In this document: one piece after another, positions 1 through 64,000 of the stretch | How positions within the stretch are numbered: position 1 is the first letter of the stretch | How the letters are laid out: every line of letters starts with the position of its first letter | DNA from: Acidobacteriaceae bacterium | GTDB taxonomy: Bacteria; Acidobacteriota; Terriglobia; Terriglobales; Acidobacteriaceae | Assembly: GCA_030041435.1 (NCBI GenBank) | Contig: JASHNW010000050.1 | Span: 62,001-126,000 of the forward strand | Direction of reading: 5' to 3' | Length of the DNA stretch: 64,000 nt | Made by a program: the position numbers and the translations under genes | Notes under the pieces: generated by a model | The model's input: only the letters and a program-made list of their open reading frames with translations | Told to the model about the DNA's origin: nothing | The model's database searches: none

Positions 1-2879
1 TGGGCCTGCAGCGCGTTGTAGGTGGACTGGAAGCCGTTGATGTTCGCGTAGAAATACGGCGGCATGTTCGGCCAGGGCTCGCGCGTGTCGATGGGCTGCA
101 TGTTCGGATCGGCGAGGCAGGCTGCGGAAGCCTGCGAAATATCAACTGTCGAATTGCAGGGATCGCCCGCCAGGCGCGGCGGCGCTGCCGCTCCGATGAT
201 GTCCTGGCTCGGCTGGCGCAGGCCGTGATCGCCCACGTATCCGATATCGATCAGCAGGGACGGCGTCAGGGAATACTCGGTATCGAACATCCACTGCTCG
301 TCGTAAGGGTTGTGATTTTCTGGCCAGTTGGTCTGGTTGTAGGGGAATTCCCAGCCAGGCGTCTCGAACAGCGAATCTGCACTGATGGGTGGCGCCCACA
401 GATTCGCCAGGACCGCCGTGGACTGGGTTTCGGTTCCGGTCGGGGAGGGATAGGTAGCCGCCGTCTCGTTATAGAGGCTATTCTTGTCGAACTGCGTGCC
501 GTCGTAATACCGGTTGTACAGTCCGTAGAAGATGCCGAACCCTCCGCGGACAACCAGCTTCGGCATCGCCTGATAGGAGAATCCCAGGCGCGGGGCGAAG
601 TCCTTGTTGTCGATCGGAACCAGTGTGCTGCTGGCGCCGCATTGCAGGAAGTTCATGTTTGGAGTGCCCTTCGCCGCCTTGATCGACGACAGGATGGATT
701 GAGTGAAGCTGCAGTTCGCCCAGACATACTGCCCGCCATTATTGGGATTGAATGCAAACCCGTCGTTATGGGCGCTGTGGAAGTTGGGTGGCCGCTCCCA
801 GCGCAGGCCGGCGTTCAGCGTCAGGCGATTGCTGGCGCGGTAGTCATCTTCAAAATAGAGGTTCCAGTTATTACCCCAGAGGATGTAGTCGTCGGTTCCG
901 ATCGGCGGCGGCCCGGTTGCCCCGCTGGTATCGCCGAGGACAAAGTCGGCCACCGCATTGCCCTGATACGGTGCGGTTGACGAGTACGCACCGTTGCTGG
1001 CATAGGGCTGGCCGGCCCAGCCGGGCACAAGCGCCGTGAATTCGCCGTTGAAGCCGACCGAGCCCGTGCCGAGATAGTTGTCCAGTTCGAAGAGCTGCAC
1101 GCGGCGGAAGTCGATTCCGTAATTCAACGTGTGCTTGCCGCGCACCATCGTAACTGTGTCGACGCCCTGGTAGATGTTGTCGGCATAGGTCGTAGGCTCG
1201 CCACCCCCGATGCAGTAATAGTTGAACAGGCAAACGTTGGGAAGGTCGAACGTGACTGGGTTCGAAGCCGTGTTGGCGAGTCCAACGTCCGCTGACAGAT
1301 TCGGGCCGTAGGCCGTGGTTACGCCGGTGAGGAAGTGGTCGCGGCTGTAGCCCAGCGTCGCCTGATTCAGCGTATCGGCGCTGAAAGTGTGCGTCCACGT
1401 GCCGCCGAAGAGCTTGGGCCGGGTATATGTGGTGCCGCCCTGGCCGAACGAGATGCTGGTGTTGACCTGCGAAAGGCTGCCCACGTTCGCCGTCAGGAAG
1501 ACGTGGTCGTTTGCTCCAAAATACTGGTCGATGCGCCCCGTTCCGACTCCCTGCTTCTTTGTGTTTGAGGTGTCAACCAGATAGTTGGCGCAGCCGGTGA
1601 GCAGGTGCTGTTCTTCTCCGCAGCTCGGGGTATTCTGAACGGCCCAGTAGGCGGCGATCTTTGCCGCCACCGGGTCAATCGCGGTGATCTTGTTGTTCGG
1701 AAAGGGCTGGCGAATGACCGGCGAGTTGGTTGGGCTCAGCGGCAGGTTCGAGTTGTACGCAGGGTTCGGTACCGTCGTGGCCGGGTTGTAGATCGGGAAC
1801 GGCCAGCCGCTGAAGTCGCCGCTCAGCTCCGCGGCCAATGGCGAGAACACGGGGCCGGGAATCGTGACCCTCCTGTAGAGGCCCTCGTCGTAGCTCCCGA
1901 ACCAGAAGGTCTTGTTCCGCCCATCGTAAACCTTCGGAATCCAGAGCGGCCCGCCCAGAGTCCCTCCAAACTGATTCTGGTGGAACGGCGGGCTCAGCGA
2001 AACGTGGGTTCCATTTGCGGCATTGAGCGCGGCCTGGTACTGGTTGTTCGGCTGCAGCCAGTTGGCTTCGAGCGATTCATACCCAGCGCCGTGCAGCCGG
2101 TTGGTTCCGGACTTGATGTCGACGTTCACCCAGGAGACGCCCGTGCCGTACTCCGCTCCGTACATGCCGCTCATCATCTTGAATTCCCCGATGGCCAGCT
2201 CGTTCGGAATGTTGCTGGGCACCGAAAACTCATAGTCCACGTCGGCGATGCCGTCGATGCTGTAGCTGGTGCTCGCCGCCTGAACGCCGTTCTGGCTCAC
2301 CGAAATGTACTCGTTATTGATGCCGTGGTAGCTCCAGTCCGCTTCATCGCCCCCCAGTTCCACCGTGGTGCCCACGTTGGTGATCATGAGGTTTGTGAAG
2401 TCACGCCCCACAATCGGCAGGCTCTGGATCGTATCGGCCTGCAGAACCTGGCCAATGGTCGTATCTTCGGTGTGCAGCATCTGCGTCGACGCTGACACTT
2501 CCACCGTGGACGATACGCTGCCCACCGTCATTCTGAAATCCTGGCGCAGCGTCTGCTGGACTTCGAGGGTAACGTTGTTGACCGCCACCTGCGAAAACCC
2601 CTTCGCCTCCGCGGTCACCGAGTAGGGCCCCGGGTCCAGACCCGGAAGGGTGTAGTCGCCGTCCGAGTTGGTCACCACAGTGTGGACGATGTTGTCGCTC
2701 AGGTCCGTTACCGTGACTTTCGCACCCGCAATGACGGCGCCGCTGGGGTCGGTCACATGACCGACGATGGTGCCCTGCGCATTCTGTGCCCACATAGCGC
2801 CCGCCGGGACCAACAAAAGTACGCCGAGCAGGATGACGAGAGCGTACCGCACACGAGATAGCTGAATTGGCTGATGCAT
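1..2879 (-). CDS. TonB-dependent-receptor-like outer membrane protein with carboxypeptidase-regulatory N-terminus (3' end outside window)
   Basis: One open frame runs on the minus strand from an ATG at 2879 off the left edge without a stop, so about 959 codons are present and the C-terminus is missing. The N-terminus is a signal peptide (hydrophobic VILLGVLLLVPAGAMWAQ). A carboxypeptidase-regulatory-like beta domain follows (GTIVGHVTDPSGAVIAGA, then DGDYTLPGLDPG). After that comes a plug-like region with SLPIVGRDFTNLM and a long beta-rich barrel full of N, Y, G and F. This is the Oar-like receptor architecture that is highly amplified in Acidobacteriota. Members are assumed to sit in the outer membrane and import, or bind, large substrates such as glycans; the ligand is unknown. 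The gene at 25492 is a paralogue with the same domain order. Family call is firm; substrate is not inferable. Confidence 0.88.
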   Translation of the reverse strand, partial: MHQPIQLSRVRYALVILLGVLLLVPAGAMWAQNAQGTIVGHVTDPSGAVIAGAKVTVTDLSDNIVHTVVTNSDGDYTLPGLDPGPYSVTAEAKGFSQVAVNNVTLEVQQTLRQDFRMTVGSVSSTVEVSASTQMLHTEDTTIGQVLQADTIQSLPIVGRDFTNLMITNVGTTVELGGDEADWSYHGINNEYISVSQNGVQAASTSYSIDGIADVDYEFSVPSNIPNELAIGEFKMMSGMYGAEYGTGVSWVNVDIKSGTNRLHGAGYESLEANWLQPNNQYQAALNAANGTHVSLSPPFHQNQFGGTLGGPLWIPKVYDGRNKTFWFGSYDEGLYRRVTIPGPVFSPLAAELSGDFSGWPFPIYNPATTVPNPAYNSNLPLSPTNSPVIRQPFPNNKITAIDPVAAKIAAYWAVQNTPSCGEEQHLLTGCANYLVDTSNTKKQGVGTGRIDQYFGANDHVFLTANVGSLSQVNTSISFGQGGTTYTRPKLFGGTWTHTFSADTLNQATLGYSRDHFLTGVTTAYGPNLSADVGLANTASNPVTFDLPNVCLFNYYCIGGGEPTTYADNIYQGVDTVTMVRGKHTLNYGIDFRRVQLFELDNYLGTGSVGFNGEFTALVPGWAGQPYASNGAYSSTAPYQGNAVADFVLGDTSGATGPPPIGTDDYILWGNNWNLYFEDDYRASNRLTLNAGLRWERPPNFHSAHNDGFAFNPNNGGQYVWANCSFTQSILSSIKAAKGTPNMNFLQCGASSTLVPIDNKDFAPRLGFSYQAMPKLVVRGGFGIFYGLYNRYYDGTQFDKNSLYNETAATYPSPTGTETQSTAVLANLWAPPISADSLFETPGWEFPYNQTNWPENHNPYDEQWMFDTEYSLTPSLLIDIGYVGDHGLRQPSQDIIGAAAPPRLAGDPCNSTVDISQASAACLADPNMQPIDTREPWPNMPPYFYANINGFQSTYNALQA

Positions 2880-3309
2880 GATGTCGTTTCCTTTCCTGTC
2901 TGCTTCTGGTGGCACTGGTGGAAACTGATGATTGCCTCCGGAGCCGGCGGTGAATTTCGGTGCTCGACGGTCAGGGAGCATTGCGTCACTGAATCGGATC
3001 TTTCTATGGCCTCGCAAGAATTCAGCCAGAGCCGCGGTTCGGTCAGAAAGCTGCGGATCGGTGGAACTCAGGTTGCGAACCACAGTAGCGCAAACTGATC
3101 GAATTGTCCAGAAAAGTGATCAAATAGATCAGTTACCGTTTCAAAGTTGGCGCAATTGGCAGATTTTTCATCAAGTTAGCGGGACACTGGTGTGACGCCA
3201 TGCGCCGGATGAGCGAGCGGATGCCCACCGAGCTGGCTCGCTGCGGGCGTTGCGATGCGGCGAGAATTGCGCTGGTTCAGCCCTGGTTCAGCCCAGGCAG
3301 AATTGCGGT
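2880..3309. other. 430-bp intergenic region upstream of the receptor
   Basis: No convincing gene. It holds the 5' leader of the receptor that starts at 2879 and a perfect inverted repeat at 3117-3131, listed separately. Short open frames here have no family resemblance or ribosome binding site. Confidence 0.5.
3117..3131. promoter_or_regulatory. Inverted repeat TGATC-N5-GATCA, candidate operator
   Basis: A perfect 5-5-5 dyad (TGATC, AAATA, GATCA) lies about 240 bp upstream of the receptor start at 2879. A half-site ACTGATC occurs about 25 bp away at 3094-3100. Position and symmetry fit a transcription-factor site for the receptor gene, but the binding protein is unknown and the distance is long. 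Confidence 0.3.
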
Positions 3310-4275
3310 TCAGCGCCTGCTCTGCCGCGCAGCCCAGAGCGCTCCAGCGGGAGGGTCGGCCGGCGCATCGAGGACGGAGATTTCCGGGTAGCGTTCGCGC
3401 AAGCCGGCGACGAGCGCGTCGCGCACCGGAGCGACTTTTTCGAGGATGCTGCCGGCAACGGCGACGGCAGGGACCGCGAACGGCGGCCCGGACTCGGGGT
3501 CGGATGTCCGATCGTTGGGGCGCACACTCTCAAGAGCCCGAATGTGCTCGATCACCAAACCGGCAAGCATGGCCAGATCGCGGCCGCCCTGTTCCAGCAC
3601 TTCCTGCGCGACCAGGTCGCCTTCTGCCGCCAGCGCGACGACGATGGGGGCCAGCCGCGAGTACTCCGGCGCGGGATTGGCGTTGGCGAACTCGATCAGC
3701 TCCGAAATCGAGCTGAGACTCCAGAAGCCCAGCGCTTCGTCGAGAATGCGGCTCGGCCGCCGCTGGTCGATGGCGAGAAATCCGCGGCGCAGCGACTCGA
3801 TGCCGATGAAATGCCCGGACCCCTGGTCAGCCATTGCCGGGCCCCATCCGCCAGCGGTAACGATCTTACCCGTCGCCGCGCGCCCGGCGACATTCGAGCC
3901 GGTGCCGGCGAGAACGAGTACGCCGCGCCCGCCGAAGAAGGTCGAGTCGAGAGCAATCTCCACATCGCCGACAATCTTCAGCTCCCCGCCCACCTGGCGC
4001 GCGAAGGCCTCACGCAGCCAGTTGACGACGAGCGGAACGGATTCGCCTGCGGTGCCGATGCAGCAGCGCGTAATAGAGGCCGGAGAAACCCCGGTGGCCT
4101 CGGTCAGCTTCTGCAGGCCCTCTCGCAGATTGGCCTCGGCGGTTTCGGCGTCGGCCTTCATGCGCTTGATCGTGCCGGTGCGGACACGCGCCAGCTCGCG
4201 CGCGGCATCACCCAGCGCAAACTCTGCTTTGGTGCCGCCGGCGTCGACGCCGAGGAAATACTCCGTGCCGCTCAT
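3310..4275 (-). CDS. BadF/BadG/BcrA/BcrD-type ATPase, N-acetylglucosamine-kinase-like
   Basis: 321 residues. The ATG at 4275 overlaps the stop of the upstream GH18-like gene in an ATGA (4272-4275), so translation is probably coupled. The N-terminal phosphate-1 loop reads FLGVDAGGTKAEFALGD, and a second glycine-rich element LVLAGTGSNVAG plus WGPAMADQGSGHFIG follow. These are typical of the eukaryotic-type GlcNAc kinase branch of the ASKHA superfamily. Expected role: ATP-dependent phosphorylation of a (amino)sugar in the cytoplasm. The upstream glycosidase and DeoR regulator in the same operon fit an amino-sugar degradation unit. The frame is open further upstream, but a longer start would run into the neighbouring gene. 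Kinase family is firm; GlcNAc specificity is inferred from family and context. Confidence 0.85.
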   Translation of the reverse strand: MSGTEYFLGVDAGGTKAEFALGDAARELARVRTGTIKRMKADAETAEANLREGLQKLTEATGVSPASITRCCIGTAGESVPLVVNWLREAFARQVGGELKIVGDVEIALDSTFFGGRGVLVLAGTGSNVAGRAATGKIVTAGGWGPAMADQGSGHFIGIESLRRGFLAIDQRRPSRILDEALGFWSLSSISELIEFANANPAPEYSRLAPIVVALAAEGDLVAQEVLEQGGRDLAMLAGLVIEHIRALESVRPNDRTSDPESGPPFAVPAVAVAGSILEKVAPVRDALVAGLRERYPEISVLDAPADPPAGALWAARQSRR

Positions 4276-5354
4276 CGCCCTGCGCTGGTCTGGCCGTGCC
4301 GGGGAAGGAAATTCCAGATCGCGGGATCTTCCTCGCCCAGCACCCACGAGCAGAATCCTTCGAGTCCGTTCTGCTGGGCCAGTTGATAGCGGTCCTGGAA
4401 GGTGTGCAGATCGGTGAAGAAGACCCATTCCCGCTCCTGGTCGCGATAGAACCAGAAGAATGCAGAATGATCCTCGGCGTCCCACTGCAGCTTGCCGTCC
4501 CAGTCGTGCGCCAGCTGCATGGCATCCGGATAGCTGATGTAATCCGCGGTCGGGTTCGGCTTTTCGGTGGGAGCCGCATCGGGAATAGTGGCCGGCGTCA
4601 CGATGGGCGCACCCGTATACCAGTGGTAGCCGTAGAGCGGGATGCCCAGCGACAGCTTCTCCTTCGGCACGAACTGGAGCGCATAGTTCATGTTGTCGAG
4701 CGTCCACTGCCACCCGGCGACCGGGCCAGGGGTGGTCCAGCGCGTGTTCTGGTCGTAGGTCATCAGGCAGATCAGGTCTGCAGATTTCGCCAGTGCGGCC
4801 AGATCGTACGCTCCGCGCCAGTCGGTGTAAATCCATTTGGCGAAGCCGTCTGCGCCCGGATAGCCGGGAGCGTTCGGCACTGTCGCGATGCTCAGTTGCA
4901 GCCCCGCCGCGTGCAGCGCGTCGGCTGTGGCCTTTACCAGAGCGGAAAGGTTGTCGCGATCGAGATAGTCGACGTTTTCAAGATCGAACTGGAATCCCGT
5001 GTAGCCATGCAGCTTGCACTCGCGGACAAGCGCCTCGTTCATCCGCGCCTGCGCTTCCGTGCTCGTCGCCAGCTGATGGAAGGCCTTCTTGTTAAACAGG
5101 GCCACGATGGGCATGACCGGGATCTTTTCTTCCTGCGCGCGGCTCAGCACCGCGGGCTCGGGCTCGCCGGTGACGAGGCCGTTCTGATCGACGCTGTACC
5201 AGGTGGGGACGAGAAGATCGATTTGCGAGGAGTGCGCGAAAAAGTCACGGATGGAGTTCGGATTGCTGGTCATGTAGAACAGCGCTACCGGCGGTGTGGC
5301 GGCGAATGCAGCGGGCGCGAGCGCAAACAGCAGGAGGAACAGCAGTCGTTTCAT
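4272..5354 (-). CDS. Glycoside hydrolase family 18-like protein, exported
   Basis: 360 residues with a signal peptide (MKRLLFLLLFALAPAAFA). The central segment GYTGFQFDLENV around residues 118-128 carries the D-x-E signature of GH18 (D124 and E126, E126 as general acid). Fold features such as IPVMPIVALFN before it and LICLMTYDQNT after it match the YaaH/chitinase-like TIM barrel. Expected role is hydrolysis of, or binding to, beta-1,4-linked N-acetylglucosamine polymers in the periplasm or outside the cell. It sits between a DeoR regulator and a sugar kinase, overlapping each by 4 bp (ATGA), so the three genes form one operon. Some GH18-like proteins of this subgroup are not hydrolytic, so activity is inferred. 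Confidence 0.85.
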   Translation of the reverse strand: MKRLLFLLLFALAPAAFAATPPVALFYMTSNPNSIRDFFAHSSQIDLLVPTWYSVDQNGLVTGEPEPAVLSRAQEEKIPVMPIVALFNKKAFHQLATSTEAQARMNEALVRECKLHGYTGFQFDLENVDYLDRDNLSALVKATADALHAAGLQLSIATVPNAPGYPGADGFAKWIYTDWRGAYDLAALAKSADLICLMTYDQNTRWTTPGPVAGWQWTLDNMNYALQFVPKEKLSLGIPLYGYHWYTGAPIVTPATIPDAAPTEKPNPTADYISYPDAMQLAHDWDGKLQWDAEDHSAFFWFYRDQEREWVFFTDLHTFQDRYQLAQQNGLEGFCSWVLGEEDPAIWNFLPRHGQTSAGR

Positions 5355-6136
5355 ACGGCGTACACCTCAATTCCGCTGGCTTTGAATCCCTGGAGCGCAT
5401 CGGCAGCAATTCCGCAGTCGGTCACCAGAATATCGATGTCGCCGGCGGGGCAGATGAGCGCGGGGCTCACCATGCCGATTTTGCTGGAGTCGGCGACGAC
5501 GATCACCTGCTTCGACTGGCGCACCATGGCGCGAAAGACCGCCGCCTCATCCGGCTCGATGGTGGTGGCGCCGCGCAGCACGTCTACTCCGCAGGCGCCG
5601 ATGAAGGCTTTGTCCATGAAGACGCCGCTCAGCATCTCAATGGCCGTGGGACCGGTGAGGGAAAACGCGCCCGCCCAGCGCATGGTGCCCCCGGTGAGCG
5701 TCACGTTGAGCGCGGGCTGATTGCTCAGCTCCATCCCAATGTTGACGGCGTTGGTGATCACGTGAATCGCATTGCGATGGCGGATGCAGCGCGCCACCTG
5801 GGTGGGCGTTGTGCCCGCGGTGAAGCCGACCGTGTCATGCTCGCGGATCAGCTCCGCGGCGGCAACACCGATGCGGCGTTTCTCCTCGGCGAAGCGCGAC
5901 TCGCGCTCGTGAAACGACGAGTCGAAGCGGAAGGCTTCATATTGCATTTGCCCGGCCAGCCGCGCGCCGCCATGCGTGCGGTGGACGAGGTGGCGCTCCT
6001 CCAGCCGTGCCAGATCGCGGCGCACGCTGGGCGCCGAGGTATCCAGAAAACTCACCAGCTCATCGACTGAGGCGCTGCCTCGCTGCAGCAGCACCTGCAG
6101 GATTTTTTTCGCCCTTTGCTCGGTTTTGACTGACAT
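5351..6136 (-). CDS. DeoR/GlpR-family transcriptional regulator
   Basis: 261 residues. The N-terminal winged helix-turn-helix (about residues 8-60: ILQVLLQRGSASVDELVSFL, then SVRRDLARLEE and HRTHGGA) is the DeoR signature. The C-terminal sugar-phosphate sensor domain has the usual GFTAGTTPTQVA and GACGVD motifs. These regulators are normally repressors relieved by a phosphorylated sugar. It is first in the operon and overlaps the GH18-like gene by 4 bp, so it probably controls its own operon with the kinase product as a plausible effector. That wiring is inference. Confidence 0.93.
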   Translation of the reverse strand: MSVKTEQRAKKILQVLLQRGSASVDELVSFLDTSAPSVRRDLARLEERHLVHRTHGGARLAGQMQYEAFRFDSSFHERESRFAEEKRRIGVAAAELIREHDTVGFTAGTTPTQVARCIRHRNAIHVITNAVNIGMELSNQPALNVTLTGGTMRWAGAFSLTGPTAIEMLSGVFMDKAFIGACGVDVLRGATTIEPDEAAVFRAMVRQSKQVIVVADSSKIGMVSPALICPAGDIDILVTDCGIAADALQGFKASGIEVYAV

Positions 6137-6229
6137 GAGAACGCCGAACCATTATCGCGGTTTGGCCGGATTCTGCAAACAGGGCCGGCGCGCAGCAAGG
6201 CAGCCGATGGCTCGAATGGGCCCGCAGGT

Positions 6230-7186
6230 TCAATATCCGAGCCGCTTGTTGACCACGTTTTCGAGCGGCTCACCCTTCGCAAACCGCTCGTACTGGCGCA
6301 GAAAGAACTGCATCGCCTGGTCCACCCAGTCGCGCGTGTGATCCGCCGTATGCGGCGACACCAGCACGTTCTCTATCGCCCACAGAGGATCGCCGGGTGG
6401 CAAAGGCTCCTGCTCGAAGACGTCGAGTCCGGCGCCGCGAATCCTGCCTTCCTGGAGCGCCTGCACCAGCGCCGCCTGATCGACCACGGGGCCGCGGCCC
6501 ACGTTGATGATGACTGCGCTCGGCTTCATCGCCGCAAATTGCGCTGCGCCGACCATGTGCCGCGTCTCCGGAGTCAGCGGCGCGCAGACGACGACGTAGT
6601 CGCAGCGGCCCAGCATCTCCGCCATTTTCTGCGGATGATAGAACTGCTCGACGAGCGGATCCGGCGCATCGGGAAAATGCCGCTTCACAGCAAGCACGTG
6701 CAGGCCCATGGCGCGCAGGCGCTGAGCCACCGCGCGGCCTATATCTCCATAGCCGACGATGCCAGCCGTCTGTCCGGCAATCTCATCCAGATCGAAGGGC
6801 TCCCACTTCTCCGCGCGCTGGTTGCGCCGCATGCGTGGAAAATCCTTTGCAAAATAGAGAACAGCAGCGAGTGCAAATTCGCCCAGCGACTGCGAATACA
6901 CGCCGCTACCGTTCGTTAGCAGGACATCCCTCTCCACCAGTTCCGGAAACAGCAGGCTGTCGAGCCCGGCCCAGCGCGCATGAACCCAGCGCACATGCGG
7001 GCAGGCGAGGAACGCAGCACGCAGCAGATCGCGCGTCCCCGACCAGTGCAGGATGACCGGGACATCCCTGGCCGCGCCGCTGACAGCATCCTGCTGACAC
7101 GCCGGGAAATGCGGCACGCCGCCCAGCATCGCGAGTTGCGGATCGTTCGTGTCGGTCAACACCAGCACCGCCGGCTGCTCGCTCAT
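6230..7186 (-). CDS. D-2-hydroxyacid dehydrogenase (NAD-binding)
   Basis: 318 residues from the ATG at 7186. A longer open frame upstream lacks homology, and the sequence MSEQPAVLVLTD is a natural start. The Rossmann motif is GIVGYGDIGRAVAQRL. The catalytic set of the family is visible: Arg in CAPLTPETRHMVG and INVGRGPVVD, Glu in LDVFEQEPLP, and His in VSPHTADH. It should oxidise or reduce a 2-hydroxy/2-keto acid in the cytoplasm (GhrA/GhrB-like or phosphoglycerate-dehydrogenase-like), but the substrate cannot be read from sequence. It follows the DeoR operon on the same strand after a 93-bp gap and may be independently transcribed. Confidence 0.9.
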   Translation of the reverse strand: MSEQPAVLVLTDTNDPQLAMLGGVPHFPACQQDAVSGAARDVPVILHWSGTRDLLRAAFLACPHVRWVHARWAGLDSLLFPELVERDVLLTNGSGVYSQSLGEFALAAVLYFAKDFPRMRRNQRAEKWEPFDLDEIAGQTAGIVGYGDIGRAVAQRLRAMGLHVLAVKRHFPDAPDPLVEQFYHPQKMAEMLGRCDYVVVCAPLTPETRHMVGAAQFAAMKPSAVIINVGRGPVVDQAALVQALQEGRIRGAGLDVFEQEPLPPGDPLWAIENVLVSPHTADHTRDWVDQAMQFFLRQYERFAKGEPLENVVNKRLGY

Positions 7187-7328
7187 CGGCTCGTCGCTCC
7201 TCTCTGGATTGCGGGCAGCGCCCGCTCCTTCCAGGATATTCCAGGACGCAGGGGAACGGGCCACGCGATGCCGAGGCCGGGCCGAGACCAGCTGCAAGAT
7301 CGGCGGAAGCAGCGACCCGTACGCCGCG

Positions 7329-8411
7329 TCACTCGCCGCTGTAATAGCCGTCGCGCGTCTGCACGAACAGCTTCTTGTCCCTGGGTACTGTCAGATCGAC
7401 GCGATGAAAGCCTTCGGCCGCGGTCGCCGCATCCGGCACGTAGCCCAGGCGATATTGCGAGCGAAGCTCCTCCGCAATCTGCGTGTAGATCGCGGCGAAG
7501 TTTTCTTTGCTGGTGACCTCGAACATGCGCCCGCCCGTTTCGCCGGTCATTTGCTCCAGGACTTTCTTGCCATCCACACGATTTTCGCCACCGCGCCGGC
7601 CGCCGCCCGGATAGCCGCCGCGTCCACCCCATCCGCCGCCATGGCCGCCGTATCCGTGCTGCTCGCCCTTGAAGTAGATGGCATAAATCACGGTCTCGGC
7701 TCGCTGGGCTGCTGCCACGGCGCTGGCCAGCGTTTCGCTGCTGCCGCGATCTTCGCCGTCGGTCAACACCACCAGGGCCTTCCGGCCCTGCTGCTTCTTC
7801 ATCAGATCGTCGGAGGCCAGAAAGACCGCGTCGTACAAGACAGTGCCGCCCATGTGGTGGCCCCCGTGATAGCCGCCATGGCGCCCGTAGCCGCCAGTGC
7901 CGCCCTGATCGTTCTGCGCTTCGTCGGGAGGCGTGGTACCCACCTGATCCATGGCTTCGCGCAGCTTGGGGCGCGAGCTGGTTAGTTCCTGCAGCAGCTC
8001 CGCTTCATGCGCAAACTGGATCAGGAAGGCCTTGTCGGGAACCGTCATCATTTGATCGAGGAACGCCTCGCTGGCGTTCCGTTCGTCCTCGAGCGCGCTG
8101 CGGACCGAGCCGCTCGTGTCCACCAGCAGCCCCAGGGTCAGCGGCAGGTTGTTGTCCTTGTCGAAATACCTGATGGCCTCCGGGTGCCCATCGACGCTCA
8201 GCGCGAAATCGGCTTTGGTCAGGTTCTGTACCATCGCGCCCTTCTTGTCCCGCACAATCACCGGCAGATTCACGAGTTGCGCGTTGACCGTGATGGTCGA
8301 TGCCGGCGGCGGCTGCGGTGCTCCGGCCGGCTGCTGAGCTTCCAGCCGCATCCAGGGCGAGACGACCGCCGTGCACAACGCGACGCAACAGACCGACGCA
8401 CGAAAACCCAT
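7329..8411 (-). CDS. Exported VWA domain protein (VWFA-related Acidobacterial type)
   Basis: 360 residues. It has a signal peptide ending near LEAQQ, then a beta segment (VNLPVIVRDKKGAMVQNLTKADFALSVDG) characteristic of the acidobacterial VWFA-related family. The VWA fold begins at LGLLVDTSGSVRS with an intact MIDAS motif DTSGS at 98-102. Two unusual glycine/histidine-rich insertions interrupt the domain: GGYGRHGGYHGGHHMGG near residue 190 and a YGGHGGGWGGRGG-type stretch near residue 255. Function in this family is unknown; metal-dependent adhesion or protein interaction in the periplasm is assumed. Flanking genes do not suggest a partner. Confidence 0.88.
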   Translation of the reverse strand: MGFRASVCCVALCTAVVSPWMRLEAQQPAGAPQPPPASTITVNAQLVNLPVIVRDKKGAMVQNLTKADFALSVDGHPEAIRYFDKDNNLPLTLGLLVDTSGSVRSALEDERNASEAFLDQMMTVPDKAFLIQFAHEAELLQELTSSRPKLREAMDQVGTTPPDEAQNDQGGTGGYGRHGGYHGGHHMGGTVLYDAVFLASDDLMKKQQGRKALVVLTDGEDRGSSETLASAVAAAQRAETVIYAIYFKGEQHGYGGHGGGWGGRGGYPGGGRRGGENRVDGKKVLEQMTGETGGRMFEVTSKENFAAIYTQIAEELRSQYRLGYVPDAATAAEGFHRVDLTVPRDKKLFVQTRDGYYSGE

Positions 8412-8592
8412 GCCGAATAGACGGCTTTTTGCGGGATGAGTTACAGGACTCCGCCCTCCAGCTGCTCAGAGGCCGGCAGATCGCGCCCCTTCCACCCGGC
8501 ACTGCCTGAAGGTTACGAAGGTCACAGGACGGACGCCATATCCGGCCGCCGCGCGCCGTCAGCGCGTGTACACCAGGGATGAGGGTGAGGCC

Positions 8593-9693
8593 ATGACACT
8601 ATCGCGCAGAGGATTCGTGCAACTGGCGGGCGCCGGTGTTCTCATGCAGTCGCAGCTTCTGAAGGCGGGCGCCGCCGAACTAAGTGTTCACGGGGCCAAA
8701 AAGACGGTGGGCGCGTCGAAAGTCGCGCTGATCCACGGCGAGGACCGCCGCAAAAACGTCCATCAGGCCCTGGAAACAATCGACGACCAGATCCGCGCCG
8801 GGTTGCGCCATAAGAAGTACGTCGTCATCAAGCCCAACTTCGTATCCACCACCAACCAGCTTGCGGCCACCAACGTCGACGCCATCCACGGCATTCTCGA
8901 CTACCTCGAGCCCCGCTTCCGCGGCCCCGTTGTCATCGCGGAGTCGTCGGCCGGCGACACTATGGACGGCTTCGATCACTTCCATTACAGCCAGCTGGCC
9001 GACGAGCGCCGTTCGCAAAAGGTGAGCCTCGTCGACCTGAACCGCGAAGGCCAGTACGAGACCATCCCCGTGCTTGACGCCGACCTGCACATCACGCCGG
9101 TGCGGCTGGCGGCGCGAGTGCTCGATCCGACGGCCTTTGTCATCTGCAGCGCGATGCTGAAGACCCACAACACCGTGGTCGCGACCTTGTCTGTCAAGAA
9201 CATGGTGTTGGGCTCGCCGCTGCACAGCGCGCCGGGCGACCTGTACTGGAACGACAAGCGCAAATACCACGTGGGCATCCGCCAGACCCACTACAACATG
9301 CTGGCAACCGCGCAGAAGCTGCAGCCCAACTGGGGCCTGGCCGTCATCGACGGATTCGAGGGCATGGAGGGCAATGGGCCGTCCGCCGGCACGCCGGTCC
9401 CGTCGCATGTGGCCATCGCGTCAACGGATTTCATCGCTGCGGATCGCGTCGGCCTCGAAGTGATGGGCATCAATCCCGACTGGGTCGGCTATCTGAAGTA
9501 CTGCGGCCAGGCGGGCCTGGGCGAGTACGATCTCGCCAGGATCGAGGTGGCCGGCGCAACCATCGCCTCGGTGCAGAGAAAATACCAGCTGCACCCGGAT
9601 ATCCAGCATGAGCTGGAGTGGATGGGGCCGCTCGTTGAGGGATCGCCGAAGATCGGCAGCTTGCTCCGGCCGCACGACTTCATTTACGGCTGA
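8593..9693 (+). CDS. DUF362 domain-containing protein with Tat signal
   Basis: 366 residues. I chose the ATG at 8593, which follows a purine-rich GAGGGTGAGG; an in-frame start 27 bp upstream would only add a polar tail before the signal. The N-terminus LSRRGFVQLAGAGVLM is a twin-arginine signal. The body (VVIKPNFVSTTNQLAATNVDAI, VVIAESSAGDTMDGF, AMLKTHNTVVATLSVKNM) is the DUF362 core. Some DUF362 proteins carry iron-sulfur or metal centres; here no obvious ferredoxin cysteine cluster is seen, so cofactor content is open. Export by Tat suggests the protein folds with a cofactor in the cytoplasm. Isolated gene, transcribed convergently with the aminopeptidase. Confidence 0.88.
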   Translation: MTLSRRGFVQLAGAGVLMQSQLLKAGAAELSVHGAKKTVGASKVALIHGEDRRKNVHQALETIDDQIRAGLRHKKYVVIKPNFVSTTNQLAATNVDAIHGILDYLEPRFRGPVVIAESSAGDTMDGFDHFHYSQLADERRSQKVSLVDLNREGQYETIPVLDADLHITPVRLAARVLDPTAFVICSAMLKTHNTVVATLSVKNMVLGSPLHSAPGDLYWNDKRKYHVGIRQTHYNMLATAQKLQPNWGLAVIDGFEGMEGNGPSAGTPVPSHVAIASTDFIAADRVGLEVMGINPDWVGYLKYCGQAGLGEYDLARIEVAGATIASVQRKYQLHPDIQHELEWMGPLVEGSPKIGSLLRPHDFIYG

Positions 9694-9721
9694 GTTGTTC
9701 CGATCCGGATGCGCGGGCCTT

Positions 9722-12373
9722 TTAGTGCGCGTAAGCTGCGCGGATGCGCACTGTGCGGTCCAGTTCGTCCATGGCCTGCAGAATCTTCAGCCGCAGGTCC
9801 GGATCGGGGTTGGCCGTCGCCAGGTAATTGCGCACCACGTCCAGCGAAGCCTGCGACTGCTGGCCGTCCATGAACGCGTCGAGCCACGCCACCAGGAAGA
9901 AGATCTTGCGCTCGCGCTTCACCTGCTCCAGCGCCTCCAGCGACGGCTGCAGATACGGCGCGGTGAGCTGCGACTGACTCCAGTAGTTAAAGGCGCCCAG
10001 GCTCGACTGAATCCAGTCCTCCGACCGCTGCGGATTGTGCAGGTACTCGTCGAAATAGTGGGCCTTGGTCGCCGCATCCGGACGCGCCGCCTGCGCGACG
10101 TACGCAAATTTCAGTCCGTCGCCTGACGAATCGCGCTTCTGCTCCGCCGCGAAGACCGTGTCCGCGTCGCGATCCCCGTAGGCGATGAGCGCCGTCACCA
10201 GCGACCAGCGATCCTGCTGGCGCAGCGTAACGCCGGGGATGGTGAGTTGCCCCGAGAGCAGCTGTTTCATCGCCGCCTGGCCCACGCCCTGCGCGCCAAA
10301 GCCAGCCAGGCTGCGAAACCACACGATGCGCAGGTCGTGGTCCGGATCGTGGATCATCCGGTCGATCGCCGTCTGCGCTCCCTGCAGCAGCAGACCGCGC
10401 TGCTGCGCGGCACCCACGTAGCGATGCGCCGCCGTGTCGGTGCGCGCCAGCAGGCTCGCCGCCAGCAACTCATCGTGCTCCGCGGGCAGTGCATCGAGCG
10501 CCAGCTTTGCATAGGCCGCTGGGTCCAGCTCCACCTCGCGAACCGAGTCCCACAGCGAGCCCCACAGCAGCGTGCGGCGAAACAGATCCGGCATGGTGGC
10601 GATCTGCTGCATCACCGCGCCGCGGCTCTTTGCGTCGAGAAGGAAAAGCCCATAGGCGTGGTCGTTATTGTTCGCATAGACCCACGCCGGGCAAGCCTGG
10701 CCCTCCGGCCCTAACGGAACCTCGGCGCTCTGCGTCTGCAACTCGGCGCGCAGCGTGCCCACGGAGCCGTCCGGGTAGCCCAGCGCAATCCCGGTTGCAA
10801 TCGGCCACACCTCATCGGCGCCCGACGTCTCGTATTGCAGAAAGGGATGCTGCGTCAGGCGCAGTTCGCTAAGGCGCCCACCCTGGCACGACCAGCTCAC
10901 CTCGACGCGCGGCATACCGCGATGGCGAATCCACATGTCGGCCCACGCGGTCAGGTTGCGACCCGACGCCGACTGAAACGCGTCGATCAGGTCGCTCCAC
11001 GTGGCGTTGCCGTATTTGTGCTGTGCCAGATAAATCTGCAGCCCGCGCTGGAACGCCTCATCGCCAAGCACGTAGTTCAGCTGCTTGAGTACACCCGGCG
11101 CTTTCTCATACACGATCGCGCCGTAGGCCGACTTCGCATCCTTCAGGTTCGGAATGTCCTGGTAAATGGGCGTAGTCCCCGGCGTTTCGTCGATGCCATA
11201 GGCCGCGGGCTTGATGGACTGATAGAAGCGCTGCCAGATGTCCTCGTTGGGGCGCAGATCGGCCAGCGCCTTGTACGCCATGTACTGCGCAAAGCCTTCC
11301 TTGAGCCACAGATCGTCGAACCAGCGCATGGTGGTGAAGTCGCCAAACCACTGGTGCGTCAGTTCGTGCAACACCACCACATCGCGGTTGAGGCGGTTGA
11401 TCGCGGTCGGCGCGGTGCGGAAGATAACCGACTCCTCGCGCAGAAAGGTCGCGCCGGCGTGCTCCATGCCCCCGTAGGCAAAGCCTGGGATCAGCACCAT
11501 CTCGTACTTGGGGAAGGGGAACGGCTGCGCAAAATAGTTCGACAGGTAGCGGATGCCCTCCGCCGCGGTCTGCTGCACGGCGGGAACAGCGTCTTCCGCC
11601 TTCGCCGCCTGCGATTTTCGCACCCAAACGTTCGGCATCCCTTGCTCCGGATGCACATTCACGAATGGCCCCGCGGCGAAAGCAAACAGGTAGGTGCTGA
11701 TGGGCTCGGTTGCTCCAAAATCCGTCGTGCGGAACCCGTCGCCTGCCGGCCGTGTCGCCGCGGGAGCGCTGTTGGCGATCACTGTCCAGTCGTCGGGCGC
11801 GGTGATCTGGAGCGTGAAGCGCCCCTTCAGGTCTGGCTGGTCGAAGCAAAGGAGGGCCATGCTCGCGTCCATGGGAACAAACAGCGTGTAGAGATATTCC
11901 GCGCCGTCGTCGTGATCGTCGAACCGAGTGATGGCCTTGCCGGCCACCCCGATGTTGGCCGTGAACCGCGCATCGACTACATTCTCGCCCGTCTGCAACA
12001 CCTGGGCAGGCAGCAGCACGTGGCCGTTGACGATCTGAGCCGGGATATCCGCCCCGTTGAGGCGGATATCCGCAATCTGCCCATCGCGAAAATCCAGCAG
12101 CAGCGGCTTGCCCGCATCGCGCAACTCAAACCGAATCTGCTCGGTGGCGTCGGTCGTCGGAGCATGCGGGACTAAGCGGTAACTCAGCTGGTAGTGAAGG
12201 TCTGAGACGCGCGCCGCCCGCTCCTGGGCCAGTGCCCGCGGGACGCCGTCGGGAATGGCGGCCGGGCTTGTTGACAAGTTCGTGGCTGGATTCGCGGCGA
12301 GGCTGGTCGTGGTCATCAGCGGAAGCAGAGCAAGCGCAGCGGCGCGCCAGTCAGCGAACAGCATCAAGGTCAA
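9722..12373 (-). CDS. M1-family zinc aminopeptidase, exported
   Basis: 883 residues with an N-terminal signal-like segment. The exopeptidase motif is GGMEHAG at 301-307. The zinc site HELTH (336-340) is followed by the third ligand Glu in LKEG (E359), giving HExxH-x18-E. The N-terminal beta-saddle and a helical ERAP1-like C-terminal half (about 540-880) complete the family architecture and length. It should release N-terminal amino acids from peptides in the periplasm. The gene is single, divergent from the DUF2934 gene, and convergent with the DUF362 gene. Confidence 0.96.
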   Translation of the reverse strand: MTLMLFADWRAAALALLPLMTTTSLAANPATNLSTSPAAIPDGVPRALAQERAARVSDLHYQLSYRLVPHAPTTDATEQIRFELRDAGKPLLLDFRDGQIADIRLNGADIPAQIVNGHVLLPAQVLQTGENVVDARFTANIGVAGKAITRFDDHDDGAEYLYTLFVPMDASMALLCFDQPDLKGRFTLQITAPDDWTVIANSAPAATRPAGDGFRTTDFGATEPISTYLFAFAAGPFVNVHPEQGMPNVWVRKSQAAKAEDAVPAVQQTAAEGIRYLSNYFAQPFPFPKYEMVLIPGFAYGGMEHAGATFLREESVIFRTAPTAINRLNRDVVVLHELTHQWFGDFTTMRWFDDLWLKEGFAQYMAYKALADLRPNEDIWQRFYQSIKPAAYGIDETPGTTPIYQDIPNLKDAKSAYGAIVYEKAPGVLKQLNYVLGDEAFQRGLQIYLAQHKYGNATWSDLIDAFQSASGRNLTAWADMWIRHRGMPRVEVSWSCQGGRLSELRLTQHPFLQYETSGADEVWPIATGIALGYPDGSVGTLRAELQTQSAEVPLGPEGQACPAWVYANNNDHAYGLFLLDAKSRGAVMQQIATMPDLFRRTLLWGSLWDSVREVELDPAAYAKLALDALPAEHDELLAASLLARTDTAAHRYVGAAQQRGLLLQGAQTAIDRMIHDPDHDLRIVWFRSLAGFGAQGVGQAAMKQLLSGQLTIPGVTLRQQDRWSLVTALIAYGDRDADTVFAAEQKRDSSGDGLKFAYVAQAARPDAATKAHYFDEYLHNPQRSEDWIQSSLGAFNYWSQSQLTAPYLQPSLEALEQVKRERKIFFLVAWLDAFMDGQQSQASLDVVRNYLATANPDPDLRLKILQAMDELDRTVRIRAAYAH

Positions 12374-12606
12374 TCGCCTCCGGGACGGCCGCGAGTGGCT
12401 CTGCCAGCCACTATACCAGGGACGCGCAGGCCGGAAGACGCGCCTTCGGCAACGCTTTTGTTTTCAATACACATCGAATGGAGGGGCTGCCTGGTTACCA
12501 AAAAGTTGCTCTCGGACCATTTCGTAATTTGAGGTTTGCCAGGTGTCCCGTATTCTGTAGAAGATGGCCCGAATGTTGGCCCAAAATAATCCCTGAGGAG
12601 ATTGGC

Positions 12607-12834
12607 ATGGCAGAAACAGAAAAGAAAGCGAAGGCTCCGGCGAAGCCGCGCAAGACAGCGGCCAAGGCCCCGGCGAAGAAGACAAACGCTGCCGCGGCGC
12701 ACCCTGTCAGCGTATCGCATGAGGAGATTCGGCAGCTGGCGCATCGGTTCTGGGCCGAACGCGGCCACCCGCAGGGGCAGCCGGAGCTGGACTGGTTCCG
12801 CGCCGAGCAGGAGCTGCGCGGTAAGGCGTCTTAA
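12607..12834 (+). CDS. DUF2934 domain-containing small protein
   Basis: 75 residues, from the ATG at 12607 preceded by a good Shine-Dalgarno (CTGAGGAG). The first half is a lysine/alanine/proline-rich basic tail similar to histone H1-like tails (AKAPAKPRKTAAKAPAKK). The second half, EEIRQLAHRFWAERGHPQGQ followed by PELDWFRAEQEL, is the DUF2934 motif. DUF2934 proteins are common in soil acidobacteria and rhizobia; function unknown. The basic tail suggests nucleic-acid contact, which is inference. Confidence 0.9.
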   Translation: MAETEKKAKAPAKPRKTAAKAPAKKTNAAAAHPVSVSHEEIRQLAHRFWAERGHPQGQPELDWFRAEQELRGKAS

Positions 12835-13217
12835 ATCAATTGTTTATAGGAACATAGCCTGGCAAGTGGAAGGGTCGGCGGCCGGCGCAAGCCGTCAGTG
12901 GGAGTTCACGCGTCAGAAACGAAGCGGTGCGGGATCGAAGCGCGTGAATCTGATCGTCTGTGCCGTAAAGCGCAGGGTCTGCGACTCGCAGGCTGCCTGA
13001 AAGACGAATCGGGAGGCAGGACGGCGGAGAAAGAGGACGAATGAGCTCATTTGGCGCCCTCGCCACGCTTCTCTCTCCGACCACCGAGTCCCTGCAGGGA
13101 ACCTCGGCGATTCGCGATATTTGCAACTCGGTAAATCACGAATAGAGCGAAACTATCCCTGGGCCTGCAGGGTTTCAGCCGTTGACCGACGATCCACCCT
13201 GAGGAGGACGGAGATTC
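12835..13217. other. 383-bp intergenic region before the DUF1800 gene
   Basis: No supported gene. A 12-bp palindrome AATGAGCTCATT lies at 13040-13051. A strong purine-rich ribosome binding region (GAGGAGGACGGAG) precedes the start at 13218. Confidence 0.5.
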
Positions 13218-15344
13218 ATGCACAGCCGTGGCCGCATATTCTCCCTGCTCTGCTCGGCTGGCCTGCTGCCGGGACTCTGTTCTCTGGCCTTCGCATCGGG
13301 GCCCGGCGCTTCTCATTCCGGCACAGCGGCATCTTCCAGCGAACAGCAGCCGCCGAACGCAGAACAGGCGAGAGCACTGCACGCGCTGAACCGGCTGGCA
13401 TTTGGCCCTCGTCCCGGCGAAGTGGAGCAGGTCGCAGCAATGGGCGTAAGCCGCTGGATCGACTCGCAACTGCATCCTGGGAAGATCGACGACAGCGCTC
13501 TCGAACAGCGCCTCTCCGAGTACCGGGTTCCGACGATGGACCCGGCGACCCTGATGCAGAATTTCCCTCCCGGCAACCTGATTCGCCAGGCGCTGAATAA
13601 CCGCATGGCCGTTCCCTCTGGTGAGCCGCAACATGCGATCTGGGAAAGCCAGATTGCGATCGTGCGCCAGCGCCAGCAGTTGCGCGCACAGCAACAAGTG
13701 CAGCCCGCCTGGCAGGACGCACAGGGTCAGGTCGCATCCACGCAGGGGATGCAGCCAGCGGACGCCATGATGAATCCGGCCGCGGAAACGCCGACTTTGG
13801 CCGAGAGCGAACAGAAACTCTATGCCGATCTGGCGAACACCAGCATGGTCAATCTTCCGCCCCAGCAGCGCTACAAAGCGCTGCTGAACCTCGAGCCTGG
13901 TCAAATCCAGGAGGTTGTGCGCTCTCTCGTCCCAAGGGATCGCCCGGCGATGCTGGCGGGGCTGACTCCAGCGCAGCGCGAAACCGTATTGGCTCTGCTG
14001 AACCCGCGCGTGGTGGTCGTGAATGAGACAGAGGAAGTCCGCCTGCTGCGAGATATCTACAGCGAGCGCCAGCTACAGCGCGTGATGACGGAATTCTGGC
14101 TCAATCACTTCAATATCTTTGCGAACAAGGATGAAGTGGAGTCCTGGTACCTGCCCGAATTTGAGCGCGAGGCAATTGCCCCGCACGCTCTGGGCAAGTT
14201 TGAAGATCTGCTGGATGCCGTGGCACAGAGCCCGGCCATGCTCGTTTATCTGGACAACCAGGAAAGCGTCGGACCGGATTCTTTGGCTGCGCTGCGGCGA
14301 GAGCGTGCGGCCGAATACATGCGCATGATGCAGTCTCCTCAGGCGCCCGCCGCGCAGCGCCAGCCCCAGCTGGGCATCAATGAAAACTACGGCCGCGAAC
14401 TAATGGAACTGCACACGGTCGGGGTGAACGGCGGCTATACGCAGCAGGACGTCATTGAGGCCGCCAAAGTGCTCACGGGCTGGGGCGTAGCTCCGCCGCA
14501 ACAGGGTGGCGGGTTCCAGTTCAACGAGAATCGTCATGAGCCCGGCGACAAAGTCGTGATGGGGCACAAGATCCGCAACGGAGGAGAAAAAGAGGGGCTT
14601 CAACTGCTGCACATCCTGGCTACAAGCCCTTCGACGGCTTACTTTATATCGAGAGAGCTGGCGGTCCGCTTCGTCAGCGATGACCCGCCGCCGGCGCTGG
14701 TGGACCGCATGGCGAAGACATTTCTCTCCAGCGACGGAAATATCGCGAAGGTGCTGCGCACCATGATCGACTCTCGCGAGTTCTGGTCTGCGACTGACAC
14801 CGGCAACAAGATCAAGACTCCCCTGGACTACGTGGTTTCGGCGGTCAGGGCAACGAATGCAGAGGTGGCTCAGCCCTATCGCCTGGTTGCAGAGCTGAGA
14901 GTCATGGGCATGCCGCTTACCGGTACGCAGCAGCCCAATGGCTATGCGATGACGAACGACGCGTGGGTCAGCTCCGCAGAGCTGGTCAGCCGCATGAACT
15001 TCGCGCTTGGCCTGGCATGCAACCGCATTCCCGGGGTCACAGTATCGGTCGACCAGTTACTCGGGCAGGAGGGCGATCCTTCGGCGCAGGTGCAGCAGGA
15101 GTCTCGGCTGGAGCAGGCGATCCTGCATACGCCGGCTTCCCCGGGGATTCACCAGGCCGTGCTGGCCAGCCTCGACGATACCGCTGCACAAACTCGTGCG
15201 GCGGCGAGCCTCGCCCTGGCTGGAGACGCCGGGGGTAACCCCTTCGCTGCGGGACTGACGCGGACCGCGAGCCAGCCCGCGGAGGCGCAGGACGCCGTGA
15301 TGGCTGGACTGCTGATCGGATCGCCGGAGTTTCAACGAAGATAG
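13218..15344 (+). CDS. DUF1800 domain-containing exported protein
   Basis: 708 residues with a signal peptide. The DUF1800 body contains LHALNRLAFGPRPGEVEQVA near residue 55, MTEFWLNHFNIFANK near 295, and NYGRELMELHTVGVNGGYTQ near 395, all hallmarks. The family almost always occurs next to a DUF1501 gene, as here (start 122 bp downstream on the same strand). Both are thought to be exported, but no biochemical role is established. A glutamine-rich segment around residues 150-185 is likely a linker. Start chosen for the strong GGAGGACGGAG upstream. Confidence 0.95.
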   Translation: MHSRGRIFSLLCSAGLLPGLCSLAFASGPGASHSGTAASSSEQQPPNAEQARALHALNRLAFGPRPGEVEQVAAMGVSRWIDSQLHPGKIDDSALEQRLSEYRVPTMDPATLMQNFPPGNLIRQALNNRMAVPSGEPQHAIWESQIAIVRQRQQLRAQQQVQPAWQDAQGQVASTQGMQPADAMMNPAAETPTLAESEQKLYADLANTSMVNLPPQQRYKALLNLEPGQIQEVVRSLVPRDRPAMLAGLTPAQRETVLALLNPRVVVVNETEEVRLLRDIYSERQLQRVMTEFWLNHFNIFANKDEVESWYLPEFEREAIAPHALGKFEDLLDAVAQSPAMLVYLDNQESVGPDSLAALRRERAAEYMRMMQSPQAPAAQRQPQLGINENYGRELMELHTVGVNGGYTQQDVIEAAKVLTGWGVAPPQQGGGFQFNENRHEPGDKVVMGHKIRNGGEKEGLQLLHILATSPSTAYFISRELAVRFVSDDPPPALVDRMAKTFLSSDGNIAKVLRTMIDSREFWSATDTGNKIKTPLDYVVSAVRATNAEVAQPYRLVAELRVMGMPLTGTQQPNGYAMTNDAWVSSAELVSRMNFALGLACNRIPGVTVSVDQLLGQEGDPSAQVQQESRLEQAILHTPASPGIHQAVLASLDDTAAQTRAAASLALAGDAGGNPFAAGLTRTASQPAEAQDAVMAGLLIGSPEFQRR

Positions 15345-15466
15345 GCAAAGGAAGGGTTTTTCCGAACCACGAGACATTCTGTTGGGCGAAGTGTTACTGC
15401 TCATTGAGACCCGGAACGGTCGAACGACCCACCGCCCCGCCGAAATCACCTGAGGAGTTCGAGCGA

Positions 15467-16729
15467 ATGGCAATCACACGACGAGCGCTCATGCGGAACG
15501 GCGCGATGGCTGTGGTCGGCACAGCAGCGCTTCCCAGCTTTCTTACCCGCACGGCTCTCGCGGCAGACGCATCCGCCGGCGGAAAGAACCAGAGGGTCGT
15601 CGTGCTCTTTCAGCGCGGCGCAGCGGATGGACTGAACATCGTCGTGCCTCACGCGGAGCTCTACTACTACCAGGCTCGCTCCAGCATCGCCATTCCGCAA
15701 AACCAGGTTCTGGATCTGGATGGCTTCTTTGGGCTGCACCCCGCGCTGGCTGAGTTCCGGCCCCTCTGGAATCAGAGGCATCTGGCCATCGTCCATGCCA
15801 CCGGTTCGCCCGATCCCACGCGCTCGCACTTCGACGCGCAGGACTACATGGAGTCCGGGACACCCGGCTACAGGGCCACCGTGGACGGCTGGCTGAACCG
15901 CGCCCTCCAGGCGCAGGATGAGTATCGGCGCGAGAAGGGATCGCCCTTCCGGGCCGTCTCCATGGGCACGGATGTGGCTCTGACGCTGCGCGGAAAAGTG
16001 CCTGCCGTGGCCCTCAGCAACGTAGGCAATTTCGCAGTGGGCGGCCGCAATCCGGACGCCGCCCCGGTGAGTGAAATCTTCGAGACCATGTACGACGACA
16101 GCACGTCGTCCCTGCTGCGCGGGACCGGAGCGGAGACGTTCGAAGCTATCAAAATGCTTCGGTCGACCGACCCGGCGCATTACACGCCCGCCTACGGTGC
16201 ACAATATCCGCCGGGACCGTTCGGCGACAGTATGCGGCAGATCGCCCAGCTGCTCAAGGCCAACCTTGGTGTGGAAGCCGCGTTTGCCGACATCGGAGGC
16301 TGGGACCACCACGTGAACGAGGGCAACGTGGAAGGCCAGCTGGCGCGCAGCCTCCGCGATTTTTCGCAGGGCATTGCCGCATTCTGGCGGGATATGGGCG
16401 ATGACGCCGAAAACGTAACCCTCATCACCATGTCGGAATTCGGGCGCACCGTTCGCCAGAACGGCACCGGCGGGACCGATCACGGGCATGCCAACGTCAT
16501 GTTCGTCCTGGGCGGACAGGTCAGAGGCGGCAGGGTGTACGGGCAGTGGCCCGGTCTGAATCCGGAACAGCTGTATCAGGAGCGCGATCTGGCCATTACC
16601 ACGGACTACCGGCAGGTGCTGGCGGAAGCGGTCTGGAAGCAATTGGGCGCACGGAACATGAACCTCGTCTTTCCCGAAGCCCAGCTGCGGCGGCAGCACT
16701 TTCTCGAGTATCTGCCTGCCCTCAGTTAG
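15467..16729 (+). CDS. DUF1501 domain-containing protein with Tat signal
   Basis: 420 residues from the ATG at 15467 behind TGAGGAG. The N-terminus ITRRALMRNGAMAVVGTAAL is a Tat-type signal. The body shows VVVLFQRGAADGLNIVVPH, HFDAQDYMESGTPG, FADIGGWDHHVNEG and TMSEFGRTVRQNGTGGTDHGHAN, the DUF1501 motifs. These histidine/aspartate clusters resemble the sulfatase/alkaline-phosphatase fold, so a metal-dependent hydrolase is plausible, but the family is uncharacterised. It pairs with the DUF1800 gene upstream. Confidence 0.95.
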   Translation: MAITRRALMRNGAMAVVGTAALPSFLTRTALAADASAGGKNQRVVVLFQRGAADGLNIVVPHAELYYYQARSSIAIPQNQVLDLDGFFGLHPALAEFRPLWNQRHLAIVHATGSPDPTRSHFDAQDYMESGTPGYRATVDGWLNRALQAQDEYRREKGSPFRAVSMGTDVALTLRGKVPAVALSNVGNFAVGGRNPDAAPVSEIFETMYDDSTSSLLRGTGAETFEAIKMLRSTDPAHYTPAYGAQYPPGPFGDSMRQIAQLLKANLGVEAAFADIGGWDHHVNEGNVEGQLARSLRDFSQGIAAFWRDMGDDAENVTLITMSEFGRTVRQNGTGGTDHGHANVMFVLGGQVRGGRVYGQWPGLNPEQLYQERDLAITTDYRQVLAEAVWKQLGARNMNLVFPEAQLRRQHFLEYLPALS

Positions 16730-16873
16730 GACTTCCGTTCAGGCGGCTGGGTCCCGCCCCATCGTTCGCGATGATTCCGGAGCGAGCCGGCTCCGTGGAA
16801 CTCCGCCTGCAAAGAGCTGTGAGGACCATTCGAGCCAGGGGCGCGAAGGCGCCCGGATCGCCTGCGCCCGCCC

Positions 16874-16901
16874 TTGTCACGCATTTGTCAGCAGATTGTC
16901 A
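16874..16901 (+). promoter_or_regulatory. Three TTGTCA direct repeats with 11-bp period, candidate response-regulator site
   Basis: TTGTCA occurs at 16874-16879, 16885-16890 and 16896-16901, each exactly 11 bp from the last. OmpR/PhoB-type regulators bind such 11-bp-phased direct repeats as tandem dimers. The array lies 100-127 bp upstream of the response-regulator start at 17001, so autoregulation is the simplest reading. Confidence 0.55.
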
Positions 16902-17000
16902 AAGCTGCATCCGGACCCTCGGCAAAACCCTCTCTATGGTGCACAATCATCACAAACCGGAGATATCCGGTGCGGAGACTTCCGAGGTGTTGCACGGGCT

Positions 17001-17690
17001 ATGGCGACCATCCTGGTGATCGAGGACGACCCCCGCATTATGAAAGCGCTGCATCGCCTGTTTGCAGCCGAGGGTTATCAGATTCACAGCGCGAGCGAAG
17101 GCAAACAGGGGCTGGAGATGTTCGCCAGCGTCGCGCCGGACGCGGTGGTGCTGGACCTGATGCTGCCCGGCATGTCCGGGCGCGACATTTGCCGGTCGCT
17201 CAAGGGGTCCTGGCCTGACACGCCTGTGGTGATTCTCAGTGCCATCTCCGACGTTGCGGACAAGGTATTGCTGCTGGAGCTGGGCGCCGACGATTACGTC
17301 ACAAAACCGTTCAGCCCCCGGGAACTGCTGGCGCGGGTTCAGGCCGCGATGCGGCGCTCGAAGCGGATCCGCACTCGTCCGACCATCGGATTCGGCGACG
17401 TGCAGCTGGATTTCGCCAGAATGCAGGCGACGAAGAATGGCAGCCTCGTCCCGCTTACCGCCCATGAGTTCAAGCTGGTCCGGTTTTTCGTCGATAATCC
17501 GGAGCGAGTTCTCACCCGCGAGGAACTTCTGAACGAAGTCTGGGGATACAATTCGTACCCTTCGACCAGAACGGTCGACAATCAGATCCTGAAACTCAGG
17601 CAGAAGCTCGAGGCCAATCCCGCCGATCCGGTGCATTTCTGTACGGTGCACGGGGCGGGCTACCGCTTTGTGCCCGTGCCGCACAATTAG
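17001..17690 (+). CDS. OmpR/PhoB-family response regulator
   Basis: 229 residues from the ATG at 17001. The receiver domain has the acidic pair EDD (8-10), the phospho-acceptor D52 in VVLDLMLPGMSG, and the conserved Lys in YVTKPFSPREL. The C-terminal winged helix (about 130-225) shows LTAHEFKLVRFFVDNPERVL and GYNSYPSTRTVDNQILKLRQKL, typical of OmpR/PhoB. It is followed after 23 bp by its histidine kinase. Three phased TTGTCA repeats upstream are a likely binding site. Targets probably include the adjoining envelope redox genes, by position only. Confidence 0.96.
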   Translation: MATILVIEDDPRIMKALHRLFAAEGYQIHSASEGKQGLEMFASVAPDAVVLDLMLPGMSGRDICRSLKGSWPDTPVVILSAISDVADKVLLLELGADDYVTKPFSPRELLARVQAAMRRSKRIRTRPTIGFGDVQLDFARMQATKNGSLVPLTAHEFKLVRFFVDNPERVLTREELLNEVWGYNSYPSTRTVDNQILKLRQKLEANPADPVHFCTVHGAGYRFVPVPHN

Positions 17691-17713
17691 CCCGGACGGA
17701 GGAACGAGAAGCC

Positions 17714-19498
17714 GTGGCGATGCGCATGCGAACGACGCTGCTTCTCTCCTTCCTGTCCGTCTCTCTCGGCGTGGCGTCGCTGAGCCTGGTCATCGTCCAC
17801 AGCATTCTCCAGAAGCAAATCCGGCGGGATATCTCCGCGGGCCTGCAGCGATCGATGGACACTTTCCGCAATATTCAGACACAGCAGGAGCAGACGCTGC
17901 GGCACGAAGCGTCGCTGCTTGCGGCGCTGCCGGTTCTGAAGTCGCTGATGACCACGTCCGATACGCTGACAATCCGCGACGGGGCTGGCCCCTACTACAG
18001 CCTGAGCGGGGGCGATCTGTTCGCGCTCGCCGATCCGAACGGCACAGCCGTCGCTCTGTTCGAGAACGGGGTGTCGTGGGACGGCGTCGATCCCCGCAGC
18101 TTTATCCCCGCGTCGGTGTTTGCGAACCCGCAGGAGCAGTACTTTCTGTTGCGCGGACGCCTCTACGTCATCGCCGCGGAGCCTCTGTACTTCGGGTCCG
18201 CGGCCGCCGGCACCAGGCTCGGATACGTGCTCCTTGGCTATTCCGTCAACGACCGGCTGGCCCAGGAAGTAAGCCAGGTGGCTTCGGCAGAGGTGGTGTT
18301 TTGCGCGAACCGCATGCTGGTTGCCACCACACTCGACCAGCATTCGCGAGTGGCCTTTGCCCAACACGTGGCGGCACTGGACTCGTACGGCGCGGAGGGA
18401 CACGACCTGTGGCTGGGTAAAGAACACTTTGTCGGCGCTTCCACGCTGCTGTCGAGTCCTGCTGACCCCGCGGTTCGGCTGGTGGTGCTTGAATCCTGGG
18501 ACCAGTCCAGCCGTTATCTCACGCGCCTGAATCACGCCCTGCTGCTGCTGGGGGCTTTTCTGCTGGTGCTGAGCGGGTTGCTGGCGATCTATCTCTCCAC
18601 GACGATCACTCGTCCGCTCGACCGTCTGGTGGCGGGTGCTCGCGCTCTGGGTGCGGGGAACTTCGATTATCAGCTGCGCCGCGCCGGAGCCCGGGAAATT
18701 CAGGAACTCGGCGAAGCCTTCGACCGCATGCGCCGCCGCCTGCGCGATGCGCAACAGGAGTTGCTGGCCGCCGAGCGGCTCGCGACCATCGGGCAGATGG
18801 CAAGCTCGATATCGCACGACCTCCGCCATTACCTTTCGGCGGTCTACGCCAACGCCGAATTTCTGGGATACGATTCCGCCGACCCGCAGGAGCGGCTGGA
18901 ACTGCTGGCTGAAATTCGGCACGGCGTTCGCGGCATGACCGATCTGATCGAATCGCTGCTGCTCTTCAGCCGCACCGGCCAGTCGATGCAGTTCTCCTGG
19001 GAGTCCCTCTCGTTCCTGACGGAGCGGTCGGTAGCGCTGGTTCGAGCTCACCCCGAGGCGCAGAATGTACGCTTCTCGTTCGATCCCATGCCGCAGGTGG
19101 ACGCGTGGGTGGATACCCTCAAGATCGAACGCGCCATCTACAACCTGCTGCTCAATGGCTGCCAGGCAGCGCGACAGGGATCGGCGGATCCCCAGGTCCA
19201 TATCTCGCTGACAGAGGATACCGAGTGGATCAGTGTGCGCATCGCTGACAACGGCCCGGGAGTGCCGGAGTCGATTCGCGTCACGTTATTTCAGCCGTTC
19301 GTAAGCGAAGGCAAGCCCAACGGCATGGGCCTCGGCCTGGCGCTCGCTCACAAAATCGCGCAGGAGCACGGCGGAGGCGTAATGCTCGAGGAGTCGCGCC
19401 CCGGCCGCACTGTCTTTAGGCTGGCTCTTGCCAAATCGAAACTGCGTCAGTTTGCCACTGCCGCGCAATTGCCCGAATCTCCGGTTGCCGCCGAGTGA
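17714..19498 (+). CDS. Membrane sensor histidine kinase with HAMP domain
   Basis: 594 residues if the GTG at 17714 is used (9 nt after GGAGGAAC); an ATG two codons later is equally possible. Transmembrane helices lie at about 8-28 and 274-296, flanking a roughly 245-residue periplasmic sensor. A HAMP segment (297-350) follows, then the H-box SSISHDLRHYLSAV with H368. The C-terminal HATPase has N-box IYNLLLNGCQAA and G-boxes ADNGPGVP and NGMGLGLALAHKIA. It phosphorylates the upstream response regulator. The signal is unknown; the neighbourhood (copper and cytochrome proteins) suggests an envelope redox or metal cue. Confidence 0.95.
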   Translation: MAMRMRTTLLLSFLSVSLGVASLSLVIVHSILQKQIRRDISAGLQRSMDTFRNIQTQQEQTLRHEASLLAALPVLKSLMTTSDTLTIRDGAGPYYSLSGGDLFALADPNGTAVALFENGVSWDGVDPRSFIPASVFANPQEQYFLLRGRLYVIAAEPLYFGSAAAGTRLGYVLLGYSVNDRLAQEVSQVASAEVVFCANRMLVATTLDQHSRVAFAQHVAALDSYGAEGHDLWLGKEHFVGASTLLSSPADPAVRLVVLESWDQSSRYLTRLNHALLLLGAFLLVLSGLLAIYLSTTITRPLDRLVAGARALGAGNFDYQLRRAGAREIQELGEAFDRMRRRLRDAQQELLAAERLATIGQMASSISHDLRHYLSAVYANAEFLGYDSADPQERLELLAEIRHGVRGMTDLIESLLLFSRTGQSMQFSWESLSFLTERSVALVRAHPEAQNVRFSFDPMPQVDAWVDTLKIERAIYNLLLNGCQAARQGSADPQVHISLTEDTEWISVRIADNGPGVPESIRVTLFQPFVSEGKPNGMGLGLALAHKIAQEHGGGVMLEESRPGRTVFRLALAKSKLRQFATAAQLPESPVAAE

Positions 19499-19533
19499 CT
19501 GTGCTCGCAGCCCGGACATCACAGGACTGCAAT

Positions 19534-21042
19534 ATGAATAGAATCCGGAAGGCATTTCGACTGAGCGTCCTCTCCATCGGCCTGCTCGCCGCCGGCGCGG
19601 TAACAGCGGCCGCCCAGCAGTCGCCGCCGTCTGAGATGTCCGATGCGCAGACTTCGACGCTGCAGCAGCATCTCGACCTGCTGAGCAGCAAGATCGACAG
19701 CCTGCGCCAGCAACTGGAGCAGTCGCAGAGCGAGATGGAAGCCATGCGCCAGGAGATCGCCAGCCTGCGCAGCCAGCTTGCCGGAACAACCCAGACTCAG
19801 ACAGCTGCGCAAGCCGCGGCAGATTTGCGCGCCGGTGTCGAACAGCTGCAGGAGCGCACCGGCGTGCTTGAGTCGGAAGTCCGGCAACATGATCAGACCA
19901 AAGTGGAGAGCCTGTCGAAGTATCCGGTGCGCATCTTCGGAACGCTTCTCTTCACTTCGGTCTCCAACTCCGGCGACACCGACGATATCGACTTGCCCAT
20001 TGTGGCCCTGCCCGCGCAACCGGACGTCCCCGTGGGAAGTTTCAGCGCGACGGCACGGCAGTCGCTGCTCGGTATCGACGCATCGGGCCCGCGGCTGTGG
20101 GGCGCGAAATCGTCTGCCGTCATCAGTGTGGACTTCTTCGGCGGTATTCCGTATGCGGACTACACGACTTCCGCGGGCACCGTCCGGCTGCGAACGGCAC
20201 AGGCCACTCTCGACTGGCCGAACCGTTCCCTCGCTGCTGTTTTCGACCAGCCCATCATCTCGCCGCAGAACCCCACATCCTGGCTATCCGTCGGTGAGCC
20301 GGCTCTGGCGTGGTCCGGAAATCTGTGGACCTGGTCTCCGCAGCTTGTCTTCCGGGAAGACAGCATCCTGCCAGGGCGGCAGCTCAGCGCCGCGTTCGCC
20401 ATCATCGACCCGCCGTCTCCAGGAAGTTCTTCGTCCGGCGGCCAACGCAGTCCCGATGCTGCGGAGCGGAGCCGTCAGCCCGGCTATGAAGCGCGGCTCG
20501 GCGATGCGATCTCCTGGCGCGGACGCCCCGTCGATCTGGGCGTCGGCGGATATTACAGCCGCCATGACTACTCCTATGACGAAAATGTCGATGCATGGGC
20601 GGGCACTGCCGACTGGAAGATCCCGCTCGCGAATTCCGTCGAATTCTCCGGAGAACTCTATCGAGGGCGGGCGATCGGCGGTCTGGGCGGCGGGGCCTTC
20701 AAAGACTACGCGTCCTATGACTACTACACATCGCTGCGCGGACTCGATGCAGAAGGCGGCTGGGGACAGCTGAAATTCACGTTTTCTTCGACTCTCGAAG
20801 CGAATCTTGCGGTGGGGCAGGACAATGCGTTCAACAACGAACTGCGAAGGTCCGACCTGGCGTCAGATCAGGATGCCTATGGCAGCCTGGCTCGCAATCA
20901 AACCGCCTACGGCAATCTTGTTTATCGTCCCAGATCGTATCTGCTCATCTCCCCCGAGTTCCGGCTGATCCGAAGCTGGCCCATCAGCGGTGCGGTCAAC
21001 AGCAATAAAATCTTCGGCCTGGCCGCAGGATATCTGTTCTGA
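19534..21042 (+). CDS. Porin-like outer membrane protein with N-terminal coiled coil
   Basis: 502 residues from the ATG at 19534. A signal peptide (ending VTAAAQ) is followed by a heptad-rich coiled coil around residues 30-75 (LQQHLDLLSSKIDSLRQQL and onward). The rest is beta-rich and aromatic, ending in a terminal phenylalanine (AAGYLF), the usual outer-membrane-insertion signal. This matches trimeric porin-like channels in which the coiled coil reaches into the periplasm. The stop overlaps the next start by 1 bp (21042), so it is coupled to the cupredoxin gene. Substrate unknown. Confidence 0.75.
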   Translation: MNRIRKAFRLSVLSIGLLAAGAVTAAAQQSPPSEMSDAQTSTLQQHLDLLSSKIDSLRQQLEQSQSEMEAMRQEIASLRSQLAGTTQTQTAAQAAADLRAGVEQLQERTGVLESEVRQHDQTKVESLSKYPVRIFGTLLFTSVSNSGDTDDIDLPIVALPAQPDVPVGSFSATARQSLLGIDASGPRLWGAKSSAVISVDFFGGIPYADYTTSAGTVRLRTAQATLDWPNRSLAAVFDQPIISPQNPTSWLSVGEPALAWSGNLWTWSPQLVFREDSILPGRQLSAAFAIIDPPSPGSSSSGGQRSPDAAERSRQPGYEARLGDAISWRGRPVDLGVGGYYSRHDYSYDENVDAWAGTADWKIPLANSVEFSGELYRGRAIGGLGGGAFKDYASYDYYTSLRGLDAEGGWGQLKFTFSSTLEANLAVGQDNAFNNELRRSDLASDQDAYGSLARNQTAYGNLVYRPRSYLLISPEFRLIRSWPISGAVNSNKIFGLAAGYLF

Positions 21043-21773
21043 TGCCACATGGAACATCTCCAATCCGATTCATCGCGATCCTCGCGCTCGTCGCTCTGCA
21101 GCAGTGCGGAGTGGTTTATTCCCAGAATGTGGATGTGCGGGCGCACTTCGAAATCGCGCGTCCTGCAACCGGCAAATCTCCCGTCCGCGCTTCGTCGCCT
21201 GACGTTGTCCTTTGGCTCAACCCCGTTCTTCCCGGAGTCGCGGCTACCGGCGTTGCGGTGACTCCTGGCCACTTCAGCATGGTGCAGAAGGACAAGGCCT
21301 TTCATCCCCATCTGCTGGTGGTGCCACTGGGCAGCATAGTGGCCTTTCCCAACCTCGACCCGTTCTTCCACGATGTCTTTTCCCAGTTCAACGGCAGGCG
21401 ATTCGATCTGGGCCTGTACGAATCTGGCAGTTCCAAAGAAGTGCGCTTCGACCGCGAAGGCGTCTCGTACATCTTCTGCGACATTCATCCGGAAATGAGC
21501 GCCGTTATCGTTACTCTTTCCACACCCTGGTACGTTGTTGCCAGGGGCAGCGGCACCGTCGTGCTGCGCGGCGTTCCCGAAGGCGCTTACGAGATGCACC
21601 TGTGGGCGGAGGGCGTGGATACAAAACAGCTTGAGGCTCTTACGCGGCGGGTGCGCATCTCTTCGGCACAGAACGATCTCGGCGTTCTCCAGCTGACGAC
21701 AAGCGGAACCGCGCCGGCGCACAAGAATAAGTTCGGCGACGACTACCCGCCCGGACCGGCAACCACTTACTGA
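21042..21773 (+). CDS. Plastocyanin-like blue copper (cupredoxin) protein, exported
   Basis: 243 residues with a hydrophobic signal at the N-terminus. The cupredoxin core has candidate type-1 copper ligands H110 (NLDPFFHDVFS), C146, H149 and M152 (IFCDIHPEMSA), the usual His-Cys-His-Met set. A C-terminal extension (GVPEGAYEMHLWAEG) resembles a second small beta domain, seen in methylamine-utilisation-type plastocyanin-like proteins. Expected role is electron transfer in the periplasm. It is translationally linked to the porin-like gene and convergent with the nucleotidyltransferase gene. Confidence 0.88.
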   Translation: MPHGTSPIRFIAILALVALQQCGVVYSQNVDVRAHFEIARPATGKSPVRASSPDVVLWLNPVLPGVAATGVAVTPGHFSMVQKDKAFHPHLLVVPLGSIVAFPNLDPFFHDVFSQFNGRRFDLGLYESGSSKEVRFDREGVSYIFCDIHPEMSAVIVTLSTPWYVVARGSGTVVLRGVPEGAYEMHLWAEGVDTKQLEALTRRVRISSAQNDLGVLQLTTSGTAPAHKNKFGDDYPPGPATTY

Positions 21774-21835
21774 CGAACCTCGAACCAGGAGCCTTCTTCG
21801 TCCGATCGCTGCGCTCGATCCCTCGTCAGCCGACG

Positions 21836-23158
21836 CTATTGCGGCAGATAGAGCGCAAGCCCATGCGCAACCAGATTCGCTGTCGCCCGCAGATTCGTTT
21901 GCAGCCGGTGGGCAAGAAAGCCGAGAGTGTCGACCAACTGGCTCCCCGGCCGGCTCGCGCCCTGTCGCCGATTGCGCACGCGCAATGCGGGGCCGCGAGG
22001 AATGGCAAGCGTGGCCGGCAGCAACGCCCGCCGGACGGCGTTCGCCTTCGACTCCAACGATTCCGCCAGTACGAACTGCAGAAGCCTGCCTTCCTTGGCG
22101 CGGCGAAAGATCACTTCCAGCGGACATCCTCCGAGCCGCTCCACCCAGCGTCGTTGCGGAAGGGGCAGTGCCTCCGTTTCCGCACGTGCTGCCCGTGACA
22201 GTCTGGGAGAGAACCATGCCTGGGCCAATAGAAACGCGAGCGCCTCGAGCGCCCTCAGCCGTTCACTGTGCGCGTTGTGCCATTCGGCCCAGAATGCGTC
22301 GTCGGAGGCGCGGCGATCGAGGAAGGCGGCCAGCTCGTATACATGATGCACAATCCAGTCTCCGGAGAAAACGTCCCGGAGCAGGTGCAGCGCAAAATAT
22401 CCCAGCTGGTCGACCGCGTTCAGAGAGCGAAAAGCGAAGTCTCCGAAGCGGCGCTCGATCCTGCGATTCCAGAAGAGGTTCGCCTCCGGAACAGGGATCT
22501 GCGACAGCGATTCATTCCAAAGGCAAAAATGAATCTCAATACCGACCGGTAAATCGGGATCGTACATATTGCCCCGCCATGCCCCTCCCATACGCATCAG
22601 CGCAGGAACGTGATCGGCGACCCGGCAGTTTTGGTTTTCCATTGGCGTGTACCCGATCTCGATGAGCGCCGCGACTGCCGAATCGATAAACTCCGGCGGG
22701 CAGAAGAGGTCTACGTCGCTCTGCATGCGAAAGCGCGGATCGGGCGCGTAATCGGTCGCGAGCGTGAATCCCTTGAGCACCACATGCGGAACACGGGCCA
22801 TGCGAAGAGCACCGGCAGCTTCGGTGTAGGTCGCCTGGATGCGCTTCCATCGCACCGCGTTATCGGCCATATTCTTATCGAGTCGCGCCACGACCCACTC
22901 CGGGAAGCCCGGGGAGGGCAGCTGCGCCAGCGTCAGCGTCAGATGCGCCATATCGCAGATGTTCAGCAGCTCCTCCCAGCCATGGTCATCCAGTTCCAGC
23001 AAGCCATCCCGGTTCGCGCCCTGGAACTGCAGCGCATCCATCAGGGCCGCAAACTGCCCGGAAATACGAGCCGTCAACATCCCGTTGCCGATCGGATAAG
23101 TACGCATCGAAGTTACATTCTCCCTGCCGGCGTCTGCCCTACTGGCTGCTGTTTTCAT
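21836..23158 (-). CDS. Nucleotidyltransferase family protein (PF14907-like)
   Basis: 440 residues as given; an ATG at 23107 would give 423 and avoid a 20-bp overlap with the cytochrome gene. The nucleotidyltransferase core is visible around 130-160: VPHVVLKGFTLATDYAPD followed by FRMQSDVDLFCPPEFIDSA, with the D-x-D metal motif in SDVDLF. This pattern fits the uncharacterised nucleotidyltransferase family PF14907, often found with HprK-like kinases, PqqD-like proteins and transporters in natural-product or surface-polysaccharide loci. An HprK-like gene lies at 29073. Substrate unknown. Cytoplasmic. Confidence 0.8.
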   Translation of the reverse strand: MKTAASRADAGRENVTSMRTYPIGNGMLTARISGQFAALMDALQFQGANRDGLLELDDHGWEELLNICDMAHLTLTLAQLPSPGFPEWVVARLDKNMADNAVRWKRIQATYTEAAGALRMARVPHVVLKGFTLATDYAPDPRFRMQSDVDLFCPPEFIDSAVAALIEIGYTPMENQNCRVADHVPALMRMGGAWRGNMYDPDLPVGIEIHFCLWNESLSQIPVPEANLFWNRRIERRFGDFAFRSLNAVDQLGYFALHLLRDVFSGDWIVHHVYELAAFLDRRASDDAFWAEWHNAHSERLRALEALAFLLAQAWFSPRLSRAARAETEALPLPQRRWVERLGGCPLEVIFRRAKEGRLLQFVLAESLESKANAVRRALLPATLAIPRGPALRVRNRRQGASRPGSQLVDTLGFLAHRLQTNLRATANLVAHGLALYLPQ

Positions 23159-23633
23159 CGTCGCCTGAGTAGACCCGGGGCTCTCCCAGGCTGCCGGCCG
23201 GCGGAAGATGCCGCAAATAGTCCACGATCGACCACATTTCTTCGTCGCTGAGAATGCCCCGCGAAGCCGGCATTCCCGATGGGGAAATTCCGTTCTCGAT
23301 GATCCATTTCAGCTGTCCGTCGCTGTAGCGCTGCACCTCGCGCGAGGCCAGCGAGGGCACCGGCGGCGACAGGCTGTTCGCGAACGGCACGCCGGTATTC
23401 TGCCCGTCGAGTCCGTGACAAACCACGCAGTAATAGCCAAAGGCGGTCTTGCCTTCCTGCATCACGGTCGGACTATGCGTCAGCGGGCTTCGGTCTTTCG
23501 CCCCTTTCACCGTGATGTTGTGCTTGACCCAGCGCACCGTTGCCGTTTCCACGGGTCCGGGGGGTGTGGCCCGGCAACCTGCAGCAAGCAGACACGCCGC
23601 ACAACCGCCGAGCCAGAGGAGTCGCATCTTCAC
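23139..23633 (-). CDS. Cytochrome c lipoprotein
   Basis: 164 residues. The lipobox LLAAGC (C20) suggests anchoring to a membrane as a lipoprotein. One haem-binding motif CVVCH sits at 69-73, with a likely axial Met at 121 (SPSGMPASRG). The C-terminal helix DEEMWSIVDYLRHLP is typical of class I cytochromes c. It is 4 bp downstream of the CuA-type cupredoxin gene, so the two are probably cotranscribed and may exchange electrons. Confidence 0.93.
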   Translation of the reverse strand: MKMRLLWLGGCAACLLAAGCRATPPGPVETATVRWVKHNITVKGAKDRSPLTHSPTVMQEGKTAFGYYCVVCHGLDGQNTGVPFANSLSPPVPSLASREVQRYSDGQLKWIIENGISPSGMPASRGILSDEEMWSIVDYLRHLPPAGSLGEPRVYSGDDENSSQ

Positions 23634-23637
23634 GGCG

Positions 23638-24000
23638 TTACTCTCCCGTGACGTGAATCGTGAACGTCATGCGTCCATGACCGCTGCCGCAAAACCGCCC
23701 GCAGCGGCCCTGAAAGTCTCCCGCACGAGTGGAAGTGAAAACTACTTCCGACGGATGAGACTTCGACACCGCCTCATTGATCCCCAGATCTCTGACCACC
23801 AGGCTGTGCGGAACATCGTCGGAGATGAGATCGAGCCGCACTTTCTCGCCGGCTTTCACCGTAATCTCGGACGGCTCGAAGGCAAATCGATGGACATGGA
23901 CTTCGATGGTGCGCGCGGGCGCTTCAGCCCACCCGCGAGAGCCAATGGGCAGGCAAAGGACGAACAGCGTGAACAGGGTCGCACTTCTTCGCAGATTCAT
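23638..24000 (-). CDS. CuA-type cupredoxin domain protein, exported
   Basis: 120 residues with a signal peptide. The C-terminus CGRFCGSGHGRM (C100, C104, H108, M111) with upstream H65 (VPHSL) reproduces the dinuclear CuA site of cytochrome oxidase subunit II and nitrous oxide reductase. Here it is a free-standing periplasmic domain. It should accept or pass electrons, perhaps to the cytochrome c encoded 4 bp downstream. No oxidase subunit I gene is present in the window. A role in copper delivery to CuA is an alternative. Confidence 0.9.
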   Translation of the reverse strand: MNLRRSATLFTLFVLCLPIGSRGWAEAPARTIEVHVHRFAFEPSEITVKAGEKVRLDLISDDVPHSLVVRDLGINEAVSKSHPSEVVFTSTRAGDFQGRCGRFCGSGHGRMTFTIHVTGE

Positions 24001-24089
24001 TTCTTTCTTCCGGATAAGGGGATAATTCGCGTCATGAGGTCAGAGAGCAGCGAGAACGACGGCCGGCGCGCTGCTCCCTGACCTGCTGG

Positions 24090-25202
24090 TTAGTGAAGGA
24101 CGTTGAATGTGTTCGTGGCATCGTCGACGAAGTAGACTGCGTCGGCGCCTGCGACCAGACCAAAAAGCGCGCCGTTTCCCGGGGGCGGACCACCGGAATC
24201 GTCGACGAGTTTCTCGCTGATCTGTTCGTGCGTGAAGGGATCGATCTCCACCAGGTTGCCATCGTCTCCATTCGCGGCAATCAGGCGATGATCCGGCGTG
24301 ATGGAGAGACCCAACGGGCCGTTGAGCTCTCCGCCGCTGGATACGGTGATTCCCTGCCAGGAGGGGATGAAGCGCAGGAGAGCATTGGGAACAGCTGCGA
24401 TGCGGTTGTTCAGCGTGTCGGCGACGTACAGTGTCCCGGAATCCTCATTGAAGGCTACGCCGGTGGGTCCGATCACCAGAGCAACGGGATCGGTGCGCTC
24501 GGGGAAGCCGGTCGCGATCACGGTGCTGTCCAGCAACAGGGGCGGCCCATTGTCAGGAGTGAGCAGCAGGAGACGGATCACCGTTCCGCCGTTGACGACG
24601 TCTCCATTGGCCGCCACCGTGCCATTGAGCACATTGGTGACGAACAACGCGGCCAGGAATCCGCCATCCACCGCAGTCATATCCCACGGTCCGTTAATAT
24701 GGTGGCCGGAAAAAGTTTCGACCACCTTCCCCCAGCTGTCGAGGACGATGAGACAACCGGCTTCGGCAGTGGATGAAGCGCCGCCAACCGTAGGCAGGCT
24801 GCCTACAATCACGAATCCGCTTCGCAGGGCCACCAGCGCCGTCGTCAGTCCGATGCCTCCGGGGCAGGAGACCTTCGTGGGATCAATCTGTGCGAACTGG
24901 CTGAACGTGCCGTCTGTCGCAATCTGCACAATCGTTGTGCCGGTTCCCTGAGCATTGGTGCTGTTGTTGAAATTGCTGATGAGGAATCGGCCTTCGACCA
25001 GATCGCCTCTGGTGCGCGGAACTCTTGCGACTCCGTAAGGATTCAGGTCTCCGTTGGCGGGCACGGTGCTGCTGAGGACGGTGACCGTGTTGAGGTTTCC
25101 AATCGGTGGTTCGGCGGCAAACGCTGTTGCGGCGGTGGCTGCCATCAACAGCATTGCTCCTGTCGTGCGGATTCGGAGCGACGGAGCGTGGGCTGCTTCC
25201 AT
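24090..25202 (-). CDS. Exported beta-propeller protein (NHL/SMP-30-like)
   Basis: 370 residues from the ATG at 25202, which has GGGAGAGTCAAT just upstream; the longer frame beyond it lacks similarity. A signal peptide is followed by repeated propeller blades such as GPTGVAFNEDSGTLYVADTLNNRIAAVPN and GPLGLSITPDHRLIAANGDDGNLVEIDP (quoted in part). These blades match NHL/SMP-30-type six-bladed propellers of exported proteins. Probably a binding or lactonase-like scaffold; no catalytic set could be assigned. Divergent from the receptor gene at 25492. Confidence 0.8.
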   Translation of the reverse strand: MEAAHAPSLRIRTTGAMLLMAATAATAFAAEPPIGNLNTVTVLSSTVPANGDLNPYGVARVPRTRGDLVEGRFLISNFNNSTNAQGTGTTIVQIATDGTFSQFAQIDPTKVSCPGGIGLTTALVALRSGFVIVGSLPTVGGASSTAEAGCLIVLDSWGKVVETFSGHHINGPWDMTAVDGGFLAALFVTNVLNGTVAANGDVVNGGTVIRLLLLTPDNGPPLLLDSTVIATGFPERTDPVALVIGPTGVAFNEDSGTLYVADTLNNRIAAVPNALLRFIPSWQGITVSSGGELNGPLGLSITPDHRLIAANGDDGNLVEIDPFTHEQISEKLVDDSGGPPPGNGALFGLVAGADAVYFVDDATNTFNVLH

Positions 25203-25319
25203 ATTGACTCTCCCGGCGAGAGGCTCGCGAGCGCGGACGATCCGCACGATGCGGCCTGATCGCTCATGGGCCAGACTAGGTGCCGGGCTGCTTAGGGTTG
25301 TCATAGAGATGTCGCGGCC

Positions 25320-25336
25320 ACGTAACTTCTTTACGT
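25320..25336. promoter_or_regulatory. Inverted repeat ACGTAA-N5-TTACGT, candidate operator
   Basis: A perfect 6-5-6 dyad (ACGTAA, CTTCT, TTACGT) in the 289-bp region between the divergent propeller gene (start 25202) and receptor gene (start 25492). It is placed where one regulator could control both directions. The factor is unknown. Confidence 0.4.
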
Positions 25337-25491
25337 CACTGCGAGAGAAAGCGCTCCCACGGGCCAATATCGCCGCGGCTCGCACAAAGCGGTGCAAAAG
25401 AGTGACAAACCGCTAACAACCGACAACCCACCGCTGTTCATACTCAGCCTCAAAGCACTGCTGGATTCGCGAGGGATTTGAGGGAGCCGAT

Positions 25492-28400
25492 ATGGACATC
25501 GTTCTGGTGCGACGCAGTCTCGCCACGCTCGTGGTGGTTTTACCGGTGCTGGTGCTGGCGCGATCGGCCAGCGCGCAAACGCCCGGTACAGGTGCAATTT
25601 CGGGAACAGTCTACGACCCTGCACATCAGGCGATCGCAAAGGCTCAGGTGGTCGTGATCGATCAGTCGACGCAGGCCTCGCGCACGGCGACAACGGATGC
25701 CGAAGGCACCTTCCGCATACCGCTGCTGGCGCCGGGGACGTGGTCGCTCACTGCGACGGCTGCCGGTTTCCAGCCGGCTCCGCCCTCCGCGGTCAGCGTC
25801 ACAGTCAGCGAGGTGAGCTCGGTGGACGTCGTTCTGGCCGTTGCCAGCGCGAATACCACCGTGCAGGTCTCGGCCCGTCAAAATGCCGCGGACCTGGAGA
25901 GCTCCACGCTGGGCGGTGTCGTCGACCAGCGGGAAATTCAGGCGCTGCCCCTCGCCAATCGCAATTACACGCAGATTCTCGGCCTGTCGCCCGGTGTCAT
26001 CGTCGATCTCCCGAATGCCGCCGAACTGGGATCGGGCACCGAGAATGTCGCCTCCGACGGCGCAACGCCTACCGCGAACAACCTCCAGTTCAACGGTATC
26101 GATGCCAATAACCTCGCGGAGAACTCCGCCGCGACCGCGGAGACCTTTGAAGTGGGCACCGCGATTCCCGCCGTCGATACCATCCAGGAATTCCGCGTGC
26201 AAACTGCGAACTTCGACGCGGCTTACGGGCGAGGGACCGGGGCCAACGTCGATCTGGTCAGCCGCAGCGGCACCAATCGATTCCATGGAAGCGCCTGGGA
26301 GTTCGTCGACAACAACAAATTCAATGCGAGCGATTTCTTCTCGAAACTCAATGGCCAGCCGAAGCCCGACCTCAAGCAGAACGAATTCGGCGCAGCGCTC
26401 GGCGGCCCTGTCAGGAAGGACCGTCTGTTCTTCTTTGGCGCGTATCAGGGTCACACCGAAGTGAACGGCTTCAGCCAGGAGCAGACTCCGCTCTTGCCCC
26501 TGCTCACGTCGGATCGTTCCGCTGCAAAGCTGGGAGCGCAATTCTGCCCGGCAGGAAACCTCGACGCCTCCGGCCAGGCGGCCGCCGGCTACTTCACCCA
26601 GGCGGGAGGCGTGCAGGTGGCCTGCGACGGATCCAACATCAATCCTGTCGCGCTTGCGATCCTGAACGCGAAGCTTCCCAACGGACAGTTCGCCGTGCCC
26701 AGCCCGCAGACAGTGCTTCCGGCAACCGGTCCGGATCCCTCGGACCAGGTGCCGCTCGGGTTGTCCACCTACGCCATCCCTGCGTATTACCGCGAAGATC
26801 AGTTCTCGATCAATCTCGACCAGGTGTTGAACGAGAAGAACACGCTCGCCGGCCGCCTTTTCTGGTCGCGCGCTCCTGCTGAGGAGCCATTCTCGCCGAA
26901 TGCGGCGAATGTTCCCGGATGGGGTACCAGCGAGTTGAATCGCAACACGATGTTTGTGCTTGCGGATACCCATGTCTACAGCGCAAATCTGGTGAACATC
27001 GCGCGGTTCGGCTATATGCGTTTCGATGGCCTGGCGACAGTGCAGAATCCCCTCACCGCCGCGGCAATCGGAGAAGGGACACCGACCGGCGCGGCCGGCA
27101 CTACGCTGCACGCTCCCGGCCTCACCGTGGGCGGCTTCACCATCGGCGATGCAGGTACACCTTCGCAATGGCAGGTGACCAACTCTTTTATCTGGCAGGA
27201 CACCGTGGCCCTTACGCGCGGCCGTCACAATCTCCGTTTCGGAGAGGAAGTGAAGCGGGATGAAGTGGACGAAAATCAACCGCAGCAGACGGACGGACTG
27301 CTGGAGATTGGAACCTTCGACGATTTTCTGCTGGGTGAGAGCGCGGCGCAAAACGGCAGCCCCTTCGGCCTCAGCAACATCACGATCAGCATCTCCGGCG
27401 GCGGCATCTTTCGCAGAAATGAGCGCTACAACGACCTTGCCTCGTTCGCTCAGGACGACATTCGCCTGACCGACCGGCTCACGGTGAACGCCGGGGTACG
27501 CTACGAAATCTTCGGCGCTCCGACTGAGACCACCGGGCGCCTGCCGAACTTCAACGCCGATACGGCACTCCGCGGGTCTGTTCCCGCGTCGGGAACCTAC
27601 AGCGGATTCACCCTTCCCTCCAACTTCCCGGGCGCTATGCCGGCCGGAATAGTGAAGACTTCCTTCGCCGGCTTATATCGAACCCCGCTGGGCGACGTCT
27701 CGCCGCGCTTCGGATTTGCGTGGCAGCTCACCCAGCACCCGACCGTGGTTCTTCGCGGCGGGTACGGCGTGTACTTCGACCGGCACTCCGGGAATCTTGC
27801 CGAGCAGACGCTCGCGCAGCTTCCCTTTGCTACGCTCCAGTTTGTTGCCGGCGACCCCAACGGCGCGGCAACGCTGCAGAGTCCGTTTGTCCCGCTGGTG
27901 CTGCCGGCGTCGAGTTATCCCGTCTTCATGCCCCGTTCCCCTGCTTCGGCTTCCTTCATCGAAGGCACCAATCCCGGCATGCGCGACGGCCGGACGCAGG
28001 AATACAACCTGAACGTGCAGTATGCGATGGGCCGCGGCTATCTGCTGGAAGTCGGCTACGTCGGGACCCAGTCCGCGCATCGCTCCGGGCAGGTGGAATT
28101 CGATCAGGCCCTGCTGGCCAGCCCGGGAAATCCGATTAACGGGCAGACGGCAAATTCCATCAACAACGTGACCGCGAGACTGCCGATTCAGGGGGTCAGC
28201 GAGGGCTCGCTCTTTACCGACTCCGTCTTTGTCGCCAACTACAACGCGCTGCAGATCGGCCTCCGGCGCCAAATGACCGCCGGCCTTCAGCTGCAGACAA
28301 GCTACACGTGGTCGAAGAACCTGGATGAGGTCAACGGCGAGTTTGGTACCGACGTCTTCGAACTGCAGCTTCCCACCAATAACCAAAATGATCTGCGCCG

Positions 28401-29028
28401 GTCGTCGTACGGGCCAGCGGGAGACGACCGCGACCAGCGCCTCGTGGTGAGCTTTGACTGGGCCGCGCCGCGCTGGTCGCTCGGGCCCGCTGTAGCGCAG
28501 CACGCGCTGTCCGGATGGACGTTCTCCGGCATTGGATTGATCCAGTCCGGCATCCCTCTCAGCGTTTTCGACAGCAACGCCGGTTCAGTCTATGGCCTGC
28601 TGAGCAGCCAGACACGTGCCGAGCGAACGGGCAGCGATCCTTCCACGCACGGATCGCTGTACAAACGGGTGCTCAACGGCTATCTCGACCCCGATGCGTT
28701 CACCCGCGCGCCCGAGGCTCCCAACGGAACAAGTCTGGCGGATCAGGACTTCGGCAACAGCGGCGTTGGCTTCGTGCGCGGGCCCGGCCAGCACAACGTG
28801 GACCTCGCCCTGGAGCGCACTTTTCCGCTGACCGAGTCGAGCAGCCTGCACTTTCGCGCTGAGTCGTTCAATTTCACCAACACGCCGCAGTTTGCCAATC
28901 CCAACACCAGTCTCGGCTATGCCGATCCAACCCAGCTGAACCCTGTCGCCAGCCCCTCGTTCGGCCTCATCAGCGGGACTGTAACCGCTCCGCGCCTCAT
29001 CCAGTTCGCCCTGCGCTATTCGTTCTGA
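25492..29028 (+). CDS. TonB-dependent-receptor-like protein with carboxypeptidase-regulatory domain (Oar-like)
   Basis: 1178 residues. The signal peptide ends near ARSASAQ. The carboxypeptidase-regulatory-like domain runs about 30-120 (GAISGTVYDPAHQAIAKAQV and DAEGTFRIPLLAPGTWSLTA). A plug-like section follows (VDQREIQALPLANRNYTQIL; FDAAYGRGTGANVDLVSRSG), and then a very long barrel ending in LIQFALRYSF with terminal Phe. Close in design to the truncated receptor at the left edge. The next gene (HprK-like kinase) starts 44 bp downstream and an MFS transporter follows, so it heads a possible operon. Substrate unknown. Confidence 0.92.
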   Translation: MDIVLVRRSLATLVVVLPVLVLARSASAQTPGTGAISGTVYDPAHQAIAKAQVVVIDQSTQASRTATTDAEGTFRIPLLAPGTWSLTATAAGFQPAPPSAVSVTVSEVSSVDVVLAVASANTTVQVSARQNAADLESSTLGGVVDQREIQALPLANRNYTQILGLSPGVIVDLPNAAELGSGTENVASDGATPTANNLQFNGIDANNLAENSAATAETFEVGTAIPAVDTIQEFRVQTANFDAAYGRGTGANVDLVSRSGTNRFHGSAWEFVDNNKFNASDFFSKLNGQPKPDLKQNEFGAALGGPVRKDRLFFFGAYQGHTEVNGFSQEQTPLLPLLTSDRSAAKLGAQFCPAGNLDASGQAAAGYFTQAGGVQVACDGSNINPVALAILNAKLPNGQFAVPSPQTVLPATGPDPSDQVPLGLSTYAIPAYYREDQFSINLDQVLNEKNTLAGRLFWSRAPAEEPFSPNAANVPGWGTSELNRNTMFVLADTHVYSANLVNIARFGYMRFDGLATVQNPLTAAAIGEGTPTGAAGTTLHAPGLTVGGFTIGDAGTPSQWQVTNSFIWQDTVALTRGRHNLRFGEEVKRDEVDENQPQQTDGLLEIGTFDDFLLGESAAQNGSPFGLSNITISISGGGIFRRNERYNDLASFAQDDIRLTDRLTVNAGVRYEIFGAPTETTGRLPNFNADTALRGSVPASGTYSGFTLPSNFPGAMPAGIVKTSFAGLYRTPLGDVSPRFGFAWQLTQHPTVVLRGGYGVYFDRHSGNLAEQTLAQLPFATLQFVAGDPNGAATLQSPFVPLVLPASSYPVFMPRSPASASFIEGTNPGMRDGRTQEYNLNVQYAMGRGYLLEVGYVGTQSAHRSGQVEFDQALLASPGNPINGQTANSINNVTARLPIQGVSEGSLFTDSVFVANYNALQIGLRRQMTAGLQLQTSYTWSKNLDEVNGEFGTDVFELQLPTNNQNDLRRSSYGPAGDDRDQRLVVSFDWAAPRWSLGPAVAQHALSGWTFSGIGLIQSGIPLSVFDSNAGSVYGLLSSQTRAERTGSDPSTHGSLYKRVLNGYLDPDAFTRAPEAPNGTSLADQDFGNSGVGFVRGPGQHNVDLALERTFPLTESSSLHFRAESFNFTNTPQFANPNTSLGYADPTQLNPVASPSFGLISGTVTAPRLIQFALRYSF

Positions 29029-29072
29029 CCCGGGTGCGATGCGCCGGCCCAAATTATCGACGGAGAAACTTC

Positions 29073-30083
29073 ATGATGACGATTCAGGAAATCGAGTCCG
29101 CCTGCGACCTTTCTCGGCCTCCCGACTTTTCCCGGCACGCGCTCGAAGAGCCCGAGGCCTCGCTGCGAGAGATGTTTTCTTCTCTTGGTTTTCCGGTGGA
29201 AGTGCGCACGAACTCTCCCGAGATTCTCGCTTACTTCGGAGCCAGTCACTGCATGTTCGATAAGATTTTCGATACCGAGCCGGTGTCGGTTCGCGTTCAC
29301 GTCGTCGAGAGCAGTTCCATCGACTGCCCGCCCTCGCCGGTTCACCGCATACTGGGTTCGCTGCTGGTATGGGTGGCGGACGATTCGAACTACGGCATCG
29401 TCGACCTCGCTCGCAACACGACAGAAATCGTCGTGTCCACGGCAGCGCTGCATCACCCGCTGTACCTTCGCTATTTCTTTCTCGAAGCCGCGGCCTCGTG
29501 CCATATTTCCACACGCTACACAACGCCGGTGCACGGGGCCTGTGTGGGGTTCGATGGGCGCGGCGTTCTGCTCTGCGGCGACTCGGGCGCAGGCAAGTCC
29601 ACGTTGTCCTTCGCCTGCGCGCGGGCGGGATGGACCTTTCTCACCGACGACGGAAGCTTCCTGCTCAACGGCCAGGCCGATCGCCTCGTCATCGGCAACT
29701 GCCATCAGGTGAGATTGCGGCCCTCGGCCGCTGAACTGTTTCCAGAGATCGCAGACCTTCCCGTCACGCCGCGGGCGGAAGGCAAGCCCTCCATCGAGGT
29801 GCCCACCGCAAGCCTGCCGCACATTCGCACTGCGGAGGCGGCGCAGGTCGACTTCATTGTCTTCCTCAACCGCAACTGGCAGGGCCCGCCGCAGCTCATG
29901 CCGTGGCGCCGGGACGTTGCCCGTCACTCCATGCGCCAGGTGCTGTTCGGCATTCCTGAATTGCTCGCTGTGCAGTACACCGCGATCGAGCGGCTGCTCA
30001 CTGCGGAAGTGTTTGAGCTGCGTTACAACACTCTGGAGCCGGCCATTGAACGCCTGCAGCTCCTGGTGCGTGAGGGCCGGTAA
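29073..30083 (+). CDS. HprK-like serine kinase domain protein
   Basis: 336 residues from the ATG at 29073 (GGAGAAACTTC upstream). The Walker A GDSGAGKST lies at 169-177, followed by FLTDDGSFLL, which matches the HPr kinase/phosphorylase C-terminal fold (PCK-like). The N-terminal 150 residues are not a classic HprK domain. No HPr gene is nearby, so it is not a carbon-catabolite kinase by context. Proteins like this occur in lasso-peptide, PqqD-linked and exosortase-type loci. The MFS gene begins immediately after its stop codon, and a PF14907-type nucleotidyltransferase lies 6 kb away. Target unknown. Confidence 0.82.
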   Translation: MMTIQEIESACDLSRPPDFSRHALEEPEASLREMFSSLGFPVEVRTNSPEILAYFGASHCMFDKIFDTEPVSVRVHVVESSSIDCPPSPVHRILGSLLVWVADDSNYGIVDLARNTTEIVVSTAALHHPLYLRYFFLEAAASCHISTRYTTPVHGACVGFDGRGVLLCGDSGAGKSTLSFACARAGWTFLTDDGSFLLNGQADRLVIGNCHQVRLRPSAAELFPEIADLPVTPRAEGKPSIEVPTASLPHIRTAEAAQVDFIVFLNRNWQGPPQLMPWRRDVARHSMRQVLFGIPELLAVQYTAIERLLTAEVFELRYNTLEPAIERLQLLVREGR

Positions 30084-31412
30084 ATGGATCTCCTTCCTGA
30101 GCCGCGGCCGCAACAGTCCGCTCGCCGCCGAACTCCCCTCGCCTGGTTCCGCAAACACGATCTGGGGCGCGGATTCTGGACCTTCTTCACCGCCGCTTTC
30201 TTTTTCGACGCCGGCTTCTCCGTCTACTTCTTTCTCTTCAATCTCTATCTGCTCGATTTCCGTTTCAGTGACCGGCTGATCGGCTTGATCGGCGGAGCCT
30301 TCGCGCTCGGCTCGGTGGCGGGAACGCTGCCGGCCGGAGCCCTGGCGCGGAAAATCGGGGTGCGCAGGCTGCTCATCGCCTGCTTCATCGCGGCGCCTCT
30401 CTTCGGCGCACTGCGCGCGGTGTGGTTATGGCCGCCGGCTCAGATCGGCCTCGCCTTCCTGGCCGGCGTGTCCATGTGCGGCTGGAGTGTCGGCTATCTT
30501 CCATCCATAGCCGGCCTGACGACCGAGAAGAATCGACCCGGCGCATTCAGCCTCATTTATTCCGCCAGTATCGCCAGCAGCGCCGTAGGCGCCGTTGTTT
30601 CCGGCCGTCTGCCGCTGTGGCTCAGCCGCGCAGGCTGGGCGCTCACCGCCGTCGAGGTCAAGCGGCTCACCCTGCTTGGCGCCTGTGCTATCGCGGCTGC
30701 AGGCATGGACGCTGTGCTGCTGCTGCCTCGTACTTCTTCCCACGGCGGCGACTCGGACGCCGAACTGCAGGCTCCGATGCGCTGGTCGCGCTTCAGGCTC
30801 GATCCCTTCCTCGTTCGATTCCTTGTCGTCATGGGGCTCTGGTCCGCTGTTCTGGCCTCGTTCACTCCCTTTGCGAATGTTTATCTGTCGCGCCAACTGC
30901 ATATTCCGCTTGCAGCCATCGGGATTATCTTCGCCGCCGCCCAGGTCGTGCAGTTGTGCGCCGGTCTCCTCAACCCCGCGCTCTTTCGCTTCGTCGGCCT
31001 CGCCGGCGGTATTGTCGTCACGAATTTCGCCGCGGCCGTTGCCCTCGCGCTGCTGAGCTTCGCTCGCAGCGAATCCTTCGCCGTACCGCTGTACCTGATC
31101 TTCGCGGCCGCTCAGTGGATGAGTTGCCCGGGCCTGTATAACCTGCTGATGAACGAAACTCCGGAACAGGAGCGCAGCACCGCAGCGGCTCTCACCATGT
31201 TTTGCAGTTCGGTAGTCGGCTGTGTCGCGACGCCGTGCGCCGGAACGCTGTTTACGCGCTTCGGTTACCCGCACGTCCTGCTGGGAATTGCAGCCTTCGC
31301 GCTGTGTGTCGCGATCCTCTGCCGGGTTCTGCTGCCTGCGCGCCGCAGCGCCTGTGCGGCGAAGGACCCAGCATCGACATCACCGCGGAGAATCGCAAAC
31401 AACGCCGCCTGA
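30084..31412 (+). CDS. MFS transporter
   Basis: 442 residues, starting directly after the stop of the HprK-like gene (TAAATG), so cotranslation is likely. About twelve hydrophobic segments are visible, beginning with FFTAAFFFDAGFSVYFFLFNLYLL. The loop after helix 2 (RFSDRLIGLIGGAFALGSVAGTLPAG, shown only in part) is MFS-like. The first 30 residues are a charged cytoplasmic leader. Likely exporter or importer in the inner membrane; the substrate may be the product of the adjacent kinase locus. A longer family match cannot be made from sequence alone. Confidence 0.88.
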   Translation: MDLLPEPRPQQSARRRTPLAWFRKHDLGRGFWTFFTAAFFFDAGFSVYFFLFNLYLLDFRFSDRLIGLIGGAFALGSVAGTLPAGALARKIGVRRLLIACFIAAPLFGALRAVWLWPPAQIGLAFLAGVSMCGWSVGYLPSIAGLTTEKNRPGAFSLIYSASIASSAVGAVVSGRLPLWLSRAGWALTAVEVKRLTLLGACAIAAAGMDAVLLLPRTSSHGGDSDAELQAPMRWSRFRLDPFLVRFLVVMGLWSAVLASFTPFANVYLSRQLHIPLAAIGIIFAAAQVVQLCAGLLNPALFRFVGLAGGIVVTNFAAAVALALLSFARSESFAVPLYLIFAAAQWMSCPGLYNLLMNETPEQERSTAAALTMFCSSVVGCVATPCAGTLFTRFGYPHVLLGIAAFALCVAILCRVLLPARRSACAAKDPASTSPRRIANNAA

Positions 31413-31432
31413 CCGCCGGCCGGTGGCCGGCC

Positions 31433-31753
31433 CTACGGGTTCAGGTAGCGCAGCAGCTCCTTCTCCTGCTTCTCGCTCAGCGAGGCCCGCACGCGCATGT
31501 GCCGCACGATCGTCCCCGAGATGCTGGGCGGGAAGCCTTCGGGGGTCGCGTGACAGCGGGAGCAGTTCTGGTCGAAGATGCGCTCCCCGTCCTGCTCGGC
31601 ATGCGTTGCGGAAGCGGCCGTCTTCCGCGCCGCCTGATGCGGGGCGCCCTGCTGCGCTGCCTGCGACGGCTCCGGTGTCGCCGCCCACACGGCCGCACAC
31701 AGCGCGACCATCATCATGGTTCCGGGCAAAAGATATTTGGGGCTCAAGGTCAT
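31433..31753 (-). CDS. Small exported cytochrome c
   Basis: 106 residues from the ATG at 31753, which overlaps the upstream outer-membrane-protein stop in ATGA and follows GGAAAGGAAA; a start 12 bp earlier also exists. After a signal peptide comes one haem motif CSRCH (C64, C67, H68), with a probable Met ligand at 86 in IVRHMRVRASL. The C-terminal helix EKQEKELLRYLNP is cytochrome-like. Coupled to the outer-membrane protein upstream. Confidence 0.9.
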   Translation of the reverse strand: MTLSPKYLLPGTMMMVALCAAVWAATPEPSQAAQQGAPHQAARKTAASATHAEQDGERIFDQNCSRCHATPEGFPPSISGTIVRHMRVRASLSEKQEKELLRYLNP

Positions 31754-32811
31754 TTTCCTTTCCATGTGGGCAGCAGGTATCGATAAACGATGCCCGTCTC
31801 CCAGATGTTTTCGTTGCGCGTTGAGGAGAACTGCCGCGAGTAGCTGGTCAGGATCCTCACGTTGTGCGGCAGGTTGTAGTCCAGCCCGAAATCGGCTCGC
31901 TGCGTGTCCACCGCCGGCAAGCTGTCAGAGCCCGTCTGGTTCAGGCGAAAGGTCTGCTGCATGCGAAACAGCGGCTCGAAGCGGCCCACAAAGCTGTCGG
32001 CGCCGCCGAAGGCCGCCATGCGGTAATCGGCCTCCACCCAATAGCCATCGCCATGCTGGCCGCGCGCAAACTCCGAGCGCAGACGAAAGCCGGTGCCGAT
32101 GGGTTCCCACCAAAGGTGGGTGCCATAGAAGTTTTCCTGCGTGCCCTCGAGAAGCCGCCCGTACGAAGCGCCCACCTCCAGCCCCTGCACCGGCAGATAC
32201 ACCTCGGCGCGTCCTCCGGACGATCGTTCCGCGTTGAACTGTTGATTGCCGCTGCGTGCGGAAAACCACGCTGCGTAATCGATGGTGTAGTGCGGCCGGC
32301 TCACCGCCGATCCCCGCAGCTCGCCGCCCACGCCGGTGCCGCTCGACATCACGCCGAGCCCGGCGATCAGCGGACCGTCCTGGAAGTTCCCGATCCATAC
32401 CGGCGACAGGCGCTCATTGTATGTGCCGAAGGGCACAAGGTAGCTGCCGCCGACCACCGTGAGATGAGATGTCAGCAGATAGTCTCCCTGCAGGTAGGTG
32501 AGCCCGACAAAGTGCGAATGGTCGTAGCCGGCCTGCGGGCTGCCGCTGGGCGAGAAGGTCTCCAGCAGGGCCGCGCGCGACTCCACCAGAAAATGCGGCC
32601 CGATGGGGACCGCTGCCAGCGGCTCGGCGATGGTGAAGTAGGTGGTGTTGCCGCCGGTGGTGCTGGAGAAGAACGCGAGCCCCCCGGACAGCAGCGGCGT
32701 ATCCTGTGCCGCTGCGTGGAACCATCCACAGAACCCAACGGCAACCAGCAGGATCAGCCTCGAAAGAAGAGGCCGTAACAAGAAAGACAGCTGAACTCTC
32801 GGTGGCGACAT
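31750..32811 (-). CDS. Predicted outer membrane beta-barrel protein
   Basis: 353 residues with a signal peptide (VAVGFCGWFHAAAQ). The mature part alternates polar and aromatic residues in strand-length blocks, for example VESRAALLETFSP, GYWVEADYRMAAFGG and ENIWETGIVYRYLLPTW. It lacks the terminal Phe but ends in a strand. It overlaps the cytochrome c start by 4 bp, so the pair is an operon. A role in electron transfer across, or sensing at, the outer membrane is possible but unsupported. Confidence 0.7.
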   Translation of the reverse strand: MSPPRVQLSFLLRPLLSRLILLVAVGFCGWFHAAAQDTPLLSGGLAFFSSTTGGNTTYFTIAEPLAAVPIGPHFLVESRAALLETFSPSGSPQAGYDHSHFVGLTYLQGDYLLTSHLTVVGGSYLVPFGTYNERLSPVWIGNFQDGPLIAGLGVMSSGTGVGGELRGSAVSRPHYTIDYAAWFSARSGNQQFNAERSSGGRAEVYLPVQGLEVGASYGRLLEGTQENFYGTHLWWEPIGTGFRLRSEFARGQHGDGYWVEADYRMAAFGGADSFVGRFEPLFRMQQTFRLNQTGSDSLPAVDTQRADFGLDYNLPHNVRILTSYSRQFSSTRNENIWETGIVYRYLLPTWKGK

Positions 32812-32983
32812 AGTTACGACGTTAGTGGGCGCGCGGCTGCGATTTGTCGGCGGCTTGTCTCCACGTTGTTATTTGCTTGTCGGGGGCGAGGACGGAGTGC
32901 CGTGCGCGGATACTCCGCCTTTGAAAAGTCAGAGGTCTGGGCAGAGGTTCCTTCGGGTGCCGCGGTTTCCCGGCTCGAAAAAC

Positions 32984-33318
32984 TGGTGCGGGCGGAGGGA
33001 CTTGAACCCTCACGGGGCTTGCGCCCCAACGGATTTTCTTACCAACGACGACTTTCGCCGCCCTGCCGGAATCGCGTCCCAGAGACGCTCCGGCAGGTTC
33101 GTGGTCTGGACTATACCTTCACCATGGCCGTTCGGCCAGCAGGTGCTGCCCGTCTAGTCTCTACACCTTCCCCGTCCAGAGTGCTCCGTCGGGGGCTTGG
33201 CTCGGGATCGCCATCTGACAGGGTTCCCCGAATTTGAGCAGTTCTGCATCGCCGGTTTCCCGGCGAGCACTCAAGTTGCGCTTAAGTCCGATGCGTCTGC
33301 CGATTCCGCCACGCCCGC
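32984..33318 (-). tRNA. tRNA-Leu(UAA), split by a group I intron
   Basis: Exon 1 is 33284-33318 (35 nt, ending at the first anticodon base U34). Exon 2 is 32984-33037 (54 nt, with encoded CCA). The acceptor stem GCGGGCG (33312-33318) pairs with CGCCCGC (32988-32994). Joined exons give an anticodon loop CUUAAAA in a CGGA/UCCG stem, a long variable arm, and TTCAAGTC in the T loop, the normal leucine isoacceptor layout at 89 nt. The interruption between U34 and A35 is the position used by the cyanobacterial and plastid tRNA-Leu intron. Confidence 0.95.
33038..33283 (-). ncRNA. Group I intron (IC3-like) in tRNA-Leu(UAA)
   Basis: 246 nt with no intron ORF. Core elements in order on the minus strand are: P near 33221-33235 (UUCGGGGAACCC), Q at 33194-33208 (AUCCCGAGCCAAGCC), R at 33149-33164 (GUAGAGACUAGACGGG) and S at 33108-33117 (GGUAUAGUCC). 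P1 is formed by exon ACUU with intron GAGU, leaving the expected U-G wobble at the 5' splice site. The last intron base is G (33038). P4 (UCGGG/CCCGA) and P7 (ACUA/UAGU) pair correctly. It should self-splice with guanosine. Confidence 0.93.
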
Positions 33319-33384
33319 GTGGCCACCTTAAGTATAAGGCTCGGGTGTCGCTGCGAGGTTCCTTCGCTGCTTTGCCGGCGTCGT

Positions 33385-33720
33385 TCATCTCGCGCATGAT
33401 ATTGATGGCGCGGCGTCGAGGCGGGTCGTGATTCTGTAGGCATAGAATTTTCTGATCCTCTCAGCCGATGTCCTGCAATTTTTCGCGATCTGGTACATGT
33501 CCGCCCCTCCCACCACGCGCAGGCAGACCCAGGTGTGCCGCAAGCTGTAAGCGGTACGTGATTGACCTTCGCGGTCGGTTTTCAGTTTCGTTTCATCGAG
33601 AATGGCGTTGAACAATTCCCGGTGCCACTTCGGGAAAAGGAGTTTCGTGGGTTCGGGCATGCGGGTCTTGCCGTTGCTCCCTACCTGCCCGTCGATCCGC
33701 GAAGGATGCAGGCGGATTAA
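33385..33720 (-). pseudogene. C-terminal remnant of a tyrosine recombinase/phage integrase
   Basis: The C-terminal part of the frame ending at 33385 reads YSLRHTWVCLRVVGGADMYQ, then IAKNCRTSAERIRKFYAY. This contains the box II Arg-His (SLRHT) and the nucleophile Tyr of the tyrosine recombinase fold, in the subfamily where NCRTS replaces the usual LGHSS. Only roughly 110 residues look homologous; the upstream part of the frame to about 33921 has no integrase character, and the N-terminal domains and first catalytic Arg are absent. It lies 66 bp from the tRNA-Leu gene and just downstream of the TIR-PFK gene. The 5' limit given is approximate. Confidence 0.75.
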
Positions 33721-33948
33721 GGTGATCGGGTCAGAATTACTCCACCTTTGCCGCGAGCGCCAGGTGAAGTTGGTTGAGGTGGACCTGCTATGGGGCTTTG
33801 CTGAAGGGCAGGACACCCGCAAGGAAACCCTCGCGCTCCGCCGTGATGAGATCGAGGCGTGCCGGCGTTTCTTTATCGGTCTGCTGGGCGAGCGCTGCTT
33901 CTGGGCACCAGCTCCGGTCACAGCGCATCGAGCGATACTTTCGCCTCA

Positions 33949-35976
33949 CTATGGCTCTGCAGATGCCTTAAGCGCAGGGACCGCTGCAGAGGCTGCAGAT
34001 GCCGGAGATCCCGTAGGCGCTGGAGGCGAGGAAGTCGGTTGCTCGGTTTTGGAGATAACCGATTTCCAAAAAATCCCCTCTTTTGGAACACGCTTTCTTC
34101 CAAGAACAACGAGAGGCAGCGGAACCAGCACGAATTCCGTGAGCCACTGGCTCACCATGAAGTCGGTATAGCCGGCCATGGCATTATCTACTGCCAGTGC
34201 CCCCAATCGCTCCCCAAAGATCACATCCGTGACGCTCGGTGGAATGGACCGGATCAAGTGCCTTGGCTCATTGGTGATGACACGAAAGTCTTTCCAATAC
34301 CACCGTGGCTGCAGACGCCGTTGAATCTCATGCTGGAGGACCCCCGAAACGATCTTCAGCCCCGCTCGCCTGAGATCGTCGGGCGTCTGCCCGCGGAGGC
34401 TGCGACCATTGCCCAGGAAGATCCTCAGTTGCTGCTGTTCGTCTTCCGAAAGGCCTGCACGCGGATCGCAGCAGAAGTCCTCGGCATCCTTCGGTAGTGC
34501 GGTTTCGGCCATGATAACGATAGCGTATGGGCTTGTCGTGCTCGGCCCGTTGCCGTAGCGGTCGATCAGTTTTTTCTTCACATGAGTCACGATTTCTTCC
34601 ATTGACAATGGATCTTCCGGAATGAGCACAAGGTCGCAAGCGGTGCTGTATCCCGCGTGGCTGGCGATAAAGCCCGAATCCGATCCGAATAACTGGATGA
34701 TTGCGACGCGCGGATTCGAAGAAACCTCTGTGTGCATGTGCAGGATGGCCTGGCGCGCCTCCTCTACCGCCGACAGAAAACCAAAAGATTGCCACACCCA
34801 AAGGATGTCATTGTCCATGGCCTTGGGAATACCGACGATCGATAGGTCGTAATCGGTACTCCGAGCATAGTGCCAGAGCGCGTGTGCACAACTCATGCTC
34901 CCCTCACCGCCGATGACGTACAGGATGTCGATTCCGTCCTGCTTTAACCGCTGAACCGCATCAAGCAGCATTTTCTCCCGATTCTCATTGCCTGGCAGCA
35001 GCATGTCGGCGCGTGAAGTCCCAAGGAACGCTCCACCCGCTTCAACCACATCGCGAACCGAGGTGCTGGTTAATGGCTGCGGCGCCACTCCATTGCGGAA
35101 GAGCGCTTTGAATCCCTCGCGATAACCCAGGATTTGCAATCCGTGTTGAAGTCCGGTCGCGATCTGGCGCTTGGAGTAGTGCGAATGACGGTCTAAAATC
35201 CCGTCGATGACGGCATTAATCCCGGGGGCGATGCCTCCGGATACCAGAATTGCCACCCTAAGCGTATCTCCCTCGCGTAGGGGGTAGCGGAGATGCGTCC
35301 GTGGGCGCGCCTCCGGGAAGGTCAGTTGTTGCCCATCTGCCTGGACACTCGTACGAGCGTCCAACAGCACTTCATGAGAGCCATCGGACAGGGCGCCGAT
35401 GCTGTTGTCAGTGATTGGATTGGGCAACGCAGCGTCCTTCTTTACTACGCGAGGCCACACTGTCCACCCAACTTCCGTCCGCAGGTCGAGCAGCAGTCCC
35501 GGGTCGCTACGACGAAGCTTTTCCAGAAACTCTTTTTCGTATTTGACAATATAGCGGCTGGGAAGACCATCCTCCGGAAACCACGGCACAAAAAGCCTCT
35601 CCATAATTTGTTTGGCCAAGTTTCTCGCGGAACTAAAAGCGGGCAGCCGAAGGTCGCGTTGCAGCACACCCTTATCAGCAGCTAAACGCAAACCCGCGGG
35701 AAGCTCCAGGACCAGTTGTACGGGGATGAATGGGCGTTCAGGGTGGTGGTTTAGATAGTAGTCAATTTCTTGTTTCTGTTTTCCAGCCGAATTCGCACCG
35801 AGGAACGCTATCATCCCTTCGCACTCGTCAAGCGGCTCAACAAGCAACTTATCCACATCGCCGTGACGACCGTGCCGCGGCCAGTAAAACAATTCAACTG
35901 CCTGCTTTGAAAGCATGTAATAGACCAGCTCAACGAACTCCTGGTCTGCAAACTTGTACGAGAGAAACAGTTTCAT
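33949..35976 (-). CDS. TIR-like domain fused to a divergent 6-phosphofructokinase domain
   Basis: 675 residues from the ATG at 35976; a GTG 15 bp upstream is possible. Residues 1-130 are TIR-like: MKLFLSYKFADQEFVE, then GMIAFLGANSAGKQKQEIDYYL, with E70 at the position of the TIR catalytic glutamate. Residues about 238-620 are a PfkA-type fold: SGGIAPGIN (246-254), GGEGS (356-360) and PKAMDND (384-390). Compared with E. coli PfkA the sites are altered: GGDGS is GGEGS, TIDND is AMDND, and MGRDSG is FGSDSG (430-435). The catalytic-base Asp is kept. TIR domains often cleave NAD in immunity, so this may be a defence protein whose PFK part senses a nucleotide or sugar phosphate. That role is inference. 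Confidence 0.85.
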   Translation of the reverse strand: MKLFLSYKFADQEFVELVYYMLSKQAVELFYWPRHGRHGDVDKLLVEPLDECEGMIAFLGANSAGKQKQEIDYYLNHHPERPFIPVQLVLELPAGLRLAADKGVLQRDLRLPAFSSARNLAKQIMERLFVPWFPEDGLPSRYIVKYEKEFLEKLRRSDPGLLLDLRTEVGWTVWPRVVKKDAALPNPITDNSIGALSDGSHEVLLDARTSVQADGQQLTFPEARPRTHLRYPLREGDTLRVAILVSGGIAPGINAVIDGILDRHSHYSKRQIATGLQHGLQILGYREGFKALFRNGVAPQPLTSTSVRDVVEAGGAFLGTSRADMLLPGNENREKMLLDAVQRLKQDGIDILYVIGGEGSMSCAHALWHYARSTDYDLSIVGIPKAMDNDILWVWQSFGFLSAVEEARQAILHMHTEVSSNPRVAIIQLFGSDSGFIASHAGYSTACDLVLIPEDPLSMEEIVTHVKKKLIDRYGNGPSTTSPYAIVIMAETALPKDAEDFCCDPRAGLSEDEQQQLRIFLGNGRSLRGQTPDDLRRAGLKIVSGVLQHEIQRRLQPRWYWKDFRVITNEPRHLIRSIPPSVTDVIFGERLGALAVDNAMAGYTDFMVSQWLTEFVLVPLPLVVLGRKRVPKEGIFWKSVISKTEQPTSSPPAPTGSPASAASAAVPALKASAEP

Positions 35977-36501
35977 GACAACGACCCCCACCTCTCATCT
36001 CTTGGAGCGTCGGTGCTCAAAGCGCAGCAGGCTCACCAATAGATCTGTTGGGTACCAATTCAGAGATCAAATACGCCGTCATGTAGTGGCGGGCAGAAAG
36101 CGAACTCTGCGGTCCTGGTAGACGCCCGAGTCTGGGATTGCATCCTTGGCGGGAATTGTACTCGCTCGACTGCAGGCGCGGTTGCCAAACATGCCCAAAG
36201 CGTGCCCGCATCGGTCATCTGGCAGAAGGTAAAGAGACATTCTGCCTCGCGGAAGCTGGCGACGATGACTACGAGTCGAGTCGGCGGTCTCTTCACAACC
36301 GGGGGTTCCTCGTTGCCACTATGGAACATCCCCGGTTTAGTTAGGCATCTGATTGATGCCTATACGGCTTTGAGTCCGCTGCGCATACCGATTGCGTTAT
36401 CCGAGCAACTGCTTGCGATCGAAGTTGAACTGCTTCGCTTCCCGCGCACAATAGAAAAGCGTGCCGGTGCGGCACGCTTTTCCGATGACCGGAAATACCG
36501 G
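35977..36501. other. 525-bp intergenic region
   Basis: No gene I can support. Short frames on both strands have no family character. The right end holds two hairpins, listed separately, that end the minus-strand zinc-ribbon gene. Confidence 0.45.
36455..36481 (-). terminator. Rho-independent terminator for the zinc-ribbon gene
   Basis: Perfect 11-bp stem AAAAGCGTGCC / GGCACGCTTTT with a 5-nt loop. Read on the minus strand it ends in TTTTCTATT. It lies about 20 bp past the stop of the gene at 36502-36765. A second hairpin GACCGG-AAATA-CCGGTC overlaps the stop at 36487-36503. Confidence 0.75.
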
Positions 36502-36765
36502 TCAGTGCGGTTTGCGGTATTCGATCTCGTCGCCGTGCAGGTAATACTCCGCGGAGCAGGTGTCGCCGCCGCAGATCATCGATTCGAGCCCGACGAACTG
36601 GGCACGGGTAATCAATCCCAGCGCCCCGCAGCGCGGGCAGGCCAGCACCGCCACAAAAGGATTGCGCGCATCGCCCATAGGCGCCGCATTCTCCAGCACA
36701 AAGAGCGTTCCTGGTTCCATCTGTTCCGGTATCCACTCATCAAGCATCTGAAGCTCTTCCTGCAT
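36502..36765 (-). CDS. Small zinc-ribbon-like protein of unknown function
   Basis: 87 residues from the ATG at 36765, chosen because a strong Shine-Dalgarno (AGGAGGT at 36772-36778) sits 6 nt upstream. The frame extends further but has no support. Two cysteine pairs are visible: CPRCG near residue 41 and a C-x5-C in ICGGDTCSAEYY near residue 65. They could bind zinc. An acidic N-terminus (MQEELQMLDEWIPEQ) precedes them. A clean terminator follows. No known family recognised; it stands alone between the TIR-PFK and DegT genes. Confidence 0.65.
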   Translation of the reverse strand: MQEELQMLDEWIPEQMEPGTLFVLENAAPMGDARNPFVAVLACPRCGALGLITRAQFVGLESMICGGDTCSAEYYLHGDEIEYRKPH

Positions 36766-37200
36766 TTGTTTACCTCCTGTGTTTGTGCTGTGCCGGGTGA
36801 TGCGACCGGCCACGAGGGCCGGAGCCATGCTGTGCTGGGTGCGTTCGGACTCGGTTTGGCGGGCCTCCTCTCTCTGATCTTCGGCAGGAAACATGCTGGC
36901 AAACAGGCAATTTCCAATCAATAGAACCCGGATTGCGGAGGATATTCGCGGCGCTGCGGGGGGTGGCAGAGGACGGCGCGCGGCGGACTGCGCGGTTCAT
37001 CCTGCGCTCGGTTGCGTCGGCCTTGGTCGTGCTCGATACGGACTCGGGCATCACAGGCGGCGTCTCGACGGTGGCCCGAGAGCCGCTGATCGTGTGGATG
37101 CGATACAGCGCCTGTAGGGCGGTCCGCCAGTTGACGCCATTCTCTTTGCAGGGTCGGGCCCTGTCAATGCAATCTTTGGTGACTTGTTACCCGCAGAGGT
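36766..37200. other. 435-bp intergenic region upstream of the zinc-ribbon gene
   Basis: Leader of the zinc-ribbon gene and the 3' flank of the DegT gene. Short plus-strand frames here look spurious: they lack a ribosome binding site and any recognisable domain. Confidence 0.45.
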
Positions 37201-38307
37201 TCATTGCGAAGCTGTTGCGCCAACGGCTGCTCGGACCGCGTCGGCCACGCGATCAATCTGTTCCGGTTCGAGATAGGGGTGCATGGGCAAGCTGAGGACG
37301 CGCGCCGCCGCGCGCTCGGCATGAGGAAAGCTGCCGATCCCAAGGCCGAACTTCGCGTAGACGGGCTGCAGGTGCAGGGGCATGGGGTAGTGGACGGCGG
37401 TGGGGATTCCTGCTTCACGGAGGGTCTGCTCGACGGCTTCGCGCTCGTCGACCTCGATGGTGTACTGGGCCCAGGAGCTGGTGTGGCCGGGGACGACGCC
37501 CGGGGTGTGGACGGCTTCGTGGAGGAGAGCGGTGTAGCGGGCGGCGATGCGGTCACGGGCGGCCAGCTCCTCGTCGAAGAAGTCGAGCTTGGCGAGGAGG
37601 ATGGCGGCCTGCAGGGTGTCGAGGCGGCCATTAATGCCGATGCGGGTGTGCAGGTAGCGCCCCGCCTGCCCGTGGTTGCGGAGCTCGAGCATGGCCTGAG
37701 CGAGCGAGTCGTCGTCGGCGAAGCAGGCGCCGCCGTCGCCATAGCAACCCAAAGGTTTGGAGGGGAAGAAGCTGGTGCAGCCGATGGTCGAGAGGTTGCC
37801 GGATGGGCGGCCATGGAAGAGGGCGCCGAAGCTCTGGGCGGCATCTTCGATGACGGGCAGGGCGTGGCGGGCGGCGATCTGGTTGATGGCGTCCATATCC
37901 GCGGGCTGGCCGTAGAGGCTGACGGGGAGGATGGCGCGGGTGCGGCGGGTGATGGCGGCTTCGAGGCGGGCGGGGTCGAGGTTATACGTGACCGGGTCGA
38001 TGTCGGCGAAGACGGGACGGGCGCCGAGGAGGGTGGTCATCTCGCCGGTGGCGAAGAAGGTGAAGGGGGTGGTCAGGACTTCGTCGCCGGGGCCGATGTT
38101 GAAGGCCATGAGGGCGAGGAGCAGGGCGTCGGTGCCGCTGGCGCAGGCGATGGCGTGGCGGACGCCGAGGCGGGCGGCGAGGGCGGCTTCCAGCTCCTGG
38201 ACTTCGGGGCCGAGGATGAAACGGCCGTGGTCGAGGACGCGGCGGATGCGGGCGTCGATGGCGGGCTGGAGGCGGCGGTACTGGGCCTGAAGGTCGACGA
38301 ATTCCAT
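37201..38307 (-). CDS. DegT/DnrJ/EryC1/StrS-type PLP-dependent sugar aminotransferase
   Basis: 368 residues from the ATG at 38307 (MEFVDLQAQYRRLQPAI is the standard N-terminus). PLP-binding features are the substrate loop ASGTDALLLAL, the ring-stacking segment VIEDAAQSFGALF with D155, and the Schiff-base lysine K184 in SFFPSKPLGCYGDGG. It transfers an amino group to a nucleotide-linked keto-sugar in the cytoplasm (WbpE/ArnB-like) for polysaccharide or glycan synthesis. No other sugar-nucleotide genes flank it, so it is isolated within the accessory region. Codon choice is strongly GC-biased (many GGG/GCG), unlike the genes between 39 and 46 kb. Confidence 0.95.
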   Translation of the reverse strand: MEFVDLQAQYRRLQPAIDARIRRVLDHGRFILGPEVQELEAALAARLGVRHAIACASGTDALLLALMAFNIGPGDEVLTTPFTFFATGEMTTLLGARPVFADIDPVTYNLDPARLEAAITRRTRAILPVSLYGQPADMDAINQIAARHALPVIEDAAQSFGALFHGRPSGNLSTIGCTSFFPSKPLGCYGDGGACFADDDSLAQAMLELRNHGQAGRYLHTRIGINGRLDTLQAAILLAKLDFFDEELAARDRIAARYTALLHEAVHTPGVVPGHTSSWAQYTIEVDEREAVEQTLREAGIPTAVHYPMPLHLQPVYAKFGLGIGSFPHAERAAARVLSLPMHPYLEPEQIDRVADAVRAAVGATASQ

Positions 38308-38473
38308 TGCAACTATATTGTCGCGCAGGAGAGGGGCGGGGAGCGCAACCTGAAAGAGCAAAGCGTGTCCAGTGGAAGAGGAGCGGCGAATCCGGCAGGC
38401 AAGGAACTGCATGGACAGACACCAACCCACGGCCCGGCGCGTCTCGTAAGTGCCGGCCACGAAAGGACTTACG

Positions 38474-38779
38474 ATGAAGAAGCTGTTGAGTTTAGCGGCA
38501 CTTGTCTTGATGCCGCTGGCGCTGGCGGGATGCTCGCATCCGCAGCCGGTTTATGCCTACCCACCACCGCCGGCGTACAGCGCGGTAGCCCAGCGGGGGT
38601 ACAACGATGGCGTCCGGGCGGGGCAGCGGGACCTGCACAACGGGCTGCGTCCGGATGTGGCGAGGCATGCCAGGTTCAACAATCCGCCGGTGGCTCCGCC
38701 GTTGCAGGAGGACTACCGGCACGGGTTCCGCGACGGCTACCAGGCAGCGTTCCGGGGCGGACCGGGCGGCGGGTACTGA
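38474..38779 (+). CDS. Small lipoprotein of unknown function
   Basis: 101 residues from the ATG at 38474. The signal MKKLLSLAALVLMPLALAGC ends in a lipobox (LAGC, C20). The mature part is proline/tyrosine-rich (YAYPPPPAYS), followed by two related glycine-rich motifs, RGYNDGVRAG and HGFRDGYQAAF, which suggest an internal duplication. Probably membrane-anchored in the periplasm. It is divergent from the DegT gene. Confidence 0.8.
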   Translation: MKKLLSLAALVLMPLALAGCSHPQPVYAYPPPPAYSAVAQRGYNDGVRAGQRDLHNGLRPDVARHARFNNPPVAPPLQEDYRHGFRDGYQAAFRGGPGGGY

Positions 38780-39077
38780 ACTCTGAACCGGGGGCGGGCT
38801 GGTGGAATACCCCAGGAGCCTGCCCCCACAAAAAAATTCTCTCAAAACTTGCTATGTGTAAGAAACAAAGTACTTGCGCTGACTCCAAAGCGTATGTGTG
38901 GGAAACACAGAGCTTAGCCGCCAATCAACAGCGGTGCAACAGCAGGCTTTGTGTCCCGCGGAGCGGGGGCGATTGGCTGTGCCTCACTTCCCCTGGGGGT
39001 GGGACAGCGCTAAACATCTGCAAACATTGGCCGCAATTCTGTTAACTACGTTGACAACATCGGCGGGTTCCTTTTCG

Positions 39078-39127
39078 ATAAGAAAACAGGGTAGTTGCCG
39101 GTTCTTATAAGAAAACAAAGCAGTTAC
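39078..39127. repeat. Two imperfect 21-bp direct repeats
   Basis: Copies ATAAGAAAACAGGGTAGTTGC (in part) at 39078-39098 and ATAAGAAAACAAAGCAGTTAC (in part) at 39107-39127, matching at about 17 of 21 positions and offset by 29 bp. No role assigned. Confidence 0.5.
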
Positions 39128-39147
39128 GAGGGCAATAATATACGTGA

Positions 39148-39168
39148 CAAAATAGGCCGCATTCGGCC
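39148..39168 (-). terminator. Probable rho-independent terminator for the gene at 39207-39959
   Basis: On the minus strand: stem GGCCG, loop AATG, stem CGGCC, followed by TATTTTGT. It is about 40 bp past the stop at 39207. Confidence 0.6.
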
Positions 39169-39206
39169 AGAATGGGGGCACCGTGACAGGGCAGACAAGA
39201 GAGGGA

Positions 39207-39959
39207 TCAAGTCAGCAGGATCGACAGAGCCTTATTGACAGCTACGACAAGGCGGCGAAGGAGTGGCACGACATAAGCACCCGGTATCGGTGTACCTTTG
39301 CCGAGGACTATTGTCGCGGTGCAATAGCCCTCGTGTATCAGCTTAAGATTTCGACTGTTCGGCGGTCGGAACACGACTGGCCGGGAGAGGAACGATTTGG
39401 GCTTGGTGGAAAATCGCTTGCCCTTTTCGTTCTCCACCACCAGACCAGTGATCTCATTAACCTGCGCCTGCGGGGTAAGGAGCCTGTGCTTGTCCGCAAT
39501 GTCGAGCTGGTGGAGATGGTAGAGGGATTCTCCCTTCCCTCTCTTGTACGGCTGTATTTCGTCAAGAAGTTTATCCGCGATCCCGAGGAGGGATTCGAGT
39601 TTCAGTCTGTGCTTGATAAATCGTTCCAGCTCAGCCCGGTCTGGATATATCGGAAACCTGGCCCGGTGTTTGTCTTCGCCGGACAGGTCGGTGCCGGTGA
39701 CCGGCTGAGTCCTCTCCCACCAAGCATAGTCCAGAGCGGCGTGGAGATTGTGCAGCGCGTCTCCGAGGATGAGAGCGAACTGATCCGGCAGGGATGTAAC
39801 CGGAGTGATCTCGACAAATTGGTTTCCCGTTTCAGGATCATCCTTGACGATGACCGTGTGCGCACCGGCATCGCTCCCGAAGAAGGCAGCCGCCTGAGCG
39901 TCGAAATCCGCGATGTGCTGGTTGGCCCGTTCAATCTTTAGGCGGGCGTGCTCGAACAT
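39207..39959 (-). CDS. Hypothetical protein of about 250 residues
   Basis: 250 residues, mostly helical and charged. Two conserved-looking motifs are visible: LGDALHNLHAALDYAWWE around residues 65-82 and YHLHQLDIADKHRLL around 147-161. I have seen this pattern in scattered bacterial hypothetical proteins of accessory regions, but no function is established. The repeated His/Asp pairs within helices are reminiscent of HEPN-like folds, which is only a suggestion; no R-x4-6-H motif was confirmed. A terminator lies just downstream. Confidence 0.7.
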   Translation of the reverse strand: MFEHARLKIERANQHIADFDAQAAAFFGSDAGAHTVIVKDDPETGNQFVEITPVTSLPDQFALILGDALHNLHAALDYAWWERTQPVTGTDLSGEDKHRARFPIYPDRAELERFIKHRLKLESLLGIADKLLDEIQPYKRGKGESLYHLHQLDIADKHRLLTPQAQVNEITGLVVENEKGKRFSTKPKSFLSRPVVFRPPNSRNLKLIHEGYCTATIVLGKGTPIPGAYVVPLLRRLVVAVNKALSILLT

Positions 39960-40044
39960 GGTGCCGAGAATTATATCGAGCGGGGGAATGGTATCGGCGG
40001 CATGGCGCTATGATTGTTTTGCTTCCATATTCGGAAACTAAATC

Positions 40045-40347
40045 ATGAGCGCCATTCAGCCTGTCCCCGAGTACGCCATGGCCCTTGCAAATGTCGCCCT
40101 CCTCGTACTCTGGATTGTGGCCGTGATCGGAGCGAGGAAGAAGTGGCGTGTTGCTCTGACGATTTTTGGCGCTTTTTTGGTGGGATGCCTGGTTGGCTCC
40201 ATAACCGGAATGCTGCTTGCGCATTCCGCAGACGCACTGGCCCCTGCTTTCGGTTGGGTGGGAGGATTCGTACAGACCCTCTTCGAGATCAATCACAACC
40301 TTCGCGCAAAGCGAATTCGGCAGGAACGCGACGCCAACCGTCCTTAG
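40045..40347 (+). CDS. Small membrane protein, two predicted helices
   Basis: 100 residues. Two hydrophobic segments are clear: about 11-29 (AMALANVALLVLWIVAVIG) and 36-60 (VALTIFGAFLVGCLVGSITG and onward). A basic cytoplasmic tail (NLRAKRIRQERDANRP) follows. No family recognised. It sits among orphan small genes on alternating strands in the accessory region. Confidence 0.65.
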   Translation: MSAIQPVPEYAMALANVALLVLWIVAVIGARKKWRVALTIFGAFLVGCLVGSITGMLLAHSADALAPAFGWVGGFVQTLFEINHNLRAKRIRQERDANRP

Positions 40348-40356
40348 TTTCAGGGA

Positions 40357-40704
40357 TTACCGTAAACCTAATTCGCCCTTAATTCGACTGATTTGCTCAA
40401 CCCTGCGGCTAGAGTTGGCCAACTCGGCGTGTATCGTAACGAGTTGTTGATAGTCCATCGCTTCTCGGAAACGCATGTCTCCCAAAACGTTAATACGTGC
40501 GGCATGAGCAGCCGAATAAAAGTCGGCTCGTATCAGTTCCGCAGAGTGCTTCGCGTCCAAAAGACCCTGGAGCCATTCGGCAATACTTTGCAGGCAAAGG
40601 GCGGTTGTGTTGATCTTCGCTCGAATCGCCGCAAGGTTGTTCGTCGCGTCCTCGTATTCGAGCAGCATGTCTGCTTTTTGCCGTCGCTTCTCGTCGTCTG
40701 TCAT
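40357..40704 (-). CDS. Hypothetical helical protein
   Basis: 115 residues from the ATG at 40704 (MTDDEKRRQKADMLLEYED); a longer frame to 40833 exists but its leader looks non-coding. Entirely helical by composition, with Leu/Ala/Ile spacing that may form a coiled coil. No recognised domain. Convergent with the small membrane protein at 40045, with 9 bp between stops. Confidence 0.55.
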   Translation of the reverse strand: MTDDEKRRQKADMLLEYEDATNNLAAIRAKINTTALCLQSIAEWLQGLLDAKHSAELIRADFYSAAHAARINVLGDMRFREAMDYQQLVTIHAELANSSRRVEQISRIKGELGLR

Positions 40705-40795
40705 TGCCAGCACGCCCTTCGATGCGAACTCGTATGCGGATTCTAAGGGCGAACTGGAGGAACCACAAGGGGGGTAGGGTCGGCGTATCGGAGCT

Positions 40796-40984
40796 TCACT
40801 TATTGCAGTCTCGCCCGTTCCGCTTCCGCTCACGGAATTCGTCGAACTCGTTAATCAGCCTGCCGAGCGGGGAAAGCCAGAGGAGAGCGACGACAACGAA
40901 GGTAATGGCCGTGCCGGAAAGGAGATCGAAGAGGTCTTTCACGTTAGCCGTACCGCCCGATTGGCAGTATACTCGTGCGGACAA
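40796..40984 (-). CDS. Possible small membrane protein
   Basis: 62 residues at most. One hydrophobic stretch, LSGTAITFVVVALLWLSPLG, is flanked by charged ends, consistent with a single-pass protein. A GTG at 40942 could shorten it to 48 residues. Start and reality are uncertain; no ribosome binding site is evident. Confidence 0.35.
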   Translation of the reverse strand: MSARVYCQSGGTANVKDLFDLLSGTAITFVVVALLWLSPLGRLINEFDEFRERKRNGRDCNK

Positions 40985-41000
40985 GGGGGAGGAATCACCT

Positions 41001-41471
41001 GTGGGCGAACGTCAGCCTTCCATTCCTGAATGGCTTCAAGAGGAAGCAGAACGAACTGAATTGTCCAAGATACAAGGGGAACTGCGAGCAGCCAGAGACG
41101 CTGCTGCACAGTCTTTAATAGCGGTAAAGGGACCGCTATTCGTTGAGCGGGTTCTGGCCCGTTTGGGGGCCTCTGTCAATGCCCTGCAACAAATTGGGAT
41201 GGCTGGCTCGATCAATTCTGTAGGAGACGGCGCGTTCAGGATTTGCGTAAACAAGTTGGGTCCGTACGCCAATTACACACATACGGATTTGTTCTTCGAG
41301 CCGCTTCGTATCCGGTGCCACTTCCTTGAGGGCGGGGGAGAGGAGTTTCGCTATTGTGCTTTATCGGAAAGAGAACTTGCCGTTATCGACGGCGCTGACC
41401 CGATGAAGGAAGAGGAAGTTGCTGACAGCATCATGCGGCGTATGGTGCATCTGGTGAAGACCCGAATGTGA
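41001..41471 (+). CDS. Hypothetical protein
   Basis: 156 residues from a GTG at 41001, preceded by GGGGGAGG at 40985-40992, which decides the start. The frame is open far upstream, but that part overlaps other genes and looks non-coding. N-terminal charged helix (SIPEWLQEEAERTELSKIQG), then GPLFVERVLARLGASVNALQ and a mixed alpha/beta C-terminus (DLFFEPLRIRCHFLEGGGEE). No family recognised. Confidence 0.6.
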   Translation: MGERQPSIPEWLQEEAERTELSKIQGELRAARDAAAQSLIAVKGPLFVERVLARLGASVNALQQIGMAGSINSVGDGAFRICVNKLGPYANYTHTDLFFEPLRIRCHFLEGGGEEFRYCALSERELAVIDGADPMKEEEVADSIMRRMVHLVKTRM

Positions 41472-41531
41472 CGCGCTTTTTTGGTTGTTGATTTAGCCCG
41501 ATTGGACGCATTATGCTCTTGTGTATAGAGC

Positions 41532-41729
41532 ATGAGCGGACGCCCCCACATTCCGGCCAGCGAAATCCGCGGCACCGCTGCTGCATTGACCGAATTCACG
41601 CGCCGTATACTCGCTGTGCCGCATAGCGCGATTCAGGCGGCACTGGAGGCCGAGAAACAGGAGAAGCGAACGCCCTCTAGACGTTCCGCTTCCCGCGCTT
41701 CTGCCTCTTCACCCAAACGGGCAATTTAG
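41532..41729 (+). CDS. Possible small basic protein next to the transposase
   Basis: 65 residues, convergent with and overlapping the transposase stop by 4 bp. Starts MSGRPHIPASEIRGTAAALTEF; the C-terminus is serine/arginine-rich and low complexity. Immediately upstream is a 7-bp inverted repeat (ATGCTCT-N7-AGAGCAT, 41513-41533) that runs into the start codon. It could be part of an element or a chance frame. Confidence 0.4.
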   Translation: MSGRPHIPASEIRGTAAALTEFTRRILAVPHSAIQAALEAEKQEKRTPSRRSASRASASSPKRAI

Positions 41730-42730
41730 AACGGCTCTCTCGTTTCTCCCACCTTACCAGTCAGTTCTGCAAACGTCAGTCTTTTCCCCGAAATCTGCGA
41801 CACTGCCAGCGCGAAGCGGTCCGCATCGTTGAGCGGGTTGTCCCGAGTGGCGCGATTGTTGAAACGAAAGACCTGCTCTGCAACGTATCCCTCCAGGTGG
41901 AAAGGTTCCACGGCAACGTATGTTCCGCGCAGCGTCCGCTTGAGCAGGCTCCAGAAGTTTTCCAGTCCGTTCGTGTGGACTTCGCCCCGGACATACTCCT
42001 GCACATGCGTTACGGTCTCGTGGATGTACTCCCGTGCGGCCAGGTCGTAGTACCCGCTGGCCTGATCCGTGTAGACTTTCGATCCACATTCCACCTGCTC
42101 CAGAATCTCGTTCTGAAGTGTTTCCCGCTTCACGTTCGGCACAACGCGCGCACGGACCTGACGGTTCTCCCGGTCCAGTAATCCCATTACCGGCACTTTG
42201 TCGGAATGCCGATGCGATGCCTTCCAGTCGGCTATTTCGCTCCGCTTCTTCTGGATGGCAAGGCGGCGGCTCTTGTGCATGTTCTTTGGGTTGCCGCCTA
42301 CAAATGTCTCGTCCGATTCCACGGCCCCGCCTTCAGGTCCGCCCATCTTTACTCTCGGTTCCATGTTCATAGCCAGCCGAATCCGGTGGAGCATGAACCA
42401 GGCCGACTTCTGGGTGACACCTAATGCCCGGCGGAGTTCGTAACTACTGATCCCGTTTTTGCAGTTCGCCAGCAGCCAAAAGGCTGGAAGCCACTTCTCA
42501 AGGCCAACGGCTGAATCCTCCATTACGGTTCCGGTTTTCAGGGTGAACTGTGGAGCTGGATGCTTGGCGCGACAGTGCCAGCGGTTGTACTTTTCCAGAA
42601 ACAACACATCCTGCGATCCGCAACGGGGGCACTCAACGCCGTTCGGCCAGCGATTCGCTACCATGTACTCGCGGCAGCGAACCGGATCGGAGAAGTACAG
42701 GATTGCATCTCTGAGAGTGTCGAGCTTCAT
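41726..42730 (-). mobile_element. IS1595-family transposase (ISXO2-like)
   Basis: 334 residues from the ATG at 42730 (MKLDTLRDAILYFSDPVRCREYM). An N-terminal zinc ribbon (CPRCG, then WHC around residues 35-55) is followed by an HTH-like region. The DDE-type catalytic domain has ESDETFVGGNP, KVYTDQASGYYDL and VHTNGLENFWSLLKRTLRGTY. These are the ISXO2/IS1595 landmarks. The gene appears intact. I could not identify terminal inverted repeats or a target-site duplication by eye, so the element ends are not given. Confidence 0.93.
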
Positions 42731-43120
42731 GAAAGGATGATGCCTGATTCCTGTAGTTTTGTCAAGTATATTATTGCCGTTACGAGGCGGCCTCTGCGGC
42801 CGGCCTCCGTTTCCGACCCGGTGCGGACGGCGCGACTCGGACGCAATCCTGTTCGCGACTTGGCGACGACCCAAGCTGCGAGTCGGGCGCGATGCGGTGA
42901 GGGCGAGACGTTTGCCGTTACCGCGGGACGGCGCGATCGGGAGCCGGGTCTTGTTGCCGCTGCAAAAAGAAAATGGACCGTTGGCAGACAGTCCATTCCT
43001 TGTCTTTAAGGGTAGGGGATAGAGGGATGGGAGGGCAAGGGAATTGTGGGGGTTGGGGGTTACGGAGGTAAGGGCTCACATTGGAACCGGCCAATTGGGT
43101 TCCCTGGGGCTGGTGAAACG
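42731..43120. other. 390-bp intergenic region between transposase and giant gene
   Basis: No supported gene. It holds a probable terminator for the minus-strand giant gene (listed) and a run of G-rich sequence at 43004-43075 (repeated GGGG and GGGTT) of no known role. Confidence 0.45.
42963..42997 (-). terminator. Probable rho-independent terminator of the giant gene
   Basis: Inverted repeat AATGGAC (42972-42978) / GTCCATT (42991-42997), 12-nt loop. On the minus strand it is followed by TTCTTTTTG. It is about 125 bp past the stop at 43121. Confidence 0.55.
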
Positions 43121-46100
43121 TCATTCTCGCATTCGGAGTTGTTCGGCTTCAAGGTCCTCTCTCGTAGCCAGGCTTTCCCAGCTTTCGGCGAGTGAGATTA
43201 AGAGTCCGCGCGTCCTTGGCCAGTTATCCATTCTTGCGGCGTCCCTTCTCAATTGTTGGGCCAGATCTCGTTCCTGCTTACCCCCCTCGAATGGTGCACG
43301 CGCTGTCGCTCCCCGCGAATTCATCTTGCCGATGTGTATTCCCTTTTCGATCTCGGTGCTCTGCCATTTTTCCAGTCCGTCCCGGACAGCGCGGTGAGGC
43401 CATAATTGATCCGTGGGGTCGTTCGGTGCGTGCGTCAGCAGCTTGCCGATATATTGTTCGGCGATTTTCAGCCGATCTTGGTTCTTGGCATCGTTTCGCG
43501 CGGTTTGGACCCAATCGTTAAGCGCTGCGGCGTCAATTCCCGCAGCGGAGAGTCCTGGGATTCGGCTGAAGCTCTCTAATAGTGTCATGCCTGTACTCAC
43601 CCGAGCCTGTTGTTCGGGGTTGAGGGGGGACTTGGGTTCGTTACGCTGGGAGGCTCGCCGGAAGACATCTGAAATGACTTGGATGAAGAATGTTGGTGAC
43701 TCGGCCATAAAGCGGTCGAGCGAGGAGTCAGGATCGGTGTTGCGCCAAAATCCGCGGAGAAGCGGCAGAAATCTGTATTCAAGTGCCGCGGTGGTTTCAA
43801 GGGGAACGCCGTCGCGGGATCGCAGGGCATTGAATAGCTGCTTGATGTGAAAATCCAAGGCCTGCCATCTGAGAATATGCGGACGTAGTGAGGCCTGATC
43901 TTCGAAGGACGTGAGTGTCGTGATCAGCCTATCCGTTGGAATCTCAGAGGCGCGGCCGGACAGCGCGAATATGATGTGCTCGGGTCTTTCGAATCGCAAA
44001 TATTGATCGACGGCGTAGACAAGTTCCGGACCTGTAGCCCGGATTCCCCAAGGTTCTCTATTTTGCCAGAATTGCCTTTCGGCTTCCTCGCCGAATTGAG
44101 CAACCCATTTCCATGTCTTTTCCTCAAGGGGCCAGAACTTTACGAGTTCCTGCATCAGGGCGCGAGACATTGTCCCCGCCCCGACGGACTCGCGAACGGC
44201 GGATGACCACGCCTCTCCGAAACGTTCGTACGCCGCGGCGGACGCTGAGGCGGCGAAGCCGACGGTGCTCGTGGCTCGATCCGCGCTCTTATAAATTCCG
44301 TCCAGTATTTCGTCGGGCGATGACGCGAGCATCCCGAATGCTGACCCTACGTGGCGCGGCGACTCGACTTCCGCGGCGAACCGGACCACGCCTTCGGTGC
44401 CAGCGGCGCTCATCAACTTTTTCACGGCCAACAGACGGTATTCTCCGATCTGTTCGCCAACGCGCCGGATTTCCATCTGGGGGATATGAGGGAGCTTCTC
44501 GGTGAATAGGTAGCGGTCCTCGGCACCAATCACCCGGGGGGCGATTATGGCCGCCGCGGCCTCAAGCACTTCTATTTCTCTTTCGGGTAGCACCCACTGC
44601 TCCGAAGGAAATGACCGATGTCTTCTGGTAATTTCGGAGAGTTTCTCCCAAAAAGTGACCGTTGCATTCTGCGCCATCGAGTCCATCGCGACGCTGAATG
44701 CTTGGATTATCGTCTCGCGGTCTCTGGGCGGAAGGTCATGAAGATCCTCGAGTAGAGCGGCCCACCTCTCTTCGTGGGCGTTCGCGAGACGCACCGCTCG
44801 ACTGGCGATTTCGCTGATCGTGTCGTCCACGATTTTGTAGGTTAAGATTTCGCGCTCTGACGCCCCGGCCTCTCGGAAGCGGGGCCTAATGGGTTCAAGT
44901 TGGAATGCATGGCGAGAGGGGAGCACCGCTAAGAGGAGTTTCCATGCGACAGCAGGCTGGGTAGCGATGACGTGGTCCAGAACGGCGACTCGAAGTTCGT
45001 GCGAGGCGTTTGAAGTAGGTTTCCACGTGGAGAGCAGCGAGACTATGCTGCCGATTGGTCGGTTCGCGAGTGTTCCGCCGGGATCGATCGCGTCGAGGCG
45101 CGCGAGTACGTTTACTGCAGGCTGGAGATATTTGGGGTCCTGGCCGATAAGTTCAAGCGCCCACAGGACGCCGGTGTGGGGGCTGCTGGACCAAAAGGTG
45201 TGGTCGTCTTTTCGATCCTGGAAGATGGCTTTTAGGCTTGGTGCATCGCCCTCAAGCATCTGCTCAAGGGCGTGCAATAAAGGGTCGGGGGCCGCCTCCA
45301 TCAGCATTGGCAACTGATGAGAGAGGCTTGCGATAACGCGATAATCTTCGCGCAGGCCCGGGATTGTACCCACAAGGTGATTGACGAACTCTTGCGGGGG
45401 GCGACCGTTAACGGAAACTTCGTTCCCCGCTCCTAGTGCCCCGAGGATCAGCAGGGTTGTGGTGAGGCCGTCCCGGAGCCAGCTGCTGTGGGAAAGTACT
45501 TTGCCTCGGAGTGACGCGTACATCCGCTCGGAGGGTGGCAGCTCAAGGGCTGGATCTACTTCGGCGAGCACTCTGTGGGCGGCTTGGGTGAGCCCCTGCC
45601 AGTGGCGGGCCTGGAGCAGGTTGCTGATTTGGACAAAAAGGTCAACCGGGGCCCGGACCGACCAGACAGTGCCAATTAGCTCGATGGGAGAGTCTGGGTG
45701 GGTGAGAAACGACCTGAGTGACTGCTCGACTTCTTCGTAGCTGTTTGCACCAGCCAGAGCAGCGACAACTTCGGTGTCTGCTTTGACGGATTGGTCCCAT
45801 GCGCCCGCAAGAAAGGCAGCCACGAGTCGGTTGTCATTGCTCCATGAGGGGCGTGGCGCGCTTGTGCTGGGAATTCTGCGAGCAAGGATGCTCACGCTTC
45901 TTCCGCATTCGTGCGCAAGTTGCCATGCCCTTTCCGGCGAAAAGCCCATGAACTCGAGTCCTTCGCGCATTTCGTATGCAGTAGGGCGATTCAGTTCGAT
46001 CCAAGATGAGCCCCTTGCAGCATCCCTGCCGATCGGAGCAATCACTCGGTGGCCCCTGTCTGCGAGCATCCCGCCGGCATCCATCGCGGCCCCGCGAACC

Positions 46101-46912
46101 GCGAAGATAAGGTTCGACTTATCTCGGAGTTGCCGTGCAGCCTCCTCTGACTGAATGATTAGAGTTCGCGCACGAAGGTATTCTCGCGTTTCGTCGTCGG
46201 CTGATCGGACGGTTGCGCACAGGAAAGCCAGCACCTCATCGAGTGAGTCTCCCCTGCACCGTTGCACTCCGACGCCGGACATCAGAGCCCGCTGCAATTC
46301 CTCGACTTGGCCGGACCGTCCGGCGAGCAGGACTTTCTCCGAGAGCGGGGGAGTAAATCTTCCTGAGTAGAGGTCCCAGAACTCGTCGATGGACTGGACG
46401 TCATCCCGGGGCGCGAAATTGTTCTCACGCGCAAACGTGGCGGCGACCCCTGGGCAGAGGCCCATCCACTCTTCAAGGTCGACCGCATCGATGACGCGAA
46501 TTTCTCTCCACGGGGATTTCGCCTTTCGGCGGTCAATCCATTTTTCTGCCCCAGCCCAGGTGCGCGGCGTTACGAACACAAAGGTTGTTTCCGCCTGGGT
46601 GATCCCTTCGCCCGGCTTCTTCCGTCGTTTCGCATAATCCTTCCCGGCTTTCGTCGCGGGATTCTTATCGGCGCCGAACTCCCAGACTGAGGCTCCTTCA
46701 GGCACATACGCCTTAAGCGGATGGCTCGCGTTGGCGATGAGGCGACCGTCCCAGCCTGGTATTTGGGAGCTGTCTGCGCCGGGGAACCGGAATGAGCCAA
46801 TATCACTTGCAGACGCCCGAACGAGCTGGCCTATCAGGCGTGGTAGAACCGCGCGAGCATCCAGTCGCTCGCCTGCCCACGTTTCCAGCTGTGTAGCCCC
46901 GACCCATCGCAT
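43121..46912 (-). CDS. Giant (1263-residue) protein: nuclease-like N-terminus and degenerate STAND-like domain
   Basis: The ATG at 46912 begins MRWVGATQLETWAGERLDAR; the open frame extends 837 bp upstream but across unrelated sequence, including a TonB-receptor remnant. Residues 50-120 (PGWDGRLIA, VPEGASVWEFG, KAGKDYAKR, FVFVTPRTW) have a spaced Asp55, Glu78 and Lys88 reminiscent of PD-(D/E)xK nucleases. Residues 190-345 look like a P-loop ATPase shell with a degenerate Walker A (LLAGRSGQVEEL, no GK[ST]), then RTLIIQSEEAAR, GHRVIAPIGRD and SPERAWQLAHECGRS. The remaining roughly 900 residues are helical repeats. Such large proteins recur in bacterial accessory regions, and an antiviral sensor-effector is plausible but unproved. 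The N-terminal nuclease call is tentative. Confidence 0.7.
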   Translation of the reverse strand: MRWVGATQLETWAGERLDARAVLPRLIGQLVRASASDIGSFRFPGADSSQIPGWDGRLIANASHPLKAYVPEGASVWEFGADKNPATKAGKDYAKRRKKPGEGITQAETTFVFVTPRTWAGAEKWIDRRKAKSPWREIRVIDAVDLEEWMGLCPGVAATFARENNFAPRDDVQSIDEFWDLYSGRFTPPLSEKVLLAGRSGQVEELQRALMSGVGVQRCRGDSLDEVLAFLCATVRSADDETREYLRARTLIIQSEEAARQLRDKSNLIFAVRGAAMDAGGMLADRGHRVIAPIGRDAARGSSWIELNRPTAYEMREGLEFMGFSPERAWQLAHECGRSVSILARRIPSTSAPRPSWSNDNRLVAAFLAGAWDQSVKADTEVVAALAGANSYEEVEQSLRSFLTHPDSPIELIGTVWSVRAPVDLFVQISNLLQARHWQGLTQAAHRVLAEVDPALELPPSERMYASLRGKVLSHSSWLRDGLTTTLLILGALGAGNEVSVNGRPPQEFVNHLVGTIPGLREDYRVIASLSHQLPMLMEAAPDPLLHALEQMLEGDAPSLKAIFQDRKDDHTFWSSSPHTGVLWALELIGQDPKYLQPAVNVLARLDAIDPGGTLANRPIGSIVSLLSTWKPTSNASHELRVAVLDHVIATQPAVAWKLLLAVLPSRHAFQLEPIRPRFREAGASEREILTYKIVDDTISEIASRAVRLANAHEERWAALLEDLHDLPPRDRETIIQAFSVAMDSMAQNATVTFWEKLSEITRRHRSFPSEQWVLPEREIEVLEAAAAIIAPRVIGAEDRYLFTEKLPHIPQMEIRRVGEQIGEYRLLAVKKLMSAAGTEGVVRFAAEVESPRHVGSAFGMLASSPDEILDGIYKSADRATSTVGFAASASAAAYERFGEAWSSAVRESVGAGTMSRALMQELVKFWPLEEKTWKWVAQFGEEAERQFWQNREPWGIRATGPELVYAVDQYLRFERPEHIIFALSGRASEIPTDRLITTLTSFEDQASLRPHILRWQALDFHIKQLFNALRSRDGVPLETTAALEYRFLPLLRGFWRNTDPDSSLDRFMAESPTFFIQVISDVFRRASQRNEPKSPLNPEQQARVSTGMTLLESFSRIPGLSAAGIDAAALNDWVQTARNDAKNQDRLKIAEQYIGKLLTHAPNDPTDQLWPHRAVRDGLEKWQSTEIEKGIHIGKMNSRGATARAPFEGGKQERDLAQQLRRDAARMDNWPRTRGLLISLAESWESLATREDLEAEQLRMRE

Positions 46913-50000
<3,088 letters not shown>

Positions 50001-50016
50001 ATCGGGCGTGTGTTGG

Positions 50017-51936
50017 TTAGTGGCTGGTGGCTCCGCTGTCGTTGCTGACGATGAGGCTCGAAACGTTCACCGGCTCGAAGTCCGACAGGGTAAGACTCGT
50101 AAGGCAGGCAAGATCGTTATCGTTCCAGCGCGCGTCGGGCGTGCCGATGAGCCCCCCGCTGTCTCCATTGTCGGCCAGGATGATCCCGTAGTTTCGGAAG
50201 GCGGTGATGATGATCGCCGCCTGCGGACTGGTGGCGGCACACGATGGGGTCGCCACGGAAGCCTTGAGCCGATAGATCTCGCCGGCGGGACCGGACATGG
50301 TGCAGCTTGCGGGCGGTGAGGATTGCGAGATTTGCGACTCGACCGGAATGGCGCTTCCATCCGCAGCCGTGCAACTGCCCACGCCCGCTGTTTGCGTCGC
50401 GGGCCAGACCCAGTAATTCAACATATGGTTGAGGGTGAAGCGGATGGGATGCCGAATGGTGCCGTTGGGGGTAGTGGGTGTGCCCGTGCCGATAACCTCG
50501 TCGGCATTGGCGAGCAGCGGCGCTACGGGAAGTCCGGCGGCATCGGATGTTCCCATGCCCTGCGGTGTGAGGGCATTGGAAGCGACGTTGGGCCAGAGCG
50601 CGTTGGAGGAATCGGTCCAGGGGCCGTTTTCGTAGATCCCCTGCCACATTTCGTAGAGGGCTGGGTTGTTTCCGCCGCCCGCCTCCAGATAGATCAAAAC
50701 GTGTCTGTCGCCGGTTGAATTGCTGGTACCTTCCACGGGAGCGTTGGCGGGAATGGGGCCGGAGGTGAAATACGACTGATAGACGGTGGTTGTGACCGAT
50801 ACGTCAGGCTGATTGAAAGGCACTTCAAAGGCCGGGATTCCATTCGGAAAGGGAGCATTCGAATTGTTTCCGAAGAATGGCTTGACCGTCTCCGGCAGAT
50901 ATCCGCTGTACATCGGCGCGGCGGGTGAAGTATCGACTGGCAAGCCGGTGGTGGCTGCGTCGACGCGATGGTGAAAGATCGAAGTGGACGGGAAGATGTT
51001 AGCGAGGAAAGCGTTGCTGCCAGTGATGGCGAAGCTGATCTGCTGCGCCGCCTGGGCATTTGTCGAGTCGGTCACCACGAATTCAGGCGTGTAGGTGCCC
51101 TGGCCGCCGATTTGGGCGCCGCTGATATTGCCGGTTGCCGCATCGAGAGACATACCCTCCGGCAGAGGAGGATAACTGGAACTTGTGCTGACGGAAAAGG
51201 TGTACGGCGGAACGCCGCCGCTGGCGACGAGGGTGCAGCCCGCATACGCCGAGCCTTGTGTACCACCTGGGCACGAAGTGGTAATGATGGCCAATGGACC
51301 GCTGCTGGCTGTTACCGTGACGGTGGCCGTGGCCGTGGAGGAGCTGGATGCATTGGCCGCTGTCAGCGTGTAAGTCGTGGTTGCCGCCGGGGTCACGCTT
51401 GTCGAACCGCTTGCCGATGTGGAGGTGAAGGTTCCGGGCGTGATGGCAATCGTGGCGGCACCGATGGTCGTCCAGCTGAGCGTGCTGCTGGAGCCGGAGG
51501 CGATGTTTGTGGGGCTGGCTGTGAAGGAGCTAATCGTCGGTGTGGCGGTCGTGTTTACGGTAACGGTCCGAATCGATGTCGTCGAGCCGGAGGCATTGGT
51601 CGCTGTCAGCGTATAGGGCGTGGTCACTGTGGGGCTCACGCTCGTCGAACCGCTCGCCAATGTGGAGGTGAAGGTCCCGGGCGTGATGGCAATACTCGCC
51701 GCTCCTGTTACAGCCCAGGTTAGGGTGCTGCTTGCGCCGGAATCGATGCCGGCTGGATTCGCCGCAAAAGAGGTAATTGCCGGTGCTGAGCCAGAGGTCG
51801 AGGAAGTGTTCGAGCCGCAACCGGCCAGGCCGAAGCAGGCCAGGGGAATGAGGAGCATTGCCCCAGGATTGAAACCAAATGAGCGGAAATTTCGCGAGCC
51901 GATGCGATTTCTGCAGGATGAGCCGGCTGAGACCAT
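50017..51936 (-). CDS. Secreted or lipoprotein-type protein with tandem Ig-like domains
   Basis: 639 residues from the ATG at 51936 (GGAGGGCGC upstream). The leader ends in a lipobox-like CFGLAGCGS. Two near-identical Ig-like repeats follow, each with the core SFTASPTNIASGSSSTLSW-type strand and AIAITPGTFTSTxASGSTSV; the nucleotide sequence repeats too. A putative-Ig (cadherin-like) domain comes next (YAGCTLVASGGVPPYTFSVS). The C-terminal 330 residues (from about 310) are unique and hold FHHRVDAATTGLPVD and HPIRFTLNHMLNYW, possibly a distinct binding or catalytic part. Function unknown; convergent with gyrB, 16 bp between stops. Confidence 0.8.
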   Translation of the reverse strand: MVSAGSSCRNRIGSRNFRSFGFNPGAMLLIPLACFGLAGCGSNTSSTSGSAPAITSFAANPAGIDSGASSTLTWAVTGAASIAITPGTFTSTLASGSTSVSPTVTTPYTLTATNASGSTTSIRTVTVNTTATPTISSFTASPTNIASGSSSTLSWTTIGAATIAITPGTFTSTSASGSTSVTPAATTTYTLTAANASSSSTATATVTVTASSGPLAIITTSCPGGTQGSAYAGCTLVASGGVPPYTFSVSTSSSYPPLPEGMSLDAATGNISGAQIGGQGTYTPEFVVTDSTNAQAAQQISFAITGSNAFLANIFPSTSIFHHRVDAATTGLPVDTSPAAPMYSGYLPETVKPFFGNNSNAPFPNGIPAFEVPFNQPDVSVTTTVYQSYFTSGPIPANAPVEGTSNSTGDRHVLIYLEAGGGNNPALYEMWQGIYENGPWTDSSNALWPNVASNALTPQGMGTSDAAGLPVAPLLANADEVIGTGTPTTPNGTIRHPIRFTLNHMLNYWVWPATQTAGVGSCTAADGSAIPVESQISQSSPPASCTMSGPAGEIYRLKASVATPSCAATSPQAAIIITAFRNYGIILADNGDSGGLIGTPDARWNDNDLACLTSLTLSDFEPVNVSSLIVSNDSGATSH

Positions 51937-52098
51937 GCGCCCTCCGCTCGTTACCTTCACGACACTATCCTAGGCTACTCGGCCAGACGGGACCGCTCCG
52001 CCGGGGCGGGAAATGGCACTCCAGAAAAACCTTGTTTTCCTATGGACATTGCAAAGGAGCGGTGCTACGTTCATTTGGAATGTCCAAAGGAGGGCCGG

Positions 52099-52443
52099 GT
52101 GGGCGAGAAGAAATCGGACGTGTTGCAGGGAACTCTGGATCTGATGGTGCTGAAGACCCTGTATGCCATGGGTCCTTTGCATGGTTTCGGCATTGCCCGC
52201 CGCATCGAGCAGCTCAGCGACGAGGTTCTGCAGTTGAACGAAGGCACGGTCTATACATCCCTGCTTCGGCTGCAGCAGCAGGGCTGGATCGACTCCAAAT
52301 GGGGGACTTCGGAAAACAATCGCAAAGCGCGTTTTTATTCGATCACCCGGCAGGGCAAGAAGCAGCTCGAGCTCGAAACGGAAAACTGGGAGCGCATAGC
52401 GGCGGTGATTGGGCGCGTGCTGCGGCTGGAAAGGCAGGGATGA
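52099..52443 (+). CDS. PadR-family transcriptional regulator
   Basis: 114 residues from a GTG at 52099, which has AAAGGAGGGCC just upstream; an ATG further upstream would add 19 unrelated residues. The PadR winged helix is clear: DVLQGTLDLMVLKTLYAMGP and GFGIARRIEQLS, then NEGTVYTSLLRLQQQGWI. It ends 4 bp before the ADOP permease start. In acidobacteria this pair recurs, with PadR thought to repress the permease. No dyad operator was clear immediately upstream. Confidence 0.94.
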   Translation: MGEKKSDVLQGTLDLMVLKTLYAMGPLHGFGIARRIEQLSDEVLQLNEGTVYTSLLRLQQQGWIDSKWGTSENNRKARFYSITRQGKKQLELETENWERIAAVIGRVLRLERQG

Positions 52444-52447
52444 AACG

Positions 52448-55111
52448 ATGCGATCCTTGCGGCAGTGGGTGGCGAAGGCCAGGGGGTTATTCACGCGGAA
52501 GCGGCTGGACCAGGAATTCGATGCGGAGATCGAATCCCACCTGCGGCTGCTGACGGAGCATTTTGTCCGCCAGGGCATGTCTCCCGCCGAAGCGGTGACG
52601 GCGGCGCGGCGGCAGTTCGGGAACGTCACGCTGCTGCAGGAACGGCAGCGCGCGCAATGGAGCTTTGTTTCTCCCGCGGAGTGGCTTGGGGATATTCGTT
52701 TTGGGCTGCGCATGCTGGGGAAGAAGCCCGCGTCCAATTTGGCCGTGGTGGTGGCGCTGGCGCTGGGAATCGGCATCAACGTGGCGGTGTTCGGCTTTGT
52801 CAATGCGCTTCTGCTGCGGCCTCCCGCAGGCGTGAGCGCCAGGAGCGGTCTGGTGGAGATCTGGCTGCACTCCCGGATTTCGACCGGAGTGCAAAGTTAC
52901 CTGCCCTTCTCCTATCCCGACTACGCTTACTATCGCGACCAGAGCCGCGCGCTGGAAGGCGTGCTGGCCTTCGATGGAGACGGCGATCCCACCATCTGGA
53001 ACCGCTCCGGCGAAGGACAGGTGATTCAGGGAGAGCTGGTTTCGGGAAACTACTTTTCGCTGCTGGGCGTGCAGGCCACGCTGGGGCGGGCGATCTCCAC
53101 CGGCGACGACCAACCCGCGAGCCCGCATCCCGTAGTGGTGCTGAGTCAATCCTTCTGGCAGCGTGAGCTGGGCGCTGATCCGGGAATCGTCGGACGGACG
53201 ATGATCCTGAATGGCGCGGTCTTCAGCGTCATTGGCGTGGCGCCGCCTGGATTCGCCGGATTGTTAGTGGGATCGGCGCCGGACTTCTGGGTTCCGCTGA
53301 CGTTGCAGGAGCAGTTCACCCACGATAAGGACCGACTGACCAACCGCAGCGCGTACTGGCTCATTGTGGCTGGACGCATGCGAAGCGGCGTGGATATGGC
53401 CAGAGCCGAGGCGGAGATGCATGTTCTCGCTCATCGGCGCGAAGCGGATTATCCGGACTCCAACAAGAATATCGACGCCGTGGTGTATCCGGTGACGTTG
53501 GTGCCGGGGCCCTATCGTGGATACGTGCGCGCCTTTACCGGGCTGTTGCTTGGCGTATTTGCGCTGGTGCTTGCCATTGCGTGCACGAATGCTGCCAGCC
53601 TGCTGCTGGCGCGGGGCACGGGCAGAATGCGGGAGATGGCGATCCGGTCGGCGCTGGGCGCGGGGCGTGGCCGGCTCATCCGGCAAATGCTGGTGGAAAG
53701 CCTGCTGCTGGCGACGGCCGCGGGCGTGGCGGCGGTGGTGCTGGCGTGGTGGTTCACGCGACTGCTGCTGGAGCTGAAGCCGGCGAGTTTGCCTGTGACC
53801 CTCGAGGTCCCGCTGGACTGGCGCGTGCTGCTGTTTGCCCTGGTGGTTTCTCTGGCGACCGGCATCGTGTTCGGGGTGGTTCCGGCCCTGCGCAGCGCGG
53901 TGGTGGACGCCGCTCCCGTATTGAAAGAAGAAACGCAGAGCGGTGGACTGCGCACCTCGCGCCTGCGCAGTCTGCTGCTCATCGGTGAGATCGCGGTGTG
54001 CGTGGTGCTGCTGGCGGGGGCCACGCTCTGCGTGCGCAGCCTGCTGCATGCCAGCTCCATCGATCCCGGGTTCGATACGCACCATATCGCCGTGGCGACC
54101 CTCGACCCGGCAACGCTTGGCTATTCGCCTGCAAAAGTTGACGCGTTCTACCGGCAGCTGATGGACCGCGTTGTCGCACTGCCCGGCGTGACTGCGGCCA
54201 GCTACGTGAGTCATCTGCCGCTGGGCACTGCGCGGGAATCGACCTCGGCCGGCCACCATGCCGGCCATGGGCCCGATAAGGCCAGGGTGGATGTTTTTCG
54301 CGTCGCTCCGGGGTACTTCTCCACCATGGGGATCGCGCTGCTGAGCGGCCGCGACTTCACGCAGAAGGAGAGCGACAGCCCGGAGCCCGGAACGGTGATC
54401 GTGAATGAGGTGCTCGCGCGCAAACTCTGGCCCGGCCAGAATCCGGTAGGAAAACGGATCGCCCTGGGCGACGAAAAAAACACCAGCGAAGTGATCGGCG
54501 TCGTGAAGTCCGGCAAATACCGGACGCTGGGCGAAGATCCGGTCGCGGTGGTCTTTCGCGGGACGCTGCCGCCTGCCCGGACTCTGGTGTTGCGCACTGC
54601 AGGCGATCCGCGTCCTCTGCTCGATGAGGTGCGGCGCAGCGTCCAGGCCGTGGATCCGATGATGGCTGCCACCGGGACGCAGACGATGGAGGAATACATG
54701 GCGCTGCCGCTCTTCCCGGCGCGGGCGATTGGGCTGCTGCTCGGCGCCTCGGGCCTGCTGGCCGTATTGCTGACCGCGATGGGGCTTTTTGGGGTGATCG
54801 CTTACGTCGTTGCGCAGCGCACCCACGAAATTGGCGTGCGCATGGCTCTGGGTGCAGGGCGATCCGATGTGCTCAGGATGGTTCTGCGCCAGGGAATGGT
54901 GGTGACTCTGATCGGCCTCTGCATCGGCCTGGCCGGCGCCTTTGCGGGGGCACGGCTGCTTGCGCCGCTGCTCTACGGCATTGGAGCCAACGATCCGGCG
55001 ACGCTGATCGGAGTTGCCGCGGGGATTACGGCTGTTGCGATGCTGGCCTGCTATGTTCCCGCCAGACGCGCCATGCGCGTGGATCCTGCGGTGGCGCTGC
55101 GATACGAATAG
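52448..55111 (+). CDS. ADOP-type orphan ABC permease (MacB/FtsX-like)
   Basis: 887 residues. An N-terminal segment of about 70 residues (FDAEIESHLRLLTEHFVRQG) is typical of acidobacterial duplicated orphan permeases. Two FtsX/MacB halves follow: the first with a MacB periplasmic core and FtsX helices near 387-440 (TGRMREMAIRSALGAGRGRL), the second near 789-880 (THEIGVRMALGAGRSDVLRM). The protein lacks any ABC ATPase domain and no ATPase gene is adjacent. It is coupled to the PadR gene upstream. Its substrate is unknown; a second, partial copy starts at 63681. Confidence 0.95.
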   Translation: MRSLRQWVAKARGLFTRKRLDQEFDAEIESHLRLLTEHFVRQGMSPAEAVTAARRQFGNVTLLQERQRAQWSFVSPAEWLGDIRFGLRMLGKKPASNLAVVVALALGIGINVAVFGFVNALLLRPPAGVSARSGLVEIWLHSRISTGVQSYLPFSYPDYAYYRDQSRALEGVLAFDGDGDPTIWNRSGEGQVIQGELVSGNYFSLLGVQATLGRAISTGDDQPASPHPVVVLSQSFWQRELGADPGIVGRTMILNGAVFSVIGVAPPGFAGLLVGSAPDFWVPLTLQEQFTHDKDRLTNRSAYWLIVAGRMRSGVDMARAEAEMHVLAHRREADYPDSNKNIDAVVYPVTLVPGPYRGYVRAFTGLLLGVFALVLAIACTNAASLLLARGTGRMREMAIRSALGAGRGRLIRQMLVESLLLATAAGVAAVVLAWWFTRLLLELKPASLPVTLEVPLDWRVLLFALVVSLATGIVFGVVPALRSAVVDAAPVLKEETQSGGLRTSRLRSLLLIGEIAVCVVLLAGATLCVRSLLHASSIDPGFDTHHIAVATLDPATLGYSPAKVDAFYRQLMDRVVALPGVTAASYVSHLPLGTARESTSAGHHAGHGPDKARVDVFRVAPGYFSTMGIALLSGRDFTQKESDSPEPGTVIVNEVLARKLWPGQNPVGKRIALGDEKNTSEVIGVVKSGKYRTLGEDPVAVVFRGTLPPARTLVLRTAGDPRPLLDEVRRSVQAVDPMMAATGTQTMEEYMALPLFPARAIGLLLGASGLLAVLLTAMGLFGVIAYVVAQRTHEIGVRMALGAGRSDVLRMVLRQGMVVTLIGLCIGLAGAFAGARLLAPLLYGIGANDPATLIGVAAGITAVAMLACYVPARRAMRVDPAVALRYE

Positions 55112-55173
55112 CCGTGCGCCTTCCTGGGCAAAATGTTAACAGGTGCGATTTTGAGGAAGAAGGAAGAAGGCCA

Positions 55174-55196
55174 GCGCCTGCCGATGGAGCAGGCGC
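55174..55196. terminator. Possible hairpin after the ADOP gene
   Basis: GCGCCTGC (55174-55181), 7-nt loop, GCAGGCGC (55189-55196). Perfect 8-bp stem about 60 bp after the permease stop, between convergent genes. No T-tract, so a terminator role is uncertain. Confidence 0.35.
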
Positions 55197-55239
55197 GGCG
55201 CGGTTAGCGGGGGCGGTGGATTCGGTCTGAGGCCCTGTC

Positions 55240-55974
55240 TTACCAGGGATCGGGGCCATCCTTTGAAAACGACTGTCCGGTTGGGCCAGCGTCATCCAGC
55301 AGCGCCAGACGGGTTGCTGCGATGGCGCCGACCTCAACGGGTTGAGGTCCCGTGTTGTTATTCAGGTCCGTCTTTGTATATCCGGGATTTGCCGAGTTCA
55401 CCTTGATCTTCGTCTCTCGCAGCTCATAGGCGAGGTGAACGGTGAGCATGTTCAATGCAGCCTTGGATGCGTTGTAGCCGATGAACTTGGTGTTGTAGCC
55501 AGACCAAAAGGGATCGCTGTTGAACGCCAGCGAACCCAATCCGCTGGAGATATTCACGATGCGGCCGGCGGGCGACTTGCGCAGCAGGGGCAACATGGTG
55601 TGAGCAACACGGAGCGCGCCGAAGAAGTTGGTGTCGAAAACTTTTTGCACTGCGGACACATCGGCCTCGCCAGGAAGTCCATCGCCGCGCAGGTTAACGC
55701 CCGCGTTGTTCATGAGGATATCGAGGCGGCCGTACCGACTCTCAATCTGTTGTGCTGCGGCGGTAATGGTGTCCTGATTCGTGACGTCGATCTCAATGAA
55801 GTGAACATCGCCAAGTCCGGCCTGCTCAAGCTGCCGGACGGCCTGTTGACCACGTTCCGCGTTGCGCGCACCCAGCAGGACGGTGCATCCGGCGCCGGCA
55901 AGATTGCGTGAAATTTCGAGGCCGATGCCTTTGTTGCCGCCGGTCACCAGGGCGATCTTTTTTACATTTGCCAT
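55240..55974 (-). CDS. SDR-family oxidoreductase
   Basis: 244 residues from the ATG at 55974, with GGAGG upstream. The cofactor motif is TGGNKGIGLEISR, the NNAG-type motif is MNNAGVNLRGDG, and the catalytic Ser/Tyr/Lys set is in ISSGLGSLAF and YNTKFIGYNASKAAL. It should reduce or oxidise a small carbonyl/alcohol substrate with NAD(P). It is the last gene of a minus-strand set (epimerase, SDR, SDR) divergent from a TetR regulator; 36 bp separates it from the next SDR. Confidence 0.93.
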   Translation of the reverse strand: MANVKKIALVTGGNKGIGLEISRNLAGAGCTVLLGARNAERGQQAVRQLEQAGLGDVHFIEIDVTNQDTITAAAQQIESRYGRLDILMNNAGVNLRGDGLPGEADVSAVQKVFDTNFFGALRVAHTMLPLLRKSPAGRIVNISSGLGSLAFNSDPFWSGYNTKFIGYNASKAALNMLTVHLAYELRETKIKVNSANPGYTKTDLNNNTGPQPVEVGAIAATRLALLDDAGPTGQSFSKDGPDPW

Positions 55975-56010
55975 ACGACTGGAAGTCCTCCTGTTGCAAT
56001 TCGTGGACAA

Positions 56011-56766
56011 CTAAAGAGCCATGCCGCCGGCCACTTCGATTCTCTGGCCATTGACCCAGCGATTCTCGTCGGAGAGAAGCGCGGCAATCATGGGTCCGAC
56101 ATCGTCGGGCACTCCGGCTCGGCCGAGGGCCGTGAAGCCTGCGACCATTTTGTTGACTTCGGGATTGTCGCGCACCATGCCGCCGCTGAAGTCGGTCTGG
56201 ATGGCGCCGGGAGCAACGGTATTCGCTGTGATGCCGCGGGGGCCGAGCTCTTTGGCCAGATAGCGGGTGAGAACCTCGACGGCTCCCTTTGCGGCTCCGT
56301 AAGCGGAACTGCCGGGCAGAGAAACACGCGCGAGTCCTGACGAAATGTTGACGATGCGGCCGCCGTCGTTGATGAGGGGAAGCAGCTTCTGCGTTAGGAA
56401 GTAAGCCCCTTTGACGTGGACATTGAAAATCTCGTCGAACTGGGCTTCGGTGGTTTCGCTGAAGCCGGCATGGAGAGAATTGCCGGCGTTGTTCACCAGG
56501 TAGTCGAAGCGGTCGCGTCCCCAGCTTTGCAGCGTATTGCGGATTTCGGCGACGAAGCCGTCAAAGGCGCGGGTGTCGCCGGTGTCGAGGCGGAAGCCTG
56601 CGGCCTTGCGGCCCAGGGCTTCGAGTTCGCGAGTGAGACTCTCGGCTTCCTTCTGATTTGCACGATACGTGAAGAGGATATCGACACCGCGCCGCGCGAG
56701 GTTGACGGCCGTGTTGCGGCCAAGGCCGCGGCTTCCGCCGGTAACGATGGCGATCTTATTCGTCAT
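56011..56766 (-). CDS. SDR-family oxidoreductase
   Basis: 251 residues from the ATG at 56766 (AGGAGTTCAAGTC upstream). Cofactor motif TGGSRGLGRNTAVNLA, NNAG motif VNNAGNSLHAG, catalytic Ser in ISSGLARVSL and Tyr-x3-Lys in SAYGAAKGAVE. The C-terminus (GQRIEVAGGMAL) is standard for FabG-like SDRs. Same operon as its neighbours. A different substrate from the SDR at 55240 is likely, since they share only family motifs. Confidence 0.94.
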   Translation of the reverse strand: MTNKIAIVTGGSRGLGRNTAVNLARRGVDILFTYRANQKEAESLTRELEALGRKAAGFRLDTGDTRAFDGFVAEIRNTLQSWGRDRFDYLVNNAGNSLHAGFSETTEAQFDEIFNVHVKGAYFLTQKLLPLINDGGRIVNISSGLARVSLPGSSAYGAAKGAVEVLTRYLAKELGPRGITANTVAPGAIQTDFSGGMVRDNPEVNKMVAGFTALGRAGVPDDVGPMIAALLSDENRWVNGQRIEVAGGMAL

Positions 56767-56806
56767 GACTTGAACTCCTTTGCTTGTGCAGATGGCTGTC
56801 CCTGCT

Positions 56807-57688
56807 TCAGGAATAGCGCATGTTCTCGAGATCGGCGAGCAGCGCAGGCCCCGTGGGATTCCAGCCGAGCTGTGCGCGGGTGTGCGCACTGGAGGTGTGG
56901 GCGTCCCTCCCCACGAAGAACCCGAGGAAGCCGAAATGCTCCTCGGCCTGTTGCTGTGAAATGGAAGTGACGGGCACGTTAAGGCCGCGGCCAATGGCGG
57001 CAGCGATGTCTTTGAGCGGCACACCCTCTTCGGCGACGGCGTGATATCGGGCTCCCGCCGAGCCCTTTTCCAGAGCCAGCCGGTAGAGACACGCGACATC
57101 CGCTACATGCGCAGCGGGCCAGCGGTTGTGACCATCGCCGATGTAGGCTGAGACTCCCTTTGCGCGCGCGATCGCGATCAGTGGGGTGATGAGGCCCTGC
57201 TTTACCGTGTCGTGGACCTGCGGGAGGCGCATGACCGAGGCGTGGACGCCATGCGCGATGAGTGCGACAGCCGTCGCCTCCGATACACGAGGAAGGGATG
57301 GGGAAGGGGCCAAGGGTGGATCGCTTTCTGTGGCGGCGCGGCCCTGAGCCACTCCGACTCCGGAGCTGACAATGAACGGGCGGCTGGAACCGCGAAGGAC
57401 GGCGCCAATGGTCTCAACTGCACGCTTGTCCAGTTCGCAGCTCTCCGCAAACCTTGACCAGTCGTGCCGGAAGGCGGTGTGGATGACGGCATCGCACGCG
57501 GCAGCTCCGCTGCGCAGGCTTTCCAGATCTTCGAGATCGCCGCGATGCACCTGGGCGCCGGCAGCGGTGAGAGCTTTGGCGCCCGCATCGCTGCGCGCCA
57601 GACCCAGCACGTGATGGCCTGCGCCGATGAACTCTTCGACAACCTTCGAACCGATAAAGCCGGTCGCACCCGTAACGAAAACGCGCAT
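56807..57688 (-). CDS. NAD(P)-dependent epimerase/dehydratase-type SDR
   Basis: 293 residues from the ATG at 57688. Extended-SDR cofactor motif FVTGATGFIGSKVVEEFIGAG. The active-site tyrosine motif YxxxK is not evident at the usual position (the region VSSGVGVAQGR to SLPRVSEATAVAL lacks Tyr), so it may be an atypical or NmrA-like member. First gene of the operon, divergent from TetR at 57873, with operator-like dyads between. Confidence 0.85.
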   Translation of the reverse strand: MRVFVTGATGFIGSKVVEEFIGAGHHVLGLARSDAGAKALTAAGAQVHRGDLEDLESLRSGAAACDAVIHTAFRHDWSRFAESCELDKRAVETIGAVLRGSSRPFIVSSGVGVAQGRAATESDPPLAPSPSLPRVSEATAVALIAHGVHASVMRLPQVHDTVKQGLITPLIAIARAKGVSAYIGDGHNRWPAAHVADVACLYRLALEKGSAGARYHAVAEEGVPLKDIAAAIGRGLNVPVTSISQQQAEEHFGFLGFFVGRDAHTSSAHTRAQLGWNPTGPALLADLENMRYS

Positions 57689-57726
57689 ATGAAGACTCCT
57701 GTTGCTGGATTTTCGATTATTCACAA

Positions 57727-57743
57727 ATACGTTGACTACGTAT
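57727..57743. promoter_or_regulatory. Inverted repeat ATACGT-N5-ACGTAT, candidate operator
   Basis: Perfect 6-5-6 dyad 39 bp upstream of the epimerase start at 57688. Well placed to control the minus-strand SDR operon. Confidence 0.45.
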
Positions 57744-57810
57744 GCCGCGCGATGGGAGCCGCGGCGTCTGGTGTGGATACATTGACGAATCGCTGCGGCA
57801 TCCAATAAAA

Positions 57811-57854
57811 CGGAGACAACCTCCGAATGAATAGATAATCGGAGAATGTCTCCG
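57811..57854. promoter_or_regulatory. Two CGGAGA-type dyads, likely TetR operators
   Basis: CGGAG-ACAAC-CTCCG at 57811-57825 and CGGAGA-ATG-TCTCCG at 57840-57854 share the arm CGGAGA and are offset by 29 bp. They lie in the divergent promoter region directly before the TetR start at 57873. CGGAGA/TCTCCG is a common TetR-family operator arm, so autoregulation and control of the SDR operon is likely. Confidence 0.6.
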
Positions 57855-57872
57855 GTTGCAATTATTTTGGGT

Positions 57873-58457
57873 ATGGCAAAGAAGCGCTCACAGCCCGTGC
57901 AGCGAAAGCTGCGCACAGACGCTCAGCGGAACCGCGATCGCATCCTGGAAGTGGCGAAGGAGGCGTTTACCCGTTTTGGCGCGGAGGCCAGCCTGGACGA
58001 TATTGCCAAACAGGCAGAGGTGGGACCTGGGACTCTGTATCGCCACTTTCCCACGCGGGCCGCACTGATCGAAGCGGTCTATCGCAGCGAGGTGGAAAAG
58101 CTGGTGGCGGCGGGGCGCAAGCTGGCCGAGACGATGCCTCCGGCGGAGGCGTTGCGGGCGTGGATGCTGTTGTTCGTCGACTACGTCGCAGCCAAGCAGA
58201 TCATTGCCCCGGCGCTGAATAGTGTCGTCGGGGGCGCCTCGAAGCTCTACGAGGGTTCGCGAGACCTGGTTCAGGGAGCGATCGATGCGCTGGTGAAGCG
58301 CGCGATCAAAAACGGCGACATACGAAAAGATATCGACCCCTTCGACCTGCTGCGAGCGCTGATCGGCGTTTCCCATGTGCCGGCCGGTCCTGACTGGCAG
58401 CAAAGCGCGCGGAGGCTGGTGGATATTCTCATCGCAGGCTCACGCCCGGGCAGATAG
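57873..58457 (+). CDS. TetR-family transcriptional regulator
   Basis: 194 residues from the ATG at 57873; a start 27 bp upstream lies inside the operator. The HTH is clear: RILEVAKEAFTRFGAEASLD, then DIAKQAEVGPGTLYRHFPTRAALIEAV (given in two parts). The C-terminal ligand-binding domain matches the subgroup with LVAAGRKLAET. It is divergent from the three-gene SDR operon, the usual setting for a TetR repressor of detoxification genes. Confidence 0.95.
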   Translation: MAKKRSQPVQRKLRTDAQRNRDRILEVAKEAFTRFGAEASLDDIAKQAEVGPGTLYRHFPTRAALIEAVYRSEVEKLVAAGRKLAETMPPAEALRAWMLLFVDYVAAKQIIAPALNSVVGGASKLYEGSRDLVQGAIDALVKRAIKNGDIRKDIDPFDLLRALIGVSHVPAGPDWQQSARRLVDILIAGSRPGR

Positions 58458-58593
58458 ACCGCGGGCGCGGAGCGGCGAAATCTGACGGTGACGCGGCAGT
58501 CCGATGCGGAACGGGCGCCGGAGGATCGCCGACCGCCCAGCGATTTGCCTCCTATTTCAGGCGACCGGAAGTGGTGGGATTGGCTGCAGTCTT

Positions 58594-59250
58594 CTATCGG
58601 CTGCGCTTTGCTACGCTTTGCCGAGGCCGGCGGACGACTCTCACCTTGCCGCTCTTTTGTCCTCCGCAGAAGAAACGATCGGCGCCATCTGACTCGAGCC
58701 CTGAGATGAGGGTGCCGGGAGGCATGGCGAGCATTTCAAGAACCTCCCCCGTTCGGGGATCCACGCGACGCACTTCGCTCTCTTCGCCTTCAGAAGTGGC
58801 GTGCCAGAGTTCTCCGTCGACCCATGTCACACCGGTCACGAAGCGGTTGGACTCGATGGTACGAAGAATCTGCCCTGTATCGGGATCGACCTGGTGGATC
58901 CTGCGGTCGCGATACTGGCCCACCCAGAGGGTCCCTTCGGCCCATGCAAGCCCCGAATCGTGGCCGCCGCCGGGCGCCGGGATGGTAGCCAGCACAGAAC
59001 CGCTCTGAGGATCGATTTTCTGGATGCGGTCTGCGGCGATCTGGAACAAGTGCCGGCCGTCGAAGGCCGTTCCAGCGTGCGCGGCGACATCGATCGAACG
59101 TACCGGCTTCCCGCTGGCAGGATCGAAGGCGTTCAACTTGTCTCCGGATGCAAACCAGACGTTGCGGCCATCATAGGTGACGCCATGCACTCTTTCGGCG
59201 CCCGGAAAGGGTCCGTACTCACTCACGATTTCGGCTTTTGACGGTTTCAT
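58594..59250 (-). CDS. Glutamine-cyclotransferase/Vgb-like beta-propeller protein
   Basis: 218 residues. Repeated blades are easy to see: VHGVTYDGRNVWFASGDKL, HDSGLAWAEGTLWVGQYRDR, TGVTWVDGELWHATSEGEE, each followed by a FDPASG- or VDPDTG-type turn. No signal peptide, so cytoplasmic. It starts 9 bp after the stop of an HTH regulator gene on the same strand, so the two are cotranscribed. Role unknown. Confidence 0.75.
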   Translation of the reverse strand: MKPSKAEIVSEYGPFPGAERVHGVTYDGRNVWFASGDKLNAFDPASGKPVRSIDVAAHAGTAFDGRHLFQIAADRIQKIDPQSGSVLATIPAPGGGHDSGLAWAEGTLWVGQYRDRRIHQVDPDTGQILRTIESNRFVTGVTWVDGELWHATSEGEESEVRRVDPRTGEVLEMLAMPPGTLISGLESDGADRFFCGGQKSGKVRVVRRPRQSVAKRSR

Positions 59251-59259
59251 GGATCTACC

Positions 59260-60480
59260 TTAATCAATCGGCAGCGGAGCGGGGAGTAACAAAGTCGTCG
59301 TGAATCCCGGCACGGGCGGAGTTATCCAGCGGCGGGCGCGCGCGCGGCCGAACGACTGCACCTTGCCAGAAGCAGCCAGCGCGTCGAGCGCCCGCTGCAC
59401 GGTTCGCTGGCTGGTTCCAAGCGCCAGCGCCAGGGCGGAACTCGACCAGGATTCACCGTCGGCAAGGAAGGCGAGCACCGCACCATTGGCGTCTTCGACG
59501 GGCCGCGCCAGCACGACAACCTTGCGCGCGCGGCTCGGCGCCAGCGCGAAACCGCGTTGCGTCGCGCTCACGCCGGCCAGCGTCCGCAGCAATTTTCGAA
59601 GCCGCCCGATTTCGACACGCAACCGCGCGCGATGCGATTCATCGACGAATCTCGATCCGAAGGCACGCGCAACGAGGACATCCCTGGGCACGTCACCCGG
59701 CCACGCTTCGCCCAATGCTCGCGCGAGCGCGAACAACACCGGACGCGTGGCAAGCGAGACCACGTTGCTCTCTGCGCGTACTGCATGGCGGCAGGCGTCC
59801 ACGACAAGCGTTTTTGACGCCAGCAACGCTTCGACCTCTTCGAGCAGAATGGTTTGTTCGCCGCCACGCTCGATCAGGCGGGCCGCGGGCGCGTTCAAAA
59901 TAAGGAAAGCACTTTCAACTTCCGCGGTGAGCGCGGGGATAGCAGCAAGGCGCGCGGCGCGCTCGGCCCGAGCGAGCGCAGCACGCGCCGTCTTTGTCTG
60001 AAGACGCCGTATCGCGATGCCGGCAACCACGAGCTCATGGGCGGTCCTTGACGCGGGCGGAAAGGGCGCCGGATCGAGCCTCGCGAGCATTTGCTCCGCC
60101 GCGTCGAGGCGTCCGATGAGGAGGAGGCGCCGGACCTCGAGATAGCGGGCATGCGCGGCGTTCAGGCGGTCACCGAGGGCCTCGAGCGTGGCTCGGGCTG
60201 CGTCGAGCAACTGCGCAGGCCAGCTCAGATCGCGCGAGGCGAGTGCGATCTCAGCTTCGGCGACGATACACCGCGCGCGGGCTACCTCTTCTTTCGCAGT
60301 GAACGCACGCCTTGCACTGTGCAGAAGTTCCTTCGCCCGTGCGAATTCGCCGAGCTGCGCCATGGCGATGCCGCGAAGTGCGAGCGCGGGCGCATCGTTG
60401 CGCAACGCCACAAGCTTCAATGCGCCGAGGGGATCACCTGCTGCGAGCGCATGTGCTGCGGCTGCGATTACTGAGTCCAT
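59260..60480 (-). CDS. Helix-turn-helix regulator with TPR-like N-terminus
   Basis: 406 residues. The N-terminal 200 residues are alanine-rich helical repeats resembling TPRs (LALRGIAMAQLGEFARAKEL; LNAAHARYLEVRRLLLIGRL). The C-terminus has two wHTH-like parts: RLRVEIGRLRKLLRTLAGVS (SARP/OmpR-like) and SSSALALALGTSQRTVQRALDAL around 345-367. Probably a transcriptional regulator of the adjoining propeller gene and possibly of the divergent DUF899 genes (start 60618). Confidence 0.75.
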   Translation of the reverse strand: MDSVIAAAAHALAAGDPLGALKLVALRNDAPALALRGIAMAQLGEFARAKELLHSARRAFTAKEEVARARCIVAEAEIALASRDLSWPAQLLDAARATLEALGDRLNAAHARYLEVRRLLLIGRLDAAEQMLARLDPAPFPPASRTAHELVVAGIAIRRLQTKTARAALARAERAARLAAIPALTAEVESAFLILNAPAARLIERGGEQTILLEEVEALLASKTLVVDACRHAVRAESNVVSLATRPVLFALARALGEAWPGDVPRDVLVARAFGSRFVDESHRARLRVEIGRLRKLLRTLAGVSATQRGFALAPSRARKVVVLARPVEDANGAVLAFLADGESWSSSALALALGTSQRTVQRALDALAASGKVQSFGRARARRWITPPVPGFTTTLLLPAPLPID

Positions 60481-60617
60481 CGGAATCCCGCCACACTTGT
60501 CACTCCCAGCTTTCGTGCGTCCTGCGCTAAATATAACTTGTGAATCCGAAGTTCGCGGTCAGGCCGAGAATGGAACGACCGGGAAAACCGAAGCCAAGGA
60601 GAGAAAGGAGAAACAGG

Positions 60618-61433
60618 ATGGCAACGAGCAAAGAGAGTGGCAAGGAACACGGAAAAGAGCATCTCGGGATCAAGACGCCCCCCATCGTGTCGCGGCAGGA
60701 GTGGGAGGCTGCGCACAAGCAACTCCTGGTGAAGGAGAAGGCCCTGACCCGCTCCCGCGACGCGCTGGCGGCCGAACGGCGGCGGATGCCGTGGATGGCG
60801 CTCCAGAAGAAGTACGAGTTCGACGGGCCCACGGGCAAGGTGAGCCTGCTCGATTTGTTCGAGGGCCGGCGTCAGTTGATCGTCTATCGCGCCTTCTTCG
60901 AGCCTGGGGTGTTTGGCTGGCCCGATCACGCCTGCCGCGGCTGCTCGCTGGGCGCCGATCAGGTGGCCCACCTGGCCCATTTGAACGCTCGCGACACCAC
61001 GCTCGTTTACGCCTCGCGCGCGCCGCAGGCAGACATCGCGCGCCTGAAGGCGCGGATGGGCTGGGAGATGCCCTGGTACACCATCACCGACAGCTTCGAC
61101 GTGGACTTCGGCGTCGATCAATGGCACGGCCACAACGTGTTCTTCCGCGACGGCGACAAGGTGTTCCGCACGTACTTCATCAACAGCCGCGGCGACGAGG
61201 CGATGGGGTCCACGTGGAGCTATCTCGACATTACGCCGCTGGGCCGCCAGGAGACCTGGGAGGACTCGCCCGCGGGTTACCCCCAGAATCCGCCGTATAC
61301 GTGGTGGAACTGGCACGACAACTACGAGGCCGAGGCTGTGACTGACCCGAGGTGGGTCGATATCATCACCGATCCTGCGGGAGCTGCCCAGCGCAGGCGC
61401 GAGGCAGAGGAGAAAGGATGCAACTGCTCATGA
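60618..61433 (+). CDS. DUF899 domain-containing protein
   Basis: 271 residues from the ATG at 60618 (AAAGGAGAAACAGG upstream). The DUF899 signature (thioredoxin-like fold) includes PPIVSRQEWEAAHKQLLVKE, LLDLFEGRRQLIVYRAFFEP and a cysteine pair CRGC at about 119-122. A C-terminal NCS tail with cysteines (GCNCS) is unusual. Possibly a dithiol oxidoreductase. Paralogue of the next gene. Confidence 0.9.
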   Translation: MATSKESGKEHGKEHLGIKTPPIVSRQEWEAAHKQLLVKEKALTRSRDALAAERRRMPWMALQKKYEFDGPTGKVSLLDLFEGRRQLIVYRAFFEPGVFGWPDHACRGCSLGADQVAHLAHLNARDTTLVYASRAPQADIARLKARMGWEMPWYTITDSFDVDFGVDQWHGHNVFFRDGDKVFRTYFINSRGDEAMGSTWSYLDITPLGRQETWEDSPAGYPQNPPYTWWNWHDNYEAEAVTDPRWVDIITDPAGAAQRRREAEEKGCNCS

Positions 61434-61491
61434 GGGCGGCATCTCCGCGCAAAGCCTGCGCAGCAAAGAAATCCGACGAAAGGAGAAAAAC

Positions 61492-62277
61492 ATGGCAACG
61501 ATGGCGACACACAGAATCGGAACGCATGAGGAGTGGCTCGCAGCCCGGCTGGAACTGTTGAAGGCGGAGAAGGAACTAACGCAGCGCAGCGACGAGCTGG
61601 CGCGGCAGCGGCGGGAGCTGCCGTGGGTACCGGTCAACAGGGGATATCGCTTCGAGACCGATGCGGGCAGTGCCTCCCTGCCGGATCTCTTCCGCGGGCG
61701 GTCGCAGCTGCTTGTCTACCACTTTATGTTCGGGCCCGCTTACGCCGCCGGCTGCCCGTCCTGCTCATCGATTGCGGACGGATTCAACGGGATTGCCGTG
61801 CATCTGGCGAACCACGACGCGATGCTGTGGGCTGTTTCGCGCGCGCCGCTCGCGAAGCTGCAGGCGTACAAACAGCGGATGGGCTGGACGTTTCCCTGGG
61901 CATCCTCTCAGGGCGGCAACTTCAATTTCGACTTCTGCGCGTCGTACACCGAGCAACAGCAGCGCGAGGGCATCGAATACAACTTCACGCGCGAACCAGA
62001 GATGCAGCGGCGCATCGCCGAGAAAGGCGGCGGCGAAGGGGCGGAGGTCCAATTCGCAAACCTGTGCGGAACCGATGTGGCGACGTACCACCGCGAGCGG
62101 CCGGGCATGAGCGCGTTCGTGCTTGAGGCAGGCGTCGTTTATCACACCTATTCCACCTATGCGCGGGGAGTGGATGCCCTGTGGGCCATGTATCCGTGGC
62201 TTGACCGTGCACCGCTGGGACGGAACGAGACGGGAATCTGGTGGCGGCGCCACGACGAATACCAGAGCGGAGTGTAG
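61492..62277 (+). CDS. DUF899 domain-containing protein
   Basis: 261 residues. Second DUF899 protein: THEEWLAARLELLKAEKEL, LPDLFRGRSQLLVYHFMFGP and a CPSC pair at about 88-91, the same position as the CRGC of the preceding gene. The two were probably formed by duplication. It ends 2 bp before the DUF2182 gene start, so the three are likely one transcript. Confidence 0.92.
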   Translation: MATMATHRIGTHEEWLAARLELLKAEKELTQRSDELARQRRELPWVPVNRGYRFETDAGSASLPDLFRGRSQLLVYHFMFGPAYAAGCPSCSSIADGFNGIAVHLANHDAMLWAVSRAPLAKLQAYKQRMGWTFPWASSQGGNFNFDFCASYTEQQQREGIEYNFTREPEMQRRIAEKGGGEGAEVQFANLCGTDVATYHRERPGMSAFVLEAGVVYHTYSTYARGVDALWAMYPWLDRAPLGRNETGIWWRRHDEYQSGV

Positions 62278-62279
62278 AC

Positions 62280-63116
62280 ATGGCGACGATGGCACAACTG
62301 CAAATGGTGAGATCGCGGCCGATGGTCTCCCAGCAACCTGCACAGCAGGGTTTCCTTGCCGTCTCGGCGCTGCTCTTCGCGGCGAGCGCAGCCGTGACGA
62401 CAGCGTGGTGCGGGTCAATGCCGGCGATGGGAGAGATGCCAATGCCCGGAGGCTGGAGCATGTCGATGGCGTGGATGAGAATGCCAGGACAGACGTGGCC
62501 CGGCGCCGCGGCGTCGTTTCTCGGCATGTGGGTTGCGATGATGGTGGCGATGATGCTCCCGTCGCTGGTTCCCATGCTGGGCCGCTATCGCCAGGCCGTT
62601 GGCACAACAGACGGTGTACGCCTGGGCGGGCTGACCGCGGTTGTGGGTGTGGGCTACTTCGCCGTGTGGACCGCGTTGGGAATGGCCGTCTTTCCACTGG
62701 GTGTTGCGCTGGCGACGATGGAAATGCACCTCCCGGCGCTGGCGGGGGCTGTACCGATCGCAGCCGGCATGGTCGTGGCGATTGCCGGATGGCTCCAGTT
62801 CACCGCGTGGAAGGCACATCACCTTGCCTGCTGCCGGGAGGCTCCGGGGCGCGGCCGCACGCTGACGGCGGACGCCGGCACAGCCTGGCGGCAGGGTGTG
62901 CGCTTCGGATTCCACTGCGGCCTTAGTTGCGCCAATCTGACGGTAATCCTGCTGGTCATCGGGGTCATGGACCTGCGGGCGATGGCGGTCGTGACGGCAG
63001 CAATTACCGCTGAACGTCTGGCACCGGCCGGTGAGCGCGTGGCGCGAGGCATGGGAGTTGTTGCCGTCGTGGCAGGGATGTTTCTGATTGCGCAGGCAGT
63101 TGGGCTCAGAGGATGA
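62280..63116 (+). CDS. DUF2182 multi-pass membrane protein
   Basis: 278 residues from the ATG at 62280. Six or so hydrophobic helices (LAVSALLFAASAAVTTAW, MWVAMMVAMMLPSLVPML, ILLVIGVMDLRAMAVVTAAI). Repeated methionine-rich segments (GEMPMPGGWSMSMAWMRM) are typical of DUF2182, a predicted metal-binding integral membrane family. Coupled to the DUF899 genes; the methionines may bind copper, by analogy only. Confidence 0.9.
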   Translation: MATMAQLQMVRSRPMVSQQPAQQGFLAVSALLFAASAAVTTAWCGSMPAMGEMPMPGGWSMSMAWMRMPGQTWPGAAASFLGMWVAMMVAMMLPSLVPMLGRYRQAVGTTDGVRLGGLTAVVGVGYFAVWTALGMAVFPLGVALATMEMHLPALAGAVPIAAGMVVAIAGWLQFTAWKAHHLACCREAPGRGRTLTADAGTAWRQGVRFGFHCGLSCANLTVILLVIGVMDLRAMAVVTAAITAERLAPAGERVARGMGVVAVVAGMFLIAQAVGLRG

Positions 63117-63268
63117 ACCTTCCAGTTTGCGCCGGCAGCGGGGGCAACAAACAGAAGCAGCCGGCCGGAAGCCGGAGTGGAGAAAGACGGATCGAGCGAA
63201 ACGCGGACGAAGGCATGGGGCGCGGGGGCCTGCGCCTGCGCCGCAGTTAGGCGTTTGTCAGTTTTTGC

Positions 63269-63320
63269 TTGACAAATTCTTTCAATACCTGTTTACTCTA
63301 GGCCTGTAGTGAACAGGCCT
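63269..63320 (+). promoter_or_regulatory. Promoter and inverted-repeat operator of the second PadR gene
   Basis: A consensus -35 TTGACA at 63269-63274, 17 bp, then TTTACT at 63292-63297. Directly after it is a perfect 8-5-8 dyad, AGGCCTGT-AGTGA-ACAGGCCT, at 63300-63320, ending where the ATG at 63321 begins. This would cover the transcription start, fitting PadR autorepression. Confidence 0.6.
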
Positions 63321-63671
63321 ATGACACAACCATCTGCTCGCGATTTGTTTCCCGGGGCACTCGAAATGATGATCCTCGAGTCGCTGCGCCGCCAGCCGGC
63401 CCACGGATACGCTTTGGTGCAGCACATCCAGCAGCGGTCGAACAACCTGCTTCAGGTGGAAGAGGGCTCGCTGTATCCGGCTCTGCAGAGGCTTCTCAAG
63501 GCAAGGCTGGTAAAGGCAGAGTGGGGCGTCTCCGCGACGAATCGCCGGGTGAGAACGTACCAGATCACGGCCGCGGGGCTGCGCCACCTGGAGCAGCAGA
63601 TCTCCAGCTTCGAACGCATGTTCGAGGGCATTACGCTGGTCCTGAATCCGGGTAAATCGCCTGCCAGTTAG
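63321..63671 (+). CDS. PadR-family transcriptional regulator
   Basis: 116 residues from the ATG at 63321; a GTG at 63309 lies inside the operator. PadR wHTH: PGALEMMILESLRRQPAHGY, then VEEGSLYPALQRLLKARLVK. The gene precedes a second ADOP permease by 9 bp (GGAGG between), the same module as at 52099-55111. Confidence 0.93.
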   Translation: MTQPSARDLFPGALEMMILESLRRQPAHGYALVQHIQQRSNNLLQVEEGSLYPALQRLLKARLVKAEWGVSATNRRVRTYQITAAGLRHLEQQISSFERMFEGITLVLNPGKSPAS

Positions 63672-63680
63672 GAGGTTCCC

Positions 63681-64000
63681 ATGAACTGGATACCGGGCAT
63701 CTTCCGTCGCCGCAGGCTCTTCGACGAACTCTCCGAAGAGATGCGCCTTCACCTTGAAGAGCGGGTGGAACAGCTGACGCGCGAGGGGCTGAGCCCGGAG
63801 GAGGCAAACCGGCAGGCGCGGATCGCCTTCGGCAATCCTGCGGTGATTGAGGAGCGCAGCCGCGAAGTGTGGCAGTGGCCGACGCTGGAGTCGATCCGAG
63901 CCGACGTGCGATTCGCCGTGCGCGCGTTGCGCCGATCTCCGGGGTTCAGCGTCGCGGCGGTACTGACGCTGGCGCTGGCCATCGGCGCCAATGCGGTAGT
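63681..64000 (+). CDS. ADOP-type orphan permease (3' end outside window)
   Basis: About 106 codons present. Starts MNWIPGIFRRRRLFDELSEE behind GGAGG. The N-terminal motif LSEEMRLHLEERVEQLTREG and the first hydrophobic segment FSVAAVLTLALAIGANAVV match the ADOP permease at 52448. Truncated by the window edge. Confidence 0.9.
   Translation, partial: MNWIPGIFRRRRLFDELSEEMRLHLEERVEQLTREGLSPEEANRQARIAFGNPAVIEERSREVWQWPTLESIRADVRFAVRALRRSPGFSVAAVLTLALAIGANAV

What the first reader, a model, noticed from the sequence alone, without database searches (positions are those of the whole stretch)
33949..35976. TIR-like domain fused to a phosphofructokinase fold
An N-terminal TIR-like domain with the catalytic-position Glu is joined to a PfkA-type domain. 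TIR domains often cleave NAD or make signalling nucleotides in bacterial immunity. Coupling one to a sugar-phosphate/nucleotide-binding enzyme suggests a defence protein that reads metabolic state, or a PFK that supplies a ligand. I know no characterised representative.
Basis: partly seen in the sequence, partly recalled or inferred. Interest (0 to 1): 0.85.

Follow-up and report, generated by a model that had tools for sequence, protein, structure and literature searches.

The report
Immune TIR domain fused to phosphofructokinase
A bacterial gene joins a TIR domain, a kind of enzyme that many cells use to destroy NAD during infection, to a sugar-phosphate kinase domain; the same rare fusion recurs in very distant microbes and often sits near immune-type genes, so it may be a defence protein that is switched by the cell's metabolic state.

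Summary
The window encodes a 675-aa protein with an N-terminal TIR domain (predicted structure matches solved TIR domains, best Z 14.3; Glu70 in helix alphaC) and a phosphofructokinase (PFK) superfamily domain (Pfam E 4.5e-51) closest to trypanosomatid PFK. It is not a one-off: I found 20 loci of this family in 18 genomes of very distant phyla, 16 of them intact. Glu70 is kept in 16 of 16 intact copies. The PFK part is better conserved (52% and 66% mean pairwise identity in two stretches) than the TIR (23%). Its catalytic Asp and sugar-phosphate site are kept, but the 'MGR' arginine is serine in 19 of 19. The family is rare (3 of 1,480 non-seed genomes in eight phylum searches) and its tree mixes host phyla. 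Conflict-type genes lie near 8 of 20 loci versus 2 of 40 arbitrary stretches; a RelA/SpoT-SLOG-RyR protein is in 6 of 17 TIR-PFK genomes versus 1 of 63 controls. In the window the gene abuts remnants of an integrase and a DUF4062 gene. Best reading: a TIR effector gated by a PFK-type ligand-sensing, oligomerising module. NAD cleavage, the ligand and phage defence are untested; some loci point to sugar metabolism instead.

The parts
33949..35976 (-). TIR-PFK gene, 675 aa from the ATG (680 aa from an upstream GTG at 35991)
35587..35976 (-). TIR domain, residues 1-130
   Evidence: TIR_2 E 1.8e-5, below cut-off; model matches solved TIR domains, best Z 14.3; profile match to a neighbouring TIR family E 1.6e-4, probability 50%
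35767..35769 (-). codon of Glu70, putative catalytic Glu of the TIR domain
   Evidence: E in 16 of 16 complete TIR domains; codon read
35272..35586 (-). conserved linker, residues 131-235, with invariant Y146-E147-K148 and W174-P175; its later part aligns with the N-terminal arm of T. brucei PFK
34027..35271 (-). PFK-superfamily domain with a family-specific C-terminal segment, residues 236-650
   Evidence: PF00365 E 4.5e-51; 2hig E 4.3e-55 with the family profile; fold match 3f5m
34681..34683 (-). codon of Ser432, at the position of the Arg of the PFK 'MGR' motif
   Evidence: S in 19 of 19 members, R in the TIR-less relative L051; MGR in T. brucei PFK and human PFK N-halves; codon read
33716..33910 (+). 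remnant of a DUF4062 gene (TIR-like NADase family), convergent with TIR-PFK, about 40 bp from its stop
   Evidence: tblastn 4e-7 and 6e-6 to two DUF4062 proteins; 2e-5 to an annotated DUF4062 protein; no Pfam match for the ORFs there
33391..33672 (-). C-terminal remnant of a site-specific integrase
   Evidence: 58% identity, E 6e-27, to a protein annotated as site-specific integrase; no Pfam match and no useful PHROG match

Best explanation
The protein is a single-chain conflict (probably anti-phage or anti-element) effector. The TIR domain is the effector, predicted to cleave NAD(P)+ through Glu70. The PFK domain is its switch: it keeps the PFK pockets for nucleotide and sugar phosphate, but the altered active site (R to S in the whole family; also D103 to E and T125 to A in this protein) makes fast glycolytic turnover unlikely. 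PFKs are allosteric tetramers, so I propose that binding or loss of a metabolite or nucleotide signal changes the tetramer and brings TIR domains into an active arrangement. In some genomes the signal may come from the co-occurring RelA/SpoT-SLOG-RyR protein. Shown: folds, conserved residues, recurrence, patchy distribution, neighbour enrichment. Inferred: NAD cleavage, tetramer, ligand, gating, defence.
For: TIR fold and Glu70. PFK pocket residues kept: R322, G356, G359, K385, D388, D390, R423, E491 in all 19 members and R576 in 18 of the 18 that cover it. MGR Arg to Ser in 19 of 19. PFK conserved more than TIR (52% and 66% versus 23% mean pairwise identity, 12 rows), which fits a sensor of a conserved internal ligand rather than of a variable phage protein. 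Rare, with host phyla mixed in the tree. Conflict-type neighbours in 8 of 20 loci versus 2 of 40, Fisher 0.0014, 0.0034 without the window. RelA/SpoT-SLOG-RyR protein in 6 of 17 versus 1 of 63 genomes; 3 of 14 versus 1 of 63, p 0.018, when the three query genomes are left out. Window gene beside DUF4062 and integrase remnants. DUF4062 is reported as a TIR-like NADase family with anti-phage members (PMC13174449, abstract and passages). Two further PFK-like loci in the same genome.
Against: No activity or phage data exist. 12 of 20 loci show no conflict-type neighbour in the DNA held. A GalU-like or glycogen-synthase-like gene is adjacent in three loci, which fits metabolism. The catalytic Asp pair is kept, so the PFK may still be an enzyme. 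No PADLOC match for TIR-PFK. The neighbour families were chosen from the test loci, and the control genomes are smaller (median 3.7 Mb versus 5.8 Mb). The full-length model is poor at residues 386-455 and beyond 569 (mean pLDDT 60.1); no tetramer was modelled.
Confidence: 0.5

Rival explanations
1. Metabolic enzyme. The PFK domain is an active sugar-phosphate kinase with a shifted substrate, and the TIR domain is a regulator, scaffold or NAD-linked brake; the protein works in glucose-phosphate, glycogen or UDP-glucose metabolism.
For: A nucleotidyltransferase gene (PF00483; GalU by my reading) is adjacent to both TIR-PFK genes of one MAG (L022, L023); a starch/glycogen-synthase-like gene ends about 80 bp upstream in L015; GalU relatives lie 3-4 kb away in L049 and L050; catalytic Asp residues kept.
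Against: The GalU adjacency rests on one MAG; no such gene was recognised beside most other loci, though not every ORF was scanned; the distribution is patchy; the MGR Arg is lost in 19 of 19 and the window protein has two further active-site changes; the genome has two other PFK-like loci.
Confidence: 0.2
2. Two linked enzymes. The PFK domain phosphorylates a nucleotide or sugar phosphate made or used by the TIR domain or by the RelA/SpoT or Nudix partner, so that the fusion makes a signalling molecule and NAD depletion is not the point.
For: PFK catalytic Asp and donor-site Gly are kept while the MGR Arg is changed in the whole family, as expected if the acceptor changed; partners that would make or break nucleotides recur. 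NAD kinase shares the PFK superfamily fold (recalled).
Against: No substrate evidence; the window protein has GGEG and PKAMDND in place of GGDG and PKTMDND, which points to weaker catalysis here.
Confidence: 0.15
3. Relic. In this genome the gene is a non-functional leftover of a decayed island, although the family is functional elsewhere.
For: It abuts truncated integrase and DUF4062 remnants; active-site substitutions; two other loci are broken (L017 frameshifts, L018 deletion).
Against: The ORF is open over its whole length and aligns end to end with its relatives; against L007 the PFK part has dN 0.21 with saturated dS (NG86 ratio about 0.07).
Confidence: 0.12

Closest known systems
TIR NADases with a sensor or oligomerising partner domain (SARM1, TIR-STING, TIR-APAZ/SPARTA, plant TIR-NLRs)
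   Same: TIR fold with an alphaC Glu; effector domain joined to a larger module
   Different: the module is a phosphofructokinase; NAD cleavage and assembly are untested
Trypanosoma brucei ATP-dependent PFK (2hig, 3f5m) and NCBIfam PRK06830
   Same: closest by sequence (2hig E 4.3e-55; PRK06830 E 1.9e-69) and by fold, including the N-terminal arm
   Different: MGRDSG is FGSDSG here; below the PRK06830 cut-off (234 of 400 bits); TIR domain in front; strongly conserved C-terminal segment with SQWLTE and GRKR motifs
DUF4062 proteins / Swarozyc (PMC13174449, abstract and passages)
   Same: TIR-like domain with Glu; DUF4062 genes are neighbours in L020, L022, L048 and a remnant in the window
   Different: TIR-PFK matches TIR_2, not DUF4062, and carries PFK instead of NACHT or the Swarozyc auxiliary domain
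RapZ (PMC9841335, passages)
   Same: a PFK-like domain used for regulation, in a tetramer
   Different: RapZ binds RNA; no TIR domain (recalled)

Membership tests
TIR domain superfamily | TIR fold | tested here: met
   best Z 14.3 to RUN1 TIR; ranks 1-12 are TIR domains or TIR-containing NLRs; Foldseek rank 1 RPS4/RRS1 TIR E 7e-6
TIR domain superfamily | sequence profile (Pfam TIR_2 at its curated cut-off) | tested here: inconclusive
   window protein E 1.8e-5 but 25.7 of 28 bits; 8 of 12 members, window included, match at E<=0.01
TIR domain superfamily | catalytic Glu in helix alphaC | tested here: met
   Glu70 in helix 66-77; E in 16 of 16 complete TIR domains
TIR NADase | NAD(P)+ cleavage | not testable with these tools
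   needs protein
Phosphofructokinase superfamily (PFKA type) | PF00365 profile and fold | tested here: met
   E 4.5e-51, 174 bits against a cut-off of 30.9; 3f5m E 6.4e-15
Phosphofructokinase superfamily (PFKA type) | general base Asp127 and phosphate-binding Arg162 | tested here: met
   D388 and R423 in all 20 rows aligned, 19 members and L051
Functional 6-phosphofructokinase | full MGR motif | tested here: not met
   FGS in 19 of 19 members; FGR in the TIR-less relative L051
Functional 6-phosphofructokinase | ATP + F6P kinase activity | not testable with these tools
   needs protein
Known anti-phage systems in PADLOC-DB 2.0.0 | profile match | tested here: not met
   no match for TIR-PFK of the window (E<=1) or of L022 (E<=0.001)
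Thoeris (TIR ThsB with ThsA) | adjacent ThsA-type effector | tested here: inconclusive
   none among the neighbours scanned, but not every ORF was scanned
Swarozyc / DUF4062 | DUF4062 domain in the protein | tested here: not met
   Pfam lists only PFK and TIR_2 for the window protein at E<=1

The most novel reading that the evidence does not exclude
TIR-PFK is the effector of an undescribed metabolite- or alarmone-gated immune network: the RelA/SpoT-TPR-SLOG-RyR enzyme and its Nudix partner make and remove a nucleotide signal, and the PFK domain, a glycolytic enzyme turned receptor, reads that signal (or the ATP and sugar-phosphate state) and switches on the TIR NADase.
Probability: 0.15. Interest if true: 0.93.

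Novelty: new variant of a known kind. Interest (0 to 1): 0.75.

Why it matters
If right, the textbook allosteric enzyme of glycolysis has been captured as the sensor half of an immune effector, a direct link between central carbon metabolism and NAD-based cell suicide. It would make testable the question of whether bacterial immunity can be triggered by metabolic state instead of by a phage protein or nucleic acid. The 20 loci give a defined family, with a Glu to mutate and a ligand pocket to screen.

Tried and rejected
Assembly or gene-prediction chimera: rejected; 16 intact copies on independent contigs or places.

Chance TIR match: rejected by structure; the profile-profile match to the neighbouring TIR family is only supportive (E 1.6e-4, probability 50%). 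A plain sequence search of residues 1-118 against PDB found no TIR (best E 0.29, unrelated).

Phage or plasmid carriage: tblastn with the whole protein found no record with 80% of the query covered, in plasmids (77 records, 40 listed, matches start at residue 186 or later) or phages (35 records, 20 listed, start at 221 or later). Two viral-contig scans found no TIR-PFK (the two loci match residues 240-630 only, 26% identity).

att-site repeats around the window island: none convincing. Promoter and terminator scans at chance level. Low G+C as a sign of transfer: weak, see the report.

YN00 failed and dS is saturated.

Limits of the neighbour test: the query families were picked from the TIR-PFK loci; queries from the same genome were left out of each count, but the choice still favours the test set. 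The 40 control stretches are arbitrary, mostly contig starts, and shorter on average (571 kb in 40, test 343 kb in 20). Nudix, GalU and GT5 hits were not counted as conflict-type. Limits of the co-occurrence test: 63 controls taken by handle number, not matched for genome size or completeness.

Full report
OBSERVATION. The ORF at 33949-35991 (-) is open over 680 codons from a GTG and 675 from the ATG at 35976. Pfam finds PFK (E 4.5e-51) and TIR_2 (E 1.8e-5, 25.7 bits, cut-off 28). NCBIfam's best model is PRK06830 ATP-dependent PFK, 234 bits against a cut-off of 400, so it is a relative and not a member of that model. PADLOC has no match.

TIR DOMAIN. AlphaFold2 on residues 1-187 with 11 family sequences gives pLDDT 72.9, about 75-91 in most ten-residue blocks of residues 1-90 and 111-130. 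Glu70 sits in helix 66-77, after strand 54-59. Foldseek ranks TIR domains first (RPS4/RRS1 E 7e-6). The second aligner gives RUN1 Z 14.3, AbTir 13.7, SPARTA 12.7 and SARM1 12.5. DNPH1, of a related fold (recalled), follows at Z 11.8. Glu70 is E in 16 of 16 members with a complete TIR; two partial rows and one frameshifted row have a gap there, and the TIR-less L051 shows a spurious E.

PFK DOMAIN. The family profile hits T. brucei PFK 2hig at E 4.3e-55, including its N-terminal arm, so the last part of the linker belongs to the PFK. The full-length model (mean pLDDT 60.1, poor at residues 386-455 and beyond 569) also matches T. brucei PFK best. Residues corresponding to E. coli R72, D127, D129, R162 and E222 are kept in all 19 members, and R252 in the 18 that cover it; the equivalences are my mapping from the alignments. 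D127 is the general base and R162 binds the F6P phosphate (PMC12203962, section 3 part 1 of 5 read). The donor signature GGDG/GGEG has the glycine that the same review gives for ATP rather than PPi (passage). The MGR motif is FGS in 19 of 19 members, against FGR in the TIR-less relative L051 and MGR in T. brucei PFK and in the N-halves of human PFKL and PFKP; the C-halves of those human enzymes have MGG. GGDG is GGEG in 5 of 19, including the window; the T of PKTMDND is A in 3 of 19 (window, L007, L008). That this Arg and Thr contact the transferred phosphate is recalled, not looked up.

FAMILY. One genome-contig scan with the window protein gave 15 loci; 14 belong to the family and one (L021) is a plain PFK. 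Genome searches added a second copy in two genomes, one member in the phylum of G402 and two in Bacteroidota. In all, 20 loci in 18 genomes: 16 intact (window, L007, L009, L010, L012-L016, L019, L020, L022, L047-L050), two whose TIR is not in the DNA held (L008 at a contig end, L011 0.3 kb from a contig start), one frameshifted (L017), one with a deletion (L018). By record titles and phylum searches the intact copies are in Acidobacteriota, Planctomycetota, Verrucomicrobiota, Bacteroidota, Cloacimonadota, a proteobacterial MAG, the phylum of G402 and a Hodarchaeota MAG; the Spirochaetales and Deltaproteobacteria copies are broken or partial. The named records are nearly all MAGs. G274 and G404 are taken as one MAG, since contig numbers and lengths agree. 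Mean pairwise identity over 12 rows is 23% in the TIR, 33% in the linker, 52% in residues 236-455 and 66% in residues 525-648. The tree of 17 rows, L051 included, puts Acidobacteriota in three places and the phylum of G402 in three, which suggests transfer between hosts; only 6 of 14 inner branches are well supported.

RARITY. At E<=1e-90 with the family profile, seed genomes included: 1 of 247, 1 of 124, 2 of 246, 2 of 82, 1 of 213, 4 of 218 (one of the four, L046/L051, has no TIR), 1 of 119 and 1 of 240. Leaving out seeds and L051, that is 3 of 1,480. In Acidobacteriota, a less sensitive search with one TIR-plus-linker sequence found 2 of 396: the window genome and G274.

NEIGHBOURS. Three loci have, within 8 kb, a protein with RelA/SpoT and RyR domains (L022, L047, L048). 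Pfam sees SLOG (LSDAT_prok) only in L048 and TPR in L047 and L048; the three align over their whole length, with the synthetase-region residues conserved. A Nudix gene lies near it in L022 and L048, L066, and by my reading L067 and L068. Searched as a profile at E<=1e-40, this protein is in 6 of 17 TIR-PFK genomes (G400, G402, G404, G407, G408, G1067) and 1 of 63 controls (G1185), Fisher 0.00025; without the three query genomes 3 of 14 versus 1 of 63, p 0.018. The controls are smaller genomes (median 3.7 versus 5.8 Mb), which may inflate the contrast. It lies on the TIR-PFK contig in 5 of the 6, about 0.6 to 48 kb away. The window genome has none. Other recurring genes: an AAA-RyR protein with a sigma-54 activator, adjacent in L007 and about 15 kb away on the G402 contig, its sigma-54 part related to RtcR types; a TIR protein of about 360 aa (L012, L019, L047); DUF4062-NACHT proteins (L020, L022, L048); and a ThiF/JAB-like operon in L047 and L071 (my reading of translations; not scanned). 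In a count with queries from other genomes only, 8 of 20 loci have such a neighbour against 2 of 40 arbitrary stretches of the same genomes, Fisher 0.0014, or 0.0034 without the window. Twelve loci have none; among these L017 has a NACHT-Nudix protein upstream that the test could not count because it was itself a query. Results against this reading: a GalU-like gene (PF00483) is adjacent to both copies of one MAG, a glycogen-synthase-like gene to L015, and L049/L050 sit among what read as ordinary genes.

WINDOW CONTEXT. The flank holds the C-terminal part of an integrase (58% identical to an annotated site-specific integrase) and, between it and the TIR-PFK stop, a DUF4062 remnant, found by the neighbour test and confirmed against plasmids. 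Together they look like a decayed accessory island next to a tRNA gene with a group I intron. G+C is 0.54-0.59 over the gene against 0.61-0.68 in the nearest flanks, but the stretch from 38.5 to 44 kb is also low (0.55-0.58), so this is weak evidence. A preprint reports DUF4062 as TIR-like NADases with an anti-phage system, Swarozyc (PMC13174449, abstract and passages).

MECHANISM. Committed reading: TIR effector, PFK switch. Shown here are the folds, the conserved residues, the recurrence and the context. Inferred are NAD cleavage, the tetramer, the ligand, gating and defence. Bacterial PFKs are tetramers with effector sites at subunit interfaces (PMC12203962). Assembly as the trigger of TIR signalling is taken from abstracts in a search listing (PMC9402430, PMC8494770). 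A PFK-like domain used for regulation in a tetramer has a precedent in RapZ (PMC9841335, passages).

LITERATURE. Searches for TIR with phosphofructokinase, for TIR-PFK as a name, and for the RelA/SLOG/RyR context found no description (long lists were seen only in part). The word phosphofructokinase does not occur in PMC7159879, PMC8195603, PMC7824862 ('pfk' once, passage not shown), PMC7016017, PMC9503650 or PMC13174449, and 'TIR' does not occur in the PFK review PMC12203962. The library lacks most subscription papers; a 2015 survey of nucleotide-centred conflict systems (recalled) was not held under the DOI I tried, so an earlier mention cannot be excluded.

SCORE. A real, recurrent, apparently undescribed architecture with a plausible but untested mechanism: interest 0.75, new variant of a known kind (TIR effector with a new sensor).

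Noticed in passing
window 32984-33318 (-): A tRNA gene interrupted by a group I intron: Rfam Intron_gpI 33098-33293, 46.5 bits, E 8.5e-11, just under the gathering score of 50; ARAGORN finds the tRNA when introns are allowed, with an intron of 244 bases, and calls it tRNA-Phe(aaa), while the default run found none. By my reading it is tRNA-Leu(UAA).
   Followed up: partly
L022 2579-5458; L047 15069-17738; L048 6076-8694; L065 10961-13576; L066 8898-11501: A RelA/SpoT ... RyR protein with a SLOG region in some, conserved synthetase-region residues, often with a Nudix gene and in L065 an HD gene beside it: looks like an alarmone-type signalling system of its own.
   Followed up: partly
L007 5467-9840; L071 3210-7683; L067 3978-6767: AAA-RyR protein (about 870-930 aa), next to a sigma-54 activator in L007 and L071.
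   Followed up: no
L051 8575-9987: TIR-less PFK, 470 aa, nearest outgroup found, keeps FGR, beside genes whose translations look like corrinoid and methyltransferase proteins.
   Followed up: partly
L018 132-1309 and 6494-6844: A TIR-PFK with the middle of its PFK domain missing and, 5 kb on, the start of a second TIR-PFK-like N-terminus.
   Followed up: no
window 41726-42874 (-): IS1595-type transposase (PF12762 E 4.8e-40), 5.7 kb from the TIR-PFK gene.
   Followed up: no
window 43121-47749 (-): 1542-aa protein that matches PHROG 18693 of unknown function at E 1.6e-239 but only an outer-membrane barrel weakly in Pfam.
   Followed up: no
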